Assembly (NCBI RefSeq): GCF_003605405.2
Contig: NZ_QYTW02000024.1
Span: 1-64,000 of the forward strand
From: Siminovitchia terrae
GTDB lineage: Bacteria > Bacillota > Bacilli > Bacillales > Bacillaceae_C
DNA length: 64,000 nucleotides
Direction: 5' to 3'
Shown one piece after another: positions 1 to 64,000 of this stretch. How positions within the stretch are numbered: position 1 is the stretch's first letter; every line of letters begins with the position of its first letter. Made by a program: the position numbers and the translations under genes. Below the pieces are notes generated by a model that saw only the letters and a program-made list of their open reading frames with translations, searched no databases and was not told the DNA's origin.

Positions 1-240
1 CGCGAAAGAGGCAAGTAATTTGAAAAAGTGGATAGTATCTCGCGAAAGAGGCAAGTAATTTGAAAAAGTGGGTAGTATCTCGCGAAAGAGGCAAGTAATT
101 CGTCAAAGTGGCAAGTAATTCGTCAAAGTGGATAGTAATCCGCGAAAGAGGCAAGTAATTTGAAAAAGTGGGCAGTATCTCGCAAAAGTGGCAAGTATTT
201 CGGAAAAGCGAAGAGTGTTTCACAAAAGTGCCTATCATTT
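1..240. repeat. 20-bp tandem repeat array (12 units)
   Basis: Twelve 20-bp units can be read in register, each built on an AAAG(A/T)GG core followed by AGTA(A/T). Two variants alternate, giving a 40-bp higher-order period for the first four units. The last two units (201-240) are diverged. The array reaches the left edge and probably continues beyond it. 20 is not a multiple of 3 and in-frame stops (TAA in GTAATT) occur, so it is not a coding repeat. Confidence 0.9.
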
Positions 241-305
241 TAATAAAATGATCAGATTTCCCATGGTTTCTCCTTGAAAAGGCCGATAGGCTATTCTAGT
301 CATTC

Positions 306-342
306 GGAGCTGCCATATCATGTAGTGGCAGCTCCATTTTTA
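306..342 (+). terminator. Intrinsic terminator of an upstream gene
   Basis: A 10-bp perfect stem (GGAGCTGCCA / TGGCAGCTCC) with a 10-nt loop is followed by ATTTTT. It ends just before the ribosome site of the next gene, so it terminates a gene that lies left of the window. Confidence 0.8.
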
Positions 343-364
343 ATAAAAATCGGAGGTATGGACA

Positions 365-1291
365 TTGTCGAATCCATTTGAAAATTTTACCCCAGACTTT
401 TGTACGTCAGGTACTTTTATGAGGCTGCCCTCGGAAAGGGAAAATCCGAAAGTGGCCATACTAGGGATGCCTTTTGATACGGCTGCTTCATACAGGGCAG
501 GCGCAAGGTTTGGCCCACAGGCCATTCGGCAAGGATCTTTGACATTATCATCGCAGAATGAATGGTTAAAGGTTTCCCCTTTTGAAGATACGCGGGCAAT
601 TGATATAGGGGATTTGCCTGTGATCACCCAAAATATTCATAAAAGTTATGATATTATGGAAAAAGCCATGCTGGAATTGATGAAGGAAAACATCATTCCC
701 ATCGGACTGGGAGGAGACCACTCCATTACATTGGCAAGTCTTCGTGCTGCAGCTAAAGTACATGGACCTGTGGCTTTACTTCAATTTGACTCCCACACAG
801 ATACATGGGATACGTATATGGATGAAAAATACTGGCACGGTTCCCCTTTTATCCGAGCATATGAAGAGGGGCTTGTACAGCCGGATAAAGTTGTCCAAAT
901 TGGTATGCGTGGCTGGGATATTGATTCCAGTTTGGAATTGGGATACAACGTGGTTACACAGGATGAGCTGTTCACTCGGGGAATTGACGATGTTGTTCAA
1001 CAGGTAAAAGAAATAATTGGTGACACACCTTGCTTTTTAACATTTGATATTGATTTTGTTGACCCTGCTTATGCACCGGGTACCGGAACTCCAGAGGTTG
1101 GGGGATTCAGTAGCCATGAAGCTTTAAAAATGGTCCGTTCTCTGACGGACATGAATTTCATTGGGTTTGACCTTGTTGAAGTATTGCCTTCATTCGATCC
1201 AACCCAAATAACAGCTCTGTTGGCTGCGACAATTGTTCACAACTTTGGAAGCCTTGCTGCCGTTCAAGTAAATCAAGAAAAGGTAAAATAG
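365..1291 (+). CDS. speB: Agmatinase-family ureohydrolase
   Basis: 308 residues, cytosolic, of the arginase/agmatinase family of binuclear manganese hydrolases that release urea from guanidino compounds. The metal ligands are visible: GGDHS (116-120), DSHTD (142-146) and FDID (227-230), followed by DPAYAPGTGTPE, the family's substrate-side signature. DSHTD replaces the commoner DAHxD. The TTG start is chosen because GGAGG sits 8 nt upstream. It is a single gene with its own terminator. Agmatinase is the default call; guanidinobutyrase or guanidinase activity cannot be excluded because these subfamilies share every motif seen. No putrescine or arginine gene lies next to it. Confidence 0.8.
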   Translation: MSNPFENFTPDFCTSGTFMRLPSERENPKVAILGMPFDTAASYRAGARFGPQAIRQGSLTLSSQNEWLKVSPFEDTRAIDIGDLPVITQNIHKSYDIMEKAMLELMKENIIPIGLGGDHSITLASLRAAAKVHGPVALLQFDSHTDTWDTYMDEKYWHGSPFIRAYEEGLVQPDKVVQIGMRGWDIDSSLELGYNVVTQDELFTRGIDDVVQQVKEIIGDTPCFLTFDIDFVDPAYAPGTGTPEVGGFSSHEALKMVRSLTDMNFIGFDLVEVLPSFDPTQITALLAATIVHNFGSLAAVQVNQEKVK

Positions 1292-1294
1292 TTG

Positions 1295-1324
1295 AAACCG
1301 CTCCATGCCAAGCGGTTTTTTTTA
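1295..1324 (+). terminator. Terminator after the ureohydrolase
   Basis: AACCGCT/AGCGGTT stem with an 8-nt loop, followed by a run of T residues, directly after the stop codon. Confidence 0.85.
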
Positions 1325-1407
1325 TGGATCAGACGTTTATTTCAAAAAGAACAAAATGGCTGGTTCATGTATAATAGAATTGTATGTAAAAAAGGAGGTC
1401 AAAAAGA

Positions 1408-2043
1408 ATGCCTGCTGATATTAAATTAATTTCTGAAAAGCTTCCGGATCTTTTTTCAGGAGATACGGATGATATAGCACGAAAAATAGACAAATCCCAA
1501 GACTATATGGAAGGTGTCAGAAACCTTATCGAGCTTTGTGGAGATGATCCAAATCGGGAAGGCCTTGAAGAAACGCCATTCAGGGTTTTAAAAGCTTTCC
1601 TTGAATATACGGAAGGATATAAAGAGAATCCTGCCGTTCACTTAAAAAAAACCTTCGATGTACAACATAAAGAATTGGTTTTGGTTAAAAATATTGAGTT
1701 TTATTCCATGTGCGAGCATCATTTTGCACCGTTTTTTGGCGTGGCTCATGTTGGCTATATGCCTGACACTAAGATTACAGGGCTATCCAAAATTGGCCGG
1801 ATGGTTGAAGGGTATGCTAAGCGTTTCCAAGTTCAGGAAAGGCTGACAAATGAGATTGCGGATGCCATAACGGATATTTTAGAGCCTCAAGGGACAATGG
1901 TAGTGGTTGAAGCGAAACATATGTGCATGTGTGGAAGAGGGATAAAAAAGTCCAACTCTTCGACAACAACAACGGCTGTTAGAGGTTTGTTTGAGGAAAG
2001 ATCTGATGCACGCATGGAATTTTTATCTCTGATCAATCGGTAA
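1408..2043 (+). CDS. folE: GTP cyclohydrolase I
   Basis: 211-residue type IA GTP cyclohydrolase, which converts GTP to 7,8-dihydroneopterin triphosphate, the first step of folate (tetrahydropterin) synthesis. The zinc-site residues are visible in MCEHHFAPFFG (C102, H104, H105) and HMCMCGRG (C173, C175). The C-terminal NSSTTTTAVRG motif is also typical. A strong AAAGGAGG ribosome site precedes the ATG. Length is slightly over the usual 185-200 because of an N-terminal extension. It is followed after 29 nt by an SDR gene that shares the same transcript and the same terminator at 2842. Confidence 0.95.
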   Translation: MPADIKLISEKLPDLFSGDTDDIARKIDKSQDYMEGVRNLIELCGDDPNREGLEETPFRVLKAFLEYTEGYKENPAVHLKKTFDVQHKELVLVKNIEFYSMCEHHFAPFFGVAHVGYMPDTKITGLSKIGRMVEGYAKRFQVQERLTNEIADAITDILEPQGTMVVVEAKHMCMCGRGIKKSNSSTTTTAVRGLFEERSDARMEFLSLINR

Positions 2044-2072
2044 TCGTCACAGTGCTGTGAAAGGGTGAAGAG

Positions 2073-2843
2073 GTGAGCGAAATGAGACATGCAATCATCA
2101 CGGCGGGCTCAAAAGGGATTGGCCGTAAAGTTACCGAGGCATTCCTTCAGAAGGGCTGTAGTGTGACTGTGAATTATTATAGCGACGAAGACAGGATTAA
2201 AGAACTTATCGAGGAATGGGAACCTTATAAGGAACAGTTGCAGTTTGTTCAGGGGAATGTAACTCGGAAAGAAGATATTGCTAACATTGTTGAGCAGGCG
2301 ATGAGCAGATTCGGCAGAATCGATTATTTGATTAATAATGCAGGTCCGTATATTTTTGAGAGAAAAAAATTGGTGGATTATGAAGACAGTGAATGGTATG
2401 AGATGATTGACGGGAATTTAAACGCCGTTTACCACTTTTTAAAATTAACCATCCCGGTGATGAGGAAGCAAAGGTTTGGAAGAATTATCACCTACGGTTT
2501 TCAGGATGCTGAACATTCACCAGGATGGATGTATCGTTCCGCTTTCAGTGCAGCCAAAGTGGGGCTGGCCTCACTGACGAGGACCATTGCTCTGGAAGAA
2601 GCAGAATATGGAATTACAGCTAATATGGTCTGTCCAGGAGACATTGTCGGAGAAATGAAAGAAGCCGATATTGAAGCGGCTAGGGAAATAAAACATGAGC
2701 AAACACCGATTGGCAGATCTGGAACAGGGGAAGATATTGCCCGACTGATTGGTTTTATTTGCGATAAAGATTCAGATTTGATTACAGGCAGTATTATTTC
2801 TGCCTCAGGCGGAATCAATGTTGTCAATCGACATAAAAAATGA
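2073..2843 (+). CDS. SDR-family protein with degenerate active site
   Basis: 256-residue short-chain dehydrogenase/reductase fold. The Rossmann motif is TAGSKGIG (10-17) and the NNAG motif is at 88-91. Where the family has the catalytic YxxxK, the sequence reads FSAAK (158-162): the tyrosine is phenylalanine, and no serine stands 13 residues before it. Lys162 is kept. Either the protein uses another proton donor (Tyr154 or Tyr141) or it is no longer a standard oxidoreductase. Its position 29 nt after folE suggests pterin or folate metabolism, as with FolM-type reductases, but this is inference from context. Start is GTG at 2073, or ATG at 2082; AAGGG lies upstream of the first. Confidence 0.75.
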   Translation: MSEMRHAIITAGSKGIGRKVTEAFLQKGCSVTVNYYSDEDRIKELIEEWEPYKEQLQFVQGNVTRKEDIANIVEQAMSRFGRIDYLINNAGPYIFERKKLVDYEDSEWYEMIDGNLNAVYHFLKLTIPVMRKQRFGRIITYGFQDAEHSPGWMYRSAFSAAKVGLASLTRTIALEEAEYGITANMVCPGDIVGEMKEADIEAAREIKHEQTPIGRSGTGEDIARLIGFICDKDSDLITGSIISASGGINVVNRHKK

Positions 2844-2872
2844 TGGGCTCCGAATAGGGGCCCATCATTTTT
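2842..2872 (+). terminator. Terminator of folE-SDR transcript
   Basis: GATGGGCTCC and GGGCCCATC form a stem with a short loop, followed by ATTTTT, overlapping the SDR stop codon. Confidence 0.85.
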
Positions 2873-3030
2873 GGGAGCAACTAATTTGATTGGTGCAAAG
2901 CTCCCCTTTGAAGGTTTGGTCAGTGTTTCAACGAAGCAAAGGCGACGTCAAAACAGGTTTCTGAATCATTGTTTTGGAGAAAATCCTTCTTCCATCAAAC
3001 ATATCCAACTATTGTCAGCCTTTATCTTTT

Positions 3031-3222
3031 AACTTCATTCAGCAGAAGTCTCCCACTTCTGTAAGTGGTGAGATGAATGCATATTGTTATTCCATTCAGT
3101 GGGGTTTCAAACCCCGGCTGAATAAAGTCAAAGCCTCCGGCGGATGCCACAGATTTTCATAGGAAATTTATCGAGCGGAGCTCGATAAAATCTGGGCGCA
3201 AATACGCCAAGGCGCATTTGAT
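3031..3222 (+). repeat. Four-hairpin repeat, copy 1
   Basis: Full copy of the window's dispersed repeat. Order of structures: H1 (CATTCA...TGAATG around CCACTT/AAGTGG), H2 (ATTCAG..GGGTTT/AAACCCC..CTGAAT), H3 (CAGATTTT and TTTATCGAGC pairing with GCTCGATAAA and ATCTG), H4 (CAAATACGCC/GGCGCATTTG). It begins AACTTC after TT and ends CATTTGAT. The region 2873-3030 before it contains no gene that I can support. Confidence 0.9.
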
Positions 3223-3436
3223 TTTACAATAAAGTCTTATAAAAAATAATAAAGTTGTTAAAAAATGCGAGTCATTCTATTCTACAATCGGTCCATATTG
3301 TTGAATACGATATGTTAAAATATTAGTAAATTGACAGCTGAAATCACAGACAACCTGTTTTGTTAAAATCCTACATAACGTTTACAAAGAGGTGCTATAG
3401 CAATAACTAAAAAAGGTATAGGAAAGAAGGTTCTCT

Positions 3437-4012
3437 ATGGGAAAAGTAATCGCTGGTATGACCATGTCTTTGGACGGCTTTATTAATGACCGTAACGGAA
3501 GCGCGGAAAAACTGAGTCCAGATTTTGAAGAGCTCCTTGAGACTCCTTCTTTCAAGGAAATGACAAAAAACACCGGTGCTGTTATTATGGGCAGACGTGT
3601 GTATGAGATGGCAGATCCATTTTTGTGGGCTAACGATGATTATGAATTCCAAGTTCCCATTTTTGTCTTGACACATACACCTCCAGCAAAGTATCCCAAG
3701 GGAAATGACAAACTTAGCTTTACCTTTGTAACTGATGGCGTTGAGGGTGCTATTTCTCAGGCAAAGAAAGCAGCGGGTGATAAGATTGTTCAGGTAATAG
3801 GTGGCGCAAGCACCATTCAACAGTGCCTTAATTCAGGGCTATGCGATGAATTACAGATAGATATTATGCCTGTTCTCCTTGGAAATGGACTAAGCCTATT
3901 TCAAAATATAGACACAGATAAGCTAAAGCTTGAAAGAACTAAAGTAGAAGAAACTACCCCTATTAGAACAAGTATTACATTTAGGGTTACGAAGACGAAC
4001 CCTGGGGTATAG
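3437..4012 (+). CDS. RibD C-terminal / dihydrofolate-reductase-like protein
   Basis: 191 residues covering one RibD C-terminal (DHFR-like) domain, the family of B. subtilis YyaP and YwjB. The N-terminus MGKVIAGMTMSLDGF and the segments GAVIMGRRVYEM and IVQVIGGAS are the family's nucleotide-site landmarks. It probably reduces a pyrazine or pteridine-like substrate with NADPH; the actual substrate is unknown. It is a single gene, with AGAAGG upstream. It lies between two copies of the four-hairpin repeat. Confidence 0.8.
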   Translation: MGKVIAGMTMSLDGFINDRNGSAEKLSPDFEELLETPSFKEMTKNTGAVIMGRRVYEMADPFLWANDDYEFQVPIFVLTHTPPAKYPKGNDKLSFTFVTDGVEGAISQAKKAAGDKIVQVIGGASTIQQCLNSGLCDELQIDIMPVLLGNGLSLFQNIDTDKLKLERTKVEETTPIRTSITFRVTKTNPGV

Positions 4013-4199
4013 TTGAGCGCTCGGGAGTGCTCAAGAAAGCAGCCTAATCTTGCGGTTTACCGGTTCTTGTCGCGTCTGAGCCATGCCCCTGTTTCGGGCG
4101 CTATTGTTGAATAAACCTTAGATTTTTAAACGACTTTATTATTATATCTTTTAAGTATAGTGAAGTATCTTACATCAAAAATTAAACAACTATATTTTT

Positions 4200-4227
4200 A
4201 ACCCCGTCCTAAATTCAGAACGGGGTT
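4200..4227. terminator. Possible terminator hairpin
   Basis: AACCCCGT/ACGGGGTT stem with a 12-nt loop, but without a good T run on either side. The stretch 4013-4199 between the RibD-like gene and this hairpin holds no gene that I can recognise; it has one small inverted repeat, TTGAGC/GCTCAA, at its start. Confidence 0.35.
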
Positions 4228-4272
4228 ATGCTTGTTTGGCTTTTAAATTAAATAAATTTATTGTCTTTTTAC

Positions 4273-4367
4273 ATCAAAGCCTCCGGCGGATGCACAGATT
4301 TTCAAAGGGAATTTATCGAGCGGAGCCCGATAAAATCTGGGCGCAAATACACCAAGGGGCATTTGAT
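4273..4367 (+). repeat. Four-hairpin repeat, 3' half only
   Basis: Matches the dispersed repeat from TCAAAGCCTCCGG through H3 and H4 to CATTTGAT; H1 and H2 are missing. It carries extra changes (GGAGCCCGAT in place of GGAGCTCGAT, an added G before AATTTATC), as expected for an old, decaying copy. Confidence 0.85.
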
Positions 4368-4432
4368 ATTTGTCATTTCCTGGGAAATATTAACAGGAAT
4401 TGTCGGATGGTGACAAATATATAAACATGTAA

Positions 4433-4466
4433 TTAAAAACCCGAATGCTTCATAGCATTCGGGTTT
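4433..4466 (-). terminator. Terminator of the LysM-3D gene
   Basis: AAACCCGAATGCT / AGCATTCGGGTTT perfect stem with a TCAT loop; on the minus strand it is followed by TTTTTAATT. Confidence 0.9.
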
Positions 4467-4473
4467 AGAAGTT

Positions 4474-5106
4474 TTAATAATAGACTTTGATTTTTACAGT
4501 TCTTACGCCCCAGTTTAGAGCTTTCTTTTGAGTAGGCATATGAAGGTCGATTTTGTTTTTCTTAATGGCGCCGCCAGTATCTCCTGCAACTGCCATCCCG
4601 TATCCCTCAACATATACTTTGGATCCTAGAGGAATTTGCTTTGGATCAACAGAGATAACTTTAGCATTCGGGTTTTTATTTAGGTTGATGCCAGTGGCGG
4701 TAATACCGCTACAACCTTTGCATTTCGCAGTATAGGCGGTTGCTTTTACTGTCATCGTTTTATAGGCAGCTTTTTTAGCAGTTGTTTTTTTCTTAGCTGT
4801 AGTTTTCTTAGCCGCAGTCTTTTTAGCCGGAGCTTTCTTGGCAGTTGCTTTTTTCGCAGTTGCCTTTTTGGCTTTAGACTTTGCTGCAGGTTTAGTAATC
4901 TTCAAAACTTGGTTTATTCTGATGTTATCACTTTTCAGGCCGTTCCAGCTTTTGATCTGTTTAACGGTTACCTTATGTTTGTTTGCGATTTTCCATAATG
5001 AATCGCCTTTTTGTACTTTATATGTAGTGCTGGCGGCTGAGGAAGCTCCTGTGAAACCAAATACTAGAAATAAAGCGGTTAAGGCTGATATTGCGATTTT
5101 CTTCAA
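4474..5106 (-). CDS. yocH: Exported LysM and 3D-domain cell-wall protein (YocH-like)
   Basis: 210 residues. A signal peptide (about 1-24, ending SSAAS) is followed by one LysM peptidoglycan-binding repeat (28-71), a lysine/alanine-rich linker of repeated AKKxTAKK units (73-113), and a C-terminal 3D domain containing AGDTGGAIKKNKIDLH. The 3D domain resembles the lytic transglycosylase fold of MltA-type and Rpf/YocH-type muralytic proteins. The architecture is that of B. subtilis YocH, which is controlled by WalRK; I do not see an unambiguous WalR dyad upstream. The start is TTG with AAAGGGG nearby. It is a single gene with its own terminator. Confidence 0.85.
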   Translation of the reverse strand: MKKIAISALTALFLVFGFTGASSAASTTYKVQKGDSLWKIANKHKVTVKQIKSWNGLKSDNIRINQVLKITKPAAKSKAKKATAKKATAKKAPAKKTAAKKTTAKKKTTAKKAAYKTMTVKATAYTAKCKGCSGITATGINLNKNPNAKVISVDPKQIPLGSKVYVEGYGMAVAGDTGGAIKKNKIDLHMPTQKKALNWGVRTVKIKVYY

Positions 5107-5463
5107 AATAATGTACCCCTTTTGTTCTTGGTAGGCTCAGTATAACAATCGAATGTAACAAGAATGTTTCAAAGGTGTAGTATTTATGTTACAAATGGTG
5201 AATTATGGTTTTTTTTCCAAGGGAAAAGTAAATATTATTTCTGAACTCGGTATAACACTTATACAACTATCAATCAATCATTAGAATGTCGGGAGTTTAC
5301 AATATATGAGATTAGAAGGCAATGGGCCAGCACAAATGTTGAAGAGGCAACTTGATTCTCGTACTGATTTTTACTTTTCTTGATCTTGGAGCGTTGATGA
5401 ATAAATATAGACAACAAGCTATGATCATACAGCTCCGTACCTCTGAAAAGGAAGGAACAACTT
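5107..5463. other. Intergenic, no gene seen
   Basis: Upstream region of the LysM-3D gene. Minus-strand TATACT around 5141-5146 could be its -10 box, but no good -35 accompanies it. Reading frames on both strands here have no ribosome site or recognisable product. Confidence 0.5.
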
Positions 5464-5504
5464 GACAATTTTGTATCTGTCGATACGACAGATACAAAAT
5501 TGTC
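5464..5504. promoter_or_regulatory. Perfect 19-bp inverted repeat (operator candidate)
   Basis: Two 19-nt arms are exact reverse complements around a 3-nt ATA spacer. The left arm starts with GACAATTTTG and the right arm ends with CAAAATTGTC. TTGACA, a consensus -35 box, overlaps the left arm. It lies about 30 bp before the cupin reading frame. There is no T run, so it is more likely a regulator-binding site than a terminator. Confidence 0.7.
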
Positions 5505-5532
5505 TGGACTGATAGGGAAGGAGAGAGAATAG

Positions 5533-6010
5533 TTGGACATAAATGTAAGAACATTCATGTTTACTGACGATGGCGAGATGCCTAACAATGCTGATTTCCC
5601 AGTTATTGTGTATGAGGGGAGAGCTCGTAAGGGATTGAAAAGGCTTTTATTAGGCATAATTGGACCAATGGCTGGGAGGGAGACGTATTCAGTATCACCA
5701 CTATCACAGCAATACCCATGAAGTGCTTGGTGTCACTAAAGGAAATGCCACCATCCTTGTCGGAGAAGAAGGCGAAAGGCTGGAGCTCCAAGAAGGTGAC
5801 GTCATCGTGCTCTCCGCAGGTACTGGTGTGGAAAGCAGCGATGATTTTGAAGGGGTTGGAGGTGATCCTGGTGGTATGTACTATAATTCGAGAACGTGGG
5901 ATCCGGAAGAGAGGAATCAAGCGGTGTCAGAGGTTGGGCATGTACCAATACCTGAAACGGATCCAGTCTTCGGCAATACCGACCCAATGCTTGATAAGTG
6001 GAAAAAATAA
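5533..6010 (+). pseudogene. Cupin-family protein, disrupted by two frameshifts
   Basis: Three adjacent frames together give one cupin protein of about 160 residues, of the YjlB type. Frame 1 (from TTG 5533, GGGAAGGAG upstream) gives TDDGEMPNN...KGLKR; frame 3 gives FIRHNWTNGWEGDVF; frame 2 gives QYHHYHSNTHEVLG and runs to the end. Each junction, near 5644 and near 5692, fits loss of one base. The metal-binding YHHYHS...HEVLG and the PETDPVFG tail are intact, so decay is recent or the changes are sequencing errors. The cupin would bind a metal and a small ligand; no function is known. Confidence 0.8.
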
Positions 6011-6042
6011 AACCCTCGGCCCGCCGAAGGTTTTATTTTTTT
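6007..6042. terminator. Bidirectional terminator between cupin and antiporter
   Basis: AAAACCCTCGGC / GCCGAAGGTTTT stem with a CC loop. It is followed by ATTTTTTT on the plus strand and TATTTTTT on the minus strand, and serves both convergent genes. Confidence 0.85.
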
Positions 6043-6070
6043 GGAAATTACTTACGTCTGGAAAGCCTCC

Positions 6071-8083
6071 CTATTCAGTACGCTCATACAAGGTCACACT
6101 TTCAATGTAATTGGTGAATCTTCTTAATTCCCTTGCTTGTTCCTTGGTAATTTCCCCTGATTGATACAATTCATGGATTTTTGAGCGTTCCTCGTCCATT
6201 ACTTTGATGCGAAGCTCTTCTTTTTGCTCCTCTATTAATTCGTCATAATGAAAAGAAGGCTTTTTTAATTGCTCAATCATTCTTTCATAATCAAGGATCA
6301 CTGCATAAACCAAATCCTTTTTTTCGGCTCCTTTTGCATTTTCTTCTAATGCTTCAAGAGCCGCTTGAAATGCTTTGATTTGAACTTGCTTCCTTAAATG
6401 TATTTTGGCTTTCTCATTTTTTCTCTTGTACAATATATAGCGTCTCAAACCTCTGATAGCCAATCCGAGGAGGTACATGAATCTGGATCTGACATTGTTA
6501 GAAAGAACTTCTTCCCGATGATTGAGGGATCTTTCAAATGTTTCAAAGACGTCGTCATCAATTACGTTCTTATCCATAAGTTCTTGTATATACTTTCTTT
6601 CGGCCCTTAAACCGATTAATCGTAAATCCGCTATTCTTCGTCGTTCATCACTGGTTTCCTCCGCCATCTTCCGTTTTGGATGTATACGTTGAAACTCCTT
6701 TTTATATTCGTTCATCAGATCGTGAGCAGCCGTTATATTTTCTTCATTCATTTCCAGCCGGATAGTTTGGATCGCTGTATGCAGAATTTTTCTTTTCGCT
6801 TCCGTTAAATCTTTTTCGGCCGTTTCCGATTGAACATCGTTACTCAAAAGTGGCAAGAATAATGTAGCAGCAATAAGCGTAAAAAGTATGACACCTGCAG
6901 CTAAAAAAAGAATTAAAGAACGTTCAGGAAATGCACTTCCACCTTTAATGATAAATGGAATGGAAAGGACCCCTGCCATTGTGACTGCACCGCGAACGCC
7001 AGTTAAACTAATGAATAAGCTTGTCTTTAAACTGGGCTTTATGGACTTGTTTGATTTATTATGCCTATAAGCGGAATAAGAAAAAATATACGACCACATA
7101 AAACGAATGCCCAATATAACAAGTCCGATCAAAATAACGTATAGAATGGCCAAACCATTTCCTATATTTGGATTTCCAACAGTAGCCTCCATAGATGAGG
7201 GAATGTTCAAGCCTAATAAAAGAAAAACAATTCCATTTAGGACAAAAAGCACAATGGTCCAAATATTTTCCGTAAGTATTTGTTCTTCCGCGTTTAAAGT
7301 TTCTGAATGCTCTTTTATAAGAGTATAGGCAATTCCAGCCATCACAACCGCAATCACGCCAGATGCATGAAAGAACTCTTCGGCGATTATATAGATAAGG
7401 AAGGGGGTCAGTATTTGTAACAATGAGTGAAAAGTGGCATCACTAACTCCTTGTTTCTGCAGTGTGAAACGAACCCACGTGATGATAAGAATAAGAATGA
7501 AACCCAGTATAGCCCCGGCTAAAAACACATAGGTAAAATCAATAAGCGCTTTTGATAAAGAAAAGTAACCGGTCACGACAGCTGCCACAGCATAGTTAAA
7601 AGCAACCAAACCAGATGCATCGTTGATCAGAGACTCGCCTCTAACCAGATTCAATACCCTTTCAGGAATATGAATCCGTTTCGCAATTCCATTCACCGCC
7701 ACGGGGTCTGTTGGTGATAAAATGGCTGCAAGAGCAAATGCCGCAGTGAGCGGAATACTAGGAATTAACCAATGTATAAAAAAGCCGCCCCCAATCGTAG
7801 TTAACAGAACAAGAACAATGGCGTTCCCAAAGATAGGAGCTCTCATTTTCCATAATTCCTCACGCGGATAATGCCTTCCATCGTTATATAAGAGAGGCGC
7901 CACAAATAACAGTAAAAACCATTCGGTTTCAATAGTGAACGTTAAATCTTCAAGGAAAAAAGCCAAAATAATTCCAAAAGCAATTTGTGTTAATGCTGTA
8001 GGAATGAAGGGGATATAGTGGCTGATTACATTTGAAATTAATAAGCAAACGAGTAGTAATATTACGATCATTAATAACTTCAT
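6071..8083 (-). CDS. nhaK: CPA1 family Na+/H+ antiporter (NhaK-like)
   Basis: 670 residues when started at ATG 8083, which has AGAAGGGG 9 nt upstream; a start 24 nt earlier (8107) is possible but has no ribosome site. The N-terminal 400 residues form about 12 membrane helices with the CPA1 landmarks LSPTDPVAV and GESLINDASGLV, which hold the ion-binding acidic residues. The last 250 residues are a charged, largely helical cytoplasmic tail. Size and layout match B. subtilis NhaK (YvgP), which exchanges Na+, K+, Li+ or Rb+ for protons. It is a single gene. Confidence 0.9.
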   Translation of the reverse strand: MKLLMIVILLLVCLLISNVISHYIPFIPTALTQIAFGIILAFFLEDLTFTIETEWFLLLFVAPLLYNDGRHYPREELWKMRAPIFGNAIVLVLLTTIGGGFFIHWLIPSIPLTAAFALAAILSPTDPVAVNGIAKRIHIPERVLNLVRGESLINDASGLVAFNYAVAAVVTGYFSLSKALIDFTYVFLAGAILGFILILIITWVRFTLQKQGVSDATFHSLLQILTPFLIYIIAEEFFHASGVIAVVMAGIAYTLIKEHSETLNAEEQILTENIWTIVLFVLNGIVFLLLGLNIPSSMEATVGNPNIGNGLAILYVILIGLVILGIRFMWSYIFSYSAYRHNKSNKSIKPSLKTSLFISLTGVRGAVTMAGVLSIPFIIKGGSAFPERSLILFLAAGVILFTLIAATLFLPLLSNDVQSETAEKDLTEAKRKILHTAIQTIRLEMNEENITAAHDLMNEYKKEFQRIHPKRKMAEETSDERRRIADLRLIGLRAERKYIQELMDKNVIDDDVFETFERSLNHREEVLSNNVRSRFMYLLGLAIRGLRRYILYKRKNEKAKIHLRKQVQIKAFQAALEALEENAKGAEKKDLVYAVILDYERMIEQLKKPSFHYDELIEEQKEELRIKVMDEERSKIHELYQSGEITKEQARELRRFTNYIESVTLYERTE

Positions 8084-8216
8084 CCTGGAAGCCCCTTCTG
8101 AAATCAATACTTTATTTTTTTATACCCTTTATTATGGTTCCCATACAAGTAATTTACTTAACAATTTTTCAGGAACTTGGGAGGAAAAGTTGTGTTCCTA
8201 GGTTAAGTAGGGGGTT

Positions 8217-8408
8217 AATTTCATTCAGCAGAAGTCTCCCACTTCAGTAAGTGGTGAGATGAATGCGTATTGGTATTCCATTCAGTGGGGGTTCAAACCC
8301 CGGCTGAATAAAGTTAAAGCCTCCGGCAGATGCCACAGATTTTCAGAGGAAATTTATCGAGCCAAGCTCGATAAAATCTGGGCGCAAATACGCCAAGGTG
8401 CATTTGAT
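8217..8408 (+). repeat. Four-hairpin repeat, copy 2
   Basis: Full copy, beginning AATTTC (others have AACTTC) after GGTT and ending CATTTGAT. In H3 the loop region reads GAGCCAAGCTC in place of GAGCGGAGCTC, which keeps the stem. It lies between the antiporter and the glycine riboswitch promoter. Confidence 0.9.
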
Positions 8409-8481
8409 ATTTTACTTGGGCCGAGGGATGCAAGCCTAAAAAATCAGTTTTCGAATATGATTTAACAAGCGAAAACAACTA

Positions 8482-8511
8482 TTGACGTTCTATTATAATG
8501 ATTGATAAAAT
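8482..8511 (+). promoter_or_regulatory. Promoter of the glycine-riboswitch transcript
   Basis: TTGACG (8482-8487), 18-bp spacer and TAAAAT (8506-8511) place transcription start just before the riboswitch. A second TATAAT lies inside the spacer at 8494. Confidence 0.6.
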
Positions 8512-8535
8512 AACTTAACATCTAAAAAAATAAGC

Positions 8536-8636
8536 GATGAGGGTTATGGGTAACACTATAACAAGAGCAGCTTCTGGAGAGACCGTGAAATGCACGGCGC
8601 CGAAGGATTCACAATCTCAGGCAAAAGGACAGAAGA
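8536..8636 (+). ncRNA. Singlet glycine riboswitch
   Basis: The conserved glycine aptamer core is complete: GGAGAGACC, then CCGTG/CACGG stem, GCGCCGAAGG, CTCAGGCAAAAGGACAG. The closing P1 helix is CTTCTG/CAGAAG. A small GTTAT/ATAAC hairpin just 5' of it matches the remnant (ghost) aptamer described for singlet glycine riboswitches. There is a single aptamer, not the tandem form. It precedes a terminator and then the ACT/UPF0210 genes, so glycine should switch transcription of these genes. Confidence 0.92.
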
Positions 8637-8675
8637 GTAACTTACGAACGTTTTTTGTATGTTATTCTACTATCT

Positions 8676-8705
8676 TTGAGATTGGAGCAGCTCCAATCTT
8701 TTTTT
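8676..8705 (+). terminator. Riboswitch expression-platform terminator
   Basis: GATTGGAG/CTCCAATC stem, 3-nt loop and T7, 34 nt before the ACT gene. It fits a design in which ligand binding decides between read-through and termination. Confidence 0.85.
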
Positions 8706-8738
8706 GTTTTCTAAAAACATTTTTGAGGTGACTTGCAA

Positions 8739-9014
8739 ATGGAGAAGAGACGTGCAGTAGTAAGCGTAGTGGGAAAAGATCAGGTTGGCATTATTGCAAG
8801 TGTGACGAAAATACTCGCCGAAAATCAGGTGAACGTCCTTGATATAAGCCAGACGATTTTGCAGGACTTTTTTACAATGATGATGGTTGTCGATGTATCT
8901 GAGATAGAAAACCTGCACTCCCTGCAGAAACAATTTGATGAGCTTGGAGACAAGATTGGACAGAAGATCAATATTCAACAGGAAGAAATATTTCAATCCA
9001 TGCACCGGATTTAA
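8739..9014 (+). CDS. ACT domain protein (UPF0237)
   Basis: 91 residues forming a single ACT domain: VVSVVGKDQVGIIASVTKILAE is the family's ligand-binding start. ACT domains bind amino acids and regulate partner enzymes. ATG 8739 is preferred because GAGGTG lies 8 nt upstream; TTG 8733 is too close. It is 15 nt upstream of the UPF0210 gene, the usual arrangement of this pair in Firmicutes. With the glycine riboswitch upstream, glycine is the best guess for its ligand, but that is inference. Confidence 0.85.
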   Translation: MEKRRAVVSVVGKDQVGIIASVTKILAENQVNVLDISQTILQDFFTMMMVVDVSEIENLHSLQKQFDELGDKIGQKINIQQEEIFQSMHRI

Positions 9015-9029
9015 GAAGGAGGTTTGAAC

Positions 9030-10391
9030 ATGAATATAGCCCTGACTGAAATGATGGAAACGATCAGAATGGTTCAGATGGAAAATCTGGATATACGTAC
9101 AGTCACAATGGGTATCAGTTTGTTAGACTGTGCAGATTCTGATTTTGAAAAAATGAATAAACAGGTCTATGACAAGATCACAGGCTATGCCGGCCGCTTA
9201 AAAAGCGTTGCCGAAGAAGTGGAAAAAGAATATGGGATTCCGATTGTCAACAAACGCATTTCCGTAACACCCATTGCGGAAATTTTAGGCAATGCCACAA
9301 AAGATCAGGCTATTGAGCTGGCCAAAACGCTTGATAAAGCAGCCAAGACACTCGGCGTTGATTTTATTGGTGGATATTCGGCTCTTGTACATAAGGGAAT
9401 CACTAAAGGAGACCAAACGCTGCTTGATGCGCTTCCGGAGGCACTGAGCGTGACTGAGCGGGTCTGTTCATCGGTTTCTGTTGCTACAACAAGGACGGGC
9501 ATCAATATGGATGCTGTCGGTTTGATGGGGAAAATCATTAAAGAAGCAGCTGATAGGACAAAAGATCAAAACGGACTGGCCTGCGCGAAGCTTGTTGTAT
9601 TTAGCAACCCGGTTGAGGATAATCCTTTTATGGCGGGTGCCTTCCATGGGACTGGCGAAGGTGAGGTTGTCTTAAATGTCGGGGTCAGCGGCCCCGGCGT
9701 TGTTCTGAATGCTTTAAGGCGTCATCCTGATGCAGATCTTGGCCAAGTGGCGGATGTCATAAAGAAAACCGTCTTTAAGATAACACGTGCCGGTGAATTA
9801 ATCGGACGGGTCGTGGCAGACCGTTTAGATGTACCTTTCGGAATCATGGATTTATCACTTGCACCGACAAATGCATTAAATGACAGTGTGGCGGAAATCC
9901 TTGAAGAAATCGGACTGGAGCGAGTTGGGACCCACGGAACGATTGCAGCGCTTGCCTTAATGAATGATGCAGTAAAAAAAGGAGGCGCTATGGCGAGTTC
10001 TTATGTTGGCGGGTTGAGCGGGGCTTTCATCCCTGTCAGCGAAGATGAAGGGATGATCCGTGGAATCATGGATGATGCACTAACCTTATCCAAGCTTGAA
10101 GCCATGACGTGCGTCTGCTCTGTTGGGTTAGATATGATTGCATTATCCGGCGATGCTTCTCCGGAAACCTTAGCGGCCATTATAGCTGACGAAGCGGCTA
10201 TTGGCATGATCAACAAAAAGACGACAGCTGTTCGTGTTATCCCTGTTCCGGGTAAAAAAGAGGGGGACATGGTAGAATTCGGCGGACTGCTCGGACGTGC
10301 ACCCGTATTGGGAGTCAATGCCTTCAGTTCGGAAAAATTCATCCGCCGCGGCGGACGTATTCCTGCACCATTGCAGTCATTGATTAATTAA
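9030..10391 (+). CDS. UPF0210 / DUF711 (PFL-like) protein
   Basis: 453 residues of the UPF0210 family (DUF711), which shares its fold with glycyl-radical pyruvate formate-lyases but lacks a known reaction. Landmarks seen are [13 protein letters not shown]-type segment near residue 120, [19 protein letters not shown] near 215 and [24 protein letters not shown] 9030 is chosen because AAGGAGG is 7 nt upstream; TTG 9024 is too near. The stop codon TAA is completed by the first bases of a four-hairpin repeat (copy 3). It forms a glycine-riboswitch operon with the ACT gene. Confidence 0.88.
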
Positions 10392-10515
10392 CTTCATTCA
10401 GTAGAAGTCTCCCACTTTAAGTAGTGAGATGAATGCATATTGGTATTCCATTCAGTGGGGGTTCAAACCCCGGCTGAATAAAATCTGGGCGCAAATACGC
10501 CAAGGCGCATTTGAT
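10390..10515 (+). repeat. Four-hairpin repeat, copy 3 (internal deletion)
   Basis: H1, H2 and H4 are present, but the sequence jumps from CTGAATAAA directly to ATCTGGGCG. About 66 bp, the left part of H3, is missing. ATAAA flanks the lost segment on both sides in full copies, so deletion between 5-bp direct repeats explains it. The repeat starts inside the stop codon of the UPF0210 gene. Confidence 0.9.
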
Positions 10516-10554
10516 AGTGGAAACCAAATTTTTACAAATTATGTGAAATAGCCC

Positions 10555-10598
10555 CATCGGGACTGTTGGTTAGAACCGGCAGTTCCGATGTTTTTTTT
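10555..10598 (+). terminator. Terminator of the ACT-UPF0210 operon
   Basis: CATCGGGACTG / CAGTTCCGATG stem (one G-T pair) and T8. It ends the riboswitch operon before the symporter's own promoter. Confidence 0.9.
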
Positions 10599-10650
10599 AT
10601 GCAATTAGCCAAAATATACACCGTGTTTTTTAAATTTTTAAAAAATTATA

Positions 10651-10694
10651 TTGAGATTCGCGAAGGTTGAATGTATAATTAGTAAACGCTTACA
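10651..10694 (+). promoter_or_regulatory. SigA promoter with overlapping cre site for the symporter
   Basis: TTGAGA (10651-10656), 17-bp spacer, TATAAT (10674-10679). Immediately downstream TAGTAAACGCTTACA (10680-10694) matches the CcpA cre consensus WTGNAANCGNWNNCW except at one position. A cre at the start site would block transcription in the presence of preferred sugars. Confidence 0.7.
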
Positions 10695-10731
10695 TTATTT
10701 TGAAATAACAAAATCCAAGGAGGGGGAAGGA

Positions 10732-12183
10732 ATGGCACTATTTGTTGAACGGCTTAATGATGTGTTATGGAGTTCTCCGATTATTTATTTGTCACTAGGA
10801 ATAGGGGTTCTTTTTTCAATCATGACTCGGTTTTTGCAACTTCGGCTGATTAAAGATATGGTGAGTCAGCTCTTCTCAGGAAAAAGTTCAGACGCAGGAA
10901 TTTCATCTTTTCAGGCAATGTCTGTCGCACTTTCCGGTCGAGTCGGCACCGGTAATATTGCCGGTACCGCGACTGCAATTGCCTTTGGCGGCCCCGGAGC
11001 TATTTTTTGGATGTGGGCAATTGCTTTCCTTGGTGCAAGCACAGCATATGTTGAATCTACGTTGGCGCAAATCTACAAAGTGAAGCAGGATGGTCAATAC
11101 CGCGGTGGGCCAGCCTATTATATTGAAAAAGGGATGGGGAAAAAGTGGTACGCGGTTATTTTTGCAGTGGCTTCCGCAATTGCCATGTCGTTACTTATGC
11201 CAGGTGTCCAAGCAAACTCTATTGCGATGGGACTTGATAATGCATTTGGTTTAAGTACACTCATTACAGGTATCATTATCGTATTATTATTGGGATTTAT
11301 TATTTTTGGCGGTATTAAACGAATTGCAAAAGCTGCACAATTAATTGTTCCTTTCATGGCAGTCGGTTATGTCCTCGTTTCCTTAATTGTCATTGCTTTT
11401 AACATAACGGAATTACCGGCAATTCTTGCATTGATTTTTAGAAGTGCTTTCGGTTTTGATGCAGCCTTCGGCGGAATTATCGGGATGGCGATTTCATGGG
11501 GGGTAAAGCGAGGGATTTATTCGAACGAGGCAGGTCAAGGATCAGGAGCACATGCTGCGGGGGCAGCGGAAGTGTCTCACCCGGCAAAGCAAGGACTTGT
11601 TCAAGCTTTTTCCGTCTATATTGACACACTTGTTGTCTGTTCCGCGACTGCTTTCATGGTTATTATTACAGGGATGTATAATACTGTTCGGCCGGATAAT
11701 ACATTCATTGTTAAGCGATTGGGTGATGTTGAGCCGGGTCCTATTTATACACAAGCTGCAGTAGAAACAGTTCTGCCCGGATTTGGTGCAGGCTTTGTTG
11801 CTATCGCTCTCTTCTTCTTTGCATTTACAACGATCATGGCCTATTACTATATTGCTGAAACGAATATAGCTTATCTCACCAGGGGAAGAGACGGAAGGCT
11901 AGCTATGTTTGTTGTTAAGATTGTTCTATTAGCTGCCTCTTTTTATGGAAGTGTAAAAACAGCGAAAGTTGCGTGGGATCTCGGAGATATTGGTCTTGGA
12001 ATAATGGTTTGGTTAAACTTAATAGCCATCTTGATTCTCTACAAACCGGCTATACTCGCTTTAAAAGACTATGAACAGCAGCGTAAAGAAGGAAAGGATC
12101 CTGTTTTTGATCCGGAAAAAATCGGAATTAAAAATGCGGACTTTTGGGAAAGCGAAGATTTTGATAAACGTGATGTAAGCTAA
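10732..12183 (+). CDS. Alanine/glycine:cation symporter (AgcS family)
   Basis: 484 residues, about 11 membrane helices. The AGCS-family landmarks are GRVGTGNIAGTATAIAFGGPGA (split by the first helices), GGPAYYIEKG and GVKRGIYSNEAGQGSGAHAAG. It imports alanine or glycine with Na+ or H+. ATG 10732 follows AAGGAGGGGG; the longer frame from 10651 overlaps the promoter and is rejected. The gene lies directly after the glycine-riboswitch operon, which supports glycine as a substrate. It has a separate promoter with a cre site, so it appears to be under carbon control and not under riboswitch control. Confidence 0.9.
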   Translation: MALFVERLNDVLWSSPIIYLSLGIGVLFSIMTRFLQLRLIKDMVSQLFSGKSSDAGISSFQAMSVALSGRVGTGNIAGTATAIAFGGPGAIFWMWAIAFLGASTAYVESTLAQIYKVKQDGQYRGGPAYYIEKGMGKKWYAVIFAVASAIAMSLLMPGVQANSIAMGLDNAFGLSTLITGIIIVLLLGFIIFGGIKRIAKAAQLIVPFMAVGYVLVSLIVIAFNITELPAILALIFRSAFGFDAAFGGIIGMAISWGVKRGIYSNEAGQGSGAHAAGAAEVSHPAKQGLVQAFSVYIDTLVVCSATAFMVIITGMYNTVRPDNTFIVKRLGDVEPGPIYTQAAVETVLPGFGAGFVAIALFFFAFTTIMAYYYIAETNIAYLTRGRDGRLAMFVVKIVLLAASFYGSVKTAKVAWDLGDIGLGIMVWLNLIAILILYKPAILALKDYEQQRKEGKDPVFDPEKIGIKNADFWESEDFDKRDVS

Positions 12184-12222
12184 TTTGTAAAACATGGGGT
12201 ATTCTTCAGGGCAGGATCATTT

Positions 12223-12253
12223 AAAAAGGCTCCCGGGTTACCAGTCCGGGAGC
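12223..12253 (-). terminator. Terminator of the superoxide dismutase gene
   Basis: GCTCCCGG/CCGGGAGC stem with a 9-nt loop, followed by CTTTTT on the minus strand. On the plus strand it may also stop symporter transcripts. Confidence 0.75.
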
Positions 12254-12285
12254 TAAATGGCATACGAATGACTTCAACTATTAAC

Positions 12286-12900
12286 TTACTTCAACGCTTC
12301 CAAATACAATTCATTCACTTTATCCCAATTCACAGTGTTCCACCAATTCGTGACGAATTCCGGTCGTCTGTTCTGATACTTTAAATAATAAGCATGCTCC
12401 CAGACATCAATGACAAGCAGCGGTTTTTTCCCGGCCATTAATGGAGTGTCCTGATTTGCTGTACTTATGATTTCTAACTCATTCCCATTAAGTACTAGCC
12501 AGCCGTATCCACTGCCAAACCGGGAAATGGCGGCTTTGGACAGCTTATCTTTAAAGTCATCAAAGGTTTTAAAGTAAAAGTCGATGGCTTTGGCTATATC
12601 TCCCTTTGGTTCATCACCTCCTTTAGGACTCATCACTTCCCAAAATAGGCTATGACAATAATGCCCTCCGCCGTTATTTCTTACACCTGTCTGCACTTCT
12701 TCAGGCAAAGAGTTTAAATTGCTGAGCAAGTATTCAACAGGTTTACTTTTTAAATCATCGTACCCGGCTAATACATTATTTAAATTATTGACGTATGTAG
12801 CATGATGTTTATCATGGTGAATCTCCAATGTTCGTGCGTCAATATATGGCTCTAGTTCATCATAATCATAGCTTAGCGCGGGTAAAACAAATGAAGACAT
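12286..12900 (-). CDS. sodA: Fe/Mn superoxide dismutase
   Basis: 204 residues, dismutes superoxide to peroxide and oxygen. The metal ligands are seen in [19 protein letters not shown] and [12 protein letters not shown]. The middle motif reads HYCHS where Bacillus MnSOD usually has HANHS, a visible difference near the metal site. ATG 12900 is chosen for its AAGGAGA ribosome site; the longer frame to 12927 is rejected. No signal peptide is present, so it is cytosolic. Overlapping palindromes upstream suggest metal-linked control. Confidence 0.92.
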
Positions 12901-12929
12901 TCCGATATCTCCTTCCTTTTTTCTCAATT

Positions 12930-12957
12930 AAGTTTACTTTGGTAAAAAAAGTTTACC
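12930..12957 (-). promoter_or_regulatory. Overlapping palindromes upstream of sodA
   Basis: GTTTACTTTGGTAAA (12932-12946) and GGTAAAAAAAGTTTACC (12941-12957) share their centre. On the minus strand the first reads TTTACCAAAGTAAACTT, which resembles MntR boxes, although no database comparison was made. They are 32-57 bp before the start codon, where a promoter would lie. Confidence 0.4.
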
Positions 12958-13103
12958 TAATGCAAAATCTACAATATCTATATTCAAAAGTCAATTGGCT
13001 TGTGAAAAAATAGGAATTTAGTATGACATTGATTCGGGATAAGCTATTTAAAGAGTGAACCTCTTGACTTCAATCGCACTTCCGCATGAAGGGAGTCGTA
13101 TTT

Positions 13104-13293
13104 AACTTCATTCAGCAGAAGTCTCCCACTACTGTAAGTGGTGAGATGAATGCCTATTGGTATTCCATTCAGTGGGGGTTCAAACCCCGCTGAATAAAGT
13201 AAAAGCCTCCGGCGGATGCCACAGACTTTCAGAGGAATTTATCGAGCAGAGCTCGATAAAATCTGGGCGCAAATACACCAAGGCGCATTTGAT
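13104..13293 (+). repeat. Four-hairpin repeat, copy 4
   Basis: Full copy after TATTT, starting AACTTC and ending CATTTGAT. It has small deletions (one C lost in AAACCCC, one A lost before TTTATCGAG) that break any reading frame shared with other copies. It lies between sodA and psiE; the remaining 12958-13103 and 13294-13440 hold nothing else recognised. Confidence 0.9.
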
Positions 13294-13458
13294 AAGGTTA
13301 AAAAATGGCAATCTGAATCCTGAGTTCAAGCGGTGTGTATAGAGCCCCAATAAGCAATTCCAAGTAGCCTTAATTTGTCATACAATCGAGCATTTTCTAA
13401 ATAAATCTCAAAGGAGGAATCGTTTAAAATAAAAGTAGAAAAGTCAGAGGAGGCGTAA

Positions 13459-13896
13459 ATGAATAAACTAAAGAGTTTAACTTTGGAACAGTTGATCCCG
13501 AAAGTGCTACAGGCCGTACTTAATATTTCACTCATTTTCTTGGCAATCATTTTATCCGTGCTACTTGTTCAAGAGCTGTTCATTTTCGGCCAAATTCTGC
13601 TGCAAAAAGAAAACAATGATTATAAGCTTTTCCTGGCGAATATCCTTCTTTTCTTTTTATACTTTGAGTTCATCACCATGATTGTAAAATATTTTAAAGA
13701 GGACTATCATTTTCCCCTGAGATACTTTCTTTACATCGGCATCACAGCGATGATCAGATTGATCATCGTCGATCACGATCATCCCATCAATACTTTGCTT
13801 TATTCGCTAGTCATTCTTATCCTAATCATCGGCTATTTCATTATGAATATTACCCCTCGTGAAAGACCTGATAGCAGGAGGTTTTTTAAAAATTAA
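13459..13896 (+). CDS. psiE: PsiE family membrane protein
   Basis: 145 residues with four membrane helices and the family segments FLYFEFITMIVKYF and LRYFLYIGITAMIRLIIVDH. PsiE (phosphate-starvation-inducible E) proteins have no established biochemical role. ATG follows AGAGGAGG. It is a single gene; a long bidirectional terminator lies about 130 nt downstream. Confidence 0.85.
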   Translation: MNKLKSLTLEQLIPKVLQAVLNISLIFLAIILSVLLVQELFIFGQILLQKENNDYKLFLANILLFFLYFEFITMIVKYFKEDYHFPLRYFLYIGITAMIRLIIVDHDHPINTLLYSLVILILIIGYFIMNITPRERPDSRRFFKN

Positions 13897-14028
13897 ATTT
13901 TTGAAAAATGGCATTGTCATTCGTAAATTTTTAAATGACTATTAATTTGGGGTCATTATTATAAATATCGATTTATGGATTTTTTTGATTTATGACGATT
14001 ATCATTGGTGTTGATAATGAATAGATAT

Positions 14029-14084
14029 AAAAACACGGGTTAATTGATTAGGCGAGTCCTAATCAATTAACCCGTGTTTTTTTC
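14029..14084. terminator. Bidirectional terminator psiE / SinI-like gene
   Basis: A 21-bp perfect stem (AACACGGG... / ...CCCGTGTT) with a 5-nt loop. It is followed by T7 on plus and T5 on minus. The stop codon of the minus-strand SinI-like gene is inside one arm. Confidence 0.9.
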
Positions 14085-14195
14085 TGTTCTTATCTGTTCT
14101 TTTAATAAAAACTCCCTGATTTCTTCCAATGTCAATCCCATATGCTTAGCTAGTGTAATCAACTCCACCCATTCTGGATCTAATGCCACTTTCAA
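14067..14195 (-). CDS. SinI-like anti-repressor peptide (orphan)
   Basis: 42-residue peptide missed by length filters. The core LDPEWVELITLAKHMGLT then LEEIREFLL is the helical-hairpin SinI domain, which in B. subtilis binds SinR and relieves repression of biofilm genes. The start is TTG at 14195, with GGAGGGGG 7 nt upstream; a GTG two codons later is less well placed. No sinR-like gene is adjacent, so its partner must be elsewhere or it acts on another SinR-type regulator. It is transcribed alone and ends in the strong hairpin that overlaps its stop. Confidence 0.8.
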   Translation of the reverse strand: MKVALDPEWVELITLAKHMGLTLEEIREFLLKEQIRTEKNTG

Positions 14196-14304
14196 AATAA
14201 GGCCCCCTCCTTATGTATCTGTAGCAATTAAAAACATTTTATCGTACATAGGTTAAAATGAAGTTAAAAAAATAAAGTATTGGGAAAATTTATTTGTTTT
14301 TTTA

Positions 14305-14348
14305 AAAAATAAAAGACTGTCTAGGGCCTAAACAGGAGATAGACAGCC
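14305..14348 (-). terminator. Terminator of the response regulator gene
   Basis: GGCTGTCTA / TAGACAGTC stem on the minus strand with a 16-nt loop, followed by TTTTATTTTTT. It is 57 nt after the regulator's stop codon. Confidence 0.75.
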
Positions 14349-14404
14349 TTAAGACAGAGAAATCGATACTTTTTGTTGGGAAAATTTAAGGTGAAATGCT
14401 TAAT

Positions 14405-15091
14405 TTAGTGATTTCCTATAGAGAGTTTGTAACCGAAACCTCTCTCTGTCTGAATGTATTTTGGCTTTTTAGGGTTATCCTCAATCTTTTTTCTCAGGGT
14501 GCTTAAATGAACCTGGACTGTTTTCAGGTCTGCATTTGAATCCATTCCCCATATACGATCATAAAGCTGTTCTGCGCTGAATACTTGGTTTGGGTTTTGG
14601 GCCAAATAGAAGAGGAGCATCTTTTCTTTAGTAAATAGGTCGACTTTCAGGTTGTTTTTATGAACAGTCTTATTCATAAGGTTGATCGTCAAATCTCCCA
14701 GCTTTAAAATTTCGGAAGCTGCCAAGCCGGTTCTTCTAATGTTCGCTTTAACCCTAGCAATCAATTCAACAGGGTCGAATGGTTTAATGATAAAGTCGTC
14801 GCAACCGATCTCAAAACCCTCAAGCACGATGTTTTTTGACTTTTCACCAGTAATAAATATGAGGATGCCATCGGACTTTTCTCTGAACTTCCGAGCAACA
14901 TCAAAGCCATTTTTGTCCGGGAGGTGAATATCAAGCAGGAGAATGTCAGGTGCCATTTCATCAATTAAACGCATCCCCTCAGATGCGCTTGCTGATGAAA
15001 GGACGATAAATCCTTCCTTCTCGAGATAAATACGGAGAATAGTGATAATGGAGTGCTCGTCTTCAACAATTAATATTTTAATTGTATTCAT
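14405..15091 (-). CDS. OmpR-family response regulator
   Basis: 228 residues. The receiver domain (1-120) has the acidic pair in VEDEH, phospho-acceptor Asp54 (LLLDIHLPDKNG), Thr in FITGE and Lys in IIKPFDP. The C-terminal winged helix (about 135-226) has the OmpR/PhoB pattern (VQVHLSTLRKKIE, GFGYKL). It is divergent from the histidine kinase that starts 252 bp away, and the two are very probably partners. Targets are unknown. Confidence 0.9.
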   Translation of the reverse strand: MNTIKILIVEDEHSIITILRIYLEKEGFIVLSSASASEGMRLIDEMAPDILLLDIHLPDKNGFDVARKFREKSDGILIFITGEKSKNIVLEGFEIGCDDFIIKPFDPVELIARVKANIRRTGLAASEILKLGDLTINLMNKTVHKNNLKVDLFTKEKMLLFYLAQNPNQVFSAEQLYDRIWGMDSNADLKTVQVHLSTLRKKIEDNPKKPKYIQTERGFGYKLSIGNH

Positions 15092-15343
15092 GGCAATCCC
15101 CTTCCTATTTCAGCTACGAGATAACCCTTCTCTGTGGGATAAAGGCATTAAAGAGTTTTTGGGGAAGGATACAAATCCATAATCCTCTTATTACGAAAAA
15201 TAATTAAATTAGTGTTTAATTATTATATCAATTTAGTTCCCTCTATTCATAACTTTACAAATATTGTCGAACGATTTCTGAAAAAAGTAGGGATTAATCA
15301 AGTAAAATTGGGACTAAAGTTTGGATGTGATAGGGTGTTCGTG

Positions 15344-17404
15344 ATGAAAATAAAACAAACAATCCTTTTTTGTGCTATAACTTTTCTTCTAGCAGCCTGT
15401 TCAGCGAAAGAGGAGAGAGATGATACACAGCAAGGGCTATATATCATGAACCACTTTTCGAAGATCGATACAGAAAATTTGAATGGGGATTGGGAATTCT
15501 ACTGGCATGAGCTGCTTTCCCCTGATGATTTTAAAAGAGGGGATCAACCGTCTCCCCATTTGATGAAGGTCCCTAATCCATGGAGCAGCTATGAGCTGGA
15601 TGGAGAGCGGCTGCCCCAACAGGGATATGCGACTTACCGCCTGCAAATGGAATTTCCACAAAGTGAAGTAGGAACAGCCAAGGCCCTTTATATACCAGAA
15701 GTTTCATCGGCTTATAAACTTTGGATTGACGGTGAACCTAAGGCTGTAAATGGAAAGGTTGGGAAAAGCACAGGTTTAATGAATCCACAAAACATCCCCA
15801 GAACGATTCAATTTCAGGTTTACGATCAGAAAATTGAACTCGTGATGCAAGTATCCAACTTTTATCAATGGAAAGCGGGGATCGTTGACTCTATTTTAAT
15901 CGGAGAGCCCGAGGTCATTGCCCAATATCGGGAAAAGAAACTTCTTTTTCGGTCGATGATTGTGATGTGCTTGGTGGTGATGGGGCTGTATCATGTAGCT
16001 TTATTTGGTTTGCGCAGAAGTGAACTGCCGCTGATTTTTTTCGGGCTGGTCTGTTTGTTCGTGTCGATAAGAGCGGTACGTTTGGACGGTATTCTTGCCT
16101 TTTATACGCTGCCATTTTTAAGCTGGGATTGGGGTAAGAAGCTTGAGTATCTGGGAGCATCCCTCGGTATCCTATTTTTTGTCTTGTATACATATACGCA
16201 GTTCCCTAAAGACATGAGTTGGAAGATAAGAAATATTATTGTTGCTACGCTGGCGTCTTATGGTCTTTTTGTTATCTTGACGCCGGCCATTGTTTTTACA
16301 AATACAATGAAGCTTCTTCAACTACTCATCGTGGTTATATTGATCTATTTAATCTATGTCGATATGAGAGCGCTTATAAAAAAACGAGAGAGCTCCTTGT
16401 TGAATGCTATAGCCAATCTATTATTCTTTCTGGCGATTATGAATGATGTCTTGTTCTATAATCATTTGATCAAAACGACTGAGTTGGCATCTGTCGGGCT
16501 GTTTTTCTTTTTATTCACACAATCTATTATTATTTCACGGCACTATTCAAAATCCTTTAAGCACACGGAAAAGCTGTCGCGTGATTTGGCGAAGCTGAAT
16601 GCATCACTGGAACAGCAAGTGCATGAACGGACGATTGAGCTCCGGCAAATGAACAGGGATCTTCAAACGGCCAATCAAAAATTAAACGAGGCCCATCAAT
16701 CAAGAAGCAAATGGATACGGAATATTTACCATGAGATTGCAACACCGCTGACAACTATACGGGCTTATACGAAAGGAATATTGGATGGCGTTATTAACTC
16801 CGATAGGAAGTTCATCCAGCTTGTTCACGAACAAAGCTTGTACCTTTCTCGAATGCTGAATGATTTGCATGACATGACGGAAATAGAGAATAGAGAGATT
16901 GCATTTAACAGGAAGAAAGTCAACGTACGTGAGTATTTGAGAAAAATTTATGACAAATACAAGATAGATATAGAAAAACAGGGGATTTTATTTCTCTATG
17001 AAGAATCGATTTCCGAGGATGATGATCTTTTTGTGTTGATAGATAAACACAGGATTGAACAAGTAATTGTCAATTTCCTGAAAAATGCTCAAAAGTTTAT
17101 TGAGCATGACGGAGTTATCAAATTAGCAGTGACAAAGGACGAAAGCCAACAGCTCGTTATCAAAGTTAAGGACAATGGAGCAGGTATAAATGAAAACGAA
17201 ATCAATCTCGTATTCGAACGCTTCTTTCGAAGCAGGCGTCATGATGATGTGGAGAACGGCTCTGGACTAGGCTTGGCGATCGCAAAGGAAATTATTGATT
17301 ATCATGGGGGAACGATAGGTGCTACAAGCAAAGAAGGTGAGGGAAGCTGCTTTTACTTTAAGCTTCCAATTGTCTCCACTGTTTCAAAGACACACGGAAA
17401 ATAA
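15344..17404 (+). CDS. 7TMR-DISM sensor histidine kinase
   Basis: 686 residues when started at ATG 15344, the first codon giving a signal sequence; the frame is open 132 nt further upstream without a good ribosome site. Layout: signal sequence with lipobox LLAAC (C19), extracellular jelly-roll-like sensor domain (about 45-195, NGDWEFYWHELL...NPW), seven membrane helices (about 200-400), coiled coil, HisKA with His463 (YHEIATPL), and HATPase_c (NFLKNAQKF, DNGAGI, GSGLGLAI). 7TM-DISM receptors sense extracellular carbohydrate-like ligands in known cases; here the ligand is unknown. The divergent OmpR-type regulator is the likely partner. Confidence 0.88.
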   Translation: MKIKQTILFCAITFLLAACSAKEERDDTQQGLYIMNHFSKIDTENLNGDWEFYWHELLSPDDFKRGDQPSPHLMKVPNPWSSYELDGERLPQQGYATYRLQMEFPQSEVGTAKALYIPEVSSAYKLWIDGEPKAVNGKVGKSTGLMNPQNIPRTIQFQVYDQKIELVMQVSNFYQWKAGIVDSILIGEPEVIAQYREKKLLFRSMIVMCLVVMGLYHVALFGLRRSELPLIFFGLVCLFVSIRAVRLDGILAFYTLPFLSWDWGKKLEYLGASLGILFFVLYTYTQFPKDMSWKIRNIIVATLASYGLFVILTPAIVFTNTMKLLQLLIVVILIYLIYVDMRALIKKRESSLLNAIANLLFFLAIMNDVLFYNHLIKTTELASVGLFFFLFTQSIIISRHYSKSFKHTEKLSRDLAKLNASLEQQVHERTIELRQMNRDLQTANQKLNEAHQSRSKWIRNIYHEIATPLTTIRAYTKGILDGVINSDRKFIQLVHEQSLYLSRMLNDLHDMTEIENREIAFNRKKVNVREYLRKIYDKYKIDIEKQGILFLYEESISEDDDLFVLIDKHRIEQVIVNFLKNAQKFIEHDGVIKLAVTKDESQQLVIKVKDNGAGINENEINLVFERFFRSRRHDDVENGSGLGLAIAKEIIDYHGGTIGATSKEGEGSCFYFKLPIVSTVSKTHGK

Positions 17405-17421
17405 GGAATTCGTGTGTTTTT
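17390..17421 (+). terminator. Terminator overlapping the kinase stop codon
   Basis: ACACACG/CGTGTGT stem with a 14-nt loop containing the TAA stop, followed by T5. Confidence 0.8.
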
Positions 17422-17533
17422 GAATGGAACCTTAAATTATTTTTTCGTCTTTGAATATAGTAAGATTAGGAAAATGGGAAATGTTGAAGGGTTATCTGTA
17501 TTGAATGAATAAAATATTTTCGGGAGCTGTTTG

Positions 17534-18151
17534 ATGATTGATTATAAGCAAGATAAACTTTTATCTATAAAGACCACTGATGAACAGCGGATATTTCCAG
17601 CGGAACCGCATTATAACCCTTATGAACCGACCCCTTATGAGGCATTGGATCAATTGTTCTCGCGGTACAGACTGACAGCGGATGCTTGCCTTGTGGATAT
17701 GGGCTGCGGAAAGGGAAGAGTCCCCTTTTATGTTCATTATCATTTCCAGGCCTCTGCCGTTGGAATTGAGATGAATCCCGCTTTGTATGAGGATGCGCTT
17801 AAGAACAAAGCAAGCTATAGCAGAAAGGCAAAGCGTAGAAGAGGAAGCGTTGAATTTCAATGTATACTGGCACAGGAATATAATATACAACCGGGGGATA
17901 ACGTATTTTTCTTTTTTAATCCCTTTTCTGCACAAATTTTTATGACGGTTGTACAGCATATTTTGGAGTCCGTAGAAAAATATCCTCGCACAATCGACCT
18001 GATTTTATATTACCCATCCCACGAATATGTATATTATTTGTTAAATCACACTCAGTTCAAGCTTGTGGAGGAAGTCCGGCTGGATTGCTTTTATGAACGT
18101 AATGATCATGAACGAATTTTGATTTATCGAATGAACAAAGGAGGACTTTAA
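17534..18151 (+). CDS. Class I SAM-dependent methyltransferase
   Basis: 205 residues. SAM motif I is VDMGCGKGRVPF, followed by an acidic residue after GIEMN, and a motif-IV-like FFFFNPFSA. No substrate can be given; the NPF motif recalls N-methyltransferases but is not proof. ATG 17534 follows GGGAG at a good distance; TTG 17531 is the alternative. The next methyltransferase gene starts 2 nt after its stop, so the pair is co-transcribed. Confidence 0.8.
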   Translation: MIDYKQDKLLSIKTTDEQRIFPAEPHYNPYEPTPYEALDQLFSRYRLTADACLVDMGCGKGRVPFYVHYHFQASAVGIEMNPALYEDALKNKASYSRKAKRRRGSVEFQCILAQEYNIQPGDNVFFFFNPFSAQIFMTVVQHILESVEKYPRTIDLILYYPSHEYVYYLLNHTQFKLVEEVRLDCFYERNDHERILIYRMNKGGL

Positions 18152-18153
18152 AA

Positions 18154-18753
18154 ATGGGAAACAAGTGGCATGAACGATTTGATACGGAAGAATATATTTA
18201 CGGTGAGGAACCGAATTCTTTTATCAAAAGTGAAGCGGGCCGGCTGAGGGATTGCCCGGCTGTAGTTTGTTTCGCCGAAGGAGAAGGACGGAATGCTGTC
18301 TTTTTAGCAAAAAAAGGGCATAAAGTGACGGCTCTAGATTATGCGGAGAGCGGTCTTCAGAAAACTCAGAAGCTGGCTGAAAAAAATCAGGTGAAAGTGG
18401 AGACCAAAAGGGCGAACCTCTTAGAATACGAGGCAGAAGCTGACCAATTTGATGCGGCAGTCATGGTATTCGGCCATTTTTATAGACAAGACCAAAAGAA
18501 CGTCTTTGAAAAACTACTGAAAGCGGTCAAGCCTGGTGGGATCATTATGTTAGAAGTGTACTCAACAGAGCAGATCGAATATGGAACAGGCGGCCCTCGT
18601 GATGTGGAGATGCTGTATGATCCTCAAGATATTCTTGAATGGAGCCGCGGCCATCACATCATACACTTTTTCTATGGAGAACAGGTCAGGGAGGAAGGAA
18701 TACTTCATACAGGAAAAGCACACGTCATCCAATTGGTGTTAAAAAAGAACTGA
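18154..18753 (+). CDS. Class I SAM-dependent methyltransferase (TehB-like)
   Basis: 199 residues with CFAEGEGRNAVFLAKKGHKV, the degenerate motif I (EGEGRN) of the TehB/thiopurine-type subfamily, then LDYAESGL and a late KPGGIIMLEVY motif. TehB-type enzymes methylate small toxic or thiol substrates; here the substrate is unknown. The AAAGGAGG ribosome site lies within the end of the previous gene, and the two genes form an operon. Confidence 0.82.
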   Translation: MGNKWHERFDTEEYIYGEEPNSFIKSEAGRLRDCPAVVCFAEGEGRNAVFLAKKGHKVTALDYAESGLQKTQKLAEKNQVKVETKRANLLEYEAEADQFDAAVMVFGHFYRQDQKNVFEKLLKAVKPGGIIMLEVYSTEQIEYGTGGPRDVEMLYDPQDILEWSRGHHIIHFFYGEQVREEGILHTGKAHVIQLVLKKN

Positions 18754-19308
18754 TTGCATGTTATTCTATTGATCTTTCGGGAGCAATTTATAAGAACCGT
18801 CGTAAATGTTTTAAATGAATAAACTCCACTATTCTGTATTAGTACAAATAGCGGAATTTGTCCTCATTCAAGGGGTACTATAAGTTTCCCATAAGAGAGG
18901 GTTTTCCCCATCCCGCTAAAGGTATACATCTTTTTGCTAAAAAAAGAGAGTGTGTTTTTGCATCCTCATTCCCGGGAAACCAATTCCATTCCATGATATT
19001 TATAGAGCAGAGGATAAACCTCTTTGTATATTCTAACGCTAATGAGATATTTTTAGGGTAAGCACTATCCGTTAAATCTTAGCTGCTTAAACTCATAAGC
19101 TACCCTAAAGGGTGGTCAATTTGTTGAGAAAGTAGGTGTATTTTCTCTACAAGCTTTTTTATTTTACATTTGGATTTTTGTGGTTTTGTTAATAATATAA
19201 AGACTCCCATGCACCAAGACTTTCCTGTCCAGGTGCATAGCAATCGAACTTGTAAAGAAAAAACGTTTTTTTGCAAGATGAGAAAAGGTCTTTGTCTTTC
19301 TCTTTTAA
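18754..19308. other. Intergenic region with one hairpin
   Basis: No supportable gene. An inverted repeat ATGCACC/GGTGCAT (19209-19238, 16-nt loop) is the main structure. A plus-strand open frame of 67 codons at 18858 has no ribosome site and no recognisable sequence. Confidence 0.5.
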
Positions 19309-19518
19309 TTATTTTTCACACGAAAAAGAGTAATCTAAGTTAAAAAATGTCATTTCTACAGCTATTTCACCATCTAAATCAAGACAGCCTTCAGAAAGAG
19401 CACTAATTTCCTTGCTATTAAAATAAATTTTAGAAGAAATTAAGAACGATGCGACTACGATAATTAATGTAACTATAATGGATAATCGTTGTGGAATTGT
19501 TAATTTTTTCAGCCCCAT
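19309..19518 (-). CDS. Small single-span membrane protein, unknown
   Basis: 69 residues. A short positively charged start (GLKKLTIPQR) is followed by one membrane helix (about 12-30) and an outside tail with two cysteines (C45, C67). AAAGGGATGGGA precedes the ATG, which supports translation. Small proteins of this design are common in Bacillus, but I cannot assign a function. Confidence 0.6.
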   Translation of the reverse strand: MGLKKLTIPQRLSIIVTLIIVVASFLISSKIYFNSKEISALSEGCLDLDGEIAVEMTFFNLDYSFSCEK

Positions 19519-19699
19519 TGAATCCCATCCCTTTTTATTTTAAGTTCCCTTTTTACTTTACTATACGCGCTCTTTTTTTGCTTTTATTGTTAATCAATCC
19601 CACCTACTACTGTGGAGTATGCCAATAAGGTGCTCTGCTCTTTTTTTGGCAATGATGTTAAAAGAAAGCTAAAATATAACTATAGGTGGGGATACTGAA

Positions 19700-20407
19700 A
19701 TGGACGTATTGCTGGAACGAATCTATGTCGGGCAGCCGAAGACTGTCGGAGAAAAGGGTGCTGCTCTTCCAATGGATCGTGAGTGGAGGAGCGGGATATT
19801 TAAAGAGCCTGTTGAAGGTCCTATATTGCTAGAGAAAACAAACTTGGCTGGAGACGGCCAGGCAGATTTGAAACATCACGGCGGACCTGAAAAAGCAGTA
19901 TTTGCTTATCCTTCGGAACACTATTTATTTTGGCGAAAAGAGCTTCCGGATACAGAAATTTTTTCAGGCGGAATAGGAGAAAACTTTTCTTTGATAAATC
20001 AGCTTGAAAACTCTGTTTCAATCGGGGATATTTACGAAATCGGCGATGCTGTGATCCAGGCATCACAGCCGAGGCAGCCGTGTTGGAAGCCTGCTCGCCG
20101 GTTCAAAGTGAAGAATCTGGCATTGCTATTGCAAAATTCAGGTCGAACAGGCTGGTACTACCGTGTATTGAAAGTGGGGCGTGTTGAAGCCGGACAGGAA
20201 CTGGCACTAATTGATCGGCCATATCCTCATTGGACGATTGAAAAATGTAATACAATCATGCACGTGGAGAAATATAATGTAGAAGAGGCAAAATTACTAT
20301 CTCAATGTGAAGCTCTATCGCTAAATTGGAGAACCACTTTGGAGAAGCGGATTGAAAAAGGGGAGGACCCGGATGTTAGAAAAAGAGTGATTGGGCCGAA
20401 CGAATAA
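19700..20407 (+). CDS. MOSC domain protein (YflK/YiiM-like)
   Basis: 235 residues. The MOSC core contains LAGDGQADLKHHGGPEKAVFAYP and SQPRQPCWKPARR, with the conserved cysteine (PCWKPA) thought to bind molybdenum cofactor or sulfur. A helical tail (YNVEEAKLLSQCEALSLNWR, 3-alpha domain) is as in E. coli YiiM and B. subtilis YflK. YiiM-type proteins, with molybdenum cofactor, reduce N-hydroxylated compounds. ATG follows AGGTGGGGA. It is a single gene. Confidence 0.88.
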   Translation: MDVLLERIYVGQPKTVGEKGAALPMDREWRSGIFKEPVEGPILLEKTNLAGDGQADLKHHGGPEKAVFAYPSEHYLFWRKELPDTEIFSGGIGENFSLINQLENSVSIGDIYEIGDAVIQASQPRQPCWKPARRFKVKNLALLLQNSGRTGWYYRVLKVGRVEAGQELALIDRPYPHWTIEKCNTIMHVEKYNVEEAKLLSQCEALSLNWRTTLEKRIEKGEDPDVRKRVIGPNE

Positions 20408-20572
20408 CATTATAGATTGGAGCATCTGTTACATACTGCGTCAATTTGTCGCTCAAAATGCTCGAATCGAGGCCGTGATTACACGAATTCATCACAAATT
20501 TCCGCGAATTTCGTGAGCGGTTCTCAACATTTTGCTATACAATTGACAATAAGCTTCTAAGAAAGGATTCAG

Positions 20573-22423
20573 ATGACTTTGGACCTTATTTTGACATTCA
20601 TTATTTTGGCTATCACGATCATTTTATTCATGTCCAACCGGATACGGGCGGATTTAGTGGCGGTCATGGCATTGTTGGCATTTGTTCTGACGGGAATCTT
20701 AAGTCCGACAGAAGCCCTTGTTGGTTTTTCCAACTCGGTTGTCATAATGGTCGCCGGATTGTTTATTATTGGAGCGGGGATTTTACGTACAGGGCTTGCA
20801 CAAATGGCCAGCAACTTCGTACTTCGTTCCGCAGGGGATAATGAGAATAAACTGTTCGTCATTTTGCTGATTATTGTAGCGTTTATCGGAACATTTATGA
20901 GCAATACAGGTACGGTTGCCATCATGCTGCCGATTGTCGTGAGTATTGCTATTAGCATAAAAAGTACACCATCTAAATTTTTAATTCCGCTGTCGTACGT
21001 GGCAAGCTTTTCCGGACTGTTGACGCTCATTGCGTCGCCTGCCAACCTGATTGTCAGCGAGACGCTTGCTGAAAACGGATATGAAAAGCTAAGCTTCTTT
21101 GACATTACACCAGTGGGTCTTGTTGGTGTCATTACAGGCATTATTTATTTATATTTGGTTCGCAATAAGTTGCTTCCTAAAGGGAAGAACAGGGGAAATG
21201 CGGAAGACGAGCATCAATTATCTCCGGAACAACTCGCGGATGACTATCAGCTCGGAGGAAAACTGTTTCGAGTAAGGGTGCCGGAAGACTCAGAAATGGT
21301 CGACAAAAAGCTAACGGAATTGGGAACACCGGCTAGCTATAAAGTATATATTTTAAAAATCGTGAGAAAATCGGCAGAGGGTCTGAATTTATTGCCAATG
21401 ACCTACCATGAAATGGCCGGTCCGAATAGTGTCATCCAGCCGAAGGATATTCTTTATTTGCAGGGAACTTTGGAAAACGTGGAAAGAATGGTGGAGGACT
21501 TCGGTTTAATGTTTGAAGAAGAGGAGTCTGAGGCCGATGAGCTGGTGTCAAAGCAGCTCGGAATCGCGGAAGTCTTGCTGACTCCGCATTCCACTTTAAT
21601 TAATCAGACTGCCAAAAGCATCGGATTTAGGGAAAAGTATAACCTAAATATCCTAGGCATTAACCGCCAGGGGCAATATGTTTTGAAAGAGCCGTCGAAA
21701 CAGAAGCTTCGTTTCGGGGATGCGTTGCTTGTTCAGGGGTCTTGGTCTTCAATAGAACTACTGGCGCGAGAAACGAACGACGTAGTCGTTGTGGGACAGC
21801 CACAAGAGCATGCTAGTGCAGCTGCTGCAAGCGGCAAGGCGCCGATCGCGGCGGGAATTATTTTATTGATGGTTTTTCTAATGGTCTTTGATATTTTTCC
21901 TACAGTGATTTCAGTTTTAATCGGAGCAGTATTAATGATTTTGACTGGCTGCCTCCGGAATATGGATGATGCATATAGCCAAGTCAACTTCGAGACCATC
22001 GTACTTGTTGCCGCCATGCTTCCAATCGCTACAGCTTTGGAAAAAACGGGTGGAATCATGATTCTGTCGGAAGGAATCATCAATGCGCTCGGCGGTTTAG
22101 GAAGCTTGGGTGTATTCGCCGGCATTTATCTGCTGGCTATGACGTTCGGGCAATTTATCAGCAACACGGCTACGGCTGTCCTGTTTGCGCCTATTGCGAT
22201 GAACGCGGCACTGACCATCGATGCCAATCCCTATACGTTTTTAATTGGCGTCGCCGTTGCATCCAACATGGCTTTTGCAACTCCTGTTGCATCACCTACA
22301 AACGCCATGGTAATGACAGCGGGGGGTTACAAGGTCTCTGACTTCGTCAAAATCGGAGTGCCATTAATGGCGGTGGTTTTTGTTGTGATGATGTTTGCGA
22401 TTCCGTTTTTCTTCCCGTTGTAA
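20573..22423 (+). CDS. SLC13/DASS-type anion permease with two TrkA-C domains
   Basis: 616 residues. Membrane helices fill 1-190 and 415-616. Between them are two TrkA_C (RCK_C) domains (about 215-310 and 325-400). The motifs SNTGTVAIMLPIV and SNTATAVLFAPIA are the two substrate/Na+ clamps (SNT) of the divalent-anion symporter family. Members with this layout (Sac1/YfbS type) carry sulfate or similar anions; the substrate here is unproven. ATG follows AGAAAGGA. It is a single gene, ending at a large palindrome. Confidence 0.88.
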   Translation: MTLDLILTFIILAITIILFMSNRIRADLVAVMALLAFVLTGILSPTEALVGFSNSVVIMVAGLFIIGAGILRTGLAQMASNFVLRSAGDNENKLFVILLIIVAFIGTFMSNTGTVAIMLPIVVSIAISIKSTPSKFLIPLSYVASFSGLLTLIASPANLIVSETLAENGYEKLSFFDITPVGLVGVITGIIYLYLVRNKLLPKGKNRGNAEDEHQLSPEQLADDYQLGGKLFRVRVPEDSEMVDKKLTELGTPASYKVYILKIVRKSAEGLNLLPMTYHEMAGPNSVIQPKDILYLQGTLENVERMVEDFGLMFEEEESEADELVSKQLGIAEVLLTPHSTLINQTAKSIGFREKYNLNILGINRQGQYVLKEPSKQKLRFGDALLVQGSWSSIELLARETNDVVVVGQPQEHASAAAASGKAPIAAGIILLMVFLMVFDIFPTVISVLIGAVLMILTGCLRNMDDAYSQVNFETIVLVAAMLPIATALEKTGGIMILSEGIINALGGLGSLGVFAGIYLLAMTFGQFISNTATAVLFAPIAMNAALTIDANPYTFLIGVAVASNMAFATPVASPTNAMVMTAGGYKVSDFVKIGVPLMAVVFVVMMFAIPFFFPL

Positions 22424-22440
22424 GGGAAAGGAACAAAAAA

Positions 22441-22492
22441 GGGGTCTGGCCCCCACTGCGTTAACGCATTAACGCAGTGGGGGCCAGACCCC
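22441..22492. terminator. 24-bp perfect palindrome, probable bidirectional terminator
   Basis: Arms of 24 nt (starting GGGGTCTGGCCCCC) are exact reverse complements around CGCA. It follows the permease stop and forms the end of the convergent fructosamine kinase frame. A related short dyad, TGGGGTCAGACCCCA, occurs at 27199-27213, so the GGGGTC core looks like a dispersed REP-type unit. Confidence 0.7.
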
Positions 22493-23351
22493 TTACATAG
22501 CGCCGCAAAACGGCATCTACTTGTCCGCCGTACGATTCACCAAACATGTTCAGATGAACGAGCAGGTAATAGAGCTGATACAAAGGCTTTACGTCCTCAT
22601 AATAATCAGCAAAAGGAAATTCGCCTGTATATGCCTTATAAAATTCTTGTGAGAACCCTCCGAACAGCTCCGTAAAGGCCAATTCGAAATGCCTGTCCCC
22701 ATATAAAAAGGACGGGTCAATCAAATAAGGATTTCCACCGGGGCCTGGCAGCCAGTTCCCGCCCCACAGATCACCATGCAAATAAGAAGGAGGAATTTCC
22801 TCTGGGATCCAATGTTCCAGCCGGTAAAGAAGCCTTTCCAAACGCTCCCGTCGTTTACCTCCAATGAAATGATTACGAATCCCAAGCTCAAACTGTGGCC
22901 GAAGTCGTCTGTCGCGGTAATAATCCAGCCAGTTAGAAAAAAGTCCATTCGGCTGGGGAAGGGTACCAATATATGTATCTTTCTGGAAACCATGCTTTTC
23001 ACCGAATTGTTGATGCATGGAAGCGAGCTGTTCTCCCAACCTTGCTTGTGTTTCGGGGGTTTTGCGTCCTTCTATCCATTCTATGATTAAAAAAGCTTCG
23101 CCCTTTTTATCGGAAAAGGCGAGAACTTTAGGAACAGATACGGTTTTGGTCTCTTTTATCAGCAGCAAGCCATCTGTCTCCAATTCAAAAAAGCCCTCCG
23201 GGGAATTCGCATGATGTTTGATAAAAAATCGTCCGTTTTCCGTTTCTGTAAAAAAACCTTCATTGATCGAGCCGCCTGCGACCCGCTTTATATCTTTAAT
23301 CGCTGAATAGTCATTTGTTTTATTTAACGCCTGTTGAATGATCTGAGTCAA
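22461..23351 (-). CDS. Fructosamine kinase family protein
   Basis: 296 residues of the fructosamine-3-kinase/APH fold. AGGSINEGFF is the ATP loop, YLHGDLWGGNW the catalytic loop (Asp as base) and LIDPSFLYGDR the metal motif. It would phosphorylate sugar-amine (Amadori or ribulosamine) adducts as deglycation repair. The start is TTG 23351 with GGGAGGCG upstream. The last residues (GLAPTALMR) are encoded by the 22441 palindrome, so the natural C-terminus probably ended near LRRYV and was extended by insertion of that unit. Confidence 0.88.
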   Translation of the reverse strand: MTQIIQQALNKTNDYSAIKDIKRVAGGSINEGFFTETENGRFFIKHHANSPEGFFELETDGLLLIKETKTVSVPKVLAFSDKKGEAFLIIEWIEGRKTPETQARLGEQLASMHQQFGEKHGFQKDTYIGTLPQPNGLFSNWLDYYRDRRLRPQFELGIRNHFIGGKRRERLERLLYRLEHWIPEEIPPSYLHGDLWGGNWLPGPGGNPYLIDPSFLYGDRHFELAFTELFGGFSQEFYKAYTGEFPFADYYEDVKPLYQLYYLLVHLNMFGESYGGQVDAVLRRYVRGLAPTALMR

Positions 23352-23464
23352 TTGAAATCGCCTCCCTACTTGCTATCCATACTAACATACTCCTATTGCT
23401 ATCTAAAACAAGCTTAAATACTATAAAATAAGTTCAGGATATAGAACAAGGGAGGAATTTTCCA

Positions 23465-24454
23465 TTGAAGAAACTATCCATTGCTTTGCTTGCATTCCTG
23501 ATGATTTTAGCTGTTTACGGATGTTCCCAAAACAATGAGGTTTATGAAAAAATGATTGAACAGGGAATGCAGCAGATTGAAAAAGAAGAATACGAACGCG
23601 CGGAAAATTTTTTTGAAAAAGCACTGGACCAAAAGACCAAAGATGAAAAAGCGACTATGTTGGTCCAGCAAATTAAAATAATGTTAAAAGCTAAAACAGC
23701 ATTTGACTCTGGAGACTTTGAAACTGCGAAAATCTCAGTCGAAGAAGTTTTAAAAACAAAGGGCGGCACAGAAAAACTGGGAGAAAAAGCGAAGGGTCTT
23801 GTCGAGCAGATGGAAGAAATGGAGGAGGCAAAAGATAAATACTCCAGTAACTATAACGAAGCGAAAAAGAACTTTAAGCAAGGGGAACTTGATCAATCTC
23901 TGAATGTCCTTGAAGAAGTATTAGAGAAAGATCTAAGCCATCCATTTTTCAGCGAGCTGAAAGAAGACTGTGAGGCTTTGGCTACCAAGGTGAAGGAAGC
24001 CAAAGAAGAGACTGAAGCCAAAGACGTAGCAGAAGTGGAGGCACAAGCCAAAGTAGAAGCAAAAGCCAAGGCAGAGGCAGAAAAAAAGACGGCAGCTGAA
24101 AAAGCAGAAAAAGAAAAGCAAGCCGCTGAAGAAAAGAAGCAAAAAGAAGCTGCATCCAAAGATATCGGAGCAGCTGAGGGATATTGGCTGACAGAAGACC
24201 AAACTGAGGCGTGCCATCTGACATCTTCCTACCTTACGTGTGCAGTCAAACAGTCAGATGTCGGCTTTAAACATGACATTACCCATATTCATCATATTAG
24301 CAGCACTGAATTAGAATTGACGTTCAACAATGGCCACAAAACACAAATTGTTTTGGCAAATAACAATGTCTTAGAAGGTGAAGTCGGCAGGTTGAATCGA
24401 GTTAGCAAAGAAGAGGCAAACGCCATTTATGAGGGGTACTATGAGTTGCCGTGA
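23465..24454 (+). CDS. Lipoprotein with TPR-like repeats and coiled coil
   Basis: 329 residues. The signal peptide ends in lipobox VYGC (C20). Residues 25-170 form helical TPR-like pairs (YERAENFFEKAL, FETAKISVEEVL, LDQSLNVLEEVL). Residues 175-235 are an alanine/glutamate/lysine coiled coil. A C-terminal domain of about 90 residues (EGYWLTEDQTEACHLTSSYLTCAV) is not recognised and has two cysteines. It is anchored outside the membrane. The start is TTG with GGGAGG upstream. The function is unknown. Confidence 0.8.
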   Translation: MKKLSIALLAFLMILAVYGCSQNNEVYEKMIEQGMQQIEKEEYERAENFFEKALDQKTKDEKATMLVQQIKIMLKAKTAFDSGDFETAKISVEEVLKTKGGTEKLGEKAKGLVEQMEEMEEAKDKYSSNYNEAKKNFKQGELDQSLNVLEEVLEKDLSHPFFSELKEDCEALATKVKEAKEETEAKDVAEVEAQAKVEAKAKAEAEKKTAAEKAEKEKQAAEEKKQKEAASKDIGAAEGYWLTEDQTEACHLTSSYLTCAVKQSDVGFKHDITHIHHISSTELELTFNNGHKTQIVLANNNVLEGEVGRLNRVSKEEANAIYEGYYELP

Positions 24455-24543
24455 TTATGTCCCTTCAATAATAATCGTGAGTTTATGAAAATAGTATGTA
24501 AATTTCGCGCAGAAATAAATTAGCTATTCGCCGCCAGAGCCAA

Positions 24544-24571
24544 AAAAGAGCTCCTTCTCAAGGAGCTCTTG
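24544..24571 (-). terminator. Terminator of the DinB-family gene
   Basis: AAGAGCTCCTT/AAGGAGCTCTT with a CTC loop, followed by T6 on the minus strand, 3 nt after the stop. Confidence 0.9.
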
Positions 24572-24573
24572 CC

Positions 24574-25032
24574 TCATTTCATCACATATTGCATGGATTT
24601 GATGATTCCTAGATGGATGCCATCATGCCAGGTGACGAATTGTAGGGCCGCATCAACTGTATCCAGCTTCAGATAGCGGATGTCAACCGTTTCGGATGCA
24701 GCAATATCCAATTTCCCATTGAAAAACTCAACAATACGCTCGCCCTGCTTTTTCAAAGCGCCCAAGATTTCCTCAACTGTTGGAGGCTCTTGTTCCCAGT
24801 CAAACGGGCTTGTCCCATCAAGAAAAAAGTCGAACCATTTAGGATGGACGATGTCATAATGATGATCGGCTTTGTTTAGGTATTCTTCTGCCGTAACATA
24901 TACGTGTCCGGCGTTCCATCGGATCGTGTTTGGAAAGCCTTCAATCCGTTCATCCCAAGTGTTTTCCTTCGTATTCCTCAACGCAATCAATAAAGCGGCG
25001 CGAGAATATGCGAACATGTTTAATGTTTCCAT
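24574..25032 (-). CDS. DinB/YfiT-type four-helix protein
   Basis: 152 residues of the DinB superfamily (DfsB-like). The three conserved histidines that bind a divalent metal are in WNAGHVYV, TWHDGIH. Some members are bacillithiol- or mycothiol-dependent transferases; that is a possibility here, since Bacillaceae make bacillithiol, but it is inference. It is a single gene. Confidence 0.82.
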   Translation of the reverse strand: METLNMFAYSRAALLIALRNTKENTWDERIEGFPNTIRWNAGHVYVTAEEYLNKADHHYDIVHPKWFDFFLDGTSPFDWEQEPPTVEEILGALKKQGERIVEFFNGKLDIAASETVDIRYLKLDTVDAALQFVTWHDGIHLGIIKSMQYVMK

Positions 25033-26132
25033 CTCTATCCAACACCCTTTATCCTTGTTCTACAACATTATATTCGAGTAGTACAGGGACTTCCAGTTAT
25101 TCGATCTTTTTATTAATCATAGAGGATGCCAATGCTAAATATAATCATTATCGTGGAGAGCTCTCCACAAAGCCGAATTCAGCGTCTAATTGTGTATGAG
25201 GTCGTTTCTTTCATATCAGCCGTCGGGTTGGGCAGGAGCCACTTAAAAGCTCTCCAAGATTATGTGAAGCAGTGGGAGGGGAAACAGCTGGAGAAAAAAG
25301 GATGTTGCAGTATCATATGATTTTCTTGATTGAAATGGGAAAATGTGACATCAAATGGACTGTACGGAACTTGCAGTTGGTTTAGGTTGAACGATTTCAT
25401 CAACCATTGAGCAGATTTCTATCGGTTTTAAATTTATATAGGGCAATCAATCATTTGAAATAGAGGTGAATCGGTTGTTTACAGGAAAGTGACATGGTAA
25501 CGATCTTTCTTTTATGGGTAAAGGGCGTAATGCAATATTGTTAACGCTGCCGACTAAAGAAGGCTAATGACGGGATATACTTGCTAGCGTGGCGTGCCAG
25601 TTGGGATGAGTCCCAAATAGAGAGCCATATATCATATGAATTGAGGGGACAGGATGGGAGCTTCGGCATAGTGTCTCTTCAAAGTGATCAAGTTTATTAA
25701 TTTGCCCAGGTGAATACTAAGTCAAAAGAACTGCTTTATCGAAATTCCCACAAGAAGGGTATCACGCATATTTTTCGTCTGTTCCCGAAGAATGTCGAAA
25801 ATCTGGTAAAAATCGACAAAGGCTTCAGAATATCCATTCTATGGACGTGTGGTTTTACTGCTGCGGGATTAAATGTGCGGAAGGGATGGAGGATGCCATT
25901 ATTTTTGTCTAAAAGCATGAAGGAATCCGAAACCTTGGTGTAAGTTGTTCGTATATATGAACATACCTGGATGAAAGGACCGCAAAAAAGTATTAGTGTT
26001 GTGGAATTCTATCTTCATTTAAGTAAGCGATACATTGTTTCTAATGGTTCTTCCCGGCCTTCTGTTCTGATTAGATATTGATTTCAATTGATGACAGTTA
26101 TGACAATTATTTAGAGATTTTTCGACAAAAGC
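25033..26132. other. 1.1-kb stretch without a supportable gene
   Basis: Open frames of 60-90 codons occur on both strands (25126, 25710 plus), but none has a ribosome site, a recognisable domain or even codon use. It may be decayed coding sequence. No repeat of the two window families is present. Confidence 0.5.
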
Positions 26133-26147
26133 ATGTAAGCGCTTTAA
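26133..26147 (+). promoter_or_regulatory. cre-like site before the HprK paralogue
   Basis: ATGTAAGCGCTTTAA fits the CcpA cre consensus WTGNAANCGNWNNCW at all but one position. It is 86 bp before the GTG start. Confidence 0.5.
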
Positions 26148-26232
26148 ATAGGGAAAAATTAGGATGACGTTTCCTCTTTTTTCAAGTATAATCCTGAATC
26201 ATAAGGTATTCAGATATGGAGAGTGCATCGAC

Positions 26233-27147
26233 GTGAAAACGATAACAGTAAAAGACTTGATCAATAGATTTTCGTTGGAGGTTTTGGCAGGGGAGGAGCA
26301 CCTGGACCGAAAAATTACAACGAACCGAGCACACCGACCGGGCCTGGAGTTTGTCGGGTATTTCGACTTCTTCCCTACCGAGCTCGTTCAGGTACTTGGG
26401 GTAAAAGAGCTGACCTTTTTAAAAAGGTTAAGTGATGAGGAACAGAAGCTGAGGATAGGGAACATCGTGAATTATCATCCCCCGTGCTTCATCATCACGG
26501 CACAGCAGGAACCCTTACGTTATTTGATGGAATACTGCATCCAGGAAGGAATTCCTTTGCTCCGTACGGATGATGATCCAACATCAGAATTTATCAGGAA
26601 GATGGATGCTTATTTGTTGAAGACGTTGGCTCCGGAAATGGCTATCCATGGTGTTTGTGTGAATGTTTCAGGTATAGGGGTCCTGCTGCGTGGAAAATCA
26701 GGCATCGGAAAAAGCGAGACTGCCCATACCTTAATCCGCAGGGGGCATCGCCTTGTAGCGGATGACATTGTTACGTTGAAAAAGCTCGGTCCTCAGACGC
26801 TCCTCGGAACGCACGACAATAGTACAAGGGAACTGCTCGCATTAAGAAGTATCGGTCTGGTCAACGTAGTCCGACTGTACGGGAGAGAAGCGTTCCAGGA
26901 CCAGTCCAGAATCGTATTGGATATTGAATTGACGAAATGGGAAGAGGACTCTCTAAACAATGAATTGGAGCTTGAACCCCAGTTCACAGATTATATGGGG
27001 GTCAAAATTCCTCATATTGAGATTCAGCTCCAGCCAGGACGTGATGTGGCAGGTCTCATAGAAGCAGCCGCCAATAACTGGTATCTTCAACGGGAAGGCT
27101 ATAGTGCGGCAGAGGAATTTTCAAAGCGGTTGGGAATTGATCATTAA
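26233..27147 (+). CDS. HPr kinase/phosphorylase paralogue
   Basis: 304 residues from GTG 26233 (GGAGAG upstream); the longer frame from 26164 is rejected. The N-terminal domain (1-128) is followed by the P-loop kinase domain: MAIHG with the catalytic-region His139, GKSGIGKS (154-161) and RGHRLVADDIV. HprK phosphorylates HPr on Ser46 and thereby controls CcpA. Here the second signature reads ALRSIGLVNVVRLYG where canonical HprK has RGxGIxNVxxLFG, and the lgt/ppaX neighbours of the usual hprK are absent. I read it as a second, diverged HprK; whether it acts on HPr, Crh or another protein is open. Confidence 0.8.
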   Translation: MKTITVKDLINRFSLEVLAGEEHLDRKITTNRAHRPGLEFVGYFDFFPTELVQVLGVKELTFLKRLSDEEQKLRIGNIVNYHPPCFIITAQQEPLRYLMEYCIQEGIPLLRTDDDPTSEFIRKMDAYLLKTLAPEMAIHGVCVNVSGIGVLLRGKSGIGKSETAHTLIRRGHRLVADDIVTLKKLGPQTLLGTHDNSTRELLALRSIGLVNVVRLYGREAFQDQSRIVLDIELTKWEEDSLNNELELEPQFTDYMGVKIPHIEIQLQPGRDVAGLIEAAANNWYLQREGYSAAEEFSKRLGIDH

Positions 27148-27148
27148 T

Positions 27149-27190
27149 AAGAAAGGCGAGGTGGAGCATTGCTCCGCCTCGCCTTTCTTT
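27149..27190. terminator. Bidirectional terminator hprK paralogue / oxidase operon
   Basis: AAGAAAGGCGAGG pairs with CCTCGCCTTTCTT, with an inner GGAGC/GCTCC helix. It separates two convergent units. Confidence 0.8.
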
Positions 27191-27222
27191 ATTGTTTATT
27201 GGGGTCAGACCCCAAAGCCAAA

Positions 27223-27306
27223 TCAATCTGTTGCATTCTTGATTTCCACTGCAATCACCATAGTAACCATTGTGACGATCAGCATGGAAGATATAACCAT
27301 GAACAT
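27223..27306 (-). CDS. 27-residue membrane micropeptide after oxidase subunit I
   Basis: MFMVISSMLIVTMVTMVIAV followed by EIKNATD: one hydrophobic helix and a short charged tail. AAGGAG overlaps the TAA stop of subunit I (TAAGGAG), 10 nt before the ATG, so translation is likely coupled. Size and position recall tiny accessory subunits of terminal oxidases, but the sequence is not one I recognise. It sits before the operon terminator. Expression is untested. Confidence 0.55.
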   Translation of the reverse strand: MFMVISSMLIVTMVTMVIAVEIKNATD

Positions 27307-27320
27307 ATGGAATCAACTCC

Positions 27321-28973
27321 TTACCAAGTGATGAATCCTCTGGATCCTGGTGGTGCATTCTGGATCATGTCGTAGAGTGGCAAGGCATAGGCCATGACAA
27401 TGAGAGCCACTGCAATACCGACCCATATTCCCCAGTTTTCCAAGAATTTAGCAGTATGGGAAGTATCACTTTCTGCGATTGGAAATTCAACAAGATCATT
27501 TTCATCTTGTACTTTTGGAGCTACAAACATCAAATTCGCAACAATATAAACTAATAGCATGGCAGAAAAGAATAATATTGTTCCGCCAATGGCCATCGTG
27601 ACATGGTTTGATAGAATTCCCTGGAACCATTCGGCTGCAGATTCGTTGCCGTTGTATCCGGCGTAGGCTGTTCTACGTGGTGCTCCCAGTAATCCCAGCA
27701 AATGTTGGGCAGTAGACATGAGCAACATTCCTATTGCCCAAGTACCGATTTGAATATGGGCAAGCTTTTGCAAGTGCTTTGGAAACTCTCTGCCTGTCAA
27801 ATAGGGGATCAGCCAGAAGGTGACACTCATAAACGTCATGGCAACTGGCGTTCCTACTGTAATATGGAAATGTCCTACAACCCAAAGTGTGTTGTGTACA
27901 AGCTCATTCAATTGGAAGCTGGCATTGATGATTCCGCCTGCACCGCCTGGAATAAAGAACAACATGGCGATGAAGAGGGAAGAGAATCGTACATCTTTCC
28001 AAGGAAGCTTTCTTAACCAACCGAACAATCCTGTTCCACCTTTATTTCTTCCAGAAATTTCAAATGTGGCGAACATAGAAAAGGCAGTCATTAATGTTGG
28101 AATAATAACCATAAATGTTAATACGACCTGTAGAAATTTCCAGAAGCTATCGATCCCTGGTTCAGTCAACTGATGGTGGAAGCCGACAGGGAATGAGAAT
28201 AAAATGAACAAAATAAATGAAAATCTTGCAAGTGAGTCACTAAAAACTTTTGTACCGATAATTTTTGGCATAACGACATACCAAGCCATATAGGCTGGCA
28301 ACAGCCAGAAATATACGAGCGGATGGCCGAAATACCAGAATAAAGAACGGCTCAATTCAACGTTGATCGTATCTGTCAATCCAAATGCCCATGGAAGGTA
28401 CTGGAAGACAACCGTTGCGACTACACCAAGACATGCAATGATCCACAGAAGCAGGGTTGCCGTAGTCATATAAGCAAACAGTGGGCTGAATTGTCCTTTG
28501 TTCTTTTTCTTCCAAGCGACAAAATGTCCGAGAAGTGCAAAGCTGGTAAACCATGTTCCAATAATGAATAAGGCCAATCCTAGGTAATACCAGCCGCTTG
28601 CTTTCAGTGGGGCATAGAACGTATAAAGTACCGATGCCTTTCCTGAAATGATCATCACAGTTGCCATCGTAGTTCCAATTGCTGTAGTCCAAAGGCCAAT
28701 CCAAGCAAATAGACTTACTTTCGGACCAAAGGAACCCAGTGTTTTACTCATGCCGGCAATCAAGAAGGCGAAGATAAAGAAAGCAGTGAAAATAAGGGCT
28801 AATAACACGCCATGTGCCGTCAAGATTTGGTAGTAATCCAGGAATTTGGGAAGTTGCAAGGAATCATTTCTGACGAAAACCTGCAGCAATCCGCAAAAGG
28901 TTCCAATGATGAAAGCAATATAAGCAATCCCAATATTCCATAATGCAAGCTTTCTGTCTTTTACTGCAATCAT
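27321..28973 (-). CDS. cbaA: b(o/a)3-type cytochrome c oxidase subunit I
   Basis: 550 residues, about 13 membrane helices. It is the haem-copper subunit of a B-family (ba3) oxidase, reducing oxygen to water with proton pumping. Haem and CuB ligands are seen in LTAHGVLLAL, WYFGHPLVYFWLLPAY, FHHQ and VVGHFHITVG. The glutamate of the A-family D-channel is absent, as expected for ba3. Its ATG overlaps the stop of subunit II by 4 nt. B-type oxidases work at low oxygen, which fits the Fnr box of this operon. Confidence 0.92.
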   Translation of the reverse strand: MIAVKDRKLALWNIGIAYIAFIIGTFCGLLQVFVRNDSLQLPKFLDYYQILTAHGVLLALIFTAFFIFAFLIAGMSKTLGSFGPKVSLFAWIGLWTTAIGTTMATVMIISGKASVLYTFYAPLKASGWYYLGLALFIIGTWFTSFALLGHFVAWKKKNKGQFSPLFAYMTTATLLLWIIACLGVVATVVFQYLPWAFGLTDTINVELSRSLFWYFGHPLVYFWLLPAYMAWYVVMPKIIGTKVFSDSLARFSFILFILFSFPVGFHHQLTEPGIDSFWKFLQVVLTFMVIIPTLMTAFSMFATFEISGRNKGGTGLFGWLRKLPWKDVRFSSLFIAMLFFIPGGAGGIINASFQLNELVHNTLWVVGHFHITVGTPVAMTFMSVTFWLIPYLTGREFPKHLQKLAHIQIGTWAIGMLLMSTAQHLLGLLGAPRRTAYAGYNGNESAAEWFQGILSNHVTMAIGGTILFFSAMLLVYIVANLMFVAPKVQDENDLVEFPIAESDTSHTAKFLENWGIWVGIAVALIVMAYALPLYDMIQNAPPGSRGFITW

Positions 28974-29458
28974 GGTTCATACACCTCAATCTCTGTAGAC
29001 ATATAATGGTGGCCGGATCCGCAATATTCGTTGCAGAGAACTAAGTATTTTCCAGGTTTATCGAAAATATAGCTTTTATGGGTAATTCTTCCCGGGACGG
29101 CCATCATATTCACTTTTGTGTTGTCAATGGTAAAGCTGTGCACAACATCTGTACTCGTTAAGGTAAAAATGATTTCCTTTCCTACAGGAACTTTTATATC
29201 TGGAGGATCGTAGCCGAACGCTTGGGCAACCACTACGACTTCGTATCTGTCTTCATCAATCTGTCTTACACCAGGTTTGTCAAAAGGAGCTTGTTCAGAG
29301 ACTTTCTCCGGGTCAATCGTGTCCATACCACCTGCAGGCAGGCATAGAACGGATTCATTTCCGTGCGCAAAGGCGGTGAATCCGACGATGCTCAAAAACA
29401 CGGCCAGCGATAAAATACCGAAAATCAACCAAATTTTCTCGTACTTATGAAAATGCAT
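28970..29458 (-). CDS. cbaB: ba3-type cytochrome c oxidase subunit II (CuA)
   Basis: 162 residues: one N-terminal membrane helix (9-31) and an outside cupredoxin domain. CuA ligands are visible in VHSFTID and CNEYCGSGHHYM (Cys, Glu, Cys, His, Met). It takes electrons from cytochrome c. A cysteine-bearing loop after the helix (SVLCLPAGG) is unusual. It is the second gene of the cbaD-B-A operon and overlaps subunit I by 4 nt. Confidence 0.92.
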   Translation of the reverse strand: MHFHKYEKIWLIFGILSLAVFLSIVGFTAFAHGNESVLCLPAGGMDTIDPEKVSEQAPFDKPGVRQIDEDRYEVVVVAQAFGYDPPDIKVPVGKEIIFTLTSTDVVHSFTIDNTKVNMMAVPGRITHKSYIFDKPGKYLVLCNEYCGSGHHYMSTEIEVYEP

Positions 29459-29480
29459 AAATACTCACCTTCTTCTCTTT

Positions 29481-29603
29481 TTATCTGGCAACATAAAGGA
29501 AATATGTCGCAAACCACATAACGATAATTATGATTCCAACGCCAAAAACACCAACAAGCGTTCCTTTCAGATTGGGCTCCTCACCATGTTTGTTTTTAGC
29601 CAT
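29481..29603 (-). CDS. cbaD: Cytochrome c oxidase subunit IIa-like protein
   Basis: 40 residues: charged start (AKNKHGEEPNLKG), then one membrane helix (TLVGVFGVGIIIIVMWFATYFLYVA). Length, single helix and position ahead of subunit II match the CoxIIa/CbaD small subunit of ba3 oxidases. ATG 29603 has GGAGGGTG upstream. It is the first gene of the operon. Confidence 0.85.
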   Translation of the reverse strand: MAKNKHGEEPNLKGTLVGVFGVGIIIIVMWFATYFLYVAR

Positions 29604-29665
29604 ATTGACACCCTCCAATGTGCTCATTATTTACTTAAATCGTACTCCTGCTGATATTTTGTCAC

Positions 29666-29681
29666 TGTGATAAAAGTCACA
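29666..29681 (-). promoter_or_regulatory. Fnr box of the oxidase operon
   Basis: TGTGA-N6-TCACA is a perfect dyad and a match to the Bacillus Fnr site. On the minus strand TACGAT (29644-29639) could be the -10 box. The predicted start would then put the dyad centre about 41 bp upstream, the position used for Fnr activation. Confidence 0.75.
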
Positions 29682-29826
29682 CTTGACCTCAACTTCACAT
29701 TAACTTCATAAGTACTTCAAAATTTAGACAAAAAGTAAAACCAGAGTACTGGAGAGCCGAATTTGTTTGGTGCTGTGAAATAGCCGATGAAAAAAAGGAT
29801 CTATTTTCCAAATAAGTTTGTTTCAC

Positions 29827-29858
29827 ATAAAAAAGGCCGCGACATGCGTCGTGGCCTT
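29827..29858 (-). terminator. Terminator of fnr
   Basis: AAGGCCACGAC / GTCGCGGCCTT (one G-T pair) with a 4-nt loop, then T6 on the minus strand. Confidence 0.85.
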
Positions 29859-29983
29859 GATTTTAGGGCAATTCATATTATGTGAAAAACAAAATATTGT
29901 AAGATATTCAAGCCGATTGCGGGAACGTCCAGATTCGCGCGGAATCCTCTGTATTCATGCAAATTACTTTTTCAAGCAGTTCG

Positions 29984-30670
29984 CTAATCCATCCTGCAAA
30001 TGTCCACAGGGCAGTTCTCACAATGAATTTCGTCCTTTAGGTATTGAAGGTTGTGGACAAAAATCTTTCCGTTATCCATTTTAATGATTCCATCATTCTT
30101 TAAGCTGTTTAACAAACGATTGACAACCTCGCGGCTCATCCCGCAAAAGTTGGCCAATTCTTGGTTTGTAAGCGGAAGATCAATCAGGATACCATCATTT
30201 TTTTCGATCCCGTAGCTGTTAGTCATACGGATCAGAGTTGAATAAAGAGCTCCTTTTTTCCCATGCAAAACCAGGTCCCGGAATTTGGACTGGGTTTGCT
30301 GCTGTTGAGTGCCCATCATTTTTAAAAAACCAACGGTAAGGCTCGTGTCAAGAAGAAGCTTCTCCTCCAAATCCTGCTTTCCAATTTTTACGAGGGAGCA
30401 GTCTTCAATTACTTTCGCTTGGACTCTATAGGTGGAAAGCTTGCAAAACAGACGGATTTCGCTTATATAATCTCCTTCACTGCAAATACGAAAGGTGATT
30501 TCCCGCCCGTCTGGAGTAATTTTTCCAATTCGGACTCTTCCGGAACGGATATAGAAAATACTATCGGCAAGATCACCTTCGCGGAACAAAAAGCTGCCTT
30601 TTTTAACCACTTTTTCTTTATGTTCAATCAAAAGGAGATCTTTCAGATCTTCTGAATAATCGCCGTTCAT
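29984..30670 (-). CDS. fnr: Fnr anaerobic regulator, Bacillus type
   Basis: 228 residues. An N-terminal cyclic-nucleotide-fold sensor domain (15-125), a dimerisation helix and a winged-helix HTH (LTNQELANFCGMSREVVNRLLNSL). The C-terminus has C217-x2-C220-x4-C225, the [4Fe-4S] ligands characteristic of Bacillus Fnr, where E. coli Fnr has them at the N-terminus. It binds DNA when oxygen is absent. GGAGG is upstream of the ATG. The neighbouring oxidase operon carries an Fnr dyad, so it is a likely target. Confidence 0.92.
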   Translation of the reverse strand: MNGDYSEDLKDLLLIEHKEKVVKKGSFLFREGDLADSIFYIRSGRVRIGKITPDGREITFRICSEGDYISEIRLFCKLSTYRVQAKVIEDCSLVKIGKQDLEEKLLLDTSLTVGFLKMMGTQQQQTQSKFRDLVLHGKKGALYSTLIRMTNSYGIEKNDGILIDLPLTNQELANFCGMSREVVNRLLNSLKNDGIIKMDNGKIFVHNLQYLKDEIHCENCPVDICRMD

Positions 30671-31125
30671 GGAGGTCCTCCTTCCATTATTTAAAAAATG
30701 CGTTTCAATTGTATGTTAATTATAACATGTAGGCGGAAGAATCCATATTGAATCTGTACTTTAGACATACCAATAATGATAAAACGTCTAGGTTGGCGGT
30801 GAAGGGGATGAAGTGAAGCCAGCAGTATACGTTGTATTAGAGTTATCTTGATTCGGTATAAAGGTAGGGATATTTCAATCGACTCAATGTTTTGTGATGA
30901 TGTTCACAAGGAAGGCTTTACCGGCTATAGGTCAGATTCGCTTGATTCTGGGGCTTGGTGCTGCTCGGAAATAAGATAAATTGAATATAAAATAAGAGAA
31001 TTTCAATGCTGGGGGGCAGGTAGGGGAGTTATTGGCCAAAAAACGCCATACTCCTTTGCTAGTGACTGTATTTTCTGAAGGTTATTAATGAGAAAAAGGA
31101 TCTAAATAGCTTCATATTAGGATTT
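30671..31125. other. Upstream region of fnr, no gene
   Basis: Contains the palindrome ATGTTA-ATTA-TAACAT near 30713, whose minus strand holds TATAAT, a likely fnr promoter -10. The remaining 350 bp contain nothing recognised. Confidence 0.45.
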
Positions 31126-31317
31126 AACTTCATTCAGTAGAAGTCTCCCACTTCTGTAAGTGGTGAGATGAAAGCATATTGGTATTCCATTCAGTGGGGG
31201 GTCAAACCTCGGTTGAATAAAGTTAAAGCCTTCGGTGGATGCCACAGATTTTCAGAGGAAATTTATCGAGCGGAGCTCGATAAAATCTGGTCGCAAATAC
31301 GCCAAGGCGCATTTGAT
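31126..31317 (+). repeat. Four-hairpin repeat, copy 5
   Basis: Full copy after GATTT, starting AACTTC and ending CATTTGAT. It has point changes in H2 (CCTCGGTTGAAT) and GGTCGCAAAT before H4. It stands alone in a gene-poor stretch between fnr and the ParM-like operon. Confidence 0.9.
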
Positions 31318-31800
31318 AGTGGGGGTGTAAATATCATGTGAATGAATTTCAACTGAATCAGTTGAGAAAAGTTTACTGCCCGTATAATAATCCCTAAAGA
31401 GCTCTGACCCTGAAAAATTCAGGGGATTAGTTACGATATTATTATTGTGCTGGAATGATGCCTAAGGAGAGAGTTTGCCTTTATTAATGAGGAAGGAAAG
31501 GATTTTTAACGATAAAATATTACTCTATGATTATCCGGAATTTTTTGTTTGTTTTAAAAAATAAAACTCGACAAATTCCTACTATTTTCGTCAGGATTTA
31601 CTCCCTCTTTTTTAGGCTAATTTCACGAGTCTTACTATGAGCTGGGGCCAATTTTCATCAATGGTTTAATTTAAAATCTAAATGTTTATTTTACTGCTTG
31701 TATTTTCCAAAGGGGCATGAATATTAATTTAGCTCATCTGATGTTTTGGATTGTTTAACTGGCGAAATTCTCTTGAAATAATGTCGAAAACAGAAGAAAA
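31318..31800. other. Gene-poor stretch before the ParM-like operon
   Basis: No supportable gene. A small hairpin CCCTGAAAAATTCAGGG is at about 31408-31424. The base composition is very A+T-rich towards the actin operon. Confidence 0.45.
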
Positions 31801-31807
31801 CAATTTT

Positions 31808-31941
31808 GTGTACATGTAAACAAATAAAGGTATGTTGTTTACTTATTATGTATACATGTGTACAAAACGGTAAACATATTGATTTGACGACATGTTTACG
31901 GATTAAGTAAACAAGTACACAAGTAAACGATAAATGTATAC
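31808..31941. repeat. GTTTAC/GTAAAC site array (centromere-like)
   Basis: Six copies of GTAAAC or its complement GTTTAC at 31816, 31837, 31870, 31894, 31907 and 31923, joined by GTATAC at 31850 and 31936 and GTACA/GTACAC at 31809, 31860 and 31915. The array is about 130 bp, in mixed orientation, and 115 bp upstream of the ParM-like gene. This is the place where type II plasmid partition systems carry parC, which both anchors the adaptor and represses the operon. Confidence 0.7.
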
Positions 31942-32056
31942 GAAATGTCGATAGTGAAAGCATTATTGACCGCAATAAGAAATTCAGGTAATCTTTAATC
32001 ATACTTATAGAAATTTCCAATTGGTAGTTTCGCAAAAGAAAGGATGATAGTTATAT

Positions 32057-33232
32057 ATGGAAAAAACAAGACTTGCAGCGATTGATGTTGGAAATGATTC
32101 CTTAAAAGGTATCTTTGGTGAAATGGAGCATGAAATTAATATCCCCAATATCATTGCAAGAGATGTAGAAGACCGTCCGGTTATTGGATTGGAAGAGTTG
32201 GATAATCAAGAACCAATAGATGGATTACATATACGTTTACACTCTCCTTCATTACAAGAAAATGGCGCCGTTTACCGAGTTGGCCATTTGGCGACACGAA
32301 GCGGGAATGCCACAGAGTTAGATCCAGGAAGCAGCAAATCGGAAGAAGATCAGACATTGGTTATGCTGTTTGCAGCGCTGGCTCTTGACGCGGTACGTGA
32401 AGAGAACAAGAAGGTGTTCAAACGCAGTAACAATGTTGTCGAAGCTACCTACAGTTTAGGCACAGGGCTTCCTTTGAGAGAAGTGAAGGAAGGAAAAGAT
32501 GTGGGTTACCGCTCTAAATTGCTAGGTTCTGTACACCAGATAGAGTTTTTGGTCACTCCAAAATACCAGGGAATCAAAGTCAATATTAAATTCGAAGAAG
32601 TAAAGATTTATCCTGAAGGTTTTGCCGCTTTCATCAATCTAGTCATGGATAATGATTTGAAGATCATCAACAAAGACTTGATTGACAAAAGAATCATCAT
32701 TCAAGATATTGGCGGATTATCAACAGATATCGCCGTCATTAAAAATAGGAAAGTGGATGATGACCGTGCGCAGGGCTTCAACCTTGGTGTATCTGAATCC
32801 CTTGATGCGATTCGAGAGGAGATCCGTTCAAAATATGGTGTTGAGCTCGACAGCCGGCGGGATGTTGTAGAGGTCATCACGAAAAAGAATGATAGAAACC
32901 ACATTATGGTCAAAGGTAGCCGGACAAGCGTCCATGAGATTGTTGACCGCATTCTCTTGGAACTGGCAAAAAAGCAATACCGCCACTTAAGAAATGTTTG
33001 GCAAAGAAACTCCCAAACAGAGATTGCCTACTTTATCGGCGGAGGATCCATCGTTTTGAAAGATTATTTGAAGGCATTAAACAATAATCTGGATGGATAC
33101 AATATCGACTTTTTTGAAGATGAAAAAGAAAGTGTCTGGATGATGGCAAATGCATACTATAAGCTGATCGCCGACTTTGCTAAAAAGAATCAAAAAGAGA
33201 TAAAAGAAGAGAAAAAAGCGGTTAAAAATTAA
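32057..33232 (+). CDS. ParM/StbA-type actin-like ATPase
   Basis: 391 residues with the actin-fold nucleotide motifs: phosphate 1 AIDVGNDSLKG (8-18), phosphate 2 QDIGGLSTDIAV (around 222) and adenosine motif YFIGGGSIVL (around 333). ParM-type proteins polymerise with ATP and push plasmid copies apart through an adaptor bound to a centromere. Sequence flavour is that of Bacillus plasmid actins (Alp-type), not MreB. AAAGGATG precedes the ATG. The next gene follows by 12 nt and has adaptor-like features. No plasmid replication gene is nearby, so the operon appears chromosomal or stably integrated. Confidence 0.85.
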   Translation: MEKTRLAAIDVGNDSLKGIFGEMEHEINIPNIIARDVEDRPVIGLEELDNQEPIDGLHIRLHSPSLQENGAVYRVGHLATRSGNATELDPGSSKSEEDQTLVMLFAALALDAVREENKKVFKRSNNVVEATYSLGTGLPLREVKEGKDVGYRSKLLGSVHQIEFLVTPKYQGIKVNIKFEEVKIYPEGFAAFINLVMDNDLKIINKDLIDKRIIIQDIGGLSTDIAVIKNRKVDDDRAQGFNLGVSESLDAIREEIRSKYGVELDSRRDVVEVITKKNDRNHIMVKGSRTSVHEIVDRILLELAKKQYRHLRNVWQRNSQTEIAYFIGGGSIVLKDYLKALNNNLDGYNIDFFEDEKESVWMMANAYYKLIADFAKKNQKEIKEEKKAVKN

Positions 33233-33244
33233 TAGGGTGATACC

Positions 33245-33820
33245 ATGAAGGAAACGGGGATGAAGAGGGGGCAACCAATCACATTCAGGATCCCTTCCGA
33301 TGCGCCTGACCATATTTTGAAGCAACTGCAAAGATTAAAAGAGACAGAGCGGAGAAATTTCTCGAGCAAAATTGCTTCCATCGTAATGAGTGGAGTCAGC
33401 GAAACTTTGACAAAGCAAAGGGAGACTCTCACGATTCCACTGCCAAGAGGGCTAACCAAAGATCAGCGCGACTGGCTAAAGCATGAGCATTCGGAAGCGT
33501 TGCTCGGAAACATCGTTTACCAATTATTATCCGATCCTGTTAGAGCTGTATCCATCCTGGCATCACTCAACAGCAATGCGCTGGAAATCGACGATGCTCT
33601 GTACTTGCAGGAGGAAGCGGCAACGATAGAAGAACATGGTGGAACGGAATATCCTGAGGAAGATCAGTTTACAGTTAGTAGCAGCCACCCATCTGATGTA
33701 GACGATTTAGATGATCTTGATTGGGGTCAAATCAAAATGGATGAAGAAACACAGGATGCGGAGAAAGCCGAGTTAGAAGATGATCCATTGGCGGATTTTC
33801 TGGCACAGATGAATAAATGA
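33245..33820 (+). CDS. Probable DNA-binding adaptor of the ParM-like operon
   Basis: 191 residues. The N-terminal 60 (RGQPITFRIPSDAPDHILKQL, then RRNFSSKIASIVMSG) fit a ribbon-helix-helix or winged DNA-binding start. The middle is helical, and the last 70 residues are very acidic (DVDDLDDLDWGQIKMDEE) and end in DPLADFLAQM. ParR-type adaptors pair an N-terminal DNA-binding domain with a short C-terminal filament-binding tail, which matches this layout. I recognise no family signature, so the role rests on position, layout and the upstream site array. Confidence 0.65.
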   Translation: MKETGMKRGQPITFRIPSDAPDHILKQLQRLKETERRNFSSKIASIVMSGVSETLTKQRETLTIPLPRGLTKDQRDWLKHEHSEALLGNIVYQLLSDPVRAVSILASLNSNALEIDDALYLQEEAATIEEHGGTEYPEEDQFTVSSSHPSDVDDLDDLDWGQIKMDEETQDAEKAELEDDPLADFLAQMNK

Positions 33821-33846
33821 GAGGACATGAAGAGTATCCTTTTGTC

Positions 33847-33876
33847 AGGCTGTCGAACATTTCGACAGCCTTCTTT
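33847..33876 (+). terminator. Terminator of the ParM-like operon
   Basis: AGGCTGTCGAA/TTCGACAGCCT perfect stem with a CAT loop and TCTTT. Confidence 0.85.
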
Positions 33877-33988
33877 ATATTTATAGTTCCTTCATTACTC
33901 GTACGGAAAAATAGAAGGAACGTTCCTCTTTTTTGTTCATTAAAAAAAATTAAACATATTATTAAAATACTTCAAATGTACTTAACAT

Positions 33989-34033
33989 GTTTAGCTGGTT
34001 ATAATTTTTTTATAAATAATAAGTTAGCTAAAC
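33989..34033 (+). promoter_or_regulatory. Promoter and dyad before the C45 hydrolase operon
   Basis: GTTTAGCT (33989-33996) and AGCTAAAC (34026-34033) are exact reverse complements flanking a TATAAT (34000-34005). The matching -35 position (TGTACT) is poor, which suggests an activator. The LysR gene at the other end of the locus is a candidate. Confidence 0.45.
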
Positions 34034-34046
34034 ACAGGAGGTTTTC

Positions 34047-35168
34047 ATGAACAACAAAGAAGCGGTAATCAATAAAAGGTCCAACCAAAGGTTTCCTTTT
34101 TATAGATTTAAGGGAACCCACCATGAAATTGGCTTACAGCATGGTGAAGCATGCAGGGGCTTAATTGAGCGCCATCTAAATCTGGCAGTTGAAAGACTGC
34201 AAAGGCAGCATGATATAGCTTTGCCAGAAATATTGGAGGAGACACTGAAATATAGAAAATACGTAAAGGAACACTCTCCATTTTTAGATGATGAGATTGT
34301 CGGGATTGCTAAAGGAGCAAATATTTCCATTGAAGAAGCCTATTTACTCCAGGTACGAGCAGAAATCAATCGCTGTTTCAAGACAGAGAATGAGTGTACA
34401 ACTTTTGCAGTGGCCCCTGAGTCTACAAAAGAAGGTACTATCATTATTGGTCAAAATGCTGATCTTCCGGAATTTTACTCTTCTATATCCATTATTAAGG
34501 AAGTAGAGCCGGAAGATGGAAAAGCCACATTAATGTTGACTCCTGCGGGCCAAGTATCATACATAGGCATTAATAATGCCGGGATGGGTGTTTTTGCGAA
34601 CTTTCTAGAATGTGAGGGATGGAGGGAAGGCTATCCACGCTACATGTTCTCCAGGTTTGCATTGACACATGATTCCATAGAAGAAGCAGTAAAGGGCCTT
34701 CGAAGTCTTACTCGTGCCTCGTCACGCAATTTAATCATGTCCGATAAAAATGGAGTAATAGCAAATATGGAAACAACGGTTACGGATGATGCTCTATTAA
34801 AGCCAAAGGACGGGATCCTAGCACATGCCAATCATTATCTCTCTAATGAATTAGCGAACGAGGAACGGTCTAAAGGTTATCTTTTGAATAACTCTAAAAT
34901 ACGGCAACAGCGAATGGAGCAATTATTGCTAGAAAAAAAGGGCGAAATAACTGTGGAAATATTGAAGGAGATCATGCGGGACAGGGAGAACTATCCGAAC
35001 TGTTTATGCCAAGCTCCCGGAGATGAGAGTATGCAGGCACCTGGAGACAGCGGAGGGGATATTGTTACATTTGCATCAGTGATTGCTGAACCTGAGGCGG
35101 GAAGAATGTGGGTTGCAATGGGGCCGCCAAATGAACATGAGTACCATCCTTATTCCTTTACACGTTGA
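34047..35168 (+). CDS. C45 family Ntn hydrolase (acyltransferase-like)
   Basis: 373 residues of the C45 group related to isopenicillin-N acyltransferase. The HGEACRGLI region (32-40) and the self-processing site before Cys117 (ENE-CTTF) are seen; cleavage there would free Cys117 as nucleophile. Further on are GQNADLPE and INNAGMGVFAN. Bacterial members cut amide bonds of acylated amino acids or lactams; the substrate is not known. It has no signal peptide and is cytosolic. AGGAGG is 5 nt before the ATG. It heads an operon with a peptide-type ABC importer, which suggests that it hydrolyses what the importer brings in. Confidence 0.82.
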   Translation: MNNKEAVINKRSNQRFPFYRFKGTHHEIGLQHGEACRGLIERHLNLAVERLQRQHDIALPEILEETLKYRKYVKEHSPFLDDEIVGIAKGANISIEEAYLLQVRAEINRCFKTENECTTFAVAPESTKEGTIIIGQNADLPEFYSSISIIKEVEPEDGKATLMLTPAGQVSYIGINNAGMGVFANFLECEGWREGYPRYMFSRFALTHDSIEEAVKGLRSLTRASSRNLIMSDKNGVIANMETTVTDDALLKPKDGILAHANHYLSNELANEERSKGYLLNNSKIRQQRMEQLLLEKKGEITVEILKEIMRDRENYPNCLCQAPGDESMQAPGDSGGDIVTFASVIAEPEAGRMWVAMGPPNEHEYHPYSFTR

Positions 35169-35284
35169 ATAAATAGTTGCTTTATGAAGGTGGTGAAGTT
35201 TACCACTTTCACTAAATAGAAGCAGTATGACAAGTTTGTTAAAAAATGTATTCGCTTGCAAGCGGATGAAAAGGGGATGAAGTA

Positions 35285-36850
35285 ATGAGAGTAAGTAAAA
35301 TGGTATGGATGGTATGTATATTATCCATTATTGCTTTGGTCGCCGGCTGTAAATCAACCAACACAAATTCAAGCACGGATCTTGATATGGGTAAAGAATT
35401 AATTGTGGCATATCCTAGTCAACCGCCATCCTTAGATACTCATACCAATACGACAACTGCAACGTCAAATATAGGAAAGAATATTTTCGAATCGTTAGTT
35501 GCTATGGATTCTAATTATGGTGTGCAGCCAATGCTTGCTGATTCGTGGGAAGTAAAAGAGGATGGACGCGTTATCGAATTTAAACTGCGCAAGGGTGTCA
35601 AATTTCATAACGGGAAAACAATGACTTCTAAAGATGTTGTCGCCTCAATGAACCGGTGGCTTGAAAATTCCAGTTCTGCGGAAGAAACGTTTGATGATGC
35701 CTCTTTTTCAGAGATTGACGATCATACAGTTAAGTTAGAGATGTCGCAGCCGACTTCAACTGCTTTAGTCGTACTTGCTTATTCTGGAGGCGAGTTAGCG
35801 AGCATTATGCCAGCGTCTGTCATTGAAAACATTAAGGGGGACAAGTTAACTGAATTTATAGGGACTGGGCCTTTTCAATTTGAGTCTTGGCAACAGGATC
35901 AACAAATTCATTTGAAGAAGTTTAAAAATTATTCCAGCCGAGAGGAAGCAGCTGATGGATTGTCGGGAAAGAAGGAAGCTCTAGTTGACGATTTGTATTT
36001 TAAATTTGTCGCCGATTCTTCTACTAGACTTGCTGGAATACAGTCCGGGGAATACGATGTGGCACATAGTATTCCGTATGATAGCACAGATCAACTTAAA
36101 AGTAATCCTAACGTCAAATTATATTCTTCACCAAATACAATATTGAACATTTACTTGAATAAAAAGAAGGGCTTGTTTTCAGATCTAACCGCAAGGAAAG
36201 CGCTTGCTACAGGTATAAACAAAGAGGCTATTTTAAAGGCTTCCTTTGGTGATTCGGAAAATTACGAAAAGACTCACCATATGATGATGTACCATCAAGA
36301 AGGTCAGTGGTCCAGTGATATCGGAAAAAAAGAATACAACATTCATGATGTAGAAAAGGCCAAGGAACTATTTAAAAAGGCTGGGTACAATGGGGAAACT
36401 CTTAAAATAATGGCTACCAGAGATTATGAATATGTGTATAGTTCCGCCGTTGTTTTGCAAGAACAATTAAACCAAATGGGAATTAACGCTGAAGTAGAAG
36501 TCTATGATTGGCCTACTTTTGTAGATAAACGGGACGATCCGGATAATTATGACATTACGATTATTCCAAATACTGCGAAGCCAGAGCCTTCTTCTCTCGC
36601 GTTTATGAGATCTGATTTTACTGGTTGGACAGACAGTGAAGAATTAAATGCAATTTTAGAGGAGTTTCGCAGGGCTCCATCATTGGAGGATGCCCAAAAA
36701 AAATATAATGACTTGCAGGCCTGGTTTATCGACTATATCCCAATCATTAAAATTGGCGATATAAATTCCATTTATGCATCCAGGGATAATATCTCAGAAA
36801 TAGAATACGTGGATGGAGCCATTTATTGGAATGTCACAAAATCCAAATAA
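35285..36850 (+). CDS. Oligopeptide-type substrate-binding lipoprotein (SBP_bac_5)
   Basis: 521 residues. The signal peptide ends in lipobox LVAGC (C22). The SBP_bac_5 domain shows WEVKEDGRVIEFKLRKGVKFHNG, the family signature near residue 100. It would capture a peptide or peptide-like compound outside the cell for the following permease. A 12-bp palindrome CGCTTGCAAGCG (35253-35264) lies before the ribosome site AAGGGGATG. It follows the C45 gene by 116 nt. Confidence 0.9.
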   Translation: MRVSKMVWMVCILSIIALVAGCKSTNTNSSTDLDMGKELIVAYPSQPPSLDTHTNTTTATSNIGKNIFESLVAMDSNYGVQPMLADSWEVKEDGRVIEFKLRKGVKFHNGKTMTSKDVVASMNRWLENSSSAEETFDDASFSEIDDHTVKLEMSQPTSTALVVLAYSGGELASIMPASVIENIKGDKLTEFIGTGPFQFESWQQDQQIHLKKFKNYSSREEAADGLSGKKEALVDDLYFKFVADSSTRLAGIQSGEYDVAHSIPYDSTDQLKSNPNVKLYSSPNTILNIYLNKKKGLFSDLTARKALATGINKEAILKASFGDSENYEKTHHMMMYHQEGQWSSDIGKKEYNIHDVEKAKELFKKAGYNGETLKIMATRDYEYVYSSAVVLQEQLNQMGINAEVEVYDWPTFVDKRDDPDNYDITIIPNTAKPEPSSLAFMRSDFTGWTDSEELNAILEEFRRAPSLEDAQKKYNDLQAWFIDYIPIIKIGDINSIYASRDNISEIEYVDGAIYWNVTKSK

Positions 36851-36962
36851 TGACTTTTAAAAAATTTATATGTTGTTTCAAGCGCTGGGAGATTTATCCG
36901 AATAGATGCAGACATTGTTTTGATACGTGCTTCATATGCCACTCTATTGAAAAAGAGAGAGT

Positions 36963-36995
36963 CCCCGATCAACGATTCAAATGGTATGATCGGGG
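36963..36995 (+). terminator. Intra-operon attenuator hairpin
   Basis: CCCCGATCA/TGATCGGGG with a 15-nt loop and a weak U-rich tail, between the binding-protein gene and the permeases. Such hairpins allow more binding protein than permease to be made. Confidence 0.6.
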
Positions 36996-37026
36996 TGCTT
37001 TATTAACGATTTGGGGGGGACAGACT

Positions 37027-37977
37027 TTGTGGTCATATATATTAAAAAGAACTTTATCCTTAATACCAATACTGTTCATCGTGTCCCTAGTGATATTTTT
37101 CATTATACATTTAACACCTGGTGATCCTGTTTCCTATATGTTGGGAGATGAAGCGACTGAAGAACAGATTAATAATGTACGTGAAGAGATGGGATTAAAT
37201 CTGCCTATCTATGAGCAATATTTTCATTGGATTGCCAATGTGCTGAAAGGAGACTTTGGGGTCTCATTTCATATGAATACAACCGTATTAGATGCTATCT
37301 TTTCCCATGTCGCTCCTACCTTGTCTCTTGCGATTTTTGCCCAGGTGATTGCATTGCTCATTGCCATCCCACTTGGAATCATCGCTGCTATTAAGCGGGG
37401 AACGATAGTGGATCAGGCGGTGATGGGATTATCGTTACTGGGTATGGCTGTACCAAGTTTTTTATTGGCTCTCTTTTTAGTTTTGTTGATCGGAGTTCAC
37501 TTGCAATGGCTTCCTATAGCAGGATATCAGCCTCTAAGCAGCGGGTTGTGGAATCACTTAAAATACTTAATCTTACCTGCAATATCATTAGGTTCTATTC
37601 AAGCCGCTCTTATTGCCAGAATGACACGCTCATCTATGCTTGAAGTATTGAATAACAACTATATCAATATGGCGCGTTCAAAAGGAGTTAGTGAGAGAAA
37701 AGTTATCTATAGCCATGCTCTTCATAATGCGTTTCTCCCTATATTAACTGTAATCGGACAGACATTTGGTGCATTGGTAACTGGAGCTGTTATCACGGAA
37801 ACCATTTTTAATATTCCTGGATTGGGCCAGCTGATCATTAACTCAGTAGAGCGAAGAGACTACACTGTCATCCAAGGAATCGTTCTATTTGTGACTTTCA
37901 TATACGTCATGCTGAATTTATTAATTGATTTGTTATATGGAGTTGTGGATCCACGAGTTCGCTTGGATGAAAAATAA
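37027..37977 (+). CDS. Oligopeptide ABC permease (DppB/OppB-like)
   Basis: 316 residues from TTG 37027, which has a GGGGGGGA ribosome site 7 nt upstream; the longer frame overlaps the previous gene and the attenuator. The N-terminus (WSYILKRTLSLIPILF) and HLTPGDPVSYMLGDEAT are typical of DppB. Six membrane helices and the EAA-type loop (NYINMARSKGVSERKVIYSHALHNA) contact the ATPases. Confidence 0.88.
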   Translation: MWSYILKRTLSLIPILFIVSLVIFFIIHLTPGDPVSYMLGDEATEEQINNVREEMGLNLPIYEQYFHWIANVLKGDFGVSFHMNTTVLDAIFSHVAPTLSLAIFAQVIALLIAIPLGIIAAIKRGTIVDQAVMGLSLLGMAVPSFLLALFLVLLIGVHLQWLPIAGYQPLSSGLWNHLKYLILPAISLGSIQAALIARMTRSSMLEVLNNNYINMARSKGVSERKVIYSHALHNAFLPILTVIGQTFGALVTGAVITETIFNIPGLGQLIINSVERRDYTVIQGIVLFVTFIYVMLNLLIDLLYGVVDPRVRLDEK

Positions 37978-38007
37978 TATTTCTTTTTGTAAGAGGGGGT
38001 GTGAGTT

Positions 38008-38952
38008 TTGAATGGATCAGAAGCAAAGGAAATGCTAACGGCAACAAAGAAAAAGTTGATCAGTGAACAACGGTCTCTTTTAAAAAGGCGTTTTTTTTCA
38101 AATAACTCCATGATGATAGGTTTAATTATCTTAAGTTTTTTAATCATTATTTGTTTGGTCGGCCCTTCTATTACAAGCTATACTCCATTTGAAATGGACG
38201 TGGAGAAGAGGTTAAATGGCCCGAATTCCACCTATCTGCTTGGCACTGATAATTATGGCAGAGATTTATTGACCAGGATTATCTATGGAGCGCGTGTCTC
38301 AATGGGAGTAGGCTTTTTGGTAGCTTTCATCACTTCCGTACTTGGGGTCATCATGGGGCTGTATGCCAGCTATTACAAGGCACTGGATCATATCCTTATG
38401 AGAATCAGTGACGGTTTGATAGCTATACCAGGCATTTTATTCGCCATTGCCTTAATGGCGGCTTTGGGTCCTCGTACAGAAAACGTTGTTTTAGCCTTAA
38501 GCATTGTATTTACACCTTATGTAGCACGGGTTGTCCGATCGGCTGCCCTAGTGGTCAAGGAACAAACGTATATTGAGGCAATGAAGGCTCAAGGTGCCAG
38601 CTCAACACGTATTATTTGGAGGCATATTGCTCCAAATGTATTATCTCCGCTTATTGTTCAGGCAACATTTATTTTTGCGGATACGATTATAACAGAGGCG
38701 GGATTAAGCTTTCTTGGAGCCGGCGTTCCAACACCAAATCCAAGCTGGGGAAATATCTTGTATGATGGGAAACTTGTCATATTTAATGCATGGTGGATGA
38801 CAGTGTTTCCAGGGATTATGATTATCATGGCTGTTATAGGATTAAATCTTTTAGGTGATGGAATAAGGGACATCATGGACCCGCATTATAAAAAAATCAG
38901 ATTCAAAAAGGCATTTAGATTAAAGCTTAATAGGGGAGAAAAGAATGACTGA
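38008..38952 (+). CDS. Oligopeptide ABC permease (DppC/OppC-like)
   Basis: 314 residues, start TTG 38008 with AGAGGGGG upstream. It has the OppC-type N-terminal extension, then GTDNYGRDLLTRIIYGARVS and the EAA loop (EAMKAQGASSTRIIWRHIAPN). Six membrane helices. It overlaps the next gene by 8 nt. Confidence 0.9.
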   Translation: MNGSEAKEMLTATKKKLISEQRSLLKRRFFSNNSMMIGLIILSFLIIICLVGPSITSYTPFEMDVEKRLNGPNSTYLLGTDNYGRDLLTRIIYGARVSMGVGFLVAFITSVLGVIMGLYASYYKALDHILMRISDGLIAIPGILFAIALMAALGPRTENVVLALSIVFTPYVARVVRSAALVVKEQTYIEAMKAQGASSTRIIWRHIAPNVLSPLIVQATFIFADTIITEAGLSFLGAGVPTPNPSWGNILYDGKLVIFNAWWMTVFPGIMIIMAVIGLNLLGDGIRDIMDPHYKKIRFKKAFRLKLNRGEKND

Positions 38953-39964
38953 TACTCTTTTGAAGCTGGACAAATTAAAAACCCATTTTCATACAGAGAG
39001 AGGCATGGTAACGGCTATTGATGGGATTACTTTTGAAGTTGGTAAAGGAGAAATCGTTGGTTTAGTTGGAGAATCAGGTTGTGGAAAAAGCGTGACGATA
39101 CAATCCATTCTAAGATTATTGGACGAAAGGTCAGTCGTCTATGAAGGGGAAGTGAACTATAAGGGGAAGAACCTGTTGAATTGTAGTAAAAGGGAGATGC
39201 AACAGATCCGGGGCAATGAAGTCTCCATGATTTTTCAAGATCCATTAAGTTCATTAAATCCTGTACAAACCATTGGCCGACAAATCACGGAGCCCATAAT
39301 GATTCATCAAAAAGTGTCTAAAAAGGCTGCAAAAGAAGAATCTGTAAATTTATTGAGATTGGTTGGAATTCCTAATCCTGAGGCAAGAATCAATGAATAT
39401 CCACATCAGCTTTCAGGTGGTATGCGGCAAAGAGGTATGATAGCAGTTGCCCTCGCATGTAAGCCTTCGCTTTTGTTGGCTGATGAACCAACCACTGCGC
39501 TGGATGTTACGATACAATCCCAAATACTGAAGTTAATGAAAGAGTTAAATGCGGACCTGAATATGGGAATCATTTTTATTACTCATGATCTTGGAGTAGT
39601 CGCAGAACTATGTTCAAGGGTCATTGTGATGTATTTGGGAGAAATCGTAGAAGAAGCAAGTGTTCAGGAATTGTTTACCCGTCCTTTACACCCATATACA
39701 CAAGGCTTAATCCAATCCATTCCGAAAATTGACGGTGACCGCTCCGAGGAATTATATGTCATTAAAGGGACTGTGCCGTCGTTAGCTCAGGTTCCTAAAG
39801 GTTGCCGCTTTGCAAACCGCTGTTTATATGCGAATACAAAATGTTTTGATGCTCCTCCTCCTACATACACAGAAACCGATTCACAAAAAGTGAAATGCTG
39901 GCGTTATAAGGAAATCCAGGAGATGAAGGAGGTGGTTCCTCGTGAAATTGAAAATGCAAAATGA
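38945..39964 (+). CDS. Oligopeptide ABC ATPase (DppD/OppD-like)
   Basis: 339 residues. Walker A GESGCGKS, signature LSGGMRQRG, Walker B LLLADEPT, and the oligo_HPY C-terminal extension (HPYTQGLIQSIPK, then four cysteines CRFANRCLYANTKC) that can bind an iron-sulfur cluster. It works as a pair with the following ATPase. Confidence 0.92.
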   Translation: MTDTLLKLDKLKTHFHTERGMVTAIDGITFEVGKGEIVGLVGESGCGKSVTIQSILRLLDERSVVYEGEVNYKGKNLLNCSKREMQQIRGNEVSMIFQDPLSSLNPVQTIGRQITEPIMIHQKVSKKAAKEESVNLLRLVGIPNPEARINEYPHQLSGGMRQRGMIAVALACKPSLLLADEPTTALDVTIQSQILKLMKELNADLNMGIIFITHDLGVVAELCSRVIVMYLGEIVEEASVQELFTRPLHPYTQGLIQSIPKIDGDRSEELYVIKGTVPSLAQVPKGCRFANRCLYANTKCFDAPPPTYTETDSQKVKCWRYKEIQEMKEVVPREIENAK

Positions 39965-40964
39965 GTATAAAGAAAGGGATATGGATAAGAAGAATAAACT
40001 GTTGGAAGTGAAAAACTTAAAGAAACATTTTCCTGTGAAACGAGGGTTTTTTAATATTGGAAAGAAGCAAATCTCAGTAAAAGCCGTAAATAATGTTACC
40101 TTTGATATTTATGAGGGTGAAACATACGGTCTAGTTGGTGAATCGGGATGTGGAAAAAGCACAGTTGGACGAACGTTATTGAGATTAATAGAGCCGACTG
40201 ATGGGCAGGTACTGTATAATGGACAGGACATTTTAAATGCATCTAAAAAGGACATGTTGGATATTCGTAAGAAAATTCAAATGGTATTTCAAGACCCTTA
40301 TTCCTCTCTTAATCCCAGGAAAAGAATTGGAAAAATTGTAGAAGAGCCTCTAATTATCCACAAAAAGGGCATCGCCGACGAGCGTTCTGATGTCGTGATG
40401 GAAACTTTAAGTAAAGTGGGTCTTCAATTAGAGCATTATTATCGGTATCCGCATGAATTTTCAGGTGGGCAAAGGCAGAGAATCGGACTTGCCAGGGCGC
40501 TAGTGCTGAATCCAAAATTGTTAATAATGGATGAGCCTGTTTCGGCGCTCGACGTATCTATTCAATCACAAGTCATTAATTTGCTGAAGAAATTACAAAA
40601 GGATATGTCTTTGGGCTATTTGTTTATTTCCCATGACATGAGTGTGGTCCGATATATGGCTGATCGAATTGGCGTGATGTACCTGGGAGAATTAGTGGAA
40701 GAGGCGTCAACAGAAGAATTATTTGCCGACCCAATGCATCCATATACCAAGGCCCTTCTTTCAGCAGTCCCCTCTCCAGATATTGAAAGGAAAAAAGAAG
40801 AAATTGTGCTTAAGGGGGAGCTGCCTTCCCCGATGAACCCGCCAGCCGGCTGCAAATTCCATACTAGATGTCCGTTTGCGCAAGAGGAGTGTAAACAAAG
40901 TGCTCCTAAAAAGCATCAGATAGCCGAGGGTCACTATGTAGCATGTCACCTATATAAAGAATAG
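39942..40964 (+). CDS. Oligopeptide ABC ATPase (DppF/OppF-like)
   Basis: 340 residues from GTG 39942, with AGGAGG 8 nt upstream inside the previous gene (23-nt overlap). Walker A GESGCGKST, signature FSGGQRQRI, Walker B LLIMDEPVSALD, and oligo_HPY tail (HPYTKALLSAVPSPD, CPFAQEEC). It is the last gene of the importer operon. No clear terminator separates it from the convergent LysR gene. Confidence 0.92.
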   Translation: MKLKMQNEYKERDMDKKNKLLEVKNLKKHFPVKRGFFNIGKKQISVKAVNNVTFDIYEGETYGLVGESGCGKSTVGRTLLRLIEPTDGQVLYNGQDILNASKKDMLDIRKKIQMVFQDPYSSLNPRKRIGKIVEEPLIIHKKGIADERSDVVMETLSKVGLQLEHYYRYPHEFSGGQRQRIGLARALVLNPKLLIMDEPVSALDVSIQSQVINLLKKLQKDMSLGYLFISHDMSVVRYMADRIGVMYLGELVEEASTEELFADPMHPYTKALLSAVPSPDIERKKEEIVLKGELPSPMNPPAGCKFHTRCPFAQEECKQSAPKKHQIAEGHYVACHLYKE

Positions 40965-41006
40965 CAGCGAAAATACTCTTAACCCCACTCTATTCTAAAC
41001 CGTGTT

Positions 41007-41861
41007 TTATAACAATGGTGGAGCTGATTGAAAATATTCAATCAGTTTTTTTACGATAACGAGTTCTTTGGATTCATTACTGCACATGAGCCATGTGTTG
41101 ATTGTCATGGGAGTACCATCTTTAAACATGATGTTTTGTTGATAAAAGTCATCCTGATCATTAAGAAATATGCTAGGAATGATCGCGTATCCATATCCGA
41201 CCTTAGCAAGAGCTTTGACCGTTTCATAATCATCGATTTCTGTATTTATAAGTGGCGGTGTTTCAAAATTTTCATACCACCATGACTCGATTCTTCGGTT
41301 AAAATTTGAAGGATACTTATAGTGAATCCGAGGGACTTTCGGCAAATCCTCGAAATGAATTTTGTCTTTGGAGATGATGCAAATATTCTCAGTTTCAATA
41401 AGATATTTATATCCCGGCCAGTTAAATTCACCACGCACAATACCAAGATGGATTTTCTCAGCAGCCAGCAGTTGGAAGATCTCTTTTGTTAATCCTGCAT
41501 TTAGATGTATTTTTACTTGAGGGTACATATTTAAGAAATATTTCAGAACTTCAGGAAGCCGATATCTTGCGTAGATTGTGGAAGCGCCGATTCTTAAGGT
41601 TGCATTGATATCCAAAAGATAGTCTTTAAGTAATTGTAATTCTGTAATTTTTTTATTTGCATATTGAACTAAGTGTTCACCTTCAGGAGTGAAGTATATT
41701 TGTTTACCATTTTTTCTTAAGAGAGGAACGCCAAATTTTTGTTCTAATTGCTGAATTCGATAAGTAAGAGCGGGCGGTGTAATAAACAATCTTGAAGCCG
41801 CCCGCCCTAAATTCATTTCCTCATGTATATACTTTAATAAATAGCAATCTTTTTCATCCAT
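41007..41861 (-). CDS. LysR-family regulator
   Basis: 284 residues from ATG 41861, which gives the usual LysR N-terminus (MDEKDCYLLKYIHEEMNLGRAASRLF cut to its pattern: helix then GRAA) and has GAGTGA 5 nt upstream; GTG 41870 and ATG 41867 are alternatives. The HTH (AASRLFITPPALTYRIQQLE) is followed by an effector domain from about 90. It is convergent with the C45-importer operon and is the only regulator beside it, so it probably controls it. Confidence 0.85.
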   Translation of the reverse strand: MDEKDCYLLKYIHEEMNLGRAASRLFITPPALTYRIQQLEQKFGVPLLRKNGKQIYFTPEGEHLVQYANKKITELQLLKDYLLDINATLRIGASTIYARYRLPEVLKYFLNMYPQVKIHLNAGLTKEIFQLLAAEKIHLGIVRGEFNWPGYKYLIETENICIISKDKIHFEDLPKVPRIHYKYPSNFNRRIESWWYENFETPPLINTEIDDYETVKALAKVGYGYAIIPSIFLNDQDDFYQQNIMFKDGTPMTINTWLMCSNESKELVIVKKLIEYFQSAPPLL

Positions 41862-41984
41862 TAACATCACTCTTTTTCTGTAATTCTTATATGATTACCT
41901 TATCATTAAGAGCTTACATTTCAAATACAATAATCGCCTTTTTATTAGGCCGCGAGAGTATACCTGAGACTAAGAGATTCCTTT

Positions 41985-42176
41985 AACTTCATTCAGCAGA
42001 AATCTCCCACTTCTATAAGTGGTGAGATGAATGCCTATTGGTATTCAATTCAGTGGGGGTTAAAACCCTGGCTGAATAAAGTCAAAGCCTCCGGCGGATG
42101 CCACAGATTTTCAAAGGAAATTTATCGAGCGGAGCTCGATAAAATCTGGGCGCAAATACGCCAAGGCGCATTTGAT
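41985..42176 (+). repeat. Four-hairpin repeat, copy 6
   Basis: Full copy after CCTTT, starting AACTTC and ending CATTTGAT, with small changes in H1 and H2 (AAACCCTGGCTGAAT). It lies between the LysR and phosphatase genes. Confidence 0.9.
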
Positions 42177-42321
42177 ATAAGGTATGTACGGGTCATCAAA
42201 TCACTTTCCAAGACCTGTAAGCTAAGAAATCTTTATCAGACTTCTTATAGGAAGAGGATATAGAAATCACAGACATCAGAATTGCTGCTTTGGTAGAATA
42301 CTAGTGCTGTGTTTACGAGTA

Positions 42322-42747
42322 TTATTGTTCGTATATGTGTTTCAACGCATCTTTAAATTGCGGCCTTACATTAATATTTGGGCGGATAGCTTTCGCTTTT
42401 TCTTCCGCTTCATCGACCGTACTGGCTAGGCCTAATTCAAGTAATGTTGCTGTTGCGATGGTTCCTGCTCTTCCGCGCCCGGTATTGCAATGGAAATAAA
42501 CATTTTTTCCGTTTTCATAAGAATCCATCACTGCATTAATGGCTGCTTTAATAGATTCCACTTGGTTTTCTTCCTCATCCACGATCGGCTGATGGATGCT
42601 CAACTTACTGGGAAGCCCATCTTTCAGCTTGGCTCGTAAATCATAGATGACGTCGATCTTTTCATTTTCTAGGAGCTCTTCAATTGCGTCTACTCCGCCA
42701 ATAAAAATCCTGGCCGGGATTAGTTCTTCATATTTCTTTTCTGTCAT
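42322..42747 (-). CDS. Dual-specificity / tyrosine protein phosphatase
   Basis: 141 residues from ATG 42747, with GAGGTG 6 nt upstream (GTG 42756 overlaps that site). The phosphatase loop HCNTGRGRAG has the catalytic CX5R, and a general-acid Asp is likely in VDEEEN. It dephosphorylates phosphotyrosine or phosphoserine/threonine proteins; its partner kinase is not in the window. The four-hairpin repeat lies downstream. Confidence 0.85.
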   Translation of the reverse strand: MTEKKYEELIPARIFIGGVDAIEELLENEKIDVIYDLRAKLKDGLPSKLSIHQPIVDEEENQVESIKAAINAVMDSYENGKNVYFHCNTGRGRAGTIATATLLELGLASTVDEAEEKAKAIRPNINVRPQFKDALKHIYEQ

Positions 42748-42862
42748 ATCAATCACCTCGTTTAAAAGTATACCAGCTTACGGTAGTTGTTTCAGATGGG
42801 ATAAAAGTCCAATGCGACATTATATAGAAATCATTATACTATTCAGGAGAAGGAAGTGAATA

Positions 42863-44266
42863 ATGATGACTAAAAAGGCTTTTATCGTGCTATTTGTAAT
42901 CTCTATGACAATAGCTGGCTGTCAACAGACAGAGAAAAAGAGTGAACACAAGAAAGAGGAAAAAACTGTTGAAACAACTGCTAAGGAACCTACAGAAAAA
43001 ACTGATCCATCCTATAGCTTAATTGGTGAGGAAATCGAAGAAGAACCGGCCGGGGAATTATTCCAAAAGCATATAGGCGAAAAAGAATTGACCGATGATG
43101 AGTATTCTAAAGCGGCCGATGAAGCCGTCACCGAATACATGAAAGAAATAAAAAGTAAGGATACAAAAGAGTGGGGCGCTGAGGAGTGGGCGAAGTCAAT
43201 CATTGTGAATCTTCGTGCTGATGCAAAGGAGACCCTACAGCCGATTAAAGATTTTGAAGTAAAGTATAACGAACTTAAGTTGCCTGACGGAAGGCTTCTC
43301 CAAGATGTCAGTGAAGAAGAGCTTAACGAAGAGGCTGAGGAAGTTAACGTTGCTGTATTGATTGATGCCAGCGGAAGCATGAATGCTGATGTTCCGGGTG
43401 GAAATAAAATGGCCTTAGCAAAATCAAGTATCAAACAATTCTCAGAGAGCTTGGGCGACAATGTCAATGTATCCCTGTCTGTTTTTGGACATAAAGGAAC
43501 TGGTTCAGATCAGGACAAAAAGCTGTCATGTGGAAATATTGAAACGGTATACCCATTACAGCCTTTTGATCAAAAGAAATTTACTGAGGCCTTAGAGCAA
43601 TTCAATGCAAGTGGATGGACGCCGCTTGCATCAGCCATACAGCATGCAGAAAAAGAGTTGAAAGCTACAAGTAGTGAACAGACAAAAACACTTATATATG
43701 TTGTAAGTGATGGTGTGGAGACTTGCGATGGAGATCCTGTCCAAGCAGCGAAGGACGCCAAGAAATCAATGACAGACCTGCAAATTAATATTATCGGTTT
43801 TGATGTTGATAACGAAGCTGATCGCCAGTTAAAAGAAGTGGCGAGTGCAGGTGGCGGAGAGTATACATCAGTGAAGAATAAGCAGGAACTGGACGAAGAA
43901 ATCACGAAAAATTGGAAAGAGCGCCTGAGCAAAACCACCTGGCGCTTTTGGTTGGCAGGTAATATCAATAACATAAACTGGGCATCTGTTGGAATGTCCA
44001 ATGAACTCCGAGACTTGGAGAACGATCATATCACTTCGCGCAACAGGGAGCTTGATCGTATGAATGCTGTCTTGACCTTATTGTTGAGCAATGATTTGAT
44101 TGACTTTGACACGGAGACTGCCATCTCGGATATTCTATATGAACGGACAGCTGCTATCAAAGATTATGCAAATGAGGTTATAGCTGAAAAACATAATGAA
44201 ATTTTTGATACAGCGGACAGTTTGAAAGAGAAAGTTGACCATGTAACCAAGGATTTGGATCTATAA
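42863..44266 (+). CDS. VWA-domain lipoprotein (YwmC/YwmD-like)
   Basis: 467 residues. The signal peptide ends at lipobox IAGC (C20), then an acidic/lysine-rich linker, a helical part (60-155) and a von Willebrand A domain from about 162. The metal-dependent adhesion site is DASGS (168-172) with Thr in GWTPL and Asp in VSDGVE. A helical C-terminus follows. It is anchored outside the membrane and probably binds a protein through the MIDAS. B. subtilis YwmC/YwmD have this design; their function is unknown. Confidence 0.85.
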   Translation: MMTKKAFIVLFVISMTIAGCQQTEKKSEHKKEEKTVETTAKEPTEKTDPSYSLIGEEIEEEPAGELFQKHIGEKELTDDEYSKAADEAVTEYMKEIKSKDTKEWGAEEWAKSIIVNLRADAKETLQPIKDFEVKYNELKLPDGRLLQDVSEEELNEEAEEVNVAVLIDASGSMNADVPGGNKMALAKSSIKQFSESLGDNVNVSLSVFGHKGTGSDQDKKLSCGNIETVYPLQPFDQKKFTEALEQFNASGWTPLASAIQHAEKELKATSSEQTKTLIYVVSDGVETCDGDPVQAAKDAKKSMTDLQINIIGFDVDNEADRQLKEVASAGGGEYTSVKNKQELDEEITKNWKERLSKTTWRFWLAGNINNINWASVGMSNELRDLENDHITSRNRELDRMNAVLTLLLSNDLIDFDTETAISDILYERTAAIKDYANEVIAEKHNEIFDTADSLKEKVDHVTKDLDL

Positions 44267-44296
44267 AAAACAAAGGGGGAATCCCTTTGTTTTTTA
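44265..44296 (+). terminator. Terminator of the VWA lipoprotein gene
   Basis: AAAACAAAGGG/CCCTTTGTTTT with a 5-nt loop and T6, overlapping the stop codon. Confidence 0.9.
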
Positions 44297-44399
44297 TATC
44301 GGATTTATATATCTGTAGATCTGGATCTAAAGGCGGATTGACGCTTTCTAAGGATTCTAATAGTATAAAACTACTAATTTAGGGATAGGAGAGAATGAT

Positions 44400-45377
44400 T
44401 TGAGAAATCGAATTTTCATTTCAATGGTTATGGCTCTACTGTTGTTGTTCACTTCCGCAGGTAGTGTCGCTGCTTCCACTATTACCTATCATCCGTCGCT
44501 CGTTCACAAGACAGGAAAAATGGCGTACGAGCATACAAAATATTTAACATATACTGTTGGCGCGCGTGTAGCAGGCTCTGCGAAAGAGGCAGAGGCAAGA
44601 GATTATGTTGACAGCCAGTTTAAGCGCATGGGTTATACTACCACTGTGCAGCCCTTTTCATATACCAGCAGGGGAGCAGTAGTCCATTCTTCTAACGTAA
44701 TTGCTTATAAGAAAGGGAAATCCAGCAAGGAAATTATCGTAGGAGCACATTATGATTCTGTTGCTGTTGGTAAGGGATCAGACGACAATGCATCCGGTGT
44801 TGGTGTAATGCTCGAAGTGGCTGAGGTATTGAAGAAAATCAACACGCCCTACTCTATTAAATTTATTGCATTTGGTGCAGAAGAAGCAGGGCTGAAAGGA
44901 TCAAGTTACTATGCCAACCAAATGAATGCTCAAGAGATTGAGAATACGGTTGGAATGATTAATTTGGACAGCCTTGCTGTTGGTGATTATATGTATGTGT
45001 ATGGCAACGCTGGAGATAAAGGCTTCATTAGGGATCAGGCGCTAAAAATTGCAGAAAAGAAAAAGCTCGCTATTGGAACGAACTCTGGGTTAAACCCGGA
45101 TTATCCAGCTGGAACGACAGGAGACTGGAGTGACCATGCGCCATTTAAGCGACTTGGAATCCCGTATGGTTATTTTGAAGCAACCAACTGGGAAGCTGGG
45201 GACATGGATGGCTACACCCAAACGGTTAAACATGGCGGAGTGTGGCATACGCAAAATGATACTTTGGAATTTATAGAAAGAGAGTTCCCTGGTAGAGTTG
45301 AGGAACATCTAGAGACATTTAGCCAAGCATTAACAGAGCTCTTAAAATTCTTTGGAAAGACAAGCACATCTAAATAA
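44400..45377 (+). CDS. Exported M28 family metallopeptidase
   Basis: 325 residues. Signal peptide 1-25 (VAAS). The di-zinc site is seen in GAHYDS (H117), DDNASG (D129), GAEEAG (E161/E162), NLDS and the late SDHAPF. M28 enzymes remove N-terminal amino acids from peptides. It lacks the PA insert that the second M28 gene has. The start is TTG 44400 with AGGAGA upstream. It has a compact terminator shared with bioY. Confidence 0.9.
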   Translation: MRNRIFISMVMALLLLFTSAGSVAASTITYHPSLVHKTGKMAYEHTKYLTYTVGARVAGSAKEAEARDYVDSQFKRMGYTTTVQPFSYTSRGAVVHSSNVIAYKKGKSSKEIIVGAHYDSVAVGKGSDDNASGVGVMLEVAEVLKKINTPYSIKFIAFGAEEAGLKGSSYYANQMNAQEIENTVGMINLDSLAVGDYMYVYGNAGDKGFIRDQALKIAEKKKLAIGTNSGLNPDYPAGTTGDWSDHAPFKRLGIPYGYFEATNWEAGDMDGYTQTVKHGGVWHTQNDTLEFIEREFPGRVEEHLETFSQALTELLKFFGKTSTSK

Positions 45378-45415
45378 CAGAAAAAAAGTCAGCGGCTTAT
45401 GCTGACTTTTTTTCT
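45378..45415. terminator. Bidirectional terminator M28 gene / bioY
   Basis: AGAAAAAAAGTCAGC/GCTGACTTTTTTTCT around a GGCTTAT loop. A T7 run is present in both directions and the hairpin overlaps the end of bioY. Confidence 0.9.
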
Positions 45416-45966
45416 GTAAATAAAATATTGGCGCTAGCCAACCGATTCCTTACTAATACCCCAATCCATGAAGCAAGTGCCGCTTTAATCAACCCTACAA
45501 CGATGAATTGAGGAGCAAATCCTCCGAGAAGGGCTGCGCCCCAGCTCAAGTCAGCAGCGACCTTTAACCAGGCCGCTCCGAAGCTCAATGTAATCAGCAT
45601 GCCTATTGTGTTGGCCGCCATGGCATTGACAAAGTTAAAGGATGTTCTCTCCAAATACCATCCGATGACAAAAGCGGCCGGGATGAACCCGACGATGAAA
45701 CCTCCTGTTGGTCCAACAACGACGGAAACTCCTGCAGAAAAACCTGCAAATACAGGAATGCCGACTGCACCAAGTAATATGTAAAGAAGAACAGAGATTG
45801 TACCATAAGTTGATCCCAAAATTGTTGCGGCTAATCCGATAGCCAGCGTCTGTCCTGTAATTGGAACGAGCGGTAATGGGATGGTGACTTGAGCCAATAT
45901 CCCGATAATGGCTGCAAATAGCGCGGTTATAATCATTATTCTTAGTTTTTGCTGTTCTTGAAGCAT
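45397..45966 (-). CDS. bioY: Biotin transporter BioY
   Basis: 189 residues, six membrane helices, the substrate-binding S component of ECF biotin transport. GQTLAIGLAATILGS, LLGAVGIPVFAGFSAG and GPTGGFIVGF are the BioY signature segments. GGAGGGCC precedes the ATG. No ECF ATPase or T component is nearby, so it would use the shared EcfAA'T module. A BirA operator lies directly upstream. Confidence 0.93.
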   Translation of the reverse strand: MLQEQQKLRIMIITALFAAIIGILAQVTIPLPLVPITGQTLAIGLAATILGSTYGTISVLLYILLGAVGIPVFAGFSAGVSVVVGPTGGFIVGFIPAAFVIGWYLERTSFNFVNAMAANTIGMLITLSFGAAWLKVAADLSWGAALLGGFAPQFIVVGLIKAALASWIGVLVRNRLASANILFTEKKSA

Positions 45967-45979
45967 ATTGGCCCTCCGT

Positions 45980-46009
45980 TTGTTAACTTTTATTTATTGT
46001 GGTTAACAA
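45980..46009 (-). promoter_or_regulatory. BirA operator of bioY
   Basis: TTGTTAAC, 14-nt spacer, GTTAACAA: the exact dyad bound by biotin repressor BirA in Firmicutes. It starts 14 bp before the bioY start codon, so biotin sufficiency should shut the gene off. Confidence 0.92.
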
Positions 46010-46204
46010 TACTAATTTATTATTAAATGGCCAATTTGTCAAACTATTTTTCCAACTCTTTTGTAGGAAACGAGTGAGAGGTAAGTCATGCTTTTTTTAA
46101 AAGTTAATAGGTGAAAGGATTCATTTTACTTGTACGAGAAAGGAAAGAAAATATAAAGAGAGAATATAGTTTTGTGAATCGAAATAATCAAGGAGGTAAT
46201 AGAT

Positions 46205-47548
46205 TTGAAAAAAGGAAGAAAGAGATTTTCCCTTTTCCTCTCAGTACTTTTATTAACCTCTAGTTTTTATTTTTTTTCTACAGAAACGGCGTTTGTTCAG
46301 GCGGCGCCGGAAAAAGCGAATCCGAGCTCCAAGGCGTTTGATCAAAAAGTCATCGCAAGAGTTGACTCAGAACGAATATATAAGGATATCCACTATCTCT
46401 CTGAAACCATCGGGCCAAGGGTAACCGGAACGAAGCAGGAGAAGCAGGCAGTAGAGTTTATTAAGAAACGGCTCAAATCGTATGGATACAAGGTTGAAAC
46501 GCAGGAATTCAGTATTCCTGATCAAATGATCGGCAATTTAACAGCAGGCGGAAAGCAAATTGACATCAATATACCGGCAGGTTCCGCCGCAACGGCAAAA
46601 GAGGGGCTGATTGCAGAATTATATGATGCAAAGCTCGGAAGTCCAGAAGATTTTACAGCGGAAGCAGCTGGTAAAATTGCTCTTATTTCCAGAGGGGAAT
46701 TTACCTTCCAAGAAAAAGTCGCAAATGCAGTGGCCGCTGGGGCGGCAGGTGTGCTTATTTATGATAATAGTGATCAGTCAGCTCCTTTAAATCCATCCAT
46801 CGGTGGGGAAACAACAATTCCAGTAGGCGGAATATCAAAAGCAAGCGGGCTTTCTTTGCTGAAAGATTTTGCCTTGCAAGGGAAAACAGTAACATTTACA
46901 GTTGAAAAGCTAGGAAGTGCCACATCACACAATATTATTGCGACAAGGGCGCCTAAAAAAGGCTCGAACCATGATATCGTTCATGTATCGGCTCACATGG
47001 ACAGCGTTCCATTTGCCCCGGGAGCGAACGATAACGCTTCAGGAACTTCGGTTGCCTTAGAACTCGCACGCATTCTGAAAAGCTATCCTATTGATAAGGA
47101 ATTGCGCTTTGTCTTTGTTGGTGCGGAAGAGATTGGACTCGTCGGCTCAGAGTATTACGTCAGCCAATTGAGCCAAGACGAGATTAATCGAAGCATTGCG
47201 AATTTTAACATGGATATGGTCGGAACGGATTGGGATAAGGCCACAGCGATCTTTATGAACGCGGTCGACGGAAAAGCAAACATTGTGAGCGATACGGCCT
47301 TGGCAACAGCAAAAAGAATTGGCACGCCATCTGAGTTGATATTATATCAGCGCGGGTCATCAGACCATGTATCCTTCCATGATGCAGGCATACCGGCGAT
47401 TAACTTCATCAGGCGGGAGCCGGGAACGGCGAACCTGGAGCCGTATTATCACACGCCGCAGGACACGATCGAACATATCAGCAAAGAGCGTCTGCAAGAG
47501 GCAGGGGAGCTTGTTGGAGCTTCAGTCTACAGCTTAATAAGAAAGTGA
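46205..47548 (+). CDS. ywaD: Exported M28 aminopeptidase with PA domain (YwaD-like)
   Basis: 447 residues. Signal peptide 1-34 (VQAA). The M28 domain is split by a protease-associated (PA) insert (about 115-240, GKIALISRGEFTFQEKVANAVAAGAAG). Zinc ligands are in SAHMDS, GANDNASG, GAEEIGL, NMDMVG and the late YYHTPQDT. Length and layout match B. subtilis YwaD, a double-zinc aminopeptidase. The start is TTG with AAGGAGG upstream. Confidence 0.92.
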   Translation: MKKGRKRFSLFLSVLLLTSSFYFFSTETAFVQAAPEKANPSSKAFDQKVIARVDSERIYKDIHYLSETIGPRVTGTKQEKQAVEFIKKRLKSYGYKVETQEFSIPDQMIGNLTAGGKQIDINIPAGSAATAKEGLIAELYDAKLGSPEDFTAEAAGKIALISRGEFTFQEKVANAVAAGAAGVLIYDNSDQSAPLNPSIGGETTIPVGGISKASGLSLLKDFALQGKTVTFTVEKLGSATSHNIIATRAPKKGSNHDIVHVSAHMDSVPFAPGANDNASGTSVALELARILKSYPIDKELRFVFVGAEEIGLVGSEYYVSQLSQDEINRSIANFNMDMVGTDWDKATAIFMNAVDGKANIVSDTALATAKRIGTPSELILYQRGSSDHVSFHDAGIPAINFIRREPGTANLEPYYHTPQDTIEHISKERLQEAGELVGASVYSLIRK

Positions 47549-47555
47549 AAGTAAA

Positions 47556-47592
47556 ACAGAAGCCGCTGCATAACGGCTTCTGTTACTTTTTT
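47556..47592 (+). terminator. Terminator of the YwaD-like gene
   Basis: ACAGAAGCCG/CGGCTTCTGT with an 8-nt loop, followed by TACTTTTTT. Confidence 0.85.
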
Positions 47593-47646
47593 AAAAGATA
47601 AAGAGTATAAAATAGGCAAAGTTTTCGATTCAAGAATCATGTGTAA

Positions 47647-48098
47647 TGTCTAGCTCCGACGCACAGGAAGTACAAAATGCAGGCTCAAGCAGCGACAGGA
47701 CGTCGCTGCTTGAGCCTGCCGACGGACAGGACTTCCTAGTGCCGCCGTTACCGCAGGATGTGGCGGTTTTAGGTGTTCAGCGCTACCAGCTCGAGGTCAC
47801 AAGCTGCAAGGAAGATAATTCAGGATGATTGTGCTCTTGCAGCATAACGTATTCGAGGAAGCGCATGTTTCCCCTGGGTGTAAAGCCGCATGAAGCCAAT
47901 TCGGTGATGTTTGTCACGATGTTATTACTTGCCAACAAGCAGCGTCGAATCTTCGTCAGCTCTGTCGCTCACATCCTAACGCACTACAGTACGCTCCGGT
48001 GTTCGCTTCATCGCTTCTTTGTTGTGGTGGCTGAAAAGATGCCTCCTTGTAATTCGTCTTGTGCTTGTTGCCTAAGGCTGCGCGCCTTGAGCTTTTCT
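47647..48098. repeat. Block-repeat family with cruciform, copy at 47.7 kb
   Basis: It starts TGTCTAGCTCC like the units at 55.3 and 58.2-58.8 kb. It contains a cruciform with 18-bp perfect arms (47679-47696 and 47702-47719) around AGGAC, and later CCTAGTGCC, GCCGCAGGATGTGGCG-like segments and CTCGAGGTCACAAG shared with those units. From about 47830 to 48098 the sequence is G+C-rich and partly repeat-like, with no gene. Confidence 0.65.
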
Positions 48099-49346
48099 TT
48101 AAAGATTAATTTTTATGCATTTTTTCAAAGCATCTATAAATCGTTCACATTCTTCCAGTGTGTTATATGGAGATAGGCCAACCCTAAGCCAGCCGTCATA
48201 TTTCATCACATCCAATTTATTGGCAAGCTGGTAGGCGTAAAAGTTTCCATTGGCAGCCAAAATGGAGTGCTCATCTGCAAGATACTTACTGATTTTACTT
48301 GAAAGAATTCCGTCAATGACAAACGAAATTGTAGGTGTCGAAAGGATATGGCTTGCAGGAGTGAACAGTTCTATATCTTCGATTTTTGAGAGTTCCTCTT
48401 TTAAAAATGAGGCCATTTTTTGTTCATGCTGTTCAAATAACTCATAGGCATTTACAATTCTTTGTCTCTTTGACTCTCCTTCTCCAAGGCTTTCAATAAA
48501 TTCAACTACACCGATCATGGCGGCAATCCCTTCGTGATTCTGTGTACCTGTTTCCATGGAAGAAGGGGCTTCGTCATGTGCAGGTATCAATTTATACGGC
48601 TTATAGTTGGAAAATAACTCAGGGTCCATGGAAGCGAATCCAATATGCGGGCCAAAAACCTTATATCCTGAGCCCAATACCAAGTCTGCTGCCAGTTTTT
48701 TTTGGTCTACTGCGATATGGGGGACTGCCTGGACTGCATCTATAACTGTGAGTGCTCCTACAGTTTTGGCTGCTTCTATGTATGGCTTGACATTGTTGAT
48801 GGTGCCGACTCCGTTGGATGCAAGTCCAAGGAACACAGCTCTTGTTTTGGGATGGATCATCGTTTCAATGAAGGCTTCGTCTAATTTAAGGGAATTGACA
48901 TCCACCGGAATCCTTTGGACAGTCATACCTTTTTCTTTGGCAATCTGAACCCATGGGTCAACATTGGCTGAGTGATCCATTTCTGTGACGAGAATTTCCT
49001 CTCCGGCTTTCCAGTCCCGCGCAATCATCCTGGAAATCGCGTAGGCGAGCGATGTCATGTTAGCTCCGAAAAAGACGCCGTCATCATATCCGTTTATAAG
49101 GGCGGCAACTTCCGCTCTTGCGAGAGCTAGAATGGCTTCCGTCTCTTCACTCGTCGCAAAGAGGCCATCCCGATTTGCCATCCCGTTTTCAATATAATCC
49201 ATCATTCGTTGGATCGCCGGCTGACACATTTGTGTGCCTCCGGGTCCATCAAAATAAACCACTTGTTTGCCTCGATATGTCCGATTCAATGCAGGGAATT
49301 GATCGCGTATGTTTGTCATGGTCACTTTATTTTTGAGATTTTGCAC
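48099..49346 (-). CDS. Cysteine-desulfurase-like class V aminotransferase
   Basis: 415 residues, PLP enzyme of aminotransferase class V. The N-terminus YFDGPGGTQ, the cofactor site DAVQAVPH and PLP-lysine motif GSGYKVFGPH are visible; MDHSANVDPW is the His stacking segment. The annotated group is cysteine desulfurase-like, but no Fe-S assembly gene is nearby and the active-site cysteine loop of NifS/SufS cannot be pinpointed. The start is GTG 49346 with AGGAGG 7 nt upstream. Substrate unknown. Confidence 0.82.
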   Translation of the reverse strand: MQNLKNKVTMTNIRDQFPALNRTYRGKQVVYFDGPGGTQMCQPAIQRMMDYIENGMANRDGLFATSEETEAILALARAEVAALINGYDDGVFFGANMTSLAYAISRMIARDWKAGEEILVTEMDHSANVDPWVQIAKEKGMTVQRIPVDVNSLKLDEAFIETMIHPKTRAVFLGLASNGVGTINNVKPYIEAAKTVGALTVIDAVQAVPHIAVDQKKLAADLVLGSGYKVFGPHIGFASMDPELFSNYKPYKLIPAHDEAPSSMETGTQNHEGIAAMIGVVEFIESLGEGESKRQRIVNAYELFEQHEQKMASFLKEELSKIEDIELFTPASHILSTPTISFVIDGILSSKISKYLADEHSILAANGNFYAYQLANKLDVMKYDGWLRVGLSPYNTLEECERFIDALKKCIKINL

Positions 49347-49992
49347 TTAGTTTCCTCCTTTTCTATCTGTTATTCTCATAGTAGCATGTTTTATTTATTT
49401 GTGTTAGAAAAATTTAAATAGTTAAATTATTAATGCGCGCATATAATAATGTGGAAAGATGAAATAATGTATTTTTCCATTTGCCAACTAAGCTGCCCCC
49501 GCAGAAACTGTAGCTTTCACTGTACTTCATCCCTTATTCTTGTTGATAGAATTACTATAAAGATATCTAAATTCATAAAGAGTGTAAAAAACTTTTATAA
49601 CAAACTTGTTGACCAAAAGTAGAGCGATATAATAACATATATAATTATATTGCATACATAAACAAGACCGAGGTGGTAAAAAGAATAATAGTTATTAATT
49701 TTGTAAGCGGTGGCAAAGTATTCTTGGGCATTGGAAATGCAAACGATAACAAAGAATGTTATTGATCTAGTTTACGTTATAGAAAAAGCTGTTAAGTCTA
49801 CTTCAATTTGTATTGAAGTCATTTTTAAAGCAATTAAATGAAATGACGTTTCAAATAATGAAACAATAATGTTTCGCATGCAAGCATGAGCAACGAGGGC
49901 AACTATGGAGCTTGAATTGATTGGGTTCTCTATCTTGTCCCTGCTAAACCAAAGCGTCGTTTTACAACAATTTAAGAATCTGGGGGACAGTT
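49347..49992. other. Regulatory stretch before the symporter operon
   Basis: No gene. A hairpin ACTTCAAT/ATTGAAGT with a T-rich tail is at 49800-49825. A weak sigma-54-like element GGGCATTGGAAATGCAA (GG at 49727-49728, GC at 49739-49740, the required 10-nt gap) lies about 250 bp before the symporter. TATAAT-like AT-rich boxes near 49628 are the alternative promoter. Confidence 0.4.
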
Positions 49993-51252
49993 ATGTTAAG
50001 ACTATGGAAGTGGTATTATGAAAAGTCATTTATATTAAAAATAACTGTTGGTTTTTTATTAGGGATTATCATTGGGCTTATTTTTGGACCCGCAGCAGGT
50101 GTATTATCACCTTTGGGTGATCTTTTCTTAAGGTTGCTCAAAATGATTGTTGTTCCGTTAATCTTGTTTACATTAATCGTGTCTGTAAATCACTCCAATC
50201 CAAAGGAATTGGGAAGGATTGGCGGTAAGATTTTTCCTTACTATCTATTATCAACCGCTGTCGCGGTGTTTATTGGAATTGCGATTGCGAAGCTGATCAA
50301 TCCAGGAAAAGGCTTAAAAATGCCCGAAAACGCGACGTTAGATGTACCTGAAGCCCCATCCATGATAGATGTATTATTGCAAATCGTTCCTTCCAATATT
50401 TTTGAATCCATGGCAAATGGCGATATTTTAAGCATCGTGTTTGTGGCTCTCATTACTGGTTTTGCTATTTCATTTATGCGAAATTCAGCTGAGTCACAAA
50501 TGAAAGATTGGGGAAACATGCTGTTAAAGTTCACGGAGGCTGGAAGTGAGGTTACATTCCGTATCTTAAATGGTATTTTGCAATATGCCCCAATAGGTGT
50601 ACTTGGTATCACAGCTAACTCCATAGGAAATCAAGGAATGGAAACGCTTAGTTCCCTTGCAAAATATGTAGGCGCTTCCTATCTAGGAGTAGCAATACAA
50701 ATGTTTATTATCTTCCCGATCTTATTATTATTGTTCAGAGTCCCTGTTTTGAAATTTTTCATAAAAACACGCGAAGCAATCATGACTGCATTTGTCACCT
50801 GCAGCAGTTTAGGAACACTGCCTATCACGATTAAATCTGCATTAAACGCAGGGATTAGCCACAGGGTAGCCAACTTCACTTTACCGATTGGTGCAACCGT
50901 TAATATGAATGGATCAGCCATTCACTTTGGTGTCGGCGTTGTATTAGCCGCCGAAATCGTTGGGTATGATCTGACCATGGGAGCGATTGTAGCTATCATA
51001 TTGACAGGAACATTGGCATCGGTAGGAACAGCAGGTGTTCCAGGGGCAGGATTGATCGGGATGTCTATTGTCTTCACTCAAGCGGGTCTTCCTATTGAAA
51101 TTGTAGGGCTGACCGCCGGTGTAAATGTGATAACTGATATGGTTTTTACAATGTGTAATGTAACGGGTGACCTTGTCGGAGCAGCCGTTGTTGATAAGAC
51201 TGAAAATAAAAGTGAAAATGCAGATGCTGCTACCTTTCAAGACGTATCATAA
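49993..51252 (+). CDS. Dicarboxylate/amino acid:cation symporter (DAACS)
   Basis: 419 residues, about eight helices and two re-entrant loops. FVTCSSLGTLP is the serine-rich loop and GATVNMNGSA the binding-site motif of the GltP/DctA/TcyP family, with AGVPGAG near the second hairpin. It imports an acidic or neutral amino acid or dicarboxylate with Na+ or H+. The following aminotransferase argues for an amino acid. It is followed by two enzymes and an IclR regulator. Confidence 0.9.
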   Translation: MLRLWKWYYEKSFILKITVGFLLGIIIGLIFGPAAGVLSPLGDLFLRLLKMIVVPLILFTLIVSVNHSNPKELGRIGGKIFPYYLLSTAVAVFIGIAIAKLINPGKGLKMPENATLDVPEAPSMIDVLLQIVPSNIFESMANGDILSIVFVALITGFAISFMRNSAESQMKDWGNMLLKFTEAGSEVTFRILNGILQYAPIGVLGITANSIGNQGMETLSSLAKYVGASYLGVAIQMFIIFPILLLLFRVPVLKFFIKTREAIMTAFVTCSSLGTLPITIKSALNAGISHRVANFTLPIGATVNMNGSAIHFGVGVVLAAEIVGYDLTMGAIVAIILTGTLASVGTAGVPGAGLIGMSIVFTQAGLPIEIVGLTAGVNVITDMVFTMCNVTGDLVGAAVVDKTENKSENADAATFQDVS

Positions 51253-51335
51253 TGAAACTATTGATGAAATAAAATTGCATTGATTGGTTCCGCCCAACTG
51301 AATTTATATTTAAAAGGGGAAAGAGGGTTCATTAA

Positions 51336-52499
51336 GTGGAATTCTTATTAAGTAAAAAAGTGAAAAATGTGGAGATACCTACGCTCAGGAAATTTTTTAA
51401 CATGCTGGCCGATTATCCAGAAGTGATAAATCTTACAGTAGGGTTGCCTGATTTTCTGACGCCAGCGCATATTAAAGAAGCTGGTAAGGAAGCCATCGAT
51501 CATAATAAAACGACATATACAAACCAAGCAGGCATACTGGAATTAAGGAAAGCCGCCAGCGATTATGGAAGGATTAAGTATGGATTGGATTATGATCCTC
51601 AAAGTGAAATTATTATCACAAATGGAGCAAGTGAAGCCCTGGATATCAGCTTTAGAACGATATTGGAAGAGGGCAGTGAGGTTTTACTGCCGGCCCCGGT
51701 ATATCCGGGCTACGAAGCATTAGTTACTTTAAGTGGTGCTGTGCCAGTTTTTATGGATACCTCCCCGTATGATTTTAAGGTTACGCCGGAATTGTTGGAA
51801 AAACATATTACAGACAAAACAAGATGTCTTGTTTTGACAAATCCATCGAATCCGACGGGCGTATTGCTAAATGAAGAAGAATTAAAGGATATTGCCGCTT
51901 ATATCGAAGATAAAGATATCTTTGTCATTACTGATGAAATTTATAGTGAATTAACATATGGCAATCATTTTGTTTCCTTTGCGACATTGCCGCATATGCG
52001 GGATAGGACAATTGCGATTAATGGACTGTCTAAATCGCATGCGATGACGGGCTGGAGAGTTGGATTCACATATGCGCCTTCATATTTAACAGAACAAATG
52101 GAAAAGGTTCACTACTTTAATACAGTTTGCGCCAGTACGATCAGCCAATATGGGGCTCTAAAAGCCTTGACTGACGGAATAGACGATGCGATTGAGATGA
52201 AGAATGAATATGAAAGAAGAAAAGAATATACGTATATGCGGTTGAGGGATATGGGCCTTGAAACAGTTCATCCAGAAGGTGCCTTTTACATGTTTCCATC
52301 TATTAAACATTTAAAAATGAACTCTTATGACTTTGCAGTCAAAATGATAGATGAGGGGAAGGTAGGGGTTGTTCCAGGAAATGCCTTTTCCAAATTTGGA
52401 GAAGGGTATGTCAGAATCTCCTATGCGTATTCGATGGAGCATTTGGAAAAAGGGCTCGATCGGATGGAAGCTTTTATAACAAAGATTGACAATAGATAA
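51336..52499 (+). CDS. PatA-like class I/II aminotransferase
   Basis: 387 residues, fold type I PLP enzyme. NPSNPTG (cofactor loop), DEIYSELTY and the Schiff-base lysine in GLSKSHAMTGWR are seen, with a C-terminal VRISYAYS that binds the substrate carboxylate. It resembles B. subtilis aminotransferase A (PatA) along its length. Start is GTG 51336 with AGAGGG upstream. Context suggests that it removes the amino group from the amino acid brought in by the symporter. Confidence 0.85.
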   Translation: MEFLLSKKVKNVEIPTLRKFFNMLADYPEVINLTVGLPDFLTPAHIKEAGKEAIDHNKTTYTNQAGILELRKAASDYGRIKYGLDYDPQSEIIITNGASEALDISFRTILEEGSEVLLPAPVYPGYEALVTLSGAVPVFMDTSPYDFKVTPELLEKHITDKTRCLVLTNPSNPTGVLLNEEELKDIAAYIEDKDIFVITDEIYSELTYGNHFVSFATLPHMRDRTIAINGLSKSHAMTGWRVGFTYAPSYLTEQMEKVHYFNTVCASTISQYGALKALTDGIDDAIEMKNEYERRKEYTYMRLRDMGLETVHPEGAFYMFPSIKHLKMNSYDFAVKMIDEGKVGVVPGNAFSKFGEGYVRISYAYSMEHLEKGLDRMEAFITKIDNR

Positions 52500-52563
52500 T
52501 ATCCGATGGGTTAAATTTCTCGGCGATAATGCTTAATATTATGAAGAAAAGAGTGGAAGATAA

Positions 52564-54216
52564 ATGCTATCAGGTGGTCAAATAGTTGTTGAGGTAATGA
52601 AAAAAGAAGGAGTGCAAAAGGCATTTTGCGTACCCGGCGAGAGTTATTTAGGTGTAATTGATGCGCTTTATAAGCATCCTGAAATTGAGCTCATATCGAC
52701 CCGTCATGAGGGAGGAGCGTCATTCATGGCGGAAGCCTACGCAAAAGCTTCCGGAAAAGTAGGGGTTTGCATGGCGACAAGAGGTCCTGGTGCAACGAAC
52801 CTGTCAATCGGTCTTCATACAGCAATGCAGGATTCTACCCCTCTTGTTGCGTTAATTGGACAAGTAGAACGCCCGTTTAAAGGGAAGGAGGCATTCCAGG
52901 AGGTAGAATTCTCCGAATACTTCAGTCATCTTTGTAAATGGGCGGTGGAAATTGAGTCAGTGGAAAGAATTCCTGAAATACTCCATCGGGCTTTCTATAC
53001 AGCCCGTTCTGGCCGTCCGGGTCCTGTGGTTGTATCACTCCCACATGACATGCTGGAAGATACGATGGAATATGCAGAAGGGACCGTATATGATTATGAA
53101 GCTCCAGAGGCAAACGAAGAGATTGTAAAAAGAGTGCTCGAGAAACTTTACGAAGCTAAGCAGCCGATCGTTATTGCGGGCGGCGGCGTTATTGCATCAA
53201 AATCCTCGAAAGAACTTGCTCGTTTTGCCGAGTTGATGAATGTACCTGTAGCCACAGCTTTCCGCAGGTTCGATGCATTCCCTAATGATCATGTAAACTA
53301 CGCTGGCTGGCTTGGGTTTGGATCAGATAAAAAGCTTCTTAATTATATTAAAAATGCAGATGTTGTCCTGTCTATTGGCAATCGGTTCTCTCAAGTGACA
53401 ACCCAAGATTATACGTTGATTGGGGATCAGGCAGAAATTATCCAGGTCGATATCGATCAAAGTATGATTGGTAAGGCATATCCTGCGAAGCTGGGTGTCA
53501 TTTCCGATGCCAAACGGTTTTTGCAAAAGTGTCTGGATCTCATTAAGCCTGTGGAAGATGAGAAGAGAGAAAAGATCGTGAAAGATTGCCACGAAGCTTA
53601 TTTGCTTTCTTCTACCCCTCCGAAACTGACTGTGAACGCGAGTTATGCAGAAATGAACGCAGTCGTAGCCGAATTGCTGGGAGAAACGATGGAAAACACG
53701 ATTATTACAAGTGATGCTGGAAACTTTTTCGGCTGGATTTCTAAATACTTCCGTTTCACCAACGGAAATAGATATATCGGCCCAACCTCTGGTGCCATGG
53801 GCTACGGCCTTCCGGGTGCCATTGGAGCTAAAGTGGCATGTCCTGATAAAAGAGTGATTTCATTCTCTGGTGATGGCGGATTCATGATGACGATGCAAGA
53901 ACTTGAAACGGCTGTCCGTAATAACATTCCTGTCATAGCAATTGTAGTAAATAACAATATGTACGGAACAATACGTGCCCACCAGGAAAAACACTTCCCG
54001 CAAAGGGTTGTGGCCACAGGATTAACAAATCCGAATTTTGCAGACATGGCAAAGCTTTTTGGCTGTCATGGAGAACAAGTTAGAACCAATGAGGACTTTC
54101 TTCCTGCGTTTAGAAGAGCTGTTGACAGCGGGAAGCCGGCATTAATTGAAGTCATTACAGATCCAAAGCTCTTATCTGCAAGTGATGCAATGCAAAAAAC
54201 ACAGACAGCTCAATAA
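52564..54216 (+). CDS. ThDP-dependent enzyme (acetolactate synthase-like)
   Basis: 550 residues with the three domains of the ThDP decarboxylase/synthase family. The N-terminal catalytic Glu is in RHEGGASFMAEAYAK. The middle domain starts near 195. The C-terminal ThDP/Mg motif runs from GDGGF to NNNMYG. The C-terminal substrate residues differ from biosynthetic IlvB and no IlvN small subunit follows. After a transaminase, decarboxylation of a 2-oxo acid to an aldehyde is the logical reaction, but the substrate is not determined. Confidence 0.82.
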   Translation: MLSGGQIVVEVMKKEGVQKAFCVPGESYLGVIDALYKHPEIELISTRHEGGASFMAEAYAKASGKVGVCMATRGPGATNLSIGLHTAMQDSTPLVALIGQVERPFKGKEAFQEVEFSEYFSHLCKWAVEIESVERIPEILHRAFYTARSGRPGPVVVSLPHDMLEDTMEYAEGTVYDYEAPEANEEIVKRVLEKLYEAKQPIVIAGGGVIASKSSKELARFAELMNVPVATAFRRFDAFPNDHVNYAGWLGFGSDKKLLNYIKNADVVLSIGNRFSQVTTQDYTLIGDQAEIIQVDIDQSMIGKAYPAKLGVISDAKRFLQKCLDLIKPVEDEKREKIVKDCHEAYLLSSTPPKLTVNASYAEMNAVVAELLGETMENTIITSDAGNFFGWISKYFRFTNGNRYIGPTSGAMGYGLPGAIGAKVACPDKRVISFSGDGGFMMTMQELETAVRNNIPVIAIVVNNNMYGTIRAHQEKHFPQRVVATGLTNPNFADMAKLFGCHGEQVRTNEDFLPAFRRAVDSGKPALIEVITDPKLLSASDAMQKTQTAQ

Positions 54217-54238
54217 GTAATTTCATACAACAAAGATG

Positions 54239-54277
54239 CACCAAGTGGACAAAGAATGTCCACTTGGTGTTTTTTTA
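54239..54277 (+). terminator. Terminator of the symporter-aminotransferase-ThDP operon
   Basis: CACCAAGTGGACA/TGTCCACTTGGTG with a 5-nt loop and T7. Confidence 0.92.
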
Positions 54278-54395
54278 TACGGAGTGGTCCTTAATATTGT
54301 ATTAACACTGTGAAACTGCCTTGCATGTTTTTCGTGATATAATAATTAAACTGACTTTGTAGAACGTTTTTAATGTTTTCAGAAGGAGGGGTTCC

Positions 54396-55175
54396 ATGAA
54401 TCAAAGTGTAGTGAAGGCTTTAACATTACTGGATTTATTTTCTGAGAATGACTTGGAACTAACTTTAAATGAACTTGCAGAAAGGTCTGGCATGCCGAAA
54501 CCCACAGTGTACCGTTTGCTTTCGTCATTAGAATATATGGGCTTTTTAACGAAAAGTAAGAACAGTATACATGATGTACGGTATCAATTGGGAATCAAGC
54601 TTTTAGAATTGGGAGGGCTTGTTGCAGATGGATTAGAGTTAAGGAAGAGCGCTCTTCCGCATATGCAATTGCTGCAGTCCGAGATTAACGAAACCGTCCA
54701 TCTCGTTATTCGGGATGGAGATGAGGCCGTTTATATTGAAAAAGTGGAAAGTAACCAGGCTGTACGACTATATACACGTGTAGGAAGAAGATCGCCATTG
54801 TATCTTGGCTCTGGTCCGCAACTGCTGCTGGCCTATTTGCCAAATTCAGAACGTGAAGAGATCATTAACAAAATGAACTTTCACCAAGTTGCTGAGAATA
54901 CAATCATGAATAAGGAAGATCTGTACGAGAAAATTGAAACGATCAGAGGGCAGGGTTATTCCCTAAGCTATGGCGAACAGGATACCGAGACATTTGGCAT
55001 CTCCTATCCGATTTATGACCATACAGATCATGTAGTTGCAGCTTTAAATGTAAGTGGCCCAGCGTCGCGATTTCAAGGCTCCAACAGGAAGCTTATGAAA
55101 GTAAAAACGAAAGAGGCGGCTACGAAAATCTCAAATGATCTTGGTTATATGCTGAATAGGGAATATAAGGCCTGA
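54396..55175 (+). CDS. IclR-family regulator
   Basis: 259 residues. An N-terminal winged helix (LTLNELAERSGMPKPTVYRLLSSLEYMG) is followed by an IclR effector domain (about 80-255, VHLVIRDGDEAVYIEKVES). IclR proteins respond to small metabolites and control nearby catabolic genes. It follows the symporter operon on the same strand with its own ribosome site (AGAAGGAGG), so it is the likely regulator. Confidence 0.9.
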   Translation: MNQSVVKALTLLDLFSENDLELTLNELAERSGMPKPTVYRLLSSLEYMGFLTKSKNSIHDVRYQLGIKLLELGGLVADGLELRKSALPHMQLLQSEINETVHLVIRDGDEAVYIEKVESNQAVRLYTRVGRRSPLYLGSGPQLLLAYLPNSEREEIINKMNFHQVAENTIMNKEDLYEKIETIRGQGYSLSYGEQDTETFGISYPIYDHTDHVVAALNVSGPASRFQGSNRKLMKVKTKEAATKISNDLGYMLNREYKA

Positions 55176-55209
55176 GGAGCAGAACGTAAGAGATTAAGTT
55201 GAAACAAGA

Positions 55210-55252
55210 AAAAGCATGGCGCATTCTATAGTAGAATGGACCATGCTTTTTT
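55210..55252 (+). terminator. Terminator of the iclR-type gene
   Basis: AAAGCATGG/CCATGCTTT with an inner ATTCTA/TAGAAT helix and T6. Confidence 0.88.
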
Positions 55253-55270
55253 GTATGTCGGTCGAAGAAC

Positions 55271-55414
55271 AGGCGCTTCCGCTTTCCTAATGTCTAGCTT
55301 CAGCGCCTAGCCCCTCGAGGTCACAAGCCTATTCCCTGTGGTGGCTGAAGTACTGCCTCCTCGGGAATAGGCTTGTGCTTGTCGGGTCTGACCAAGGCGC
55401 TTCCGCTTTCCTAA
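55271..55414. repeat. Block-repeat family, single unit at 55.3 kb
   Basis: A unit beginning TGTCTAGCTTCAGCGCC and flanked by 20-bp direct repeats AGGCGCTTCCGCTTTCCTAA (55271-55290 and 55395-55414). Inside, CACAAGCCTATTCCC and GGGAATAGGCTTGTG pair as a long hairpin. It abuts the stop codon of metQ1. Confidence 0.85.
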
Positions 55415-56251
55415 TTACCACCCAGGGATGACAGATCCCTCGTATTTGTCTTCGATGAACTTCTTGATTTCATCAGCTTGGTAAATATCTACGAATTTTT
55501 TAATTGCTTCATCGTCTTTGTTTTCTGCCCTAGCAGCGACAACGTTAACCCATGGAGAGTCCTTTTCTTCGATAAAGATGGAATCTTCAGTAGGAACAAG
55601 TCCACTGTCAATTACGTAGTTGGAGTTGATGGCAGCAGCATCCAAATCATCCAATTGGTGCGTAATTTGTGCGGCTTCCAATTCTACAAACTTATAGTCG
55701 TTTTTGTTCTCTACGATATCTTTGACAGTTGGTGCTACTCCAACGTCTTCTTTAAGTTTAATCAAACCTGCTTTTTCAAATAAAAGAAGGGCACGTCCAC
55801 CGTTTGAGGGATCGTTTGGAAGTCCTAGCTTTGCACCTTTTTTAAGGTCGCTTAAATCTTTTACCTTGTTGGAGTAAATACCCATTGGGCTAGTAATTGT
55901 GTTTCCAACCGGAACGATATCATAGTTACGGTCTTTCTTCTGCTCGTTCAAATAAGGTTCGTGTTGGAATACGTTTAGATCAAGATCTCCTTGAGACAAT
56001 GCTTCATTAACGATTAGATAGTCAGAGAAAGTTTTAATTTCAATTTCCAAGTCTTGTTTAGCTGCAAGTTCTTTTACTTGCTCCATAATTTCCTCATGTT
56101 CGCCGGCTGTAACACCTACAGTAAGTTTTCCGTCGCTAAGGAGACCTTCAGCTTTATCGCCTTTATCCTCAGATTCGTTTTTGCTTCCGCCACATGCGGC
56201 AAGGGCTGCAATTAGCAAAATAAATAAGCTGGATAATACCCACTTTTTCAT
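55415..56251 (-). CDS. metQ: Methionine-binding lipoprotein MetQ (copy 1)
   Basis: 278 residues. The signal peptide ends in lipobox LAAC (C20), followed by a low-complexity linker and the NLPA/MetQ fold (LTVGVTAGEHEEIM, NVFQHEPYLNE, LGLPNDPSNGGRAL, AAAINSNYV). It delivers methionine to MetNI. It is the last gene after metI (86 nt). It is clearly a paralogue of the gene at 58842, sharing the signal peptide, most core motifs and the same C-terminal GSVIPGW. Confidence 0.93.
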   Translation of the reverse strand: MKKWVLSSLFILLIAALAACGGSKNESEDKGDKAEGLLSDGKLTVGVTAGEHEEIMEQVKELAAKQDLEIEIKTFSDYLIVNEALSQGDLDLNVFQHEPYLNEQKKDRNYDIVPVGNTITSPMGIYSNKVKDLSDLKKGAKLGLPNDPSNGGRALLLFEKAGLIKLKEDVGVAPTVKDIVENKNDYKFVELEAAQITHQLDDLDAAAINSNYVIDSGLVPTEDSIFIEEKDSPWVNVVAARAENKDDEAIKKFVDIYQADEIKKFIEDKYEGSVIPGW

Positions 56252-56337
56252 GATTCAATTCCTCTTTTCTTAGTATAATGATCTATCCTCAATGGAACAT
56301 AATAACCATAGGCATAATACAGGTACTTTCGCCTTTT

Positions 56338-57009
56338 TTAGTCCTTTTTCATCGCGGCAGCCAACCGGTTGCCCAAAGACTGCAATCCTTGTACAAGAAT
56401 GATCAAAAGAATAACTGTTACGTACATGACATCGACTTCATAGCGAAGGTGTCCGTATCGGTATGCCAGATCACCAAGTCCGCCTCCGCCGACAAGACCT
56501 GCCATTGCTGTTGCACCAATCAGGGAGATGGTCGCAATTGTTAAGCCAAGAACTATAGAAGAGCGCGACTCTCTTACAAGTACATGCCAGATGATATGTC
56601 TCGTTTTGATTCCCATTGCTTCATATGCTTCGATTACACCCCGATCAACCTCCAGCAGGGCAGTTTCCATCAATCTCGCGATATACGGTGCTGTGTAGAT
56701 GACCAGTGGAACAATCACCCCTTTTACGCCGATTGAAGTACCAACCAAAAATTTCGTAAATGGAAGGATGAAAAATAATAAAATAATAAATGGGACGGAC
56801 CTGATGATGTTGATAATAATATTTAAGAGTCCGAAGACAAACTTGTTGCTTAGCGCTTTTCCAGGCCTGGTCAAGACAAGGAGGATTCCCAAAGGAAGGC
56901 CAATCAAAATCGCAATTCCAAGCGAGATTCCAGTCATTTGGAAGGTTTGAAGGATGGCTATCCATATATCTTCGCCCCAATTATCAAGAAACTCTTGTAT
57001 CTGCGTCAC
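56338..57009 (-). CDS. metI: Methionine ABC permease MetI
   Basis: 223 residues, five to six membrane helices, with the EAA loop (EAYEAMGIKTRHIIWHVLVRES) that meets the ATPase and GLVGGGGLGDLAYRYG, a MetI hallmark. The GTG start overlaps the end of metN by 26 nt, indicating coupled translation. Confidence 0.93.
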   Translation of the reverse strand: MTQIQEFLDNWGEDIWIAILQTFQMTGISLGIAILIGLPLGILLVLTRPGKALSNKFVFGLLNIIINIIRSVPFIILLFFILPFTKFLVGTSIGVKGVIVPLVIYTAPYIARLMETALLEVDRGVIEAYEAMGIKTRHIIWHVLVRESRSSIVLGLTIATISLIGATAMAGLVGGGGLGDLAYRYGHLRYEVDVMYVTVILLIILVQGLQSLGNRLAAAMKKD

Positions 57010-58021
57010 TGATCTTCACACCTTCCACTTTCACTTGATCATTCTTCAAAAACTGAATGGCCTTTTTAATTTCGGCGGGATCGCCTTTAAAGTGGACAAC
57101 AAGTTGTCCAAATGATTCGTTTTTCAATTGGGTAATGCTTCCTGATAAGATGTTCGGATAAATGTCGAACTTTTTGCTTACTAAGGCGAGAGCAGGCTCT
57201 CCAGATGATTCTCCAAAGAAGGAGAGAGTGGCAACCTGGCCAGTTTGATTTAAGCTTGTAAGAATATCAGCAGGAATCTTATGGGAAAACAGGCTATTAA
57301 CAAATTTCTTTGTCGTTGCATGTTTCGGAGCTGTGAAAATATCTTTAGTTTTTCCTTCTTCAATCACTTCTCCGTTTTCCATCACTGCAACACGGTCACA
57401 AATTCGCTGGATGACATTCATTTCATGTGTAATCAATAAAATAGTGATTCCGAGTTCTTTATTGATCTTTAGCAGCAAATCTAGAATGGCTTCTGTTGTA
57501 TCCGGATCAAGGGCACTTGTCGCTTCATCACTTAAAAGAATTTCGGGTTCGTGGGAGAGGGCTCTTGCAATGGCCACCCTCTGCTTCTGTCCTCCGGACA
57601 ACTCTGCAGGGTAGGCGTTGTGCTTTTCATCCAAGCCGACGATTTTTAAGTATTTCTCAACGCGCTCTTCCACTTCTTTTTTGTTTAGGCCGGTAAGCTT
57701 CAATGGCAGGGCGATGTTATCATATACTGTAGCTGTTTTTAAAAGGTTAAAGCCTTGGAAAATCATCCCGATATCACCGCGTGCTTTGCGGAGATTACTT
57801 GTTGATAGTTTTGTCAAATCTACATCTTTGACAATAACCGATCCTGTATCAGGCTTTTCCAACAGATTCACACAGCGGATCAGCGTACTTTTTCCAGCGC
57901 CGCTATAGCCGATTACGCCATATATTTCACCTTTTTTGACGGAGAGGGATACATCTCTCAACGCATGAATAGCTCCCTGTTTACCGTTAAAAGTCTTTGA
58001 GATCCCCACTAGTTCAATCAT
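56984..58021 (-). CDS. metN: Methionine ABC ATPase MetN
   Basis: 345 residues. Walker A GYSGAGKST, signature LSGGQKQR, Walker B ILLSDEATSALD, and a C-terminal NIL domain (about 265-340) that senses methionine and inhibits transport. It powers MetI. It is 820 bp downstream of metQ copy 2, from which it is separated by a block of repeats. Confidence 0.95.
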   Translation of the reverse strand: MIELVGISKTFNGKQGAIHALRDVSLSVKKGEIYGVIGYSGAGKSTLIRCVNLLEKPDTGSVIVKDVDLTKLSTSNLRKARGDIGMIFQGFNLLKTATVYDNIALPLKLTGLNKKEVEERVEKYLKIVGLDEKHNAYPAELSGGQKQRVAIARALSHEPEILLSDEATSALDPDTTEAILDLLLKINKELGITILLITHEMNVIQRICDRVAVMENGEVIEEGKTKDIFTAPKHATTKKFVNSLFSHKIPADILTSLNQTGQVATLSFFGESSGEPALALVSKKFDIYPNILSGSITQLKNESFGQLVVHFKGDPAEIKKAIQFLKNDQVKVEGVKISDADTRVS

Positions 58022-58179
58022 TTTGGTCTTGCTCCCTTCATTAAAATCAACGGAAAAAATGTATCATTTGATGGATAGTCTTGATTCTAGTGTAATCCCA
58101 AAGCCTCATTAAAAGGCGGAGCTGCTATGACGCAGCATCATCCACCTGTCATTTTTTAGGCAGGTATAAAGGATACTGT

Positions 58180-58840
58180 CCAACCCTAGGCTTCAGCGAC
58201 CATCAAGCTTCCTTCTCTATTATCACGTCAGGAGTCGCTCTGTGTCTAGCTAAAACGCCTAGCCCCACGAGCTCATCAGTCAAACTGTGGTGCTGTAGCA
58301 CTGCTTCCTCGGGAATCGACTTGTTTGCTTGCGCTGATTAAGCCGCTTCCGCTTTTCTAACTGTCTAGCTCCAGCGCTCAGCGACTAGCAAACTTCGTGT
58401 CTCCTCCTACGATAAGTCAACATCGCTCCGACGGACAAGGACGTCCTAGTGCCACCGAAGCCACAGGATGTGGCGACTTGAGGCGGCCTTCGTTCCGCGT
58501 GTTTCCTTTATCTCGTCGAAGGCACTCCAGTCTGTCCGTCGATAAACAGGCGCTTTCACATTTCTGATGTCTAGCTTCAGCGCCTAGCTCCTCGAGGTCA
58601 CAAGTCGCTTCCCTGTGGTGGCTGAAGTACTGCCTCCTCGGGAATCGACTTGTGCTTGTCGGAGCTGATCAAGGCGCTTCCGCTTTTCTAAATGTCTAGC
58701 TCCAGCGCTCAGCGACTAGCAAACTTCGCGTCTCTTCCTACGATAAGTCAACATCGCTCCACTTCGTTACGCGTGTTTCCTTTATCTCGTCAGAGGCACT
58801 CCAGTTTGTACGTCGCTAAACGAGCGCTTCCGCTTTTCTA
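58180..58840. repeat. Block-repeat cluster between metQ2 and metN
   Basis: At least four modules, each starting (C/A)TGTCTAGCT and ending GCGCTTCCGCTTTTCTAA or a close variant (junctions near 58242, 58360, 58567, 58691 and the end at 58840). Two kinds alternate: one with the CACAAGTCG...CGACTTGTG hairpin and one with CAGCGACTAGCAAACTTCG followed by CATCGCTCC. No gene and no transposase. The region 58022-58179 before it holds nothing recognised. Confidence 0.8.
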
Positions 58841-58841
58841 A

Positions 58842-59681
58842 TTACCACCCTGGAATTACTGAACCTTTGAACGTTTCATCAATGAATTCTTTCATTTCAT
58901 CAGACTGGTATACGTCTAGGAACTTCTGGATCGCTTCATCATCTTTATCTTCTGTTCTTACGGCCACAACATTCACCCATGGAGAATCTTTAGGCTCGAT
59001 AAAAATGGAATCTTCAGATGGTGTGAATCCTTTTTCAATTGCAAAGTTTGTATTGATCGCAGCAGCAGCAAGCTCATCCAATTGAAGTGGAATTTGTGCT
59101 GCTTCAAGTTCGATAAATTCGTAGTCATTATTGTTTTCTTCGATATCTTTGACAGTTGCTGAGACGCCGACGCCATCTTTTAATTTAATCAAACCTGCTT
59201 GTTCGAACAAGATAAGGGCACGTGCGCTGTTTGTTGGGTCATTGGGCAAACCGATTTTAGCACCTTTTTTCAACTCTTTGACATCTTTCACTTTTGAAGA
59301 ATAGATTCCCATTGGGAAGTTTACAGCATTTCCAACATCAACAAGGTCCAAATCGCGGTCTTTTTTGAATTGGTCTAGATAAGGAACATGCTGGAAAACG
59401 TTCATATCTAATTCTTTTTGTGCTAAAGCTTCGTTGACAATCGGATAGTCAGTGAAAACTTTAATGTCAATGTCCAATTCTTTATCTGCTGCAAGTTCTT
59501 TTACCTTTTCCATGATTTGCTCATGTGGACCGGCTGTTACCCCTATTGTCAGCTTTCCGTCGCTGAGTAGGCCTTCCGCTTTTTTGTCTTTCCCGCTAGC
59601 TTCTTCTTTATTGCCTCCACCACAGGCTGCAAGGGCGGCGATTGCTAATATCAGTAAACTGGATAATAACCACTTTTTCAT
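58842..59681 (-). CDS. metQ: Methionine-binding lipoprotein MetQ (copy 2)
   Basis: 279 residues, same layout as copy 1: lipobox LAAC (C20), LTIGVTAGPHEQIM, NVFQHVPYLDQ, AAAINTNFA, GSVIPGW. Differences cluster near the binding cleft (VPYLDQ for EPYLNE, NFPMGIYS for SPMGIYS), so ligand preference may differ, for example methionine isomers or other amino acids. It directly follows the S-box terminator and is the first gene of the transcript. Confidence 0.93.
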   Translation of the reverse strand: MKKWLLSSLLILAIAALAACGGGNKEEASGKDKKAEGLLSDGKLTIGVTAGPHEQIMEKVKELAADKELDIDIKVFTDYPIVNEALAQKELDMNVFQHVPYLDQFKKDRDLDLVDVGNAVNFPMGIYSSKVKDVKELKKGAKIGLPNDPTNSARALILFEQAGLIKLKDGVGVSATVKDIEENNNDYEFIELEAAQIPLQLDELAAAAINTNFAIEKGFTPSEDSIFIEPKDSPWVNVVAVRTEDKDDEAIQKFLDVYQSDEMKEFIDETFKGSVIPGW

Positions 59682-59823
59682 TTTGACTTCCCCTTTTCAT
59701 TGTATACTAATCTCTTTAATCAAATTTATTACAGTTCAAAAACAATTTAGAATTCAATTAATATGAACTTTCGTGCTTCCATGCTCCTCCCTTCAGTGTT
59801 TCGAGTGGAAATCTCTGTGAATC

Positions 59824-59851
59824 AAAAAATGCCTCTCGCATAGAGAGGCAT
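59824..59851 (-). terminator. S-box expression-platform terminator
   Basis: ATGCCTCTC/GAGAGGCAT with a 5-nt loop, then T6 on the minus strand. Confidence 0.9.
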
Positions 59852-59876
59852 GGATAGACACGAAAGTATTCACGCA

Positions 59877-59996
59877 CTCTCTTATTTTTCAAAATACAAA
59901 GTATTTTGCAGGATTTAGCACCTGTTCCTGCTTAGTACAAACAAGAATGGTTGCCGGGTTTCTCAGGGCCAGTCCCTCCACCGCTCTCAATAAGAG
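59877..59996 (-). ncRNA. SAM-I (S-box) riboswitch
   Basis: On the minus strand the class I core is complete: CTCTTATTGAGAGCGGTGG, AGGGACTGGCCC, GAAACCCGGCAACC, AGGTGCTAAATCCTGC, and a closing ATAAGAG. High SAM should cause termination and so switch off the metQ2 and metNIQ genes downstream. Confidence 0.95.
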
Positions 59997-60053
59997 ATTT
60001 TCAAATGAAATTGTTATCAATGATAATATACCTATACCTAAGAATTGTCAATG

Positions 60054-60845
60054 TTATTTCGAAATAATTTTTTCGAACTTTTGTAGCTCTAATTTATGGA
60101 TCAATGTCTGAATTTCGCTGACCAACAAATCGGCATTTTCTGTTTCAAACCAATTGGACAATGATTGGGCGTGTGCAAGATCATCTCGTAGCAGTTCCAC
60201 TTTCCGCATCCATTTCTCCGCTGAGTTTTTGGAGGAAGTAAATAAATTTTCCCTTAGGGAAGCATCCTCCAAAACTACCGTTTTCTTATCCGCAAATTGC
60301 GTGCAATCAATCAAATCTATTTCTATATTTTTTTCTTTGCGTTTCTCATAAAGAGCATCTATTTTCTTTACGCGCCCCTCTGTTAATAGGTCCTTCCACT
60401 CATCTGACGGATGGTACATTCGAATAACATCTGCCATTTCACTTTCTAAAAGGGTTACCAAACCGAAGAGCAACATTCGGACAGGCGGTTTTTGTAAATC
60501 GGCCTTCGTGATAAGTAAGTCGATTGTTGAATCTGTTATTAAGAAAAGACGCTCTCTGCCTTCCATTAAAGCCAATATATCGACTAATGGAGTATTTGCA
60601 GCGACTGTGTCACCAGTGGTGAAGCTAATAAGATTTTCTTCAATGGCCTCTGAGTTGTAATCATAAAGTTCACGATTCAAATAGCCAATTACTTTATCCT
60701 CTTCCTTAAAGCCGACAACATTAAAATTATATGTTTCAAAAAACATCCGGATAATATCATGAGTGTCTCGGTTGTTGACGGTTAGCAAAGGAACAGCGAT
60801 ATGTGAAGCGAGAAAATAATCATTAAATAATTTGATATTTACCAT
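60054..60845 (-). CDS. CBS-like protein of unknown function
   Basis: 263 residues from ATG 60845, which is the likely start (MVNIKLFNDYFLASHI); the frame extends 24 codons upstream without a ribosome site. The first 115 residues look like two diverged CBS motifs (HIAVPLLTV...VVGFKEEDKVIGYLN; AANTPLVDILALM...RLFLITD). The rest is helical, with no recognised domain. It is divergent from the sigma-54 operon, with 265 bp between. CBS domains bind adenosyl ligands. It is not a sigma-54 activator: no AAA+ motif is present. Confidence 0.6.
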   Translation of the reverse strand: MVNIKLFNDYFLASHIAVPLLTVNNRDTHDIIRMFFETYNFNVVGFKEEDKVIGYLNRELYDYNSEAIEENLISFTTGDTVAANTPLVDILALMEGRERLFLITDSTIDLLITKADLQKPPVRMLLFGLVTLLESEMADVIRMYHPSDEWKDLLTEGRVKKIDALYEKRKEKNIEIDLIDCTQFADKKTVVLEDASLRENLFTSSKNSAEKWMRKVELLRDDLAHAQSLSNWFETENADLLVSEIQTLIHKLELQKFEKIISK

Positions 60846-60926
60846 ATATACACCACGTTTCAGTCTATATAAAGATGATTTTACCCAATAAAAAGATTTG
60901 GAGCGAGTTTCAGTCAAAAATGACTC

Positions 60927-60956
60927 AAAATAACCGATTCTGACTAAAGGTTATTT
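60927..60956 (+). promoter_or_regulatory. Possible enhancer site (UAS) for the sigma-54 promoter
   Basis: AAATAACC, 13 nt, GGTTATTT forms a perfect dyad about 70 bp before the -24 element, within the range used by sigma-54 activators. Confidence 0.45.
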
Positions 60957-61009
60957 GTTCATTGTTTTTAAATAGCTTACAAATCAATGGTTTTTACTGA
61001 ACCGACCGG

Positions 61010-61027
61010 TTGGCATAGTAATTGCAA
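61010..61027 (+). promoter_or_regulatory. Sigma-54 (SigL) promoter
   Basis: TTGGCATAGTAATTGCAA fits TTGGCAC-N5-TTGC with one mismatch. The GG and GC pairs have the required 10-nt gap. It is about 85 bp before the aldehyde dehydrogenase start. Confidence 0.8.
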
Positions 61028-61110
61028 ATAATAAAGGTGATAACGAAAAAGGGGGAAATTGAACTTGGCAACGGCAATCCCTTTTTTAAAAATAAAGGAG
61101 GAAGAAAAGG

Positions 61111-62601
61111 ATGGCAGTTACTTCAACAATCATTGAGCTTAAAAATTATATTGGCGGTGAATGGAGACAAGCAATGGGAGATGACGTGAATGTCGTGATT
61201 AACCCGGCAAATCAAGAGGTTATTGCAAGGGCTCCAAGAGCAACAAAAGAAGAGACGGAAGAAGCAATTTTGGTTGCGAAGACAGCTTTTGAAAGCGGTA
61301 TCTGGTCTAATATGACAACTTACGAGCGAGCCGCTTACTTAAATAAAATTGCAGATAAAATCGAAGAGAACCTTGATGAGCTTGCAATGCTGGAAGTAAT
61401 GGATAATGGAAAAATAAAAACAGAGGCAGAGTTTGATATTGCTGATGCTGCAGGTTGCTTCCGTTATTATGCCGGGTTGATCATGGCACCTGAAGGTGAA
61501 ACATACCAAGTGCCTGAAGATGTACAGGCAATGGTCGTAAAAGAACCTGTTGGGGTGGCAGGACTTATTGTTCCATGGAACTTCCCGATGTTGATGAGTG
61601 TTTGGAAGATTGCACCGGCGCTCGCGGCAGGTAACACAATCGTTTATAAGCCGGCAGAATCGACTCCGATTACTGCGATGAAATTGGTTGAAATCATTGA
61701 AGAAGTTGGCGTGCCAAAAGGTGTAATGAATCTAGTGATGGGCAGAGGGTCAGTTGTAGGACAGACAATTGCAGAAAGCAAAGACGTCGATCTAGTATCA
61801 TTCACTGGAAGCACTGAAGTTGGACGTGAAATCATGAAAGCAGCCGCAGGAAATCTGAAAAAGATTTCTCTTGAATTGGGTGGAAAATCTCCAAATATTA
61901 TTTTTGCGGATGCGGACTTTGAGACGGCGGTAGACTACGCCTTAATGGGAATCTACTACGGAACTGGACAAGTATGTTCAGCAGGGAGCCGTATTTTAGT
62001 AGAAGAGAGCATTTACGATAAATTCATAGAGAGATTTGTCGAACGGGCAAAACAAATTAAAGCAGGACCTGGCTTGGATGAAAGCTCGCAAATGGGTGCG
62101 ATTAACAGTGAGGCTCAATTGAACACTATTTTAAAATATATTGAAATTGGCAAACAAGAAGGGGCCAAGTTGGCATGCGGAGGCCACCGTCTAACTGAAA
62201 ATGGATTAGATAAAGGATTTTTCATTGCGCCGACTGTATTTGTAAACGTCACTTCCGACATGCGTATTGTGCAGGAGGAAATTTTTGGTCCGGTTGTTAC
62301 GATCCAAAGCTTTAAAGATGAAGAAGAAGCCATCAAGCTTGCGAACGATACGGACTTTGGCCTTGCTGGCGGTGTTTTCTCAGGCGATGGAGCAAAAGCA
62401 ATGCGTGTCATCAAAAAAGTTCGCGCTGGAATTACATGGGTAAATTCATTCGGTACAACCTATAACGAAGCGCCTTGGGGCGGGTACAAACAGAGTGGAA
62501 TCGGACGCAGCCTTGGAACATACGGATTGGATGATTTCCAAGAAATCAAGCAAATCAATATTAATCTTGATGTGCAGCCTGCCGGCTGGTTCCCAAATTA
62601 A
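61111..62601 (+). CDS. NAD(P)-dependent aldehyde dehydrogenase
   Basis: 496 residues of the ALDH superfamily. WNFPMLMSVWKIAPALAAGN, FTGSTEVG, the catalytic Glu in LELGGKSPN and the catalytic Cys in GQVCSAGSR are all present. It is of the betaine-aldehyde dehydrogenase-like type by length and motif set. AAGGAGGAAG precedes the ATG. With the following Rieske oxygenase it would oxidise an aldehyde released by demethylation or hydroxylation of a quaternary amine, but the substrate is not certain. Confidence 0.88.
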   Translation: MAVTSTIIELKNYIGGEWRQAMGDDVNVVINPANQEVIARAPRATKEETEEAILVAKTAFESGIWSNMTTYERAAYLNKIADKIEENLDELAMLEVMDNGKIKTEAEFDIADAAGCFRYYAGLIMAPEGETYQVPEDVQAMVVKEPVGVAGLIVPWNFPMLMSVWKIAPALAAGNTIVYKPAESTPITAMKLVEIIEEVGVPKGVMNLVMGRGSVVGQTIAESKDVDLVSFTGSTEVGREIMKAAAGNLKKISLELGGKSPNIIFADADFETAVDYALMGIYYGTGQVCSAGSRILVEESIYDKFIERFVERAKQIKAGPGLDESSQMGAINSEAQLNTILKYIEIGKQEGAKLACGGHRLTENGLDKGFFIAPTVFVNVTSDMRIVQEEIFGPVVTIQSFKDEEEAIKLANDTDFGLAGGVFSGDGAKAMRVIKKVRAGITWVNSFGTTYNEAPWGGYKQSGIGRSLGTYGLDDFQEIKQININLDVQPAGWFPN

Positions 62602-62610
62602 GATTTTTTG

Positions 62611-62640
62611 AAGTGCATCTTTCTAAGAGATGCACTTCTT
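62611..62640 (+). terminator. Intra-operon hairpin after the aldehyde dehydrogenase
   Basis: AAGTGCATCT/AGATGCACTT with a 7-nt loop and only a weak T tail. It may reduce downstream expression. Confidence 0.45.
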
Positions 62641-62688
62641 ACCATCACTTTACCTAAAACATCATAGAAAAAAATTGGAGGATTTAAA

Positions 62689-63807
62689 ATGAGTACAGTT
62701 ATGAATCATCGATACAAGGCAGATCCACAGGAATCATACACGCTGCCGTCACACTTTTACACGAGCGAGGAGATTTTTAATAAAGAAAAGGAAGAAATCT
62801 TTTATAAAAACTGGATTTTCGCTGGTCATGCAGAAAAAGTGGATGCTCCTGGCAAATATTTCACCTTTCAAGTTTTTGATCAAAACATCATGATTATAAG
62901 AGGAAAAGATGATATTATTAGAGCATTTTATAATGTATGTCCGCACCGGGGCCATGAATTAGTGGAAGGGGAAGGAAAAAAAGCAGTGATTTCCTGTCCT
63001 TATCACGCATGGACGTTTCATTTGGATGGGCAGTTTAATCAGGGCCGTGCAGTTGATCAAATCAAAAATTTTGAACAAAAAGAAGCTTGTTTAACGCCGG
63101 TAAATATTGAGGTATTTCTGAATTTCATTTTTATTAATCTGGACCCGAATGCAAAGCCCATCCGGGAAATGATGCCGAGTCTAGAGGAAACTATTCGCAC
63201 TAAGATTCCCGAAGTGGAGAATCTGACGTTAGCGAAAAGAATTCGTTACGATATAAAAGGAAACTGGAAAAACGTAATAGATAATTATCTTGAATGTCAC
63301 CACTGCCAAGTGGCGCATCCAGAGTTTGTTAAGCAAATAGATATGAGCAGTTATCAAATCAACCCGCAAGAATACTATATTGCCCAAACGAGCAGAGGAA
63401 AAGGCTCCTGCAGCATTCCCGGAGATTTGGATATGGCCAGCGATGAGACATACTTGTCCTTATGGTTATGGCCGACTCTAGCGCTTGATATCATGCCTGG
63501 CGAGCCGGGGATAATCATCATGTATATCGAACCTGTCAGTCCGGAGGAGTCTATTGAGTATTTGGAATTCTATTTCATGTCAAAAGAGCCAACTGAAGAA
63601 GGGTGGGAGAGCATCAAATATCAGGATGAGGTGCTGACACCGGAGGATATCAGCCTAGTGGAGAGTGTTCAAAGGGGACTGAGGTCAAAAGGCTATACAG
63701 ATGGCCGTTACGTTATCGACAAAGAGAAATCATCCATCAGTGAGCACGGTGTTCATCATTTCCATGGCTTAGTATTAAATGCGTTGGAGGGGGTCAGGAC
63801 TTCATGA
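62689..63807 (+). CDS. Rieske non-haem iron oxygenase, alpha subunit
   Basis: 372 residues. The Rieske [2Fe-2S] ligands are C84, H86, C103, H106 (CPHRGH, CPYHAW). The mononuclear iron site is in NYLECHHCQVAHPEF (H205, H210), with Glu202 at the electron-bridging position. The group includes choline, glycine-betaine and carnitine monooxygenases; Glu at the bridge and the small size favour a quaternary-amine substrate. It needs a separate reductase, not in the window. ATGA overlap with the next gene. Confidence 0.85.
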   Translation: MSTVMNHRYKADPQESYTLPSHFYTSEEIFNKEKEEIFYKNWIFAGHAEKVDAPGKYFTFQVFDQNIMIIRGKDDIIRAFYNVCPHRGHELVEGEGKKAVISCPYHAWTFHLDGQFNQGRAVDQIKNFEQKEACLTPVNIEVFLNFIFINLDPNAKPIREMMPSLEETIRTKIPEVENLTLAKRIRYDIKGNWKNVIDNYLECHHCQVAHPEFVKQIDMSSYQINPQEYYIAQTSRGKGSCSIPGDLDMASDETYLSLWLWPTLALDIMPGEPGIIIMYIEPVSPEESIEYLEFYFMSKEPTEEGWESIKYQDEVLTPEDISLVESVQRGLRSKGYTDGRYVIDKEKSSISEHGVHHFHGLVLNALEGVRTS

Positions 63808-64000
63808 CCGAACAGCAAGGCTTAAAGAGAAGGTTAAAGTTCATTCATGTTTTTATACTTGGGCTGGCTTTGCTTACGCCTACGACTGTTTTTGATACTT
63901 TTGGAATAGCGTCCCTCGCCACAGGGGGGCATGTTCCATTAGTATACATGTTTGCAATGGTTGCCATTCTTTTTACTGTGTTCAGCTATGTTCATATGGT
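63804..64000 (+). CDS. APC-family amino acid/amine permease (partial)
   Basis: The first 65 residues are present and the window ends inside the gene. The start MTEQQGLKRRLKFIHVFILG, the LTPTTVFDTFGIAS helix and the YMFAMVAILFT helix fit an APC transporter. It overlaps the Rieske gene by 4 nt, so it probably imports that enzyme's substrate. Confidence 0.75.
   Translation, partial: MTEQQGLKRRLKFIHVFILGLALLTPTTVFDTFGIASLATGGHVPLVYMFAMVAILFTVFSYVHM

Follow-up and report, generated by a model that had tools for sequence, protein, structure and literature searches.

A chromosomal ParMRC-like operon with a helically phased hexamer array near the replication origin in Bacillales: a possible second centromere

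The operon and its gene products

Our window, meaning the whole 64-kb stretch of Siminovitchia terrae DNA that was analysed, carries a compact succession of features: a 134-bp array of hexamers resembling parC (31808–31941, no strand assigned), a 391-codon gene for an actin-like ATPase (32057–33232, forward strand), a gap of 12 bases, a 191-codon gene for a candidate adaptor (33245–33820, forward strand) and a terminator-like hairpin closing the operon (33847–33871, forward strand). The hairpin, identified by consensus match only, has an 11-pair stem and then a T-rich tail; the region holds one such structure, against a mean of 1.6 in shuffled sequence. Both open reading frames lie where the original prediction had placed them. 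The full type II (ParMRC) layout that it proposed was borne out as well, with an actin-like ATPase whose motifs are intact, an adjacent small gene and a repeat array. Its claim that no replication gene is present holds for the 18 other window ORFs searched, which makes this a partial check. Upstream, about 1.1 kb without a long ORF (30671–31807) separates a gene for a Crp/Fnr-type regulator from the array. This interval holds no Rfam family above threshold, and 30680–31800 has no plasmid match. An Rfam search of 29400–34100 gave two sub-threshold microRNA matches, one of them on the array, which were treated as chance.

The ATPase was assigned to the ParM type by Pfam and PHROG matches. It contains Alp7A_like_C (E 3.8e-33; 114.9 bits, cut-off 22) and ALP_N (E 6.5e-11; 43.1 bits, cut-off 26.3), and matches PHROG 691, 'partition protein' (4.4e-43). 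Its DVGN, DIGGLSTD and GGG stretches, which we take to be the nucleotide-site motifs, are invariant in an alignment of 15 relatives. Solved ParMs match weakly (7x54 with E 0.016 by sequence and 0.0012 by profile; 7x3h with 0.002), and the AlphaFold model is poor (mean pLDDT 51.8). Alp7A, after which the best-matching Pfam family is named, belongs with Alp7R to the plasmid-borne system of pLS20 in Bacillus subtilis. The likeness of our ATPase to Alp7A lies at the level of that Pfam match.

In each of 81 loci (the window and 80 relatives), the small gene follows parM immediately and with the same orientation. Its 191-residue product was defined by ORF position and by alignment of relatives. It has no family match in Pfam, NCBIfam or PHROGs, and its 56 relatives have no consistent Pfam match. 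The protein is built of some 120 conserved N-terminal residues, among which helix pairs are predicted, then a variable acidic linker and a conserved tail. This C-terminal F-L-x-x-M-N-x motif follows the acidic stretch in each of the 56 aligned relatives, in agreement with the acidic-tailed adaptor originally proposed. Helix pairs are predicted at residues 22–34 and 39–49, and the single-chain AlphaFold model (weak, pTM 0.31) shows no strand; this model gave no Foldseek match and the sequence no match among PDB sequences. We infer that the protein may have a DNA-binding fold and would play the role of ParR. The idea that it contains two ribbon-helix-helix repeats was dropped, as a profile comparison of one half with the other gave a probability of 0.24 on HH-suite's scale of 100.

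A phased array upstream of parM

The array consists of six GTAAAC/GTTTAC sites (31816, 31837, 31870, 31894, 31907 and 31923), as the original prediction stated, together with five related sites: GTATAC at 31850 and 31936, and GTGTAC/GTACAC at 31808, 31858 and 31915. These 11 sites are among 64 such hexamers in the window; a stretch as long as the array would be expected to hold 0.11, and no other stretch of the same length contains more than two. In dinucleotide shuffles of the 450 bp 5' of parM, the mean was 0.64 sites and the maximum 4. Chance was therefore rejected as the source of the array.

A scan of named genomes returned 432 relatives, of which the best 80 were kept; with the window they make up the 81 loci compared here. 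They come from Siminovitchia, Heyndrickxia, Cytobacillus, Rossellomorea, Neobacillus, Sporosarcina, Ureibacillus and other genera. At least four sites lie in the 450 bp before parM in 80 of the 81 loci, with a mean of 10.3 per locus (range 3–16) against 0.89 in shuffles. The exception, L095, has three sites in that interval, yet clusters of 12 and 11 lie further upstream, at −559 and −3783. The array was thus not found to be missing where both genes are kept. Distances between sites peak at 8, 12, 20–21, 42 and 62 bp, equivalent to about every two helical turns.

Beyond the first 460 bp, ten clusters of at least four sites occur in 9 of the 80 loci, all upstream and within 4 kb; a second cluster in L099, for example, has nine sites at −1.7 kb. 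Three of the outlying clusters, at −559 to −565, are probably just shifted arrays. Shuffled sequence gave two clusters of at least four sites in 822 kb, so chance alone should yield a few four-site clusters over the 1.62 Mb of real sequence scanned. Among 40-kb stretches from 20 complete genomes, a cluster lies just 5' of parM in 19, with none in G016. Extra clusters occur at −1.9 kb (G010), −1.1 kb (G213) and +1.9 kb (G042, six sites), and the array of G209 is split.

A three-site pattern, which recovers 54 of the 81 known arrays and matches twice beyond their first 430 bp, was applied to 46 whole genomes, with the reversed pattern as control. It gave 104 matches in 40 of the 46 genomes, against six for the control. 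The 39 genomes in which parM was located account for 103 matches, all of them at most 1.5 kb upstream of that gene, and in the window's own genome (G000) the single match falls in the window array. Six genomes have no match even at their own locus, so further arrays with other spacing may lie elsewhere. In four genomes of genus g72 (G322, G361, G380 and G213), array matches lie about 1.0–1.1 kb 5' of parM in addition to a nearer array, which in G213 is visible only in the cluster scan. This arrangement suggests a split centromere in that genus.

Directly 5' of an operon is also the natural place for an operator. The array might accordingly be an autoregulatory operator only, with the filament serving another job (cytoskeletal, in cell shape, at the envelope or spore-related) and nothing being segregated. 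We regard this as unlikely: an operator would need fewer than the ten or so sites per locus, which are set roughly two helical turns apart, second clusters occur in several genomes (L095, L099 and G042), and the array is absent from the plasmid relatives compared below. In favour of the operator explanation, a 2025 paper on chromosomal ParM proteins likewise leaves their role open in its accessible text (PMC12270681).

Relatives on plasmids and phages

ParM matches were found in 98 plasmid records, all below 60% identity (44.5% at best among those listed), and in six phage records, at up to 25.6%. The plasmid ParM/StbA systems of Alicyclobacillus, Pseudalkalibacillus, B. methanolicus (pBM69), Niallia and Peribacillus share the two-gene order of our operon, and their ATPases are 41.7–44.5% identical to that of the window. 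Four of the five adaptors have a related N-terminus, and the fifth (L250) is remote. The plasmid relatives differ from the window operon in their adaptor tails, and the hexamer array is absent from all six examined, namely the five with both genes and L255 (38.0%), in which only ParM was seen. As far as compared, the DNA site is therefore specific to the chromosomal clade. We consider a plasmid ancestry with later fixation in the chromosome likely.

Related ParMs on plasmids of the same bacteria could also mean that the chromosomal system acts on plasmids, by helping incoming ones or by destabilising those with related centromeres. A remote ParM on another contig in three of 45 genomes (G010, G376 and G377), and on the main contig in G209, fits this idea. 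It is nevertheless very improbable in our estimation: the chromosome has an array of its own and the six plasmid relatives do not, so the plasmid and chromosomal sites look orthogonal.

On three plasmids of Bacillus licheniformis and B. subtilis (H24, H26 and H27), the annotation splits the ParM relative into two or four hypothetical proteins, and the gene looks broken or mis-assembled. The window's genome has a second, remote ParM-like gene (G000:C29:20510-24124; L002:1156-2631) of 359 aa that is 23% identical over the matched stretch. A small protein of 124 aa comes next, and the two may form a further partition pair, carried by a plasmid or phage. A similar match occurs in G004, a genome without the chromosomal clade.

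Distribution and inheritance

In a first set of 60 genomes, the window's own included, 42 gave some match and 38 (by row count, again including the own genome) a full-length match at 75–100% identity. Wider sampling of the order, taken to be Bacillales from the scan of named genomes, placed the ParM clade in 201 of the 397 genomes examined and in 56 of their 136 genera. Carriers include Heyndrickxia coagulans and Bacillus methanolicus PB1; B. subtilis, to our knowledge, lacks the operon. A class-wide sample contained the clade in 24 of 398 genomes, eight of those outside the order. About half of the sampled order is without the operon, as is G004, which belongs to the window's own genus and has no close ParM match, and so it must be dispensable. 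The phyletic profile is uninformative on a link to sporulation, because Spo0A was found in 390 of the 397 genomes.

Presence follows genus boundaries. Among 43 genera with at least three genomes, the clade is in all members of 14, in none of 20 and in some of nine, which makes 34 uniform genera against an average of 4.5 (maximum 11) when labels are shuffled. Pairwise ParM distances track those of DnaA (r = 0.80 over 21 genomes; none of 2000 permutations as high), and mean identity over these genomes is 83.4% for ParM and 84.3% for DnaA. The gene thus descends with the chromosome, under a constraint close to that on DnaA. This is an old chromosomal operon, passed on vertically, and not a stray plasmid gene. 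The suggestion that it stabilises an integrated element consequently found no support.

In a related idea, the operon is what an integrated plasmid or phage has left behind, as a remnant or an addiction-like relic. In its favour, the families nearest to the operon's proteins are partition proteins of plasmids and phages. The idea appears extremely unlikely. Besides the clock and conservation shared with DnaA, the ParM frame has no internal stop in the rows shown. Apart from the adaptor, moreover, no gene family accompanies ParM in more than 20 of the 81 loci (neighbours were not annotated singly). The most frequent such family, in 20 loci, presumably encodes a common type of ABC ATPase. A block of genes about 2 to 9 kb 3' of parM in 12 of the 81 loci, for example L049 and L050 from Rossellomorea, encodes what we assume to be gas-vesicle proteins.

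Place on the chromosome

Position was examined in 45 near-complete genomes from 24 genera: 42 clade-bearing genomes with at most four contigs, chosen by eye from the order set, together with G010 (seven contigs), G028 and G032 from the first set of 60. In all 45, ParM is on the contig that carries dnaA. The possibility that the window's contig is a plasmid, which would have undone the original prediction, was rejected on this ground, and the best listed plasmid relative is 44.5% identical. The operon differs in this from plasmid partition systems, which are carried on low-copy plasmids. ParM also lies on the same side of dnaA in 45 of 45, on the opposite strand and pointing away from it. The distance between them is 35–287 kb, with a median of 93 kb, or 2.0% of the contig, and a maximum of 8.2%. 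Two single-contig carriers among the eight from outside the order have the same side and strand pattern, at about −51 kb (G577) and −56 kb (G651).

The immediate surroundings are far less constant. Within the 20 kb origin-side of ParM in 20 genomes, the largest shared gene family occurs in four, and the gene next to the operon in the window (34047–35168) is absent from all 45. Local DNA therefore appears to have been replaced while the operon stayed. The survey of synteny in relatives that the original prediction called for thus had a mixed outcome: array and adaptor are kept with ParM, and close neighbours are not. In 3 of 20 genomes a control gene, gltD, lies no more than 20 kb from ParM. 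Where found (28 of 45), it ranges from −48.7 to +49.6% of the contig, with 6 of the 28 copies within 290 kb to the left of dnaA, the zone of ParM. The main copy of hprK, a second control and an ordinary core gene, is present in 45 of 45, from −30.6 to +26.3%. It lies on the left arm in 40, at −320 to −1242 kb, and on the other arm in five. The window encodes an HPr kinase of a lower-scoring kind (26164–27147, 333 bits). A second copy of this kind (333–341 bits) occurs in G028, G032 and G134 in addition to the main hprK (381–390 bits), and G032 has a relative of the window's copy some 98 kb from dnaA.

The place near the origin can be read in more than one way. Large-scale gene order is conserved, as the 40 left-arm copies of hprK illustrate, and on that arm the spread of distances is a factor of about 4 for hprK and about 8 for ParM. 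ParM may therefore simply sit at its ancestral place, and conserved gene order alone could hold it near the origin. The operon would then have hitch-hiked, inherited vertically without ever moving and with a function unrelated to the origin. This seems quite improbable to us, given that neighbours on the origin side are hardly shared and that gltD moves freely. High gene dose is a general property of origin-proximal genes, and it could account for the place without a centromere if the array were an operator only. Proximity to the origin is, on its own, no proof of a centromere.

The window's genome is a draft, and the place of the operon in it was approached through 269 ORFs, some orthologues being counted repeatedly. 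They were taken from the window, from the greater part of the contig beyond it and from two sister contigs. Of these, 29 have a match in the origin-side zones of G009, G010 and G032, against two in an equal amount of mid-chromosome DNA (one arbitrary choice), so the region is probably origin-side. Pointing the other way, none of the 28 ORFs in the interval between parM and dnaA of G293 was found in the window or in the sister contigs of G001, G003 and G005, including 100 kb origin-side in G005. To be origin-side in the window's genus, the operon would need to lie more than 100 kb from dnaA.

A candidate second centromere

All 45 genomes have, no further than about 28 kb from dnaA, two ParB-family genes, which we take to be Spo0J and Noc, so the operon is additional to ParABS. 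That system (Soj/Spo0J-parS) likewise acts near the origin, but its motor is a Walker ATPase unrelated to the actin-like one, and its DNA-binding protein is unrelated too. On sequence evidence, we lean towards reading the locus as a chromosomal, vertically inherited segregation operon of type II (ParMRC-like), which would form a second, actin-based centromere near oriC beside ParABS. The operon may help to pull sister chromosomes apart, since it is near the origin in every near-complete genome checked.

Plasmid ParMRC provides the model for the clustering of adaptors on an array and their coupling to filament ends. By this analogy, several adaptor molecules would bind the helically phased hexamers beside the operon, and the conserved adaptor tail would couple the array to the ends of the actin-like filament. 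Growth or shrinkage of the filament might then act on the newly replicated origin regions of both sisters, given that array and operon are 35–290 kb from oriC. The sister origin regions would be the cargo, to be separated or positioned in addition to what ParB-parS does. The array is also placed where the adaptor could repress its own operon.

Chromosome-encoded ParMR pairs (cParMR) were described in 2025 from Desulfitobacterium, Clostridium botulinum and Bacillus tropicus (Ali et al., PMC12270681). According to the accessible text of that paper, two other chromosomal ParMs form filaments, one of the adaptors was seen to bind its DNA, several Bacillus chromosomes have a conserved Bt-cParM, and no ParCMR has been tied to chromosome segregation. 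Bt-cParM1 and -2 are WP_001968526.1 and WP_000025611.1. Our operon resembles cParMR, as far as the accessible description goes, in pairing a ParM-type gene with a ParR-like gene on the chromosome and in its conservation within genera. By these features (a ParM and a ParR-like gene on the chromosome, kept between species) it belongs with cParMR, with the ParR role assigned by inference. It differs, compared by description from the accessible text, in the spread of the clade over 56 of 136 genera, its place near the origin in 45 of 45 genomes and its conserved array. The terms 'dnaA', 'replication origin' and 'origin of replication' are absent from the accessible main text of PMC12270681, and 'oriC' occurs there in one reference title. 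No report of an origin link for a chromosomal ParMR was found in the literature searched, a scope outside which most subscription papers lie.

The original prediction, which offered segregation of a chromosomal region among its readings, was right in kind and too modest, for the operon is neither a lone oddity nor an integrated plasmid. The main point is the constant place beside the origin. We advance its broader form tentatively, at a little under even confidence: about half of the order's species would possess, besides ParABS, a second chromosomal centromere, in which an actin-like filament and a phased array beside oriC, inherited like DnaA, act on sister origins. With a conserved, origin-linked operon and one array locus, this role is directly testable in carrier species. 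If the proposal is true, a ParM-type machine would for the first time, as far as is known, have been shown to move a bacterial chromosome and not a plasmid, and pictures of Bacillus segregation drawn from B. subtilis would be missing a component that is present in many of its relatives.
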